IMG/VR virus record: IMGVR_UViG_3300005600_000072
Location: 1-26,086 of that record
Source of the DNA: a virus
Length of the DNA: 26,086 bases
Direction: 5' to 3' (one strand)
Shown: positions 1 to 26,086 of the stretch, piece by piece
How the letters are laid out: the number at the start of each line of letters is the position of its first letter
Position numbering within the stretch: position 1 is the first letter of the stretch
The notes under the pieces: generated by a model
What the model was told of the DNA's origin: nothing
Databases searched by the model: none
Seen by the model: only the letters and a program-made list of their open reading frames with translations
Program-made: the position numbers and the translations under genes

Positions 1-409
1 GGCGGGAGAGGGCGTCGCGGATCTTCTGCAACGCTTTCTTCTCCGGGTGGAGTAGGAATGTGTCCCGCTTACCCCACTCTCGTTCACCCATCTCCAACGC
101 CTCCCTCGCCTCCGCCAACTGCTCGCGGGCTTCGGTGAGGTCGTCTTCAGTCTTGCGTAGTTCTCTGTTCAATACGCACACAACCTCGTCTAATGCACCC
201 GCAGAGTTCTCCGCCCTCTCCGCCCGCTCGGTCATCGCGGCGAGGTCGCTGCGGAGTTGGGAGATTGCACGCACGCTTCCATGACGCATCCGTTGGTAGG
301 ACTTATCCGAGGGCACGAATGCCTTGTGTTCATCGGCATCGTGGTTCAGTTCGTTGATGAGTTCGTCAATCTCCGCCTCACGCATCCGCTGTGTCTGTTC
401 ACTGGTCAT
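1..409 (-). CDS. Coiled-coil protein, C-terminus cut by window edge
   Basis: This minus-strand reading frame starts with ATG at 409 and runs off the left edge after about 136 codons without a stop. A strong ribosome site (AGGAGGAG) lies about 7 nt upstream of the ATG. The product is very rich in Glu, Arg, Ala and Leu. Residues about 45-115 show heptad-like spacing (LRSDLAAMTERAERAE, then REQLAEAREALE), so a long coiled coil is likely. I do not recognise the family. It overlaps the preceding 60-codon gene by 11 nt, which suggests translational coupling. It belongs to the accessory block downstream of the tRNAs. A scaffold-like or regulatory role is possible, but nothing in the sequence decides it. 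Confidence 0.8.
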   Translation of the reverse strand, partial: MTSEQTQRMREAEIDELINELNHDADEHKAFVPSDKSYQRMRHGSVRAISQLRSDLAAMTERAERAENSAGALDEVVCVLNRELRKTEDDLTEAREQLAEAREALEMGEREWGKRDTFLLHPEKKALQKIRDALSR

Positions 410-581
410 TCGCTTGCTCCTCCTCTAGCCAGGATAGATCCCTACTCTCTATCGGGCAGGGCCTATCCCCGTATGCTGCTTTCCACCCTTCGTCGAACTT
501 CTCTTTATCACACGGACGGCTGCGGTCCCCCTTACCGCCGGGACCAGCACGCCACTTACTACTTGTACTTTCTGTTTTCAC
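399..581 (-). CDS. Small hydrophilic phage protein, 60 aa, GTG start
   Basis: The start is GTG at 581, supported by a GGAGG ribosome site 8 nt upstream. The stop TGA lies inside the start region of the next gene (11-nt overlap). The protein is basic at the N-terminus (KTESTSSKWRAGPGGKGDR), followed by CDKEKFDEGWKAAYG. That pattern, lysine- and aspartate-rich ahead of a short aromatic helix, is seen in many small phage proteins of unknown function. No membrane segment or catalytic motif is visible. It is the first gene after tRNA-Arg and probably shares its transcript. Function unknown. Confidence 0.7.
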   Translation of the reverse strand: MKTESTSSKWRAGPGGKGDRSRPCDKEKFDEGWKAAYGDRPCPIESRDLSWLEEEQANDQ

Positions 582-607
582 TAGTGATACCTCCAGTGTT
601 TATGAAA

Positions 608-681
608 CACCCGCACTAGGAGTCGAACCTAGAACCTTCGGATTAGAAGTCCGGTGCTCTGTCCAGTTGAGCTATGCGGGC
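608..681 (-). tRNA. tRNA-Arg (anticodon UCU)
   Basis: A complete 74-nt cloverleaf on the minus strand. The acceptor is GCCCGCA paired with TGCGGGT (first pair G-U), the discriminator is G, and CCA is not encoded. The D stem is GCTC/GAGC. The anticodon loop is CTTCTAA with anticodon TCT. The T arm is CTAGG-TTCGACT-CCTAG. The anticodon stem has one C-A mismatch at pair 27-43. It would read AGA (and AGG by wobble). It lies downstream of the structured RNA region and upstream of the 60-codon gene, so it is probably cut out of a longer leftward transcript. Confidence 0.95.
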
Positions 682-836
682 AAAGCCCCTCACCGCCTAG
701 GGTGCAGACACTATGGTGGGTGCTGCCGATGAGGGGAGATCCTTGTTGTTCTTCATCTGACTGCTGGCAGACACACAAGGAGAAGCAGTTATGGGTCAGT
801 TGAGGTGTTAATGTCATTGACCCGTAGTTCAGATAA
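682..836 (-). ncRNA. Structured spacer between the two tRNAs, possible part of a large RNA
   Basis: I see no gene here. Read on the minus strand it has two long-range perfect stems. CCCCTCA (736-730) pairs with TGAGGGG (692-686), enclosing a GCAG/CTGC helix. GGGTCA (823-818) pairs with TGACCC (798-793). Together with the helices at 909-1240 and the tRNA-like element between, this suggests continuation of the same structured transcript. No covariation data are available. Confidence 0.35.
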
Positions 837-908
837 TGCTGGTGCCCGGAGTCGAACCGGGTCGTCGTTCTTTAGGGAACGAGGTCTACCACATAACCGT
901 ACACCAGC
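837..908 (-). tRNA. tRNA-like element with non-standard anticodon loop
   Basis: A 72-nt cloverleaf on the minus strand. The acceptor GCTGGTG/CACCAGC is perfect with discriminator A, and the T arm CCCGG-TTCGACT-CCGGG is perfect. The D arm GGTT/GACC has GTGGTA in its loop. Three nucleotides (TAC), not two, separate the acceptor from the D stem. The anticodon arm is odd. CGTTC pairs with GAACG and leaves a 6-nt loop CCTAAA; opening that last pair gives an 8-nt loop CCCTAAAG. A standard 7-nt loop with U33 is not possible. The anticodon is therefore ambiguous: CUA (amber-reading), AAA, or a 4-base reading. It could be a functional unusual tRNA, a decayed tRNA, or a tRNA-like domain of a larger RNA. 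Its mature 5' end would fall only about 10 nt from the next helix. Confidence 0.7.
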
Positions 909-1240
909 AATACGCATACACCCTCTGCCCACCACCGATGCCTCGGCAGTTGCTCCACAGGTACTTTACCATGCTGTGGGGTGTTGGCATTCACTTGTCA
1001 GGGAAGCGTTGTCCTCAGTGGCCAGCACCGAGGGGAATCCCCCTGTCCTCCCCGGTAAGGGAGGTGGGAGAGGTCTCTCTCCGAGACCGAAAGGGTACTC
1101 ACTTCGTTCGTCCCGGCCACCGAGCACAGCCCGATGGCAAGGGTAACACTGTCTAAGGTCTACTGTCCGCGTTAGCAGACAGCAGCGGTATTATGCCGGT
1201 GGATCTCCACCGTCTAAGGAGGAACAAGATCCTCAGTATG
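909..1240 (-). ncRNA. Candidate multi-branched structured RNA
   Basis: No plausible gene is present, but dense base pairing is visible on the minus strand. In 5'-to-3' order the helices are: a GAGGA/TCCTC hairpin (about 1209-1238); CGGTGG-AGAT-CCACCG; an 8-bp stem CTGTCTGC-TAAC-GCGGACAG with a G-U pair; then a 10-bp closing helix, 1124-1115 with 1023-1014, also with a G-U pair. That helix encloses four local hairpins: GGG/CCC with AC/GT, GGTCTC/GAGACC, CCTCCC/GGGAGG and AGGGG/CCCCT. Next is a three-way junction closed by ACACC/GGTGT (984-918) with arms CCACA/TGTGG and CTGCC/GGCAG. The two G-U pairs would be A-C mismatches on the plus strand, which favours a minus-strand RNA. Large ornate phage RNAs such as GOLLD and ROOL are known beside phage tRNAs, but I cannot assign this to a class by eye. 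Confidence 0.5.
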
Positions 1241-1243
1241 TCG

Positions 1244-1390
1244 TCACATAAGCAATGCACAGGTGATGCTCCCAGTTATGAGTATGGCTAGTAGAAACAT
1301 AGTGATTAAGTCTGGCTTCCCTGTCGTCCACCCCTGAACTCCCTTAGTCAGAGGTACTGTGTCGTTGTGCTGAGGTGGAGGGTTAGTCAT
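1244..1390 (-). CDS. Small single-pass membrane protein, 48 aa
   Basis: The start is ATG at 1390. It overlaps the stop of the upstream gene as ATGACTAA, a typical coupling arrangement; the local ribosome site is weak (TAGG). A polar, proline-containing N-terminal 28 residues is followed by one hydrophobic segment (about 31-47, MFLLAILITGSITCALL) that ends at the C-terminus. This is the shape of a tail-anchored or type II/III microprotein. It is the last gene of a five-gene operon of small proteins and lies just before the structured RNA. A role in lysis or membrane modification is possible but is inference only. Confidence 0.6.
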   Translation of the reverse strand: MTNPPPQHNDTVPLTKGVQGWTTGKPDLITMFLLAILITGSITCALLM

Positions 1391-1526
1391 CTGCCAACCT
1401 ACTGAGAACCTTCTTGCACCCATCTTCCCCAAGAGATGCATACAGAAGCGTGACAGCAAGAAGGGATATGAATAAGGCGATTGGTCCTATGAGCATCATC
1501 CGAGCAATATCAAAGAGACCCTTCAC
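1383..1526 (-). CDS. Small single-pass membrane protein, 47 aa, GTG start
   Basis: I place the start at GTG 1526 because GGAGG lies 5 nt upstream and the codon overlaps the previous stop as GTGA. An upstream in-frame ATG at 1574 has no properly spaced ribosome site and would overlap the previous gene by 52 nt. The product has a short N-terminal amphipathic stretch, one clear membrane segment (about 11-33, MLIGPIALFISLLAVTLLYA) and a basic tail with one Cys (GEDGCKKVLSRLADD). No family is recognised. Size and layout would fit a holin or small membrane regulator, without proof. Confidence 0.65.
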   Translation of the reverse strand: MKGLFDIARMMLIGPIALFISLLAVTLLYASLGEDGCKKVLSRLADD

Positions 1527-1726
1527 CCAACCCTCCGATCTTCCTGCGGTCTGTCTGCCCAGTATCCAGGACATTCCTCTATGTCCAGAGGGTCATCCTC
1601 ATCCGGGTCCATATCACACGAGAGCATGAACTCCCTCACTCTGTCCGCAGGTACAGTCACCCACTCCTGAGCAGAGAAGGAGACTATGAGGGAGAGACTG
1701 AGCCAGTGTGTTGTGCAGGTTATCAT
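1523..1726 (-). CDS. Small exported protein with signal peptide, 67 aa
   Basis: ATG at 1726 overlaps the stop of the 150-codon gene as ATGA. A run of G residues (GAGGGGGG) lies about 6 nt upstream as ribosome site. The N-terminus (MITCTTHWLSLSLIVSFSA, then QEW) looks like a signal sequence with possible cleavage after SFSA, although it lacks a basic n-region. The mature part is about 48 residues and acidic (DMDPDEDDPLDIEE), with two Cys that could form a disulfide. It is the only member of this operon likely to be secreted or periplasmic. A spanin-like role paired with the next two membrane genes is conceivable, but I see no lipobox. Function unknown. Confidence 0.6.
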   Translation of the reverse strand: MITCTTHWLSLSLIVSFSAQEWVTVPADRVREFMLSCDMDPDEDDPLDIEECPGYWADRPQEDRRVG

Positions 1727-2175
1727 GTCGCACCCCCCTCGATAAATGCGTACTTCTGTTTACGCCGGGAACGAATCTTCAATGTTCCCTGACTCGCTGC
1801 TGTCTGCCAGCGGAGGCGTTCTGTATCCCGTGCCTCCCTCCCTACCTCATCGAGCATGTGGTACAGGGTTTGGCAGAACCAGTAGCGATCCTCGTCGTTA
1901 GAGAGACACACGATCGCGGAGTACACCCAATGTCGGTGACCTGAGTGGCAGCGTCCGATGTCGAACACCTGCTCCCCACCACCATGCCTTACAAGGAGTC
2001 GAACAGATCCGTAACCACAATCAACGATACGGAAGTGGTACGCATGGGAGTCGATACCTCGTCCACACCTCCCCGGCAAGTCATATAGCAACTTGTCTGT
2101 TCCGGTTAGCGTTGGGGGTGACATTGGATAGACCTTAGGGTCTCCATTTATCGTCGGTTTTTCACAATCACACAC
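1723..2175 (-). CDS. Hypothetical Cys/His-rich protein, 150 aa, GTG start
   Basis: The start is GTG at 2175, chosen because GGAAGGG is spaced 8 nt upstream. The upstream 51-codon gene ends only 3 nt before. The protein begins with CDCEKP and is rich in Cys, His and aromatic residues spread through the chain (GRCGRG, FRIVDCGYG, DIGRCHSGHRHW, IVCLSND, YWFCQTL). It ends in a helical basic part (LDEVGREARDTERLRW, KIRSRRKQKY). The Cys and His residues do not form a clear CxxC pair set, so zinc binding is only a possibility. No family is recognised. It sits second in the operon started by the promoter at 2341-2369 and overlaps the next gene by 4 nt. Confidence 0.75.
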   Translation of the reverse strand: MCDCEKPTINGDPKVYPMSPPTLTGTDKLLYDLPGRCGRGIDSHAYHFRIVDCGYGSVRLLVRHGGGEQVFDIGRCHSGHRHWVYSAIVCLSNDEDRYWFCQTLYHMLDEVGREARDTERLRWQTAASQGTLKIRSRRKQKYAFIEGGAT

Positions 2176-2178
2176 TTG

Positions 2179-2334
2179 TTACCCTTCCATGTTTGTAGGA
2201 CTCTTGCCGTAGTCCTGGGAATCGTCTAACTGGGTGCTCCCCTCCCAGTACACATAGGAGAGAAGCTTACGGAAGACCCACACCACCCCGCTAAGGGTAA
2301 CAAGGGCCAAGAGAAAGAGAACTACACACTTCAT
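2179..2334 (-). CDS. Membrane microprotein, 51 aa, predicted leaderless mRNA
   Basis: The reading frame runs from ATG 2334 to TAA 2179. The N-terminus is a membrane segment (about 3-20, CVVLFLLALVTLSGVVWV), followed by FRKLLSYVYW and a polar acidic tail ending YGKSPTNMEG. There is no Shine-Dalgarno sequence. Instead a near-consensus promoter ends 6 nt before the ATG, so transcription should begin at or next to the start codon. It is the first gene of a five-gene operon, and the next gene begins 3 nt after its stop. The segment could be an uncleaved anchor or a signal peptide. No family is recognised. The promoter, frame and operon position together make it convincing despite its size. Confidence 0.65.
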   Translation of the reverse strand: MKCVVLFLLALVTLSGVVWVFRKLLSYVYWEGSTQLDDSQDYGKSPTNMEG

Positions 2335-2340
2335 CGGGGT

Positions 2341-2369
2341 ATTTTACCAGAATCTCTAGTGACTGTCAA
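2341..2369 (-). promoter_or_regulatory. Strong sigma-70 promoter, leaderless arrangement
   Basis: The minus strand carries TTGACA (2369-2364), a 17-nt spacer, and an extended -10 TGG-TAAAAT (2349-2341). The ATG of the 51-codon gene begins 6 nt after the -10, which is where transcription normally starts. It should drive the operon 2334 to 1244 and probably the structured RNA and tRNAs beyond. Confidence 0.85.
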
Positions 2370-2388
2370 GAGAATTACCTGTAACTTT

Positions 2389-2445
2389 TCAACATAATGC
2401 GAGAAAGGCGAAGAGGGTGAGTAGTACGCGGGTGCGGAGGGTCAT
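2389..2445 (-). CDS. 18-residue hydrophobic peptide, coupled to upstream gene
   Basis: ATG at 2445 overlaps the stop of the 77-codon gene as ATGA, with GGAGGG about 8 nt upstream. The whole peptide is MTLRTRVLLTLFAFLALC, that is, a basic start and one hydrophobic helix ending in Cys. It resembles a bare signal or anchor sequence. It ends about 20 nt before the -35 of the downstream promoter. The overlap and ribosome site favour translation, but the length is at the limit of what can be judged, and a chance frame is possible. Confidence 0.4.
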   Translation of the reverse strand: MTLRTRVLLTLFAFLALC

Positions 2446-2675
2446 GAGAACATCCCTCCTCGGTTAGGCCAGAGGTCTGGGTTAGTCTTGGTGATACCTG
2501 TAATACTCCGAGCTTCCTCAAGGAGACTCATAGGTATGTCGTACACACCATAGCTATGACGATCGTGGGACCATCGGTGTGTGCCTAGATCCTCACCATG
2601 CTTCTCCAACATCACCTGGAGCTTATTGCGGGCACGGTGGGAGGCACATCGGACGGTGGCGTGGTGTTTATCCAT
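2442..2675 (-). CDS. Hypothetical basic protein, 77 aa
   Basis: The start is ATG at 2675, supported by AAGGAAGGG about 7 nt upstream; an in-frame extension to 2717 would include this ribosome site in the coding part. The product is rich in His and Arg (DKHHATVRCASHRARNKL, HRWSHDRHSYG), with a helical middle and an Asn/Pro/Gly-rich end. It has no membrane segment and only one Cys. No family is recognised. It follows the zinc-ribbon gene at 2820-3272 after a 144-nt gap that contains a short hairpin-like repeat (2739-2752). Function unknown; a small nucleic-acid-binding protein would fit its charge. Confidence 0.7.
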   Translation of the reverse strand: MDKHHATVRCASHRARNKLQVMLEKHGEDLGTHRWSHDRHSYGVYDIPMSLLEEARSITGITKTNPDLWPNRGGMFS

Positions 2676-2819
2676 CGCGTTACCCTTCCTTGTGGGAGGC
2701 GAGGAACGAGGCCCCACCCCTTAGTGTTTCCTCTAGACACTCTTACCGTAGTACCTAGTAACTATCCGCAGAGTCGCGGGAATACCCATACCCCGGAGGT
2801 ATCCGAGGGAGGGTGTGGT

Positions 2820-3272
2820 TTATTGCTGAGGGAGGCGGGCGAGGATTGAATCGAGAACATCATACTTCATCTGTTCTACATACCCATCAGAGCATTCCCC
2901 ATCTCTCCAGTCTGCAATAACTCTTTGGGCTGTCCGCAACGCATCCAACGCCTGACCCAACAAATCATCTTCAGCACACTGGATAGCGTTGGGGCCGCAG
3001 TGCTTGGCGTAGGAGTTTACGGCGGAGGTGATGAGGTGGGCGTTGTTCTCTGTCTGCTCACACCCTACATCAACATCGTCTACACATCCAATGACAGCAG
3101 CGTAGTTTCCCCCGATTGGGTCGCTAATGATCTGGGTCTCTTGGCTGTCGATACCTGATTGACATAAACCCCACGGAGTAGGTGTGTACGGTGTTGGTGT
3201 GTTCTGTGTGTCGCAGTGGAAACACTCCCCAGACTTACCGAGAGTACATTTCGGACATTCGTTGTTGTTCAT
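2820..3272 (-). CDS. Hypothetical protein with N-terminal CxxC pairs, 150 aa
   Basis: ATG at 3272 has AGGAAGGG about 7 nt upstream. The first 20 residues contain CPKC and CFHC, a likely zinc ribbon. The middle part runs TPTPWGLCQSG, then ISDPIGGNYAAVIG, then NNAHLITSAVNSYAKHC, then a helix (LGQALDALRTAQRVIADW). This resembles a widespread phage protein type in which a TPGPW-like motif is followed by ARLIAAAPELL and a helical end. Its function is not known in other phages either. The zinc ribbon at the front is an addition here. It is the second gene downstream of the promoter at 3943-3970. Confidence 0.75.
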   Translation of the reverse strand: MNNNECPKCTLGKSGECFHCDTQNTPTPYTPTPWGLCQSGIDSQETQIISDPIGGNYAAVIGCVDDVDVGCEQTENNAHLITSAVNSYAKHCGPNAIQCAEDDLLGQALDALRTAQRVIADWRDGECSDGYVEQMKYDVLDSILARLPQQ

Positions 3273-3391
3273 CTGTTACCCTTCCTAAGTGTTTCTACAG
3301 TTACCTCTGTAGTGTGTCCCGCAGACATTCCGGGGACAATCTGAAACTCAGCACTCCCCGGTAGAGGAATGCGGAGGGGTGTCGTATTTCC

Positions 3392-3892
3392 TCATGCTGG
3401 GTAGCGTTCTTGCATTCTGGGTGAGTGATCCCAGCGGAGGAATGCTTGCGAAGCGGACACAGGCATAGACTTACGAAGTGTCTCCATCTCACCAGCTAGT
3501 TTCGTTATTGTCTGCCTCAGAGTAATGAGACGGTCATATTCGTAAGTGTCCGCCTCATCCAAAGCGTGAATATGGTTTTCCGCTTGCTGAATGGCAGCAT
3601 CAATCCCCTCAGTACCGATCCTCAACACACGGCCCCCAGGGACACGCACGCGATACTCTGGTCTGTCCGCCGAGTAATGACCTATCAATGGCACATTCGC
3701 CTCGTCCCATTCCAGAATGGCATCAAGCGAGTCCTGAACAGACTTCTGAAGCCTTACTGTGGTTTCAGTCTTTCCCTTGTATGGGAGGATTTCAGAACGA
3801 AATCTATTCAGGAGTGTTCTGCGCTTTGTCCAATACTTTAATTCGTCAGCAAGCATGGCATTAATGGGGGATTGTGTCTGTGTACCTATCAT
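3392..3892 (-). CDS. Hypothetical helical protein, 166 aa
   Basis: ATG at 3892 follows AAAGGG with about 6 nt spacing. The sequence is mostly charged and helical: residues about 12-62 (LADELKYWTKRRTLLNRF, then VRLQKSVQDSLDAILEWDEA) and about 95-142 (GIDAAIQQAENHIHAL, then RLITLRQTITKLAGEMETL). A short beta-like section with GGRVLRIGTEG lies between. There is no membrane segment or Cys. A coiled-coil or helical-bundle protein is likely. No family is recognised. It is first in the transcription unit from the promoter at 3943-3970, with a leader of about 44 nt that holds a GGTGT/ACACC hairpin. Confidence 0.8.
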   Translation of the reverse strand: MIGTQTQSPINAMLADELKYWTKRRTLLNRFRSEILPYKGKTETTVRLQKSVQDSLDAILEWDEANVPLIGHYSADRPEYRVRVPGGRVLRIGTEGIDAAIQQAENHIHALDEADTYEYDRLITLRQTITKLAGEMETLRKSMPVSASQAFLRWDHSPRMQERYPA

Positions 3893-3942
3893 CGTTTACC
3901 CTTTCGTGTTGCAGGTGTTTGCCGACACCCTTGAGATACATA

Positions 3943-3970
3943 AGTATATCATATATCGGCTCGATGTCAA
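3943..3970 (-). promoter_or_regulatory. Sigma-70 promoter for the 3892-2389 gene group
   Basis: The minus strand carries TTGACA (3970-3965), a 16-nt spacer and TATACT (3948-3943) with an upstream TGA, giving an extended -10. The expected start is near 3936, about 44 nt before the ATG at 3892. The leader contains GGTGT-CGGCAA-ACACC. Confidence 0.75.
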
Positions 3971-4145
3971 CAACTTCAACTAGAAAATGACGGAAATAGT
4001 GAAAGTATTTTGAAAAGGGGATGGGACTTCGGAGGGTGGCGTGGAGGTGGACAATAGATGAAGTTTCAGTATCTATTGAAAATGAAAAGACTCAGGCGAC
4101 CACCACCCACACCCACCTATACCCAACCACTCAGTTAGAAACATA
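3971..4145. other. Intergenic stretch, strand-skewed in its left part
   Basis: No gene is supported here. The left part is AT-rich and carries the upstream region of the promoter at 3943-3970. From about 4095 onward the plus strand is almost pure A and C (ACC/CAC runs), a composition that continues into the next small gene. A plus-strand frame from 4021 exists but has no usable ribosome spacing and is low complexity. Confidence 0.5.
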
Positions 4146-4310
4146 TCATCGCCCCACACCACCACAGGCCCCACCACAGAGACACCACACCCCCCACCCC
4201 TCTGCAGACAGCTCCACAGAGGGTGCCACAGAGGCTTCCGAGGAGGGGGTACCGGGGGGACGAGGGGGAGGGGAGTTCAGATATATCCCACCGCGAATTT
4301 CTGGGGTCAT
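4146..4310 (-). CDS. Possible small Pro/Gly/Ser-rich protein, 54 aa
   Basis: ATG at 4310 has a strong ribosome site (GGAGGGG) about 7 nt upstream; a longer frame from 4370 lacks one. The product is low complexity: RGGIYLNSPPPRPPGTP, a Ser/Glu/Ala stretch, then a Gly/Cys-rich end (WCLCGGACGG). The underlying DNA is strongly skewed (C/A on plus, G/T on minus) and contains the CAGAGACACCACA repeat. The frame could therefore be a by-product of repeat DNA. It lies directly downstream of the zinc-ribbon gene on the same strand. Low certainty. Confidence 0.35.
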   Translation of the reverse strand: MTPEIRGGIYLNSPPPRPPGTPSSEASVAPSVELSAEGWGVWCLCGGACGGVGR

Positions 4311-4777
4311 TTTCACACCCCTCCGCTGTGGGGTCCTTAGAGCCTCTGAAGACCTCAGACGACTCTCCATACCTTTTCGTTCTTCAAACGCCTCCTAGGT
4401 ACCGCCAAATGGCTCACAGAGGACGCTACACATCTGTACGCTCTGGGTTTATTCTCTTCTTCGAGCATCTGGTGCAGACACCACCACGGCTGCTCTTCGG
4501 AATCTCCACAGAGACACCACAGTCTGTACACGGTACTTCTGTCCACGGGACGCCACGGTAGTCCCACGCACATCGCTCAGAACAGAATGTGTGATTGTTG
4601 TGGTATTGGGTGAACTCCTCCCCACACTGCCGACAGTCGCAAGTCAATCCCTGGACATGGTGATGCTTGCGTGGGTTCGGCACGACACCCTGCTTATTCG
4701 TGATCTTCTTGGTAAACGCCATACTTCTCCTTCCCATTGTTACTAGGCGTATTCCCCCCTACCGCAGAGACACCACA
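4174..4777. repeat. Three dispersed copies of CAGAGACACCACA
   Basis: The plus strand carries CCACAGAGACACCACA at 4174-4189 and 4506-4521, and CCGCAGAGACACCACA at 4762-4777. They fall in different reading frames (one inside the zinc-ribbon gene, one in the small 4146-4310 frame, one upstream of the zinc-ribbon start), so the similarity is at DNA level and not a shared peptide. Role unknown. Confidence 0.6.
4426..4722 (-). CDS. Double zinc-ribbon protein, 98 aa
   Basis: ATG at 4722 follows AAGGAG at close spacing; the upstream in-frame ATG at 4737 lies ahead of that ribosome site. Two Cys clusters are clear: CDCRQCGEEF...FCSERC (about residues 28-50) and CTDCG...CTRC (about 64-86), each a CxxC...CxxC ribbon. 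The N-terminus is basic (KKITNKQGVVPNPRKHHH) and the C-terminus is too (SKKRINPERTDV). Such paired ribbons occur in small phage DNA- or RNA-binding proteins and next to HNH nucleases, but no nuclease motif is present. It is divergent from the HTH regulator across a repeat-rich region and ends in TAG. It may be a transcription factor controlled from that region; that is inference. Confidence 0.8.
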   Translation of the reverse strand: MAFTKKITNKQGVVPNPRKHHHVQGLTCDCRQCGEEFTQYHNNHTFCSERCAWDYRGVPWTEVPCTDCGVSVEIPKSSRGGVCTRCSKKRINPERTDV

Positions 4778-4837
4778 CTCCTCCGCCGTAGGCGGGGATG
4801 TCTGTGGGCGTACTGCGAGATAGACGAGGACAGAGAG

Positions 4838-4846
4838 ATTTTACCA
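4838..4846 (-). promoter_or_regulatory. Extended -10 promoter for the zinc-ribbon gene
   Basis: The minus strand has TGG-TAAAAT, identical to the -10 at 2341-2349, but no good -35 at 17 nt. Transcription would start near 4831, about 110 nt before ATG 4722. The element sits inside the inverted repeat at 4839-4856, so a bound repressor would block it. Confidence 0.5.
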
Positions 4847-4856
4847 TACAGTAAAA
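4839..4856. promoter_or_regulatory. Inverted repeat, candidate operator
   Basis: TTTTAC-CATACA-GTAAAA is a perfect 6-6-6 inverted repeat overlapping the extended -10. A related element, TTTAC-A-GTAAA, lies at 5145-5155, about 20 bp upstream of the HTH -35. Both are followed by AAATC or AGAT, suggesting one protein recognises both. The HTH protein is the obvious candidate by position only. Confidence 0.45.
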
Positions 4857-4890
4857 ATCTCCCCTCATTAGGGGTATACTGTAGTGGTCC

Positions 4891-5018
4891 CTCTTCAGAC
4901 ACTCTTAGGAGTACTCTTCAGAGAACTCTTCAGATATACTTATTCAGAGTCTTATTCTGATTATTTTGTATATTGGGGATATACAATTTTGGATCTCAAC
5001 TTCAGACACCTCTTCAGT
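4891..5018. repeat. Tandem CTCTTCAGA-type repeat array
   Basis: Copies on the plus strand begin at 4891 (CTCTTCAGA), 4902 (CTCTTAGGA), 4914 and 4926 (CTCTTCAGA), 4939 (CTTATTCAGA) and 4951 (CTTATTCTGA). The step is 11-13 bp, about one helical turn. A second small cluster has CTTCAGAC at 5000 and CTCTTCAGT at 5010. Such phased repeats usually serve cooperative protein binding (operator array or replication iterons). Confidence 0.7.
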
Positions 5019-5144
5019 ATTACCTAGGAGGGCTATTCCATCTCCCCTAGTAGTGGTCATTTTGCGACATCGTTTGTAACTCGCTGATATCGCTGTACTT
5101 ATGAGACTACCTAAAACAGCCCTAATTCTGTAATTCCTTACAGT

Positions 5145-5155
5145 TTTACAGTAAA
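5145..5155. promoter_or_regulatory. Palindrome TTTAC-A-GTAAA upstream of HTH promoter
   Basis: An 11-bp near-perfect palindrome placed 19 bp upstream of the TTGACA at 5175. It is preceded by a direct copy of the half site (CCTTACAG, then TTTTACAG). It matches the arms of the inverted repeat at 4839-4856. A likely regulator-binding site, by position and symmetry. Confidence 0.4.
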
Positions 5156-5174
5156 GATTTATTGTTCTTAGTAC

Positions 5175-5203
5175 TTGACACTCAGTCTCGTTTAGGAGAT
5201 ACT
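5175..5203 (+). promoter_or_regulatory. Sigma-70 promoter of the HTH gene, near-leaderless
   Basis: Perfect -35 TTGACA (5175-5180), 17-nt spacer, -10 GATACT (5198-5203). The ATG at 5210 comes 6 nt after the -10. The AGGAG at 5194-5198 lies within the promoter, so it would not be present on a transcript that starts at the usual distance. Confidence 0.7.
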
Positions 5204-5209
5204 TCAGCC

Positions 5210-5650
5210 ATGAAGAACACATCTGTAGGACAATTCATCCGTGCTCTGCGTCTCCAACGAGGGATCACGCAGGAGATACTGGCTGGTCGTGCGGATGTCG
5301 CCGCAGCCTCCCTGTCGTCTATCGAGTTGGATAAACATCAGGCACAGGAGGCCACAGCAGCCCGTATTCTGGATGTCCTCCGTGCTCACAAGGAGATGAC
5401 TCGGAGTGAGCAGGAGTTCGCTAAGGTGAGAATGAGGCTCCCAGAAGACTACTCCTGGGAGGCTCCGAATGTGGCCTGTATGCTCTCATGGGATCACATC
5501 GAGAGTAACAAGGCGAAGGGGTATTCTTACTGGATCAACCACTGCGTCCGTGAGATGACCCTACAGCTGGGGCAGGAGGCAATGTTAGACACCCTCCTCA
5601 TCACCGCTAAGGCTAAGGGACTCATCATCCCCGAGAACCCCAGCATGTGA
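5210..5650 (+). CDS. XRE-family HTH transcription regulator, 146 aa
   Basis: I take ATG 5210 as start; a longer frame from TTG 5162 would run through the promoter. Residues about 6-60 form an XRE/Cro-type helix-turn-helix (VGQFIRALRLQRGITQ, ILAGRADVAAASLSSIELDK, ATAARILDVLRAH), so the protein should bind DNA, usually as a dimer. The C-terminal half (PEDYSWEAPNVACMLSWDHI, KGYSYWINHCVREMTLQL, MLDTLLITAKAKGLI) is not a known peptidase or dimer domain and I do not recognise it. It is one of only two plus-strand genes, and its promoter faces the repeat array and inverted repeats, so self-control and control of the leftward genes are likely. Its end overlaps the convergent 73-codon gene by 66 nt. 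Confidence 0.9.
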   Translation: MKNTSVGQFIRALRLQRGITQEILAGRADVAAASLSSIELDKHQAQEATAARILDVLRAHKEMTRSEQEFAKVRMRLPEDYSWEAPNVACMLSWDHIESNKAKGYSYWINHCVREMTLQLGQEAMLDTLLITAKAKGLIIPENPSM

Positions 5651-5806
5651 GGATGCTTCTACCTGTCTGAGCACACAACTCATAAAGTCTGGTGCTGCGG
5701 TAAGTTGGTATATGTTGGCTCTGTTGAGGACGACGGTGTTGCTGCCTTGGGGTATGCACACCCACTCCTCATCAGGTCTCATCACAATCTGTACCACAAT
5801 ATCCAT
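5585..5806 (-). CDS. Small hypothetical protein after terminase, 73 aa
   Basis: ATG 5806 is preferred because AGGAAGG lies about 7 nt upstream; an in-frame TTG at 5824 precedes that site. It begins 26 nt after the terminase stop. The N-terminal 45 residues look like a small beta-rich domain (MDIVVQIVMRPDEEWVCIPQ, NTVVLNRANIYQL); the end is acidic and Ser-rich (GDDESLSLSGDEEGV). No family is recognised. Its last 66 nt overlap the end of the HTH gene on the other strand, so the two transcripts would be complementary there. Confidence 0.6.
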   Translation of the reverse strand: MDIVVQIVMRPDEEWVCIPQGSNTVVLNRANIYQLTAAPDFMSCVLRQVEASSHAGVLGDDESLSLSGDEEGV

Positions 5807-5832
5807 AATATATCCTTCCTGCAAATGGATAA

Positions 5833-7518
5833 CTAGCGTCGTCGTCTCCTAAATCTGGACGACTTGCTTCCTCTACTTCTGAGCATAGAGGGTGCTCTTG
5901 TTTGCGTGGAGCGGAGTCCTGCTTCGCCTAGGAACTCGTTAAGCAGTTCTAGGCGTTCTCTCTCCTCCGCTTCCTGCATAAGTATATCAGGATCTAGTAC
6001 TAAATGCTCGCGTAACACACCAACAACTCCGGCTAGTGCTTCTACACGGTCATCATGCTTCAGACACCCACGCTCTCTCTGCATACGGGTGACCTGCTGC
6101 ATAAGTTCCTGATCTCTTGCTACTCGTTCATCAAGAACCACCCGGTGACTGTTCATAGCAGGTTCCAGGGTCTCGATGATGCGGATCTCCTTCTGGCCAG
6201 TATTGTGCACAGGGAAGACTTCTATCTTCAGACCTGTACGCAGAAGCATACCACGAAGTTTATCTATATACATGGAGCCGTCTTTACCACCGCCCCAGTT
6301 AGACTCTACATGGATCTCCTTCACATCCTGCTCTATCGCAGTGGTGATGAGTTTCATCATGGTCGCGTCATCGTACCCACCCTTCATACCACCACCTGCG
6401 GTGATAAAGATGTGAGCGTTGAGCGTCTTCCCTACATAGTACCCCACCTCGTCAGCACCCATACCTGCTGGGTCCACATACATGATGGAGCGTTCGTAGG
6501 GTGCGTACTCCTCATCTACATGGATGGGCCAGTAGAACTGGTCATTACCCATACCAACGCTGGGGATCTCCCGTGCTGGCTTGGTCTTACCGTGGAGGAG
6601 TCTGCGGGGGGCCATAGCCCCGTCTACATTCCAGACGATGAAGTCACGGAGTTTCAGGGGGTAGCGAGTCTCATCCGCTGCTGCCGGGTCCAGAAGCATC
6701 TGGAGGCTGTAGCGGGAGAGGCCCTGCTGTGCTCTCTTCTCCAGCAGTTCTGCACGCCCGAACTTCTCAGGCATGACTGGATCGCCGGGCTGTGAGCGTG
6801 TTCTCTGCATCTCCTTGAAGACGAACTCAGGCACATGCTTGCTGTCCTTGTCGTTCTTCGGATCTGGATATTCTGCGGGAACTCGGGTGATGATGTACTT
6901 CTCAGGAAGTCCGAAGTACACAGAGTCTTCCGTCTGAGGTGTTCCTACGCCGAGGATCTCACCTCCTGGGTTGATGATGTCTTCCAGTTCCCTGAAGACT
7001 TCCTTGATCTTCTCCCGTGCTTCTACGGTGACTGAGTTCTGAGGGATCTCGATATCGTCTGGGATAGCCCAGTCAACATGGTTCCCTGTGATCTGAGATC
7101 CAACACCGTAAGCAACCACAGAGGGCTGTGTGTCGCTCTTATCTTGACGACACCCTACCGTGAACCTCTTACGCCCAGCAAGATCATCCATGCTAGGTAC
7201 GAGGTGGGAGAGGAAGTCATAGGTCTTGATGGTTCTGAGCATGGCTGATACAATGTCGATAGACCGCTGCTCTCTGGCTGATAGAATCATCCCGGTGGAA
7301 TCAGGTTCCCGGTACAACTTCCACACCCCGTAGGATGCATTCATCTCAGTCTTACCCTCCCCTCGGAATGCAAGGAGCACTCGTCGGAGATTGGGACTCA
7401 TGTAGAAGTTTCTGGCAATCTGAACTTGGATCGGGAACGGCTCCATCTTCCGAGGTTCCCAGAGCATTCTGAGGAAGATTTCATAGTCGTCAGCCATCTC
7501 TTGGATGATTGGCCGCAT
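5833..7518 (-). CDS. terL: Terminase large subunit (T7 gp19-like), 561 aa
   Basis: The DNA-packaging motor. It cuts concatemers and pumps DNA into the procapsid through the portal. Visible motifs: Walker A FRGEGKT (about residues 51-57), Walker B with catalytic acids VDWAIPDD (about 148-155, compare the ADD motif of T7 gp19), and an RNase H-like nuclease with acids in MYVDPAGMGADE (about 347-357), HVESNWGGG (about 403-411) and KHDDRVEAL (about 487-495). Length is close to T7 gp19 (586). The frame opens with TTG at 7563 but no ribosome site precedes it; ATG 7518 has AGAGAGGA about 4 nt upstream, so I use that. It is the last gene of the virion module, as in T7, and ends in TAG. Its C-terminus is very basic (SRGSKSSRFRRRRR). 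Confidence 0.96.
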   Translation of the reverse strand: MRPIIQEMADDYEIFLRMLWEPRKMEPFPIQVQIARNFYMSPNLRRVLLAFRGEGKTEMNASYGVWKLYREPDSTGMILSAREQRSIDIVSAMLRTIKTYDFLSHLVPSMDDLAGRKRFTVGCRQDKSDTQPSVVAYGVGSQITGNHVDWAIPDDIEIPQNSVTVEAREKIKEVFRELEDIINPGGEILGVGTPQTEDSVYFGLPEKYIITRVPAEYPDPKNDKDSKHVPEFVFKEMQRTRSQPGDPVMPEKFGRAELLEKRAQQGLSRYSLQMLLDPAAADETRYPLKLRDFIVWNVDGAMAPRRLLHGKTKPAREIPSVGMGNDQFYWPIHVDEEYAPYERSIMYVDPAGMGADEVGYYVGKTLNAHIFITAGGGMKGGYDDATMMKLITTAIEQDVKEIHVESNWGGGKDGSMYIDKLRGMLLRTGLKIEVFPVHNTGQKEIRIIETLEPAMNSHRVVLDERVARDQELMQQVTRMQRERGCLKHDDRVEALAGVVGVLREHLVLDPDILMQEAEERERLELLNEFLGEAGLRSTQTRAPSMLRSRGSKSSRFRRRRR

Positions 7519-7653
7519 AGCGTCCTCTCTGACGCCGAATTCTAGGCGTTCTAGGCGTTTCAAGTAGTAAAAGGTATCTGAGGTCGGTTAGGGCCTCAAA
7601 TGCCTGTAGCGTCCCCTGAGAGGCTCCTGAGAGACCTCCCCTAAACTGGGGGC

Positions 7654-7878
7654 TTATTTGTTGAGTTGTGCTGCGAGTTCTGCTGCACGCTTGGCAGCGG
7701 GATCGTCGGAGGGGATGCCCTCAGTTCTGAAGGGCTTTACATCCACCTTGTCGAGGAACTTCACGATCTCCCCAACGATCTTGGACTCCAGTTCAGAGTG
7801 CTCATCTTCTAGGAGGATGGTGAATCTCTTGACTGCTGCCCAGTACAGACGGTCCTCGGTGTAGTTAGGGTCTCTCAT
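7654..7878 (-). CDS. Probable terminase small subunit (T7 gp18 position), 74 aa
   Basis: ATG 7878 has AGGAAG just upstream and overlaps the previous gene by 14 nt. The protein is short and helical: DRLYWAAVKRFTILLEDEHSELE, then IVGEIVKFLDKVDVKPFRTEG, then a charged Ala-rich tail (AAKRAAELAAQLNK). Its place directly before the large terminase and its size (T7 gp18 is 89 residues) suggest the DNA-recognition subunit. Small terminases of this group share little sequence, so this is a context call. A 135-nt gap with short inverted repeats (CCCC-AGTTTA-GGGG; TGAGG/CCTCA) separates it from terL. Confidence 0.55.
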   Translation of the reverse strand: MRDPNYTEDRLYWAAVKRFTILLEDEHSELESKIVGEIVKFLDKVDVKPFRTEGIPSDDPAAKRAAELAAQLNK

Positions 7879-8254
7879 TACTTCCTGCTTGTGTATTTAG
7901 TAGTAACTTTCGTTCACTTTCTAGGGTGTCCATCCTTGACTTCAGCAGTTCTATCTCGAAGGTGAAGTAGTCAAGGCGTGCTTGGATGGTGGTGAGGCTT
8001 TCCTTCTGGTCGTCTGAGGCGGATGCCACCTTCTCGAAACCCTCCTTCAGCACTGTGGAGAGTTCTGAGAGGGAGTTCTTCAGTGTGCCGACATCGTTCT
8101 GGATGACTGCTTGGTTGGTGACGATCTTCTGCCACTCACCACCGGGACCGAAGACCTGGTTCTGGAGTGCTGATGCCCCACCGCCGACGATGCCAGCGGA
8201 GAGGAGCACGAGGAAGATACCTTTGTTCGTGTTAAGGTCTATAGATCCAGCCAT
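7865..8254 (-). CDS. Membrane-anchored coiled-coil protein, lysis-region candidate, 129 aa
   Basis: The start overlaps the stop of the upstream gene as TAATG. A short polar N-terminus is followed by one membrane segment (about 12-31, KGIFLVLLSAGIVGGGASAL). Then come about 90 residues of predicted coiled coil (VGTLKNSLSELSTVLKEGF, LTTIQARLDYFTFEIELLKSRMDTLESERK). This is the general shape of an inner-membrane spanin (Rz) or of a holin with a long soluble domain. In T7 the holin, gp18 and Rz genes lie between the fibre and terminase genes, as here. No family signature decides between these roles. Confidence 0.6.
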   Translation of the reverse strand: MAGSIDLNTNKGIFLVLLSAGIVGGGASALQNQVFGPGGEWQKIVTNQAVIQNDVGTLKNSLSELSTVLKEGFEKVASASDDQKESLTTIQARLDYFTFEIELLKSRMDTLESERKLLLNTQAGSNERP

Positions 8255-8463
8255 TACAGCGTGTCACACACCGGGAGGTAGGCGAGGTAGTTGGCGTAGT
8301 GTTGGTCGATGCACGCCTGCACCTCCTGCTGTGTACCCCCGGATTGGATACACTGCTTCGCGTGGTTGAGGAACTCAGCGTACTTGTCTACATAGCATTC
8401 GTACTGAGCAAGGGTGTACGGTTCTTCGGGAAGTCTCCCCGGAGGGATGGTCCATTCAGCCAT
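8254..8463 (-). CDS. Four-cysteine helical protein, 69 aa
   Basis: ATG 8463 follows AAGGAAA with 7 nt spacing and overlaps the previous stop by 8 nt; a longer in-frame extension to 8571 lacks a ribosome site and overlaps the previous gene heavily. The four cysteines are placed symmetrically at 23, 38, 51 and 66: two C-x14-C pairs separated by 12 residues in helical sequence (YECYVDKYAEFLNHAKQC and ACIDQHYANYLAYLPVC). This suggests a disulfide-joined helical hairpin, similar in idea to twin-CX9C proteins but with different spacing. There is no signal peptide. Its position among lysis-type genes is suggestive; function unknown. Confidence 0.65.
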   Translation of the reverse strand: MAEWTIPPGRLPEEPYTLAQYECYVDKYAEFLNHAKQCIQSGGTQQEVQACIDQHYANYLAYLPVCDTL

Positions 8464-8926
8464 TCTTGATTTCCTTTGCTCTCTCCTGTCCGTAGTTGAA
8501 TGAGTCTTCCTTCTCCTTAGCGAGGGTCTGCTGAGACACATCACCGGGACGACGGAAGAACAATCCAGCACCGAAGAGGGCCGCAGTGATCGCCCCGCTT
8601 GCGGGGTTCAGTCCGTATGCGGTGAGTGCTTCGGGGGAGGTGAGTTGTGAGAACACACCCGCCCACTGTGCAGCCTTGTCCTCTGCCTCTTGGATGTTGG
8701 CAGCCCATGACTCCATGAACGCATTCTCCTGTCGGACATAGGCGTTGTAGGCACGGATGCTCTCGTCCAACTTCATATCGGTATCCAGGTTCCGAGCCTC
8801 TGCTCCCTGCGGGGGAGGTGCGTCGATGATCTGGCCGATGCATCCGGGGAGGACGGTGCCAACGATGAAGATGATGAAGATAGCGATCCAGCCCTTAAGA
8901 CTTACTCTGGTGATAATGTTTTCCAT
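8456..8926 (-). CDS. Membrane or lipoprotein-like protein, 156 aa, lysis-region candidate
   Basis: ATG 8926 has AGGAAG about 7 nt upstream. The N-terminus is a classic export sequence: polar/basic start (MENIITRVSLKG), hydrophobic core (WIAIFIIFIVGTV), then LPGC, a possible though imperfect lipobox with Cys 29. After a Pro-rich linker comes a helical Glu/Ala/Gln-rich stretch (about 50-90). A second hydrophobic Gly/Ala segment follows (about 108-122, ASGAITAALFGAGLFF) and then a charged tail. If the Cys is lipidated it could be an outer-membrane-spanin type protein; with two membrane segments it could be a holin. I cannot choose. Confidence 0.65.
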   Translation of the reverse strand: MENIITRVSLKGWIAIFIIFIVGTVLPGCIGQIIDAPPPQGAEARNLDTDMKLDESIRAYNAYVRQENAFMESWAANIQEAEDKAAQWAGVFSQLTSPEALTAYGLNPASGAITAALFGAGLFFRRPGDVSQQTLAKEKEDSFNYGQERAKEIKNG

Positions 8927-8938
8927 GTTTCTACTTCC

Positions 8939-9046
8939 TTATTCAGGTGCGGTCACAGGACCACCAATAGGTGTTCCACCTGATCCGCCGTTAGGTCCAG
9001 TACCGCCTGATGCGGCATCGAGTATGTATATTGAGTCTCTAATCAT
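8939..9046 (-). CDS. Gly-rich microprotein, 35 aa, translationally coupled
   Basis: ATG 9046 shares its A with the stop of the upstream gene (TAATG). The product begins MIRDSIYILDAASGGTG and continues as a Gly/Pro/Thr repeat-like tail ending TAPE. It exactly fills the gap between two well-supported genes and its stop sits beside the next ribosome site. Gly-rich short proteins next to fibre genes can be fibre or head decorations, but nothing proves this. Confidence 0.5.
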   Translation of the reverse strand: MIRDSIYILDAASGGTGPNGGSGGTPIGGPVTAPE

Positions 9047-9429
9047 TACAGAAGCTCACAGTGAAAGGTGAATACGAGATAGTCTGTATTAGCTCCGACG
9101 CTATCCAGATAGATCTCGAAGGTGTCTTCCGCCGCAAACTGGTTTCCAGATGTGCCGGGTGTTCCGGTTGTCTTCGTCACCTGCGAATCTACGGTGGAGA
9201 GGTTTTCGTATTCAGATATGGGCGAACCGTTCTTCAGAACATCGAACTGGCTTGTGGCTGATCCGGAGGAAACTCTGTGGTTATAACTCACAGAGATGAT
9301 TTCAAATGGGTTGAGCACATCATTAGATATTGTGTGGGTCTCCCCAGTAGTCGGGGAGCCGATTTCTCGTGTGAACTCAAAGGTGTTGAGATTGCTCTCC
9401 ACCATTTCATTAGATACTGTGGTAGTCAT
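9046..9429 (-). CDS. Fibre-adjacent beta-rich protein, 127 aa
   Basis: The start overlaps the fibre gene stop as TGATG, so it is probably translated by coupling. The sequence is Ser/Thr/Asn-rich with alternating hydrophobics (HTISNDVLNPFEIISVSYNH, SQFDVLKNGSP, DTFEIYLDSVGANTDYLVFTFHCELL), typical of a beta-sandwich virion surface protein. It has no signal peptide. The layout is parallel to the 127-residue protein behind the capsid gene, though the two are not obviously alike. A tail-fibre accessory or decoration protein is the best guess. Confidence 0.6.
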   Translation of the reverse strand: MTTTVSNEMVESNLNTFEFTREIGSPTTGETHTISNDVLNPFEIISVSYNHRVSSGSATSQFDVLKNGSPISEYENLSTVDSQVTKTTGTPGTSGNQFAAEDTFEIYLDSVGANTDYLVFTFHCELL

Positions 9430-10736
9430 CAGACCTCCTGAACAGTAAAGGTGAGTAGGTTGTTTGTCCCGCTGGACCCAACGATGTTGAGTTCCGCATC
9501 AGGCTCCAGGAAGACGCTGAAGTGGGTACGGGTGTTGGCACTCCCGCTACCACCGAACTGTCCGAAGGTGATCGCACTCTCCCCGTCTTGGGTGATCGTG
9601 CATGAACCACCGCCATTCTGAGACTGGACTGTGAAGGTCACGAACTCAGTATTGGAACCATCGTTGGTGTAGGTGACGGTGCCCGAGCCGAAGGAACCCT
9701 TCAGCGTGTCTGGGTCATCCGTAGTGGATATGTCCGTACGAGTGGAGGGACCTGTGGCGGTGAGGTTGCTGAAGGTGGCTACCTGTGCTGTGCCCTCCCC
9801 ATCAGTGTTGAACACAATGAAGCGGTTCGCGACACCAGACCCTGCATCCAGCTTGTCCACATCCACAGAGTTATCTACGAGGGCATCACCATCCACAGTA
9901 CCATCCTCTAGGGAGGCACCGTCTAGGGTGTTGTCGATAATCACAGAACCATCTAGGGATGCTGCTGCATATGTAGTCGTGACTACACCTGGGATGCTGG
10001 TGAAGCCAATGTTGTTGGTGCCTGTGGGAGGCGGTGTGGTGAAGGTGACTGTGGGTACGCTCGATGAGTTCAGAGCGTAGGTGTAGTCTGCGGTGGGTCG
10101 CTGCTTCACCCCGTCTATATGCACCAGCAACTTCTCCGCATTCACATCTGTAGTGGGGAAGTCTGGTAGGTAGAACAAAGTCTCACTATCATCGCCGCTC
10201 TGCTCATCATAAATACCGTCACCCACCTCCATAGGGTCCCCACCGCTGATGAGGGCAGTGACCTGTCCGAGGGTGGGTAGGTCTGTAGACTGGGTAGCGT
10301 TAGCGAAGTTACACGCACGCTTACCGTCCCCGTCCCAGCAGTTCGGGAGTACAGAGGTGTCCAGACGGATTGTGTTTAGCGTCTGGTTCTTGATCTCCTG
10401 AAGGGCGTGGAGGAGTTGGGTGTTGGCTGTGTTGAGGTCGTCCTTCTCCAGCAGAGCGTTGTTGGCGAAGGTGATGAGGGCATCGTCCACATCCGTATCT
10501 CTCTCAATGTAGATGATGTCTCCCACAGTGAGTGTGGGGATGAGCGTCACCTTATCGTTGTCGGAGTCTACGGTGTAGTCTGTGGTGATGGTGAGGGTGG
10601 TGCCATTACGCTTGACGATGAGTTGGTCTGCCTCCGGTAGGAGGGAGGAGTTCAGCATGGTAATGGCTGCGTAGGAGAACTCCGGGGTGCTGACATGCCC
10701 TGAGTTCACGGTGTAGGTTACTGAGGTGGTCGCCAT
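9429..10736 (-). CDS. Tail fibre protein, T7 gp17-like N-terminus, 435 aa
   Basis: The N-terminal ~150 residues follow the virion-attachment domain of T7 gp17: a beta-rich start (TSVTYTVNSG, EFSYAAITML), LTITTDYTVDSDNDKVTL, GDIIYIERDT, then LEKDDLNTANTQLLHALQE and GKRACNFANATQSTDLPTLGQV. The middle has short repeated units (DNTLDGASLEDGTVDGDALVDNSVDVD). The C-terminal ~100 residues are Thr/Ser/Gly-rich beta sequence and probably meet the host receptor or end in a small knob. At 435 residues it is shorter than T7 gp17 (553). It lies after the gp16-like gene and a terminator, the T7 order. The ribosome site (GGGAA) is weak. Confidence 0.88.
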   Translation of the reverse strand: MATTSVTYTVNSGHVSTPEFSYAAITMLNSSLLPEADQLIVKRNGTTLTITTDYTVDSDNDKVTLIPTLTVGDIIYIERDTDVDDALITFANNALLEKDDLNTANTQLLHALQEIKNQTLNTIRLDTSVLPNCWDGDGKRACNFANATQSTDLPTLGQVTALISGGDPMEVGDGIYDEQSGDDSETLFYLPDFPTTDVNAEKLLVHIDGVKQRPTADYTYALNSSSVPTVTFTTPPPTGTNNIGFTSIPGVVTTTYAAASLDGSVIIDNTLDGASLEDGTVDGDALVDNSVDVDKLDAGSGVANRFIVFNTDGEGTAQVATFSNLTATGPSTRTDISTTDDPDTLKGSFGSGTVTYTNDGSNTEFVTFTVQSQNGGGSCTITQDGESAITFGQFGGSGSANTRTHFSVFLEPDAELNIVGSSGTNNLLTFTVQEV

Positions 10737-10767
10737 GTCAGGTTCCCATGTTTGTTGTTTGTGTAAA

Positions 10768-10801
10768 GAAAAACCCCTCCAGGGCTTTCACCGAGGAGGG
10801 G
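10768..10801 (-). terminator. Intrinsic terminator between gp16-like and fibre genes
   Basis: The minus strand has CCCCTCC, a 14-nt inner part with a GG/CC pair, GGAGGGG, then TTTTTC. It lies 110 nt after the gp16-like stop and about 30 nt before the fibre start. Confidence 0.85.
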
Positions 10802-10814
10802 CGTGTGGTAGAAT
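10786..10814 (+). promoter_or_regulatory. Extended -10 promoter, leaderless, for the plus-strand microgene
   Basis: TGG-TAGAAT (10806-10814) is followed after 6 nt by ATG 10821. The -35 region at 17 nt spacing (TTTCAC, 10786-10791) is poor, as is tolerated with an extended -10. The design matches the promoter at 2341-2369. The upstream part overlaps the terminator stem of the opposite strand. Confidence 0.45.
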
Positions 10815-10820
10815 GTGTAG

Positions 10821-10937
10821 ATGTACTACAAGAAAGATGAAGAAGATCCTATTTGGAAGAAGATGCTCATCGCATGTGTTCTTGCCTTGCTTGTCCCCCT
10901 CGTCGGAGGACTACTCTTCAGAGGGATCTTTGGATGA
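10821..10937 (+). CDS. Plus-strand membrane microprotein, 38 aa
   Basis: The frame ATG 10821 to TGA 10937 encodes a charged N-terminus (MYYKKDEEDPIWKK), one membrane helix (about 15-32, MLIACVLALLVPLVGGLL) and a short basic end (FRGIFG). It runs against the late genes, and its last 27 nt overlap the end of the gp16-like gene. There is no close Shine-Dalgarno; GGAGGGG about 20 nt upstream is too far. The extended -10 placed 6 nt before the ATG predicts a leaderless mRNA. The clean topology and promoter favour a real gene, but a chance frame is possible. Function unknown. Confidence 0.5.
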   Translation: MYYKKDEEDPIWKKMLIACVLALLVPLVGGLLFRGIFG

Positions 10938-13900
10938 TGCTTCGATAATCATCTGACCCACAGGGGAGCCAATTGCTGGGAACAGGCGAAGAGAGTTCTT
11001 CAACTTCTGTGTGTTTACTTCCTTACCGTTCGCGATGTCGTTGAGCGTACCGAGACCACCGTTAATAGTTCTCTCTAGGTAGGAGACTGCTGGGGCACTT
11101 CCTGTAAGGTGTGCTTGGTCCCCTGTGAGTAGTGATATGAGTGGGGCGGTAACGAACGGACTCCACGCTCCAGCAAACGGAATTCGAGAAGCTACCTGAG
11201 CAGACTTCTCTGCGAAGTTCTCTTCCCAGTCAGCCAGAGCGTCATCGGGGGATACACCCCTGTATGCAACATCACGCATCATCGCAGCCATAATCTCACC
11301 CGCTAAGTAGAGACCGAGATATCCGGCGATGATTTGATTGGGGCTTTCAGACTCTCTGCGTAGGAATGCGTTGAACCAACTAGATGGGTAGGAGAGGAAC
11401 TGAAGAGCCATAGAGCCGATGATATCGTTGTCCGGTAGGGATGTTCCTGATGTCCGTGTGACGATGATCCGGTCTGTTTTCTCTCTAGCCATTTGAGCGA
11501 TGTTGTCACCGAGATCCAGAGCACGGGTTCTGAGTTCAGGGTCCTCGATCTGCCCTGCGATCTTCTTAAGATTCATAGGGTGAAGGAGGGCTTCTTTATC
11601 CATCCCGTGAAGGGCACGGAGTACCTGTTCAGCCTCAGGAGTATGAAGTCCCATACGGACCACATCTCTTGCGAGAGCAACATCCCCACCGAATCCAGCA
11701 CTACGAGCCGCTGCTGCGAATGTCTTAGGATCTGAAGGGTCTACGCCTCGGAGGTGGTGTAGTTTGTCAATGTTCTTGATAAGTCTCGTACCGTACTTAT
11801 GGTGGTGCGAGGCATACACAAGACGCTTGAGTCGCTGTGTGGCAAATGCCTCACCGAATACTTTGCGGGATGTGTGCTTCCACCAACGAGCACCCTTACC
11901 GATAGACCCCACAGGGTCCACTGTCTCGCTACCGAAGAACCTGCCACCATTCCCATACTCCAACTCATGAGCGTATCCGAAAGATATGAGATCCTGTTTA
12001 GAGACCTCACCATTGAATATCTCACGCATATGTCTGAATAGGATTCTTCGCTCAGACTTGCTGAAGAGCCTTGGTATGATGGCCTGGAGTATTTCGGGTG
12101 TCATAGAGATCAGGATGCCCTGGTTAATGGCAGCCGCAGTGAGGTCTACAAGAGGTTGGATCACCTTCTCCAGACCTGTTGCTGCATGGGTCCTGTGGTG
12201 TAGCGTGCGGTCACGCATCACGGTGAGGTTATTCACCGCTTCAAGAATGATCGCCTTGTTCGGATCAGCCGAATCCATCGCCTCGGCTCTTGACTTGAGA
12301 ATATCAATCGCATCCGTAAGTCGGACAGCCTCACCGAAGATTTCTGTGGCGGTCTCCTGCTCGGCGATGTACGCACCCATACCTCTTTCGTATTCATGGA
12401 TGACCTGCTCAGTATCAGTCAGAACTACGCCGAGTTCCAGAACATCATCCTGAAGCCAGAACTCCTGCTCAATCGCACGAGTGGCTCTGTTGTCTGTTCT
12501 GTAGATAGCAGGTCTGTTCTCGCTGCGGGCTACCGGGTCTTCGGGAGAGAGTCGGTCTCTGCCGATTCGTCTTGCTATTGCATAGTGTGCTTGGGCCTCA
12601 AGAGCGTTGTCCAACTCTGCAAGGTACTTAGCAGCGTCAGCATCGTTCAGGTCCGCGAGGGTGCCGGGCACTTCCCCGTATCTCTTGGTTCCCTCTACGA
12701 GGTTGCCGGAGGAGTCTATGATACCTATGTTCTTTAGTGTTCCTAGGTGGAGAGGCGATTCCATGTCGGTAGGGTCATACCTACGCTCTTTCCACCACGA
12801 TGCTAACTTCTTCGCTAGTTTGTTATGGGTGGTTGCATCCATCTTCTCATTCAGAGAGATGTTGATATATCCCTTTAGTTTCTCTCTGAGAGATCCGTTG
12901 TTGATCGCACGATCACCCATCCGTTCGTAGTATTCGTCAAAGTGCTTGAAGAGTTCCTTGGCCTCGTCAGAGACATCGCTCAGACTCTTCACCCCAGACC
13001 GAACCTGCATGACCTCAGCACCAATAGCAGCACGCTGCTCTGGAGTCTTGTCACGCATAATCCTACGGTATGCATTGGTGTGTCCTGCTCGCATGATAGT
13101 CTGTCTGATGATGTTCTCGTGAACACTCACCACAGACGACCCATCCGGGGACCCGAAGTACTGGTCAGATACACGAGGGTCATACGCTGCGTACAGACGA
13201 GTAATCATCTGAGCAAGGGGATTATTCTCAATACCCTTCAGTTTCCTTGTTTGGTTCGCCAATGTACCGAGAGCACCGACACGCTCCAACCACCCAAACA
13301 GAGATGAGGTGGCCTTCTGGATACGCCCGTTGCGGTGCTCGGGAACTTCCGAAGCCGCAGCAGCAATGAGTGCTTCTGTGCGTGAGCGTCTATCTTTCTG
13401 ACTGAAGTAGATGTCTGTGAGTGGTAGGTCATTCAGAAGGACGCGGAGGCGATTCTGTTCTGGGTTGTCCTCGTTAAAGTGGAACTTGCTGACAGCCTCG
13501 GAACGCTCTATCTCAAGTTGCCTCTGTGCTCGGACGGTCTTCTTCAGAGCACGCTCAGCCTTGGCGATCTCCTTCTCCGGTGCTGCGGAGTCTGTGAGTC
13601 TTCGGATCTCCTCTCGGAGTTCCCTGATCCTCTCAGCATTCTTTCTGAACTCAATACCGATACGATGAAGTCTCGGTGCTTGAGCATCCGGATTCTTATC
13701 ATCCAGGGGAAGGCCTCGGAGGAATCTTCGTGTTTCCTCATAGGTTGGTGTGGAGGTGAAGTGGGTGATGAGTTCTTCTGCAGTGAACTCTTGCCCTGTG
13801 TCTGTGTTGACATAGGTGCCGTCATCAGTCTTCTCTAGAGCCACCAGATCACGAACAAGATTGTCGTAATCCTCACTGCTATACGCGGCTCTTCCCCACT

Positions 13901-15047
13901 TCTCCGCAACATCCATAATGTCCATCTCAACAAGGTCTGCACGAACCTCATCTACGAGAGATCCTTTGCGTGCCTTATTGCGTATACGCTCCGCCATTAC
14001 AGAGGTGGGCGACTGGTTAATCACATCCGCCTCGGTCGGCACCTTAGGCTTACGACCTTGAGCAAACGCCCCAAGACTTGCAAAGAACATACCAATGGTG
14101 GCGGACATACCAGACCTGAGGAAGTCGTACTGGAATCGCGTGGGATCGCCAAGGTCCTCCAGTCTGGACTTGTGTTCGTAGTATTGGGCAACGAAGTCAA
14201 ACCCTACAGCTTGTGTCCCGCCTGAGATAGAGGCGAGGGTGTAGGCAGCGACACGGCTCCCTTCACTGTAGTTCTTGATGACTTGGGGGAGGAAGTCAAT
14301 ACCACCTCCTGAGGCCTGCTTGAATACGGTAGATGCCGCAGCCCTGAACCCATCGTCAGCGAGGGCCTTGGCGGCGTTCTTGCTCACGGCAGATACAGAG
14401 GCTCTTGCGGTGCCTGCTGCTGCACCCTTCACAAGAGCACCTGTACCAAAGGTGATGAGTGTGGTTGGGTCTGTGACAATATCCAGACCAAAGTTAGTCA
14501 CACCAGTAACACCGGCGAAGAACGGACGCTCCTCATTGTACCGGACAATTTTCTGCCTGAGGTCTATACGACGCTGTATGTTGTTGAAGCGTTCGTAAGC
14601 CTCCTCGTGGGTTTCAACATCTCTGAAGTTCTTAGCACTGTACCCCTGCATCTCCAAGACAGTCTGGACGCCTGGGTCCATAGCAAAGAAGAAATCCTCC
14701 CCTCGGAGTTCTGATGCAGGCTTAAGGGAACCATCCTTTAGGATGACCGACCCGCCTGATCTCCTAAGGGGGATTGGGTCTGTAGGTGTCGGGAAGAAGT
14801 TTCTGGAGAGTACGCCAGCACCGCTGTTCAGTAGGAATCCTGCACCATCCCCAAGTACAATAGAGTTCTCGGCAGACTTCGCAAAGAGGTTCTGGACAAT
14901 GTTTGTTGAAGGTGGTGCGAAAGAAGCCTGACCCTCAATAAGATATCTTGGAGCCAGACTGGTATCAAACGCCTCTTTTCTGAAGAAGCGTTCCATCTCA
15001 ACCTCTATGGGAGTGCTGAGGGTATTTGGTCTGACAAATCTAGACAT
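10911..15047 (-). CDS. Internal virion protein, T7 gp16-like, 1378 aa
   Basis: By size and position this is the largest internal core protein, expected to be ejected ahead of the DNA and form the channel across the cell envelope. T7 gp16 is 1318 residues. Gly/Ala-rich hydrophobic stretches near residues 165-215 (FFAGVTGVTNFGLDIV, TFGTGALVKGAAAGTARA) and about 1010-1045 (LTAAAINQGILISMTPEIL) and 1240-1265 could insert into membranes. Residues about 480-560 are strongly coiled-coil (RIRELREEIRRL, EIAKAERALKKTVRAQRQLEIERSEA). I do not see the N-terminal lytic transglycosylase motif of T7 gp16. ATG 15047 follows TAGGA. The upstream gene ends 9 nt earlier. Confidence 0.85.
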   Translation of the reverse strand: MSRFVRPNTLSTPIEVEMERFFRKEAFDTSLAPRYLIEGQASFAPPSTNIVQNLFAKSAENSIVLGDGAGFLLNSGAGVLSRNFFPTPTDPIPLRRSGGSVILKDGSLKPASELRGEDFFFAMDPGVQTVLEMQGYSAKNFRDVETHEEAYERFNNIQRRIDLRQKIVRYNEERPFFAGVTGVTNFGLDIVTDPTTLITFGTGALVKGAAAGTARASVSAVSKNAAKALADDGFRAAASTVFKQASGGGIDFLPQVIKNYSEGSRVAAYTLASISGGTQAVGFDFVAQYYEHKSRLEDLGDPTRFQYDFLRSGMSATIGMFFASLGAFAQGRKPKVPTEADVINQSPTSVMAERIRNKARKGSLVDEVRADLVEMDIMDVAEKWGRAAYSSEDYDNLVRDLVALEKTDDGTYVNTDTGQEFTAEELITHFTSTPTYEETRRFLRGLPLDDKNPDAQAPRLHRIGIEFRKNAERIRELREEIRRLTDSAAPEKEIAKAERALKKTVRAQRQLEIERSEAVSKFHFNEDNPEQNRLRVLLNDLPLTDIYFSQKDRRSRTEALIAAAASEVPEHRNGRIQKATSSLFGWLERVGALGTLANQTRKLKGIENNPLAQMITRLYAAYDPRVSDQYFGSPDGSSVVSVHENIIRQTIMRAGHTNAYRRIMRDKTPEQRAAIGAEVMQVRSGVKSLSDVSDEAKELFKHFDEYYERMGDRAINNGSLREKLKGYINISLNEKMDATTHNKLAKKLASWWKERRYDPTDMESPLHLGTLKNIGIIDSSGNLVEGTKRYGEVPGTLADLNDADAAKYLAELDNALEAQAHYAIARRIGRDRLSPEDPVARSENRPAIYRTDNRATRAIEQEFWLQDDVLELGVVLTDTEQVIHEYERGMGAYIAEQETATEIFGEAVRLTDAIDILKSRAEAMDSADPNKAIILEAVNNLTVMRDRTLHHRTHAATGLEKVIQPLVDLTAAAINQGILISMTPEILQAIIPRLFSKSERRILFRHMREIFNGEVSKQDLISFGYAHELEYGNGGRFFGSETVDPVGSIGKGARWWKHTSRKVFGEAFATQRLKRLVYASHHHKYGTRLIKNIDKLHHLRGVDPSDPKTFAAAARSAGFGGDVALARDVVRMGLHTPEAEQVLRALHGMDKEALLHPMNLKKIAGQIEDPELRTRALDLGDNIAQMAREKTDRIIVTRTSGTSLPDNDIIGSMALQFLSYPSSWFNAFLRRESESPNQIIAGYLGLYLAGEIMAAMMRDVAYRGVSPDDALADWEENFAEKSAQVASRIPFAGAWSPFVTAPLISLLTGDQAHLTGSAPAVSYLERTINGGLGTLNDIANGKEVNTQKLKNSLRLFPAIGSPVGQMIIEASSKDPSEE

Positions 15048-15056
15048 TGTGTTTTC

Positions 15057-17660
15057 CTATTGGGATGCGAAGTCTGATGCTGGCACGAGTCGGGGGACTG
15101 TGTTGTACTCTTGTGTGGTGTATCCGCCAAGAGGCTGACCAAGGGACGGTTGAATGACAGACTCACCGACGCTCATGTACCATTCTGGGTCGAACGGAGC
15201 GAGGTCGATCATGTCTTCACCTATGAATGCTTGACCATTAATCCTCCCCTTCGCCATGATACGAGGACGGCCATTGCTTGTGACAACCACCAGACGGAGG
15301 TAAGCAGGATCGTCTTCGCTGGACAGGAAGAGTGTTCTGTTTGCTGTCGGGATCTTTCTTTGGAGAAGAGGTATTAAGGTGTCGACAATGGTCTTACCTT
15401 CTACATCAACACCCTCAACATTCTTCTGGATCTGAATGTTTAAGACATCTCCACGGTTGTTGTTGGTGCGATCGCGTATGGCTCTGCCGATCTTGTCGTA
15501 GACAACCCGTGAGAGGTTCCTATCAGCAGATCCAGGGAGGGCTGCTCCTCTGTTCTGTAGAGATTCCATACGGTTGAACATACCGATAAGCTGTCGGGAT
15601 AGGAAACTATCGCTGATGTTTAAGTCAGCATCAAGTCTCCGTGGGTCTACACCACTCCCCTCAACAACCTGCTGTCTAGGACGGAGTTGATAGGTATCGG
15701 AGTGGTGATCGAAGTGGAGAACCATACCCTCAGAGGTCAACCATTCGGAGGCCCTCTTCGCTGCTGTTTCTCTGTCCCAACCGTCCTCCTCAAAGTCCGA
15801 ACCCAGCCTACTACTTTCATAGATAAGGCGGTTCATTGTGTCCACACTAATGGGGAGGGAGTTGTCTAGACCCTTACTGGATAGAAGAGCCTTAGCAAAG
15901 TCCTTAGCGAGAGACTCGTCCACCTTATGCGAACCAACCTCCAAAGCTGCATACTTCTCAGCCTCCTGTCTCCCTTTGTCAAACTGAGCAAGGATCTCTC
16001 CGTACTGCTCTGCGGAGACTGCTGTTGGGTCTGTGATGCCCTGCTGGATGAGATAGTCACGGACATTTGTGAGACCAGCACGGGATTCCGTGTCTATGTC
16101 TCCGAGGTACGCATCAAACTCTGTCTGATTGGTGCTGAGCATACCTCCAGCCACCATCTCAAACCCACCCTTCCCGTGCTCGGTGAGCCACGATACCCAC
16201 TTAGATCCTTTATCAGGAACCGTGGAGAAGTTGGCGAGTTCGTATTGTGTCTGTGATGCTCCCATAGCAACCCAGACTTGTTCATCAGGGATCTCTGGGT
16301 CCTCACCGACAAAGAGGGAGATAGCAGCTCTTGCTCCCTCCACATCCATAGCCTCCAGGTGCTTCTCTCCTGAGAGCGTGTCGGTGATTGTGGAGTAGGA
16401 ACTGAGGTTCTTTGTGTTTCGTACAGCATCCATACGGTCTAGGCGTGTGTCTATCACACGAACCACACCGCTGATCTTCTGAGCAATGGCTGAACGAACA
16501 CCAGAACCAGCATCGAACGAGTGAATACTTGCATTATCAGGGACATCCACCCCCGCAGCAATCTCCCACTGGGCTACCGCAAGATCATTAAGACGCTTAC
16601 GAATTTCTTCAGGAGACTTCGGAGGGAGTTCACTGATGAGGTCCTCGTACTCCATCTCAAGGATTCGAGCGGTAGCAACAGCGTGCTCATCAGCAACCCT
16701 GTTGTATGTCGCGTTAAGGATCTGCTGAGCATCCTCATTGTCTAAGGCATCCACCTGTTCGGATAAGGTGTCGAGATCCTGTATCGCATCTGAGATGGGC
16801 ATCGAAGAGGATGCCACACCGAGAGCAATGTTGTTTGCTGATGTAGATACGATGGACACAGTTTCCTGATATGGAGTGGTTCTGCGTCCGTTGGCTACAG
16901 AGAGTTCCTCCGATGCTGTGGCTAGGTCTGTCTGTCCGTTACGGATCTGAGCATCGTAGCCTTCACGGATTACCTGAAACTCCTCATTCCTGAGTTGCTC
17001 CAGTCTCCTGTCATGCTCCCCTTGGTATCCATTGATGGACTTATTCCTAACAAGATTGGTTAGGAAGTTGCTCATGTCTGCGTTAGACTCCACCTCACTC
17101 ACGAGGTCTGGGTCTTCTGATGAGGCTACCTCAAGGAAGTTATCGAGGATGATCTTCTGACGCTGAGCGTGTCCCGCTTCAATCAATTCAGGATCATCTA
17201 GGTCCAGAGAGTCTGCGAAGCGTGTGAACATGGAGCGTATGGCTCCTTCCCGCAACACAGCCTTCTGTCTTTGTCTTGTTTGGAATGTCCTCTGTATGTC
17301 CTCACCTGTGGTGAGTTTAAGGAGTTCGGTCTTAAACGGGTCACTGTCTTCATAAGAAGCAATAGCCGAGTCCAGTGAGTCCGCATAGTCTCCGATAAGA
17401 GACTCGTCCTCACTCGCTGCACGCTTCTGTGCAAGAAGATCGTTTAGGACTGCCCTCTTCTGCTCTGCCTCAAGCTTATCCTTGGATGCCTTGTTCTGAG
17501 CAACCACCTGTGCGGACACCTGCACAGCACCTTGGAGGATCGCTCCTAGGTTTGCTGTAGATGCTGGTGCGATACGCTGAGGGGAGGCGAGGAAGGACCG
17601 AGGGAGTTCTAGATCCCGAGGACCCTGTGAGAGTCGTGATTGAGAGTTTAGTCTGCTCAT
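15057..17660 (-). CDS. Internal virion protein, T7 gp15-like, 867 aa
   Basis: The second large internal core protein (T7 gp15 is 747 residues). It starts in a 4-nt overlap (ATGA) with the stop of the gp14-like gene. The sequence is mainly helical and charged, with an Ala/Gln-rich start (ILQGAVQVSAQVVAQNKASKDKLEAEQKRAVL), repeated acidic helices and no membrane segment. The last 120 residues are more beta-like (YLRLVVVTSNGRPRIMAKG). Assignment rests on order, size and helical character; sequence identity in this family is low. It is expected to form the middle of the ejection tube with its neighbours. Confidence 0.82.
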   Translation of the reverse strand: MSRLNSQSRLSQGPRDLELPRSFLASPQRIAPASTANLGAILQGAVQVSAQVVAQNKASKDKLEAEQKRAVLNDLLAQKRAASEDESLIGDYADSLDSAIASYEDSDPFKTELLKLTTGEDIQRTFQTRQRQKAVLREGAIRSMFTRFADSLDLDDPELIEAGHAQRQKIILDNFLEVASSEDPDLVSEVESNADMSNFLTNLVRNKSINGYQGEHDRRLEQLRNEEFQVIREGYDAQIRNGQTDLATASEELSVANGRRTTPYQETVSIVSTSANNIALGVASSSMPISDAIQDLDTLSEQVDALDNEDAQQILNATYNRVADEHAVATARILEMEYEDLISELPPKSPEEIRKRLNDLAVAQWEIAAGVDVPDNASIHSFDAGSGVRSAIAQKISGVVRVIDTRLDRMDAVRNTKNLSSYSTITDTLSGEKHLEAMDVEGARAAISLFVGEDPEIPDEQVWVAMGASQTQYELANFSTVPDKGSKWVSWLTEHGKGGFEMVAGGMLSTNQTEFDAYLGDIDTESRAGLTNVRDYLIQQGITDPTAVSAEQYGEILAQFDKGRQEAEKYAALEVGSHKVDESLAKDFAKALLSSKGLDNSLPISVDTMNRLIYESSRLGSDFEEDGWDRETAAKRASEWLTSEGMVLHFDHHSDTYQLRPRQQVVEGSGVDPRRLDADLNISDSFLSRQLIGMFNRMESLQNRGAALPGSADRNLSRVVYDKIGRAIRDRTNNNRGDVLNIQIQKNVEGVDVEGKTIVDTLIPLLQRKIPTANRTLFLSSEDDPAYLRLVVVTSNGRPRIMAKGRINGQAFIGEDMIDLAPFDPEWYMSVGESVIQPSLGQPLGGYTTQEYNTVPRLVPASDFASQ

Positions 17661-18157
17661 ATACCACCGAACCTTACAGATGCTCCGAGGGAGTTCCAGT
17701 CACTTGCGGAACCCCATGAAGCACTTCCACCTAGGTCTAGTCCCTGTCCCAGATTCAGCCCAGTAGAGAACCCAGACAGAGCACCACCGAAGGTGCTCAC
17801 CAAGGGGTTGTTGTACCGTGCTGCTGTCTGACTATCTACGGAAGCGTTGCCGAAGATTTGTTGTAGTGTTGCGTTGTAGTTACCCACCCCCGCAGTGTTT
17901 ATCGCAGAGGTGGAGATAGCGGTAGAGGATGCTGCACCTGCTGTACCGCGTGCTGCGGAGGTGGTGCGGAGGGTGCCTTGGAACTCCTGCAGTTCACGAG
18001 CAAGTTGGTTCTTACGCTGCTCGGAGGCTATGCGGTTCTGTTCCTTCTGCACCGCTGCTGCACGCTCGTTTGCTTTGTTCTGCTGCTGTGCCTGCACAAG
18101 GGAGAGACCGCCTGAGGCAGCACTTACTCCCGCCGCCAGTAGTAGTTCTGGTCCCAT
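17657..18157 (-). CDS. Internal virion protein, T7 gp14-like, 166 aa
   Basis: ATG 18157 has AAAGGG about 6 nt upstream. The N-terminus is a Gly/Ala hydrophobic segment (LLLAAGVSAASGGLSLV). A Gln/Asn/Ala/Glu-rich helix follows (QAQQQNKANERAAAVQKEQNRIASEQRKNQLARELQEF), then a Gly/Ser/Asn-rich low-complexity end (STFGGALSGFSTGLNLGQGLDLGG). This order (hydrophobic start, coiled region, Gly-rich tail) is typical of gp14-type ejection proteins that reach the outer membrane first. Length is close to T7 gp14 (196). It starts right after tail tubular B and overlaps the gp15-like gene by 4 nt. Confidence 0.82.
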   Translation of the reverse strand: MGPELLLAAGVSAASGGLSLVQAQQQNKANERAAAVQKEQNRIASEQRKNQLARELQEFQGTLRTTSAARGTAGAASSTAISTSAINTAGVGNYNATLQQIFGNASVDSQTAARYNNPLVSTFGGALSGFSTGLNLGQGLDLGGSASWGSASDWNSLGASVRFGGI

Positions 18158-18159
18158 GT

Positions 18160-20310
18160 TTATCCCTTTGCGGAGTTCTGTTTGAGAGGGGCGAAGTTAC
18201 AAATGAAGTCGAGGTTGGTGATGAGCATCGGGAGAGGGCTGCTGCTCTTGAAGGTGATCTTGGTGTCTCTCCCCTTGCCCTTGATAGAGATGGGGACCTG
18301 ACCATAATCTGCCTGAGTGAACTGCCCTGTGTAGGAGGAGCCGAGTCTGTTGCTGATGTAGCGTTTGGTCTTGGCTGCTCTCCCCTTAGGTTGCACATCT
18401 ACCTCGAAGAACGGAGTGTCATCGAAGTGTGTAATCATCCTGAGGACAGACAGCACACCGTCCACCACCTGACCGTTCTGGTCCTTCACATACAGTGGTG
18501 AGAGTTGTACTGAGGTCTCGTAGGACTTGCCGCAGAACGCAGGGTAGTCCGACCAGTCACCGATAACGGAGAGGACGGTGGTGCTTCCTGAGTTGTCTAC
18601 GGTGGGTTCGAGGATGGTGCCTGCTCTGCTCTCCCAACCCCCGCCAAGTACAACCAGGTCCATGTTCTCGTCCTTGAACGGGAGAGTCCATGAGGTTGTC
18701 TTTGTGGAGGATGAGTACGAACCAGTGACAGACACCTTGCGATCCATGTGGAGGTGATATGGGACACTTCCTTCTGCATCTGTGTCTGCTGCTGGAGGGG
18801 TGATGGGGATACGCTCTAGCCAGTAGTTGTTGTCTTTGGAGTAGAGGATGTAGAGGTAGTTGTCGTAGACACGGAAACTCTCCACCACAGCATCACTATC
18901 CAACACCCACCGAGAGAATGCGTTCTGCACCTTCTGCGATACTTCCCAGTGTGAGAAGTTCAGGTAGATGGAGGAGTCATCGGAGGCTGCGGAGAAGACG
19001 ATGTTGTCTGTCTCGGACACAGCCAAGCGTGATACTGAGGCGGGGAGATACCCATCACAATGCTTGCTTAGGTCTACAGCGAGGTTGGCATCCCGATCAA
19101 AGTTGTAGAAGTATTCGTAGAGGGAGGTGAACCTACCACGGTTGCTGGTGAAGTACACCTGGCTCCCCATCACCACAGGCTGTGCATCAGGAGATACAGG
19201 GTTGCTGGTGGTGGCGAGGATGTTGGTCTCACCGGGGGTGAATGAGTTAGGAGCCTTCACCTCGTACTGTCTCGCACCGTTGGCGATAACGAGGAGGGTA
19301 TCATCCACAGGGATCATAAACTCTACCGTGTGTGCACCATCTCCGGGGAGGGTGAGGTCTATCGGGTCTGAGTCTGTGGAGGTCTGCCAGTCGTCTACCC
19401 ACAGGTTGAAGAGGTCTCCAGCCTGAGAGGTGACGATCTTATTGCGGCTACCAAACCACATACGATCCTGAAACACGGTGATCCAGTCTATCGCACTCCC
19501 GATGAAGGAGGGACCGGGGTTGGTCACAGAGTCCCCGCTCTTGCGGGTATTCCATGTCTCGTAGTCAAGGGTAAACTCACCTGCCCCACCGTCCCCTGCT
19601 GGATCGTAGGAGAGGCGGACAGGCATGGTGGTTTCGTCTATCTCTGAGTCGTCTAGGTCAGTGGTGACACGCTCATACCAAGGTCCGATGTCATCTGTAG
19701 CGATGATCTCCCACACACCTACGGGGTATCCCACATCTGCTGAGGTGAGGTGGATGTAGTGTCCCACTGTTCCTGTAGCAGGTACGGGGAGGGAGGTTGC
19801 TGTGGTGAGGTTGGCATAGCCTGCTGCGGTGCCCTTCAGGGCGGTCTCCACCTCTTTGTTCCAGATGAATGTAGCATCCCCCACGGTGATAGCCCGCAGT
19901 TTGTCTACAGCAGATCCAGAGCCAGAGGCGAGGTACGCATCTGCGGAGTTGCTGAGGACAACACTTACCTTCGTACCATCCTCACGGAAGATTTGTACAC
20001 GGTTTGCTGCGGTGCCCTGAGATCCATCGAGGATCAAGCAGAAGCGGTTATCAGCGTCCCTGTCTATCCAGTGGATGTAGGGATCTGTAGCAAGTGAGTC
20101 CGCCGGTAACCACTCCAGAGTACCGTCTGTGGTGGAGTCTGCATGCTCTGGTGCGTGGATGTACTCACCACCATATCTCCTCTCCATACCTCTGTTGATA
20201 AACTGCACGATGTTGTCGGCGGTCTCGAACTGGGTATAGGAGCGGTTGGTGGGAGGTTGTCTGGACACACCGCCGATGAGGGGTGCGGCGGGGATACGCT
20301 GGGTGGGCAT
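18160..20310 (-). CDS. Tail tubular protein B (nozzle, T7 gp12-like), 716 aa
   Basis: The nozzle of the short tail, joined to the gp11-like adaptor. ATG 20310 has GGAGG close upstream. The N-terminal part PLIGGVSRQPPTNRSYTQFETADNIVQ matches the conserved family start (a GGVSRQP-type motif, then residues about the amount or state of input). The middle contains beta-propeller-like sequence with many aromatic turns (FQDRMWFGSRNKIVTSQAG, GARQYEVKAPNSFTPGETNI, PVVMGSQVYFTSNRGRFTSL). The C-terminus is typical (VSIKGKGRDTKITFKSSSPL, ITNLDFICNF). Length is near T7 gp12 (794). It begins 3 nt after the gp11-like stop. Confidence 0.93.
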   Translation of the reverse strand: MPTQRIPAAPLIGGVSRQPPTNRSYTQFETADNIVQFINRGMERRYGGEYIHAPEHADSTTDGTLEWLPADSLATDPYIHWIDRDADNRFCLILDGSQGTAANRVQIFREDGTKVSVVLSNSADAYLASGSGSAVDKLRAITVGDATFIWNKEVETALKGTAAGYANLTTATSLPVPATGTVGHYIHLTSADVGYPVGVWEIIATDDIGPWYERVTTDLDDSEIDETTMPVRLSYDPAGDGGAGEFTLDYETWNTRKSGDSVTNPGPSFIGSAIDWITVFQDRMWFGSRNKIVTSQAGDLFNLWVDDWQTSTDSDPIDLTLPGDGAHTVEFMIPVDDTLLVIANGARQYEVKAPNSFTPGETNILATTSNPVSPDAQPVVMGSQVYFTSNRGRFTSLYEYFYNFDRDANLAVDLSKHCDGYLPASVSRLAVSETDNIVFSAASDDSSIYLNFSHWEVSQKVQNAFSRWVLDSDAVVESFRVYDNYLYILYSKDNNYWLERIPITPPAADTDAEGSVPYHLHMDRKVSVTGSYSSSTKTTSWTLPFKDENMDLVVLGGGWESRAGTILEPTVDNSGSTTVLSVIGDWSDYPAFCGKSYETSVQLSPLYVKDQNGQVVDGVLSVLRMITHFDDTPFFEVDVQPKGRAAKTKRYISNRLGSSYTGQFTQADYGQVPISIKGKGRDTKITFKSSSPLPMLITNLDFICNFAPLKQNSAKG

Positions 20311-20312
20311 AG

Positions 20313-20912
20313 TTACCTCCGGCGATCTCTACGCCTGCGTGTGCGGATGTATGATGAAGATGAGTTGGCACTGATTCCCCACACCCAATCACTCTCCTGT
20401 ATGGATTCCCTCCGCATGTTGCCGAGGGCCTTGGCCTCTTTCTCAGCGAGGCGAGCATCTCTGTTGGGGTCGTTCACCTGTGCCTGCTGGTACTCCCGTG
20501 CTGCGGAGGCAGCAATGTAGAGTCTCACAGTGAGGGGAAGTTCCTCGAACTCCAGCCATCTGGTGACGAGGAGTTCTACAGAGTCCACGGTGAATACATT
20601 GGTGGAGTTGTCTCTATCCCAGAGCTTGTTGTCACGGATTGCAAACTTGGAGTGGTAATCATCCCCATGCCCATCTACACGGATGATGCTGGTGGAGATG
20701 GAGATGTATCCGTTGCTGTCTGGGGTGAGGGTCTGGACTTCAGTGTTGAAGGTCCACCCCTCAGCCAGGGTCTCCATGATCTTCTCATCAAGGATGGACT
20801 GGGCTAGGTCTGTGTCGTTTACACCGTCACTATCCAGAGTGTTCACTGGAGTTTCGTCTGCTGCACGGAGCATGTGGTTGACGGCTTCCAGTGTGTCGAA
20901 GTCTGGACGCAT
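20313..20912 (-). CDS. Tail tubular protein A (adaptor, T7 gp11-like), 199 aa
   Basis: The adaptor ring between portal and nozzle. ATG 20912 is chosen because GGAGG lies 5 nt upstream; the longer frame from 20984 would start inside the terminator stem. Length matches T7 gp11 (196). Recognisable features: FDTLEAVNHMLRAADETPVNTL near the N-terminus, ILDEKIMETLAEGWTFNTE, then ELPLTVRLYIAASAAREYQQ and a basic, Arg-rich end (RTRRRRDRRR). This is the usual gp11 pattern in which the N-terminal helix asks for a first-residue stretch beginning 'LEAVN'. Gene order capsid-gp11-gp12 supports it. Confidence 0.93.
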   Translation of the reverse strand: MRPDFDTLEAVNHMLRAADETPVNTLDSDGVNDTDLAQSILDEKIMETLAEGWTFNTEVQTLTPDSNGYISISTSIIRVDGHGDDYHSKFAIRDNKLWDRDNSTNVFTVDSVELLVTRWLEFEELPLTVRLYIAASAAREYQQAQVNDPNRDARLAEKEAKALGNMRRESIQESDWVWGISANSSSSYIRTRRRRDRRR

Positions 20913-20957
20913 AGGTGCCTCCGCTAGGTAAGGGGAGTTGTTTAGTAGTGGTAAGTA

Positions 20958-20992
20958 GAAAACCCCCGCTTCACAGTTAAGCAAAGCGAGGG
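20958..20992 (-). terminator. Intrinsic terminator after the capsid pair
   Basis: The minus strand has CCCTCGCTT, a 12-nt loop, AAGCGGGGG, then TTTTC. The stem is 9 bp with one G-U pair. It lies just after the capsid-adjacent gene and corresponds in place to the T7 late terminator T-phi downstream of gene 10. Confidence 0.88.
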
Positions 20993-21014
20993 CGGAAGGA
21001 GAGTTAGATAATGC

Positions 21015-21398
21015 TTAGAGGATCTTGACGAGTTCGAGACCTGCGATACCAGCATCAATACGGTTCACGATGGTGAGTCCGTTTGAGTCGGCATCAATCT
21101 GGATCTTGGCATCCGTGGTGGTGCCGTTGGCAACAAAGTCTGAGCCAACATCACGGAGGATGGTGATGGTGTCTCCACCACTCACAGTGAACTCAACATA
21201 GACATCGGTGCTGCCGGTGACATAACCGATGTAGACACCGTTCATGACATCAGCACCGTCTTCATTGAACTTGAAGGTGAAGGTGCCGTCATCGTCCAAG
21301 GCTCCTGTGGAGAATGGACGGAGGGTCTGACGGTTAAACAGATCGTGAGCGTACATGCTCGGATTCGTCGTCGTAGTGACGGGTGAGTTAATAGACAT
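21015..21398 (-). CDS. Capsid-adjacent virion protein candidate, 127 aa
   Basis: ATG 21398 has AAGGAG upstream and begins 17 nt after the capsid stop. The sequence is beta-rich with Asp/Gly/Thr turns (GTFTFKFNEDGADVMNGVYIGYVTGSTDVYVEFTVSGGDTITILRDVGSDF) and no membrane segment. Small proteins immediately downstream of the major capsid gene are often head decoration or head-stabilising proteins, and expression at capsid level ahead of the terminator fits that. I do not recognise the family, so the role is inference. Confidence 0.65.
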   Translation of the reverse strand: MSINSPVTTTTNPSMYAHDLFNRQTLRPFSTGALDDDGTFTFKFNEDGADVMNGVYIGYVTGSTDVYVEFTVSGGDTITILRDVGSDFVANGTTTDAKIQIDADSNGLTIVNRIDAGIAGLELVKIL

Positions 21399-21415
21399 AT
21401 GTAGTGCTCCTTAGA

Positions 21416-22486
21416 TTACGAGGTGACGAGTTCGACCGCACACTCGGAGACGAAGGAACCACCGCCAGTCCAGTCCATCGCGGAGATGATCTGGTCTTCG
21501 GTACGCTGGATGTCTTCGATCTTGAAGCGGGTAGTCATAAGGTCAACATGACCAACACAGTCACTCTGGTAGATAGCACCGACCGTGCTGGAGAAGTCAC
21601 CAGCAACATCCGGGTCACTTGACCAGTCAGCCTTGAGACCACTCACGCCTGCGTCGTAGGTCGCGTTGATGAGGTTGCTCGGCAGGATCATCACACCCAT
21701 GTAGTACAGGGGTTGGTCCATGCTGAGGGGGTTGCTGTGGTCGAGCTTGGGACCCGCAATGTCGAGGTTCCCGTAGATACCACCAGCGAGGACATTGGTG
21801 GACGACGGCCACACATTCTCAAGCTCACGGAACTCGTAGAAGAGGGCGGTGTCGATGAAGCAGAAGCGGCCTTCCCGCTTAATGTTCATCTGGTCAAACT
21901 TCAGGTTCACCGCCTTGATAGCAGTCTGAAGGTTCTTCGCACCAGTCTGGGATGCAGCGAACGAGGCGGTGTACCCAGTGCTGTCGTCCGACCCGTGGTA
22001 CGAGTTACCACCGTGGCGGAACTCTGCGGGGACATCGCTCCCCTTACGGTAGCGGGCTGACAGACAGATACGCCGCATGACTTCCACTTCCACACGAGCT
22101 GCGAGGGAGTAACCCATGCTCTGAGTGAGGGGGAAGCGGGTGTCTACCTGCTCGAATCTACGCTCCAGCTTCTCATCTTCGAGAGCGGTGTAGTAGGGAC
22201 GATCGTTCAGACCAAACTCACGGACGAACTGCTTGCGGTTAGAGCCAACCTGGAGGTCGCCCTTGTTGAATCGCTTAGTCCCAACGCTACCAGTGGTCAC
22301 AAACTCTGCGGTCTTGTTACCAGAGGCAAAGTCGGGGGTGCGGTTCTGAACGGTACGGGCGATGAAGAGGCGGCTCTCACGAGCGGTCAGGACTTCATTC
22401 ACCCACGATGGATGGTTGATGTCGAATGATGCTGGATTCGCCTGACCGTAATCTGCGGTAGGATTCCAGTGATTTGCAACTGCCAT
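21416..22486 (-). CDS. Major capsid protein (T7 gp10-like), 356 aa
   Basis: The head shell subunit. ATG 22486 has AAGGAG 6 nt upstream. Length is close to T7 gp10A (345). Family-like sections: NEVLTARESRLFIARTVQNRTPDF, RKQFVREFGLNDRPYYTALEDEKLERRFEQVDTRFPLTQSMGYSLA (a charged helix like the HK97-fold spine helix), QMNIKREGRFCFIDTALFYE and CVGHVDLMTTRFKIEDIQR. It stands between scaffold and tail tubular A, the T7 order. No frameshift extension (gp10B type) is visible: the frame ends in TAA with a new ribosome site directly behind. Confidence 0.93.
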   Translation of the reverse strand: MAVANHWNPTADYGQANPASFDINHPSWVNEVLTARESRLFIARTVQNRTPDFASGNKTAEFVTTGSVGTKRFNKGDLQVGSNRKQFVREFGLNDRPYYTALEDEKLERRFEQVDTRFPLTQSMGYSLAARVEVEVMRRICLSARYRKGSDVPAEFRHGGNSYHGSDDSTGYTASFAASQTGAKNLQTAIKAVNLKFDQMNIKREGRFCFIDTALFYEFRELENVWPSSTNVLAGGIYGNLDIAGPKLDHSNPLSMDQPLYYMGVMILPSNLINATYDAGVSGLKADWSSDPDVAGDFSSTVGAIYQSDCVGHVDLMTTRFKIEDIQRTEDQIISAMDWTGGGSFVSECAVELVTS

Positions 22487-22672
22487 GTTGCACTCCTTGT
22501 GAAGAGATTTCTGTAGTGGGATCTCCAGTCCGGGTAGAGGTCACGCAGAGTTCACCAAGGAGAGATGTTCTGCATGTTCGTAGAGGGGACATAGACACAC
22601 AAGACTCATGCTGGGGACGGGTAGCCGTGCCATACTCTGAGGGTGTGCTGGAGGCGGTACGCATGTACCAAT
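22487..22672 (-). other. Long capsid mRNA leader region
   Basis: This stretch lies between the scaffold terminator and the capsid start. No gene is supported. A GGTAC-GCAT-GTACC inverted repeat lies at 22656-22669 beside the terminator. T7 has its strongest late promoter in this place, so a phage-polymerase promoter may be here, but I cannot identify one. Confidence 0.4.
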
Positions 22673-22707
22673 AAGAAAACCCCACCCTCCGGTTAGGGAA
22701 GGTGGGG
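22673..22707 (-). terminator. Intrinsic terminator between scaffold and capsid
   Basis: The minus strand has CCCCACCTTCC, loop CTAACC, GGAGGGTGGGG, then TTTTCTT. The stem is 11 bp with a single G-U pair, the strongest terminator in the window. It lies 29 nt after the scaffold stop and would limit capsid expression from upstream transcripts. Confidence 0.92.
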
Positions 22708-22735
22708 CAATGGAGGATCATAAGGGGTGGATGAT

Positions 22736-23524
22736 TTACATCATGCTCCACTTGTCTTTGTCTTGCTGCATACCCATAGCGAGTCGTTGATCCAACTGCT
22801 GTCTGTATGCGTCACCCTCAGGTCCCGGCTTGCGGTAGTTGGGGTGAGCCATAGCTTCCTTTGCCTCAGCGGAGCCGGGCACAAGGGGAGTCATGGTTGT
22901 AGATGGTTGTGAGTTGTGGTTCATCTGTGGAGGTTCGTTGGTCTGCGGCTGCTGCTGCAACCACCCATTCTCATCTGCCATGTTCTTCAACTTAGCGAGA
23001 GCATCGGGCATGAGGACGGGGTTACCGAGGGCAGCATTCAGAGCATCACGCTCATGCGGAGGTAGGGTCTCTGCCGCCTTCTGTGCTGCCTGCTGGTAGG
23101 TGTCGTGACTGCCGAAGACATTGGACACCGCTTGGTGTGTCTGCTGCTGGACAATCTGCTGTGCCTGGTTCACTGTAGTCCACAGTTGGTTGCGGACATC
23201 GGAGGGGACATCCTTACCGAACACAGACTCAGCGTACTCAGGTTTCATACCACCGTCTTCTGCACGCCATGCGTTGATATCCATGAAGTTCAGATCGGAT
23301 GTTGTAGTGACCTGCGGCGTCTGCTGAGGAGGTGGCGTAGGTGGTGCCTGCTGCGTCTGCTGCAACTGCTGGACAGTCTGCTTGATCTGCTGAAGTTCAT
23401 GCTGCGTCTGATCGTACTTGCTCTGCCAGTACTGTGCAGATGGGTCCTGCTGTGTTTGCTGAGGAGGTGTCTGCGGAGGCTGCTGAGAGGGGGTGCCCTC
23501 GGGAGGTGTCTGTGGGTCTGTCAA
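22736..23524 (-). CDS. Scaffold (capsid assembly) protein, T7 gp9-like, 262 aa, TTG start
   Basis: It guides capsid assembly and leaves the procapsid. The start is TTG 23524 with GGAGG 7 nt upstream; it overlaps the previous stop as TTGA. The composition is typical of scaffolds: extremely Gln/Pro-rich N-terminus (residues 1-75, with PPQQTQQ-type runs and a Gln-rich helix HELQQIKQTVQQLQQ), helical middle (DVRNQLWTTVNQAQQIVQQQ), and a charged C-terminus ending DQRLAMGMQQDKDKWSMM. Length is near T7 gp9 (307). Position before the capsid gene supports it. Confidence 0.88.
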   Translation of the reverse strand: MTDPQTPPEGTPSQQPPQTPPQQTQQDPSAQYWQSKYDQTQHELQQIKQTVQQLQQTQQAPPTPPPQQTPQVTTTSDLNFMDINAWRAEDGGMKPEYAESVFGKDVPSDVRNQLWTTVNQAQQIVQQQTHQAVSNVFGSHDTYQQAAQKAAETLPPHERDALNAALGNPVLMPDALAKLKNMADENGWLQQQPQTNEPPQMNHNSQPSTTMTPLVPGSAEAKEAMAHPNYRKPGPEGDAYRQQLDQRLAMGMQQDKDKWSMM

Positions 23525-23955
23525 GAGTCGTCCTCCTTCAGACCGTTAATGGCCCACTGAAGAACAAACCCGAGATGTCCCCAGAGTTTCTGACGGTTAC
23601 GGGTTTCACCGATCTCGATTGCAATATCTTGGTCGTAGTTCTTGGGGTCAACACACGCCGATGTCTCGTACATGAGAAACCCGGTTCGCGTCTCAGTCTC
23701 CACCGTCGCAGCCTTGGGCGACACCTTGACGGCTGATGATGGGAACATGAACCGTTCGATGTCGTCCTCTGTGATGGTTGGGCCTGTCTTTGAGCGATCA
23801 CCAGACAACTTGAAGTACGCTTTCTCGAACGCTTCTTTGGGAGACCATGACTGGTATCCGTCAGGATACAGAACAAAGTACCCATCCCGCCCTTCCCGAT
23901 TTTCTGGGATAGCTTTAATCATCTTCACGCCAATGTAATCGTACATTTCTTCCAT
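23521..23955 (-). CDS. N4 Gp49/Sf6 gene 66-family protein, inserted between portal and scaffold
   Basis: There are three close ATG codons (23961, 23955, 23946); 23955 has the best-spaced AAGGA. The N-terminal part, YIGVKMIKAIPE...GYFVLYPDGYQSWSPKEAFEKAY (about 6-48), is a widespread phage module of unknown function. The C-terminal part, GFLMYETSACVDPKNYDQDIAIEIGETRNRQKLW (about 92-130), matches the pattern of the N4 Gp49/phage Sf6 gene 66 family (Pfam Phage_gp49_66: ESACVDP.NFD..IG...A...A...LW), also of unknown function. In T7 nothing lies between gp8 and gp9, so this is an insertion here. It overlaps the scaffold start by 4 nt. Confidence 0.75.
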   Translation of the reverse strand: MEEMYDYIGVKMIKAIPENREGRDGYFVLYPDGYQSWSPKEAFEKAYFKLSGDRSKTGPTITEDDIERFMFPSSAVKVSPKAATVETETRTGFLMYETSACVDPKNYDQDIAIEIGETRNRQKLWGHLGFVLQWAINGLKEDDS

Positions 23956-23964
23956 TCTCATTCC

Positions 23965-25554
23965 TTATTGCTGCTGTGCTGCTGCTTGTTCTGCTATACG
24001 CCCGGTGCTCTGGATCGCCTGTTCACCCGCCTGCTGTGCGAGTTGTGCTTGCTGTGCTGCTGCCTGCTTCTGTGCCTTCTCCTCATCGGAGTAGGTGAAG
24101 CGGGAGGGGTCCAGACCGGATACGCGGGTGAGTTCTTTAGCAAACTCACTCATCTTAAACTGTGCTTGGAAATCTTCGTTAGGGGTGTTCTGAATAGCCA
24201 CCAACATACTCTGAATACGGGCAGCATCTATCTGCCTGCCGAGTGCATCTAGACCAGTCTTCACCCCGATGGTGATGATCTTCTGCTTCCACAGTTCCTT
24301 GAATGTCTCGTGCAGGTTCCCCTTCTTACTCTCCACATCCACCATACGGCGGACAACGCTCTCCTGTAGGGAGGACGCTACATGTGTGAGGATGGGGCCG
24401 TCTGCTTCACTTACTTCTCTGCTGGCTTCCTGTACCTGATAGGCAGTGACACGCTCACCACGGAGGGTGGATGCTGCGGAGATACCCCATGCTCTTTCGA
24501 GGCGGGCCTCCAACTGTTCCACATACCCTGCGATAGCCTGAAGGGGAGCACGGAGGTCTACAGTCAGTGCCTCTATCTCACCCTGCCTTGCAAGGATGAC
24601 CTGCCCATTCTCAGTATCCTCCACATCGGAGGGTCTAGCCTGAGAGAACGGGTCCATACGGAGCCGCCACTCTGCGGAGCCTGCTGCACCCTCGGATAGT
24701 GCCTTGTGGCACATCTCCAGTGAGGTGATTGCTCCGAAGTGGTCCTCCACGGGGGTACGGCTGTAGTCCTCACCCGCTACATTGTTCCAGCCTATGTGGA
24801 AGTAGGGGAAGACTGCGTACTCAGCCGTGTCTCCGTGGGCGATGCCTCTGAACTCAGAGTCTACAAACCACTTCCCGTCCTTGCGGTACATGTGGCGGTA
24901 GTAGGGTTCGTACTCACCGTTGTCGTGCTTCTTGCGTCCATCGTTGTACGCCTTCAGATCATCAGGGAGAAGATCAGTCTTCACCCACATCTGGAGCATG
25001 TACTCGGACACCCTGCCGTGCATGTCTCTACGCAGGAGGATCTGCCCAAGGTGGTACAGACGGAAGTTGTAGTCATCGTCCATGTGCAGGACAGGATCGC
25101 CAGTGACCTGTGCGTGCTGGAAGCCGATGTTCAGGATGTCTCTGTAGTTGCTGGCTTGGAGTTTGCGGTGGAGGTAGTTCTCTACTTCAGCGAGCATGTC
25201 ACGGAAGTAACCGTCTAGGTCCTCCACACCCTCAGGTACTTGGAGGGAGATTTTATCCTCACTGACCATCTGGGCTGCTTTGCCTGTGTCTACCTCGAAC
25301 TGGAAGAAGGGGACACCGTTGGGAGGGAACACCGCATCAGTGAGCTTACCTGCTCTGGTGGTGATGAGGGTTGCCATTGTGTCCGAGTACAGTTCCATGA
25401 ACCCCTCACCCTGTAGGGAGGGGATACTCTCGTACCCTGCGAAGAGGCGGGGGATGGTGAGTTCTGCATGGTCTGCTGCTCTGCCGAGTGCTGCCTGTCT
25501 CTGTGGTTGTGCGTCCAGTTCCAGCCACATGTTGTGTAGGCGGTCCTGGGTCAT
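23965..25554 (-). CDS. Portal (head-tail connector, T7 gp8-like), 529 aa
   Basis: The dodecameric ring at one capsid vertex through which DNA enters and leaves. Length matches T7 gp8 (536). Recognisable family sections: LELDAQPQRQAALGRAADHAELTIPRLF near the N-terminus, a long helical wing region, HIGWNNVAGEDYSRTPVEDHFGAI, the stem-side section EMCHKALSEGAAGSAEWRLRMDPF, ERVTAYQVQEASREVSEADGP, and a Gln/Ala-rich C-terminal helix (KQAAAQQAQLAQQAGEQAIQ) typical of connector barrels. The start ATG overlaps the stop of the 63-codon gene as ATGA. Confidence 0.94.
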   Translation of the reverse strand: MTQDRLHNMWLELDAQPQRQAALGRAADHAELTIPRLFAGYESIPSLQGEGFMELYSDTMATLITTRAGKLTDAVFPPNGVPFFQFEVDTGKAAQMVSEDKISLQVPEGVEDLDGYFRDMLAEVENYLHRKLQASNYRDILNIGFQHAQVTGDPVLHMDDDYNFRLYHLGQILLRRDMHGRVSEYMLQMWVKTDLLPDDLKAYNDGRKKHDNGEYEPYYRHMYRKDGKWFVDSEFRGIAHGDTAEYAVFPYFHIGWNNVAGEDYSRTPVEDHFGAITSLEMCHKALSEGAAGSAEWRLRMDPFSQARPSDVEDTENGQVILARQGEIEALTVDLRAPLQAIAGYVEQLEARLERAWGISAASTLRGERVTAYQVQEASREVSEADGPILTHVASSLQESVVRRMVDVESKKGNLHETFKELWKQKIITIGVKTGLDALGRQIDAARIQSMLVAIQNTPNEDFQAQFKMSEFAKELTRVSGLDPSRFTYSDEEKAQKQAAAQQAQLAQQAGEQAIQSTGRIAEQAAAQQQ

Positions 25555-25742
25555 GCACCACCCCCGTTATTCTGTCCGGGGATGACTAGACCTGTTGAAA
25601 GCAGAGAAGAAACCCCGCGCCTTGCTGCCTGCCTGCGAGCGGCGTTTCTGTCTGCGGCGAGTTGTGTTCGCTTCTCTTCCTCCTCCTGTGCTCGGAGGTC
25701 CTGTGGTTCGGGACCGCTCGGTCCGCCGAAGATCCCAGCCAT
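25551..25742 (-). CDS. Small portal-adjacent protein, 63 aa
   Basis: ATG 25742 has AAGGA 7 nt upstream and the stop overlaps the portal start by 4 nt. It begins MAGIFGGPSGPEPQ, followed by a charged helix (LRAQEEEEKRTQLAADRNAARRQAARRG) and VSSLLSTGLVIPG. Small proteins with a Gly/Pro-rich start, a charged helix and an S(S/T)xLxTG motif are common just before portal genes of podoviruses; their role is not established. It is read out of frame across the end of the upstream frame 25953-25567. Confidence 0.7.
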   Translation of the reverse strand: MAGIFGGPSGPEPQDLRAQEEEEKRTQLAADRNAARRQAARRGVSSLLSTGLVIPGQNNGGGA

Positions 25743-25953
25743 GTTGTAGTCCTTGTGGTAGTTTGTTGTAGATAGCGTCCCGAACCTCCCGTAGCCCCCT
25801 TAGGTGGGAGAGGCGTGCTTGGGAGGAGGGAGGATCAAGTTTCTCAGAGTCCGCTACGAGTCTGTCGTTAGCGATCTCTGCGAGTTCGTCTAGTAGGTCC
25901 ATCACCTCGTAGGAGATGAAGTAGGGGTTCTTGTTCTCAGCGGGCAATGGCAT
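25567..25953 (-). CDS. Hypothetical protein, about 128 aa, C-terminal half overlaps next gene
   Basis: The start is ATG 25953 (MPLPAENKNPYFISYEVMDLL). The nearest purine run, AAGGGGAG, abuts the ATG, so spacing is poor and coupling to the overlapping upstream gene is likely. The first ~70 residues look like a normal helical protein (LLDELAEIANDRLVADSEKL, SHLRGLREVRDAIYNKLP). The last ~60 residues are Arg/Ser/Thr-rich and lie in another frame over the 63-codon gene, so they read like out-of-frame translation. Either this is a true 176-nt overlap, or a frameshift or error hides the natural stop. No family is recognised. Confidence 0.6.
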   Translation of the reverse strand: MPLPAENKNPYFISYEVMDLLDELAEIANDRLVADSEKLDPPSSQARLSHLRGLREVRDAIYNKLPQGLQHGWDLRRTERSRTTGPPSTGGGREANTTRRRQKRRSQAGSKARGFFSAFNRSSHPRTE

Positions 25954-26086
25954 CTCCCCTTGTACGGAAGAAAGACTCCACATATCGCATGTGCATCTTC
26001 TTCGAGATGTCTTCCTTGATCCGCCTGAAGGTGTACTCCGCTCTCCATGAGAAATCATCGAGGGCGGGCATCTCAAGAACTTCGCC
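25937..26086 (-). CDS. C-terminus of an upstream gene, cut by window edge
   Basis: From the right edge one open frame runs to TGA at 25939-25937 (49 codons visible). It reads GEVLEMPALDDFSWRAEYTF, then RRIKEDISKKMHMRYVESFF, RTRGDAIAR. It overlaps the start of the next gene by 17 nt. The sequence is helical and basic. It is too short for a family call; in T7-like genomes this position is held by small genes before gp8 (gp7-type). No T7-type RNA polymerase C-terminus is seen. Confidence 0.6.
   Translation of the reverse strand, partial: GEVLEMPALDDFSWRAEYTFRRIKEDISKKMHMRYVESFFRTRGDAIAR

Follow-up and report, generated by a model that had tools for sequence, protein, structure and literature searches.

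A compact minus-strand RNA fold predicted beside a degenerate tRNA and tRNA-Arg in the early region of a T7-like phage

Introduction

Does a long untranslated interval beside a tRNA gene in a T7-like phage encode a structured RNA and, if so, is that RNA one of those already described from such sites? Two phage RNAs, GOLLD and ROOL, occur next to tRNAs and have no known function, and the original prediction, made for positions 686–1240 of the locus studied here, was of about 550 nt of gene-free, densely structured minus-strand RNA with an embedded tRNA, which might belong to one of these families or to a new class. The window, that is the whole stretch of DNA analysed, is the 26,086-nt IMG/VR record IMGVR_UViG_3300005600_000072, in whose positions all coordinates are given. 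This 26-kb virus contig is a fragment of a T7-like podovirus comprising its late and early parts, and all of its recognisable genes lie on the minus strand, including T7-like genes for the terminase large subunit (TerL), tail fibre, tail tubular proteins, major head protein, scaffold and head-tail adaptor. We find that the observation holds for a shorter stretch, located elsewhere than described: a core of ~330 nt (912–1243) that is followed by a degenerate and then an intact tRNA (Table 1).

Table 1 Features of the RNA region and its surroundings, from 5′ to 3′ on the minus strand.
Feature	Position	Strand	Basis
Sigma-70-like promoter, TTGACA-17-TAAAAT, 11/12	2341..2369	minus	consensus match only
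Small membrane-like gene of 48 aa, the last ahead of the RNA	1244..1390	minus	sequence reading
Non-coding interval, including tRNA-Arg	595..1243	minus	ORF list, codon score, start-site context
5′ hairpin pair	1139..1243	minus	z −4.3, 0/200
Multi-branched domain, 12-bp closing helix 1124–1113/1025–1014	1010..1128	minus	1003–1138: z −3.8, 0/200
Linker with small hairpins 979–955, 950–931	912..1002	minus	no excess stability, z −0.42
Degenerate tRNA	837..908	minus	RF00005 34.3 bits (lax search of 820–925 alone); ARAGORN 'tRNA-???'
Spacer with three hairpins 823–793, 781–740, 736–686	686..836	minus	weak excess stability, z −1.9
Intact tRNA-Arg(UCU)	607..682	minus	ARAGORN; RF00005 66.6 bits
First gene past tRNA, 60 aa, GTG start	399..581	minus	GGAGG SD at ~590–594

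Results

An untranslated interval within the early genes

The region is essentially gene-free, as had been claimed: about 650 nt separate the stop codon at 1244 from the Shine-Dalgarno (SD) sequence, at ~590, of the gene that starts with GTG at 581, and by codon score no frame inside the interval has clearly gene-like codon usage. Upstream, each gene overlaps the next as far as 1244, where the last of them ends; the start of this last gene overlaps its predecessor's stop. Because the neighbouring early genes overlap or adjoin strong SDs, 650 untranslated nucleotides are out of place here. An extended ribosome-site motif common to the early genes, AAGGGTAA(C), directly precedes minus-strand start codons at four sites (3903, 3283, 2687 and 2186); these four are among seven copies in the record over both strands, against 0.36 expected.

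The best promoters within positions 1–8000 lie on the minus strand upstream of the RNA region, at 2369 (Table 1) and at 3970–3943, the latter being a second strong sigma-70-like match. Judged by its sequence, the promoter at 2341–2369 likely drives a transcript of the RNA region, and no terminator-like site was found on the minus strand between 2341 and 595. From this we expect early transcription of the region, driven by host-type promoters. No T7-type phage promoters were detected as repeats in the record. Within 1243–1500 no promoter-like site was found, which counts against reading the region as an orphan RNA.

The minus strand folds with excess stability, concentrated in 1003–1243

The 686–1240 region folds on the minus strand with −224.2 kcal/mol (z −4.1), better than every one of 100 shuffles, in line with the original prediction, and its plus strand is weaker (z −2.0). 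It was the lowest among 555-nt windows sampled across the record (mean z −1.5, s.d. 1.2). One largely protein-coding 555-nt window of the record is nearly as extreme at z −4.6, so that fold excess by itself is not unique, and so is one 329-nt window (z −4.3); both weigh against an orphan RNA. The core itself, taken as 912–1240 or 912–1243, beats 200 of 200 shuffles on the minus strand, with z of −4.4 under default, −3.8 under Andronescu and −5.3 under Langdon parameters, compared with −2.0, −1.6 and −3.0, respectively, on the plus strand. This strand-specific energy under three models, together with the genome context, supports the idea of a minus-strand structured RNA, although its core is smaller than described and lies elsewhere. 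Mean positional ensemble entropy of 912–1243 was as low in 16 of 60 shuffles; the fold is thus stable, yet not unusually well defined, a further point against an orphan RNA.

Dissection of the minus strand, with 200 shuffles for each segment, located the signal in 1139–1240 (z −4.3) and 1003–1138 (z −3.8), neither of which was equalled by any shuffle. Segment 837–909 gave z −2.9 and 686–835 only z −1.9, whereas 71 of 200 shuffles folded as well as 912–1002 (z −0.42). The fold signal thus sits mainly in 1003–1243 and is weak in 686–835.

Within the 5′ hairpin pair, 1212–1207/1202–1197 (6 bp) and 1185–1175/1170–1160 (11 bp, UAAC tetraloop) are predicted with pairing probabilities of 0.94–1.0. 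The multi-branched loop with four hairpins that had been drawn by hand is also predicted (hairpins 1100–1083, 1082–1067, 1064–1047 and 1044–1031), and its probability is kept in wider contexts; its closing helix has 12 bp rather than 10 and contains G-U pairs whose plus-strand counterparts would be A-C. The claimed three-way junction at 918–984 does not stand, for 912–1002 shows no excess stability (z −0.4) and the closing pairs tested for it, 984–979/918–923, have probabilities of at most 0.28. As the flanks were changed, most core helices stayed at probabilities of 0.7 to 1, namely hairpins 1212/1197, 1185/1160, 1064/1047 and 736/686, the 12-bp helix 1124/1014 and the acceptor of the degenerate tRNA. 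Two candidate features were set aside: a long-range closing helix, 1311–1269/561–622, had a probability of 0.84–0.97 in one window and at most 0.06 in wider ones, and a repeat, CCUUAGACRGUG (1219–1208 and 1158–1147), is of a kind of which we estimate that ~0.6 pairs would occur by chance.

A degenerate tRNA lies inside the region and an intact tRNA-Arg flanks it

The embedded tRNA of the original prediction corresponds to a tRNA relative at 837–908, but this copy is degenerate and the intact tRNA-Arg instead flanks the region. The score of the degenerate copy exceeds the RF00005 gathering score of 29 in the lax search given in Table 1, default filters having missed it. Acceptor, D, anticodon and T stems are all present, with one extra base ahead of the D stem, and on this sequence evidence 837–908 is a genuine tRNA relative. 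As assembled, its anticodon loop, CCUAAA, has 6 nt, one base short, and lacks U33, a base that is near-universal in tRNA anticodon loops; ARAGORN gives a two-base anticodon. With a 6-nt loop, it is unlikely to function as a normal decoding tRNA. In the late genes AGA and AGG account for 36% of Arg codons, a share that would make tRNA-Arg(UCU) useful.

In six phage tRNA arrays (L091, L092, L102, L103, L105 and L112) we observed a tRNA-Arg(CCU) with loop CCCCUAA, in which C replaces U33, and in two others (L094 and L111) a comparable loop is read by ARAGORN as CUA (Pyl); the arrays with the CCCCUAA loop came from a search pattern selecting for that loop and imply no frequency.

The region matches no known RNA family other than tRNA

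Rfam covariance models for GOLLD, ROOL, OLE and HEARO, the comparison proposed at the outset, were all without a match, and in whole-Rfam scans, some of them lax, the rest of Rfam gave no credible match in the region apart from tRNA. The GOLLD model (RF02032) found nothing in the record at E≤10, and since control genomes gave none over the cut-off either, the sensitivity of this direct search is unproven; the ROOL model (RF03087, 574 positions) likewise had no match in the record, nor in control genomes. As neither family was matched at E≤10 directly or appeared in the whole-Rfam scans, we do not claim the membership in GOLLD or ROOL that had been suggested.

There are nevertheless likenesses. 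ROOL, a ~600-nt class that is phage-encoded and often lies near tRNA islands (PMC12286853), resembles the region in its comparable length, phage origin and proximity to a tRNA. The region shares with GOLLD the trait of siting beside tRNAs in a phage (here tRNA-Arg, the degenerate tRNA and phage genes). Since the GOLLD linker region sometimes contains tRNAs (PMC12286853), to which the degenerate tRNA would correspond, GOLLD with tRNAs in its linker is, by analogy of layout, the closest comparison. Many GOLLD members, however, are longer than 800 nt and share a universally conserved 3′ region, whereas here just 150 nt, weakly folded, follow the degenerate tRNA on its 3′ side.

One hairpin, 1185–1160, agrees with the terminator stem-loop of Pseudomonas rrn operons in 19 of 20 bases, those of the UAAC loop among them. 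That terminator accounted for most of the 117 matches to this hairpin in a scan of bacterial genomes. The phage hairpin differs in having no U-tract and unrelated flanks, and the remaining matches are same-loop hairpins; because the same loop occurs in unrelated contexts of other genomes, we regard the likeness as a shared hairpin type.

Relatives of the phage and of the RNA region

Among the contigs sampled the lineage is isolated, IMG/VR offering near-identical contigs plus a background of relatives at ~35%. TerL is only ~35% identical to that of the nearest phages, and its alignment comprised at least 80 relatives, all ~35% identical among the matches listed. Neither blastn, nhmmer nor a single-sequence covariance model (run over 91 sources, the record and 90 loci) found a match to the RNA among those TerL relatives. 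Scans with TerL and the tail-tube protein returned only near-identical contigs, none covering 1–4155; lineage-specific TerL patterns returned the same contig only, and no relatives turned up for a neighbouring early protein. RNA patterns gave nothing, or unrelated tRNAs, in viral contigs and no homologue in bacterial genomes, and blastn against phages and plasmids gave short chance matches at most; such pattern scans need exact matches, so that diverged homologues can escape them. With no homologue found by the patterns tried in viral contigs, phages, plasmids or bacterial genomes, the fold has no covariation in its favour and selection on it is unproven, which we count against an orphan RNA.

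Only one sister contig (L002) runs beyond the late genes in this direction. It is 99.97% identical to the record across 13.4 kb of late genes and departs at record position 4156 (13408–13781 of L002) into an early region of another kind, which carries a TTGACA...TATAAT-like promoter of its own, so that the closest sampled strain does not show the RNA region. The switch at 4156 suggests either that modules have been exchanged where late and early regions meet or that a genome end lies there.

A possible early non-coding RNA, and other ways to read the locus

We tentatively favour, at something short of an even chance, an early non-coding structured RNA that is co-transcribed with the tRNAs, freed by RNase P and active as RNA itself. 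Host polymerase would make an early transcript containing the non-coding segment, in which ~1243–909 (minus strand) would fold compactly into two hairpins and a multi-branched domain, with the degenerate tRNA and then a presumably working tRNA-Arg(UCU) on its 3′ side. RNase P cuts the 5′ ends of tRNAs, and cuts at ~908/909 and 681/682 would leave a stable RNA of roughly 330 nt. Our guess is that the released RNA would act in trans or as a structural RNA, like other phage RNAs by tRNA islands.

The same hairpins could instead be recognition or protection structures of an early polycistronic mRNA, serving RNase III or RNase P cleavage or 5′ stabilisation, with the excised RNA having no function. 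The early mRNA of T7 is processed at RNase III hairpins, and the present locus likewise has intergenic hairpins in an early transcript of a T7-like phage; the hairpins are strong and sit between early genes and tRNAs, and hairpin 736–686 stops 4 nt ahead of tRNA-Arg. Against such a cis-acting leader or processing element, a serious rival though less likely than the favoured reading, stands the size of the structure, larger and more branched than the T7 hairpins, its ~120-nt multi-branched domain exceeding what a cleavage hairpin needs. An equally serious rival, and no more likely, is a decayed tRNA array, in which tRNA-Arg is intact, a second tRNA is broken and everything else has worn down to spacer whose apparent structure is leftover or chance. 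That account would fit the indels in the tRNA relative at 837–908, the slight advantage of 686–835 over shuffles and the similar fold excess of some windows elsewhere in the record; it fits less well with the strongest fold, 1003–1243, in which lax Rfam scans detected no tRNA, or with a core better than all 200 shuffles, which eroding sequence should not be.

A hidden small protein gene, its fold incidental, seems very improbable. The 53-aa GTG frame at 966–1127 (minus strand), for example, survives the codon-usage test, because its codon score of −0.04 is on a par with that of the early gene 1723–2175 (−0.05), but it lacks the AAGGGTAAC or GGAGG-type SD found at other early genes, and GC-rich hairpins explain its Pro/Gly-rich composition. 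As for the favoured non-coding RNA, it is quite doubtful that it represents a new class, one of large structured RNAs that phages carry independently of GOLLD and ROOL, with the degenerate tRNA forming a built-in domain and with production early in infection by a T7-like phage. If it did, a structurally unrelated RNA would occupy the GOLLD/ROOL niche, suggesting that tRNA loci repeatedly recruit large structured RNAs, and a small, compact lytic T7-like phage would be a convenient system for testing why.

Other structured sites in the record

Terminator-like minus-strand hairpins followed by a T-run occur in two intergenic gaps, at 10737–10910, upstream of the tail fibre gene, and at 22487–22735, between the scaffold and head genes. 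The stretch 5361–5520 gives a strong signal of folding on either strand, with z of roughly −3.6 to −3.7 for 160 nt.
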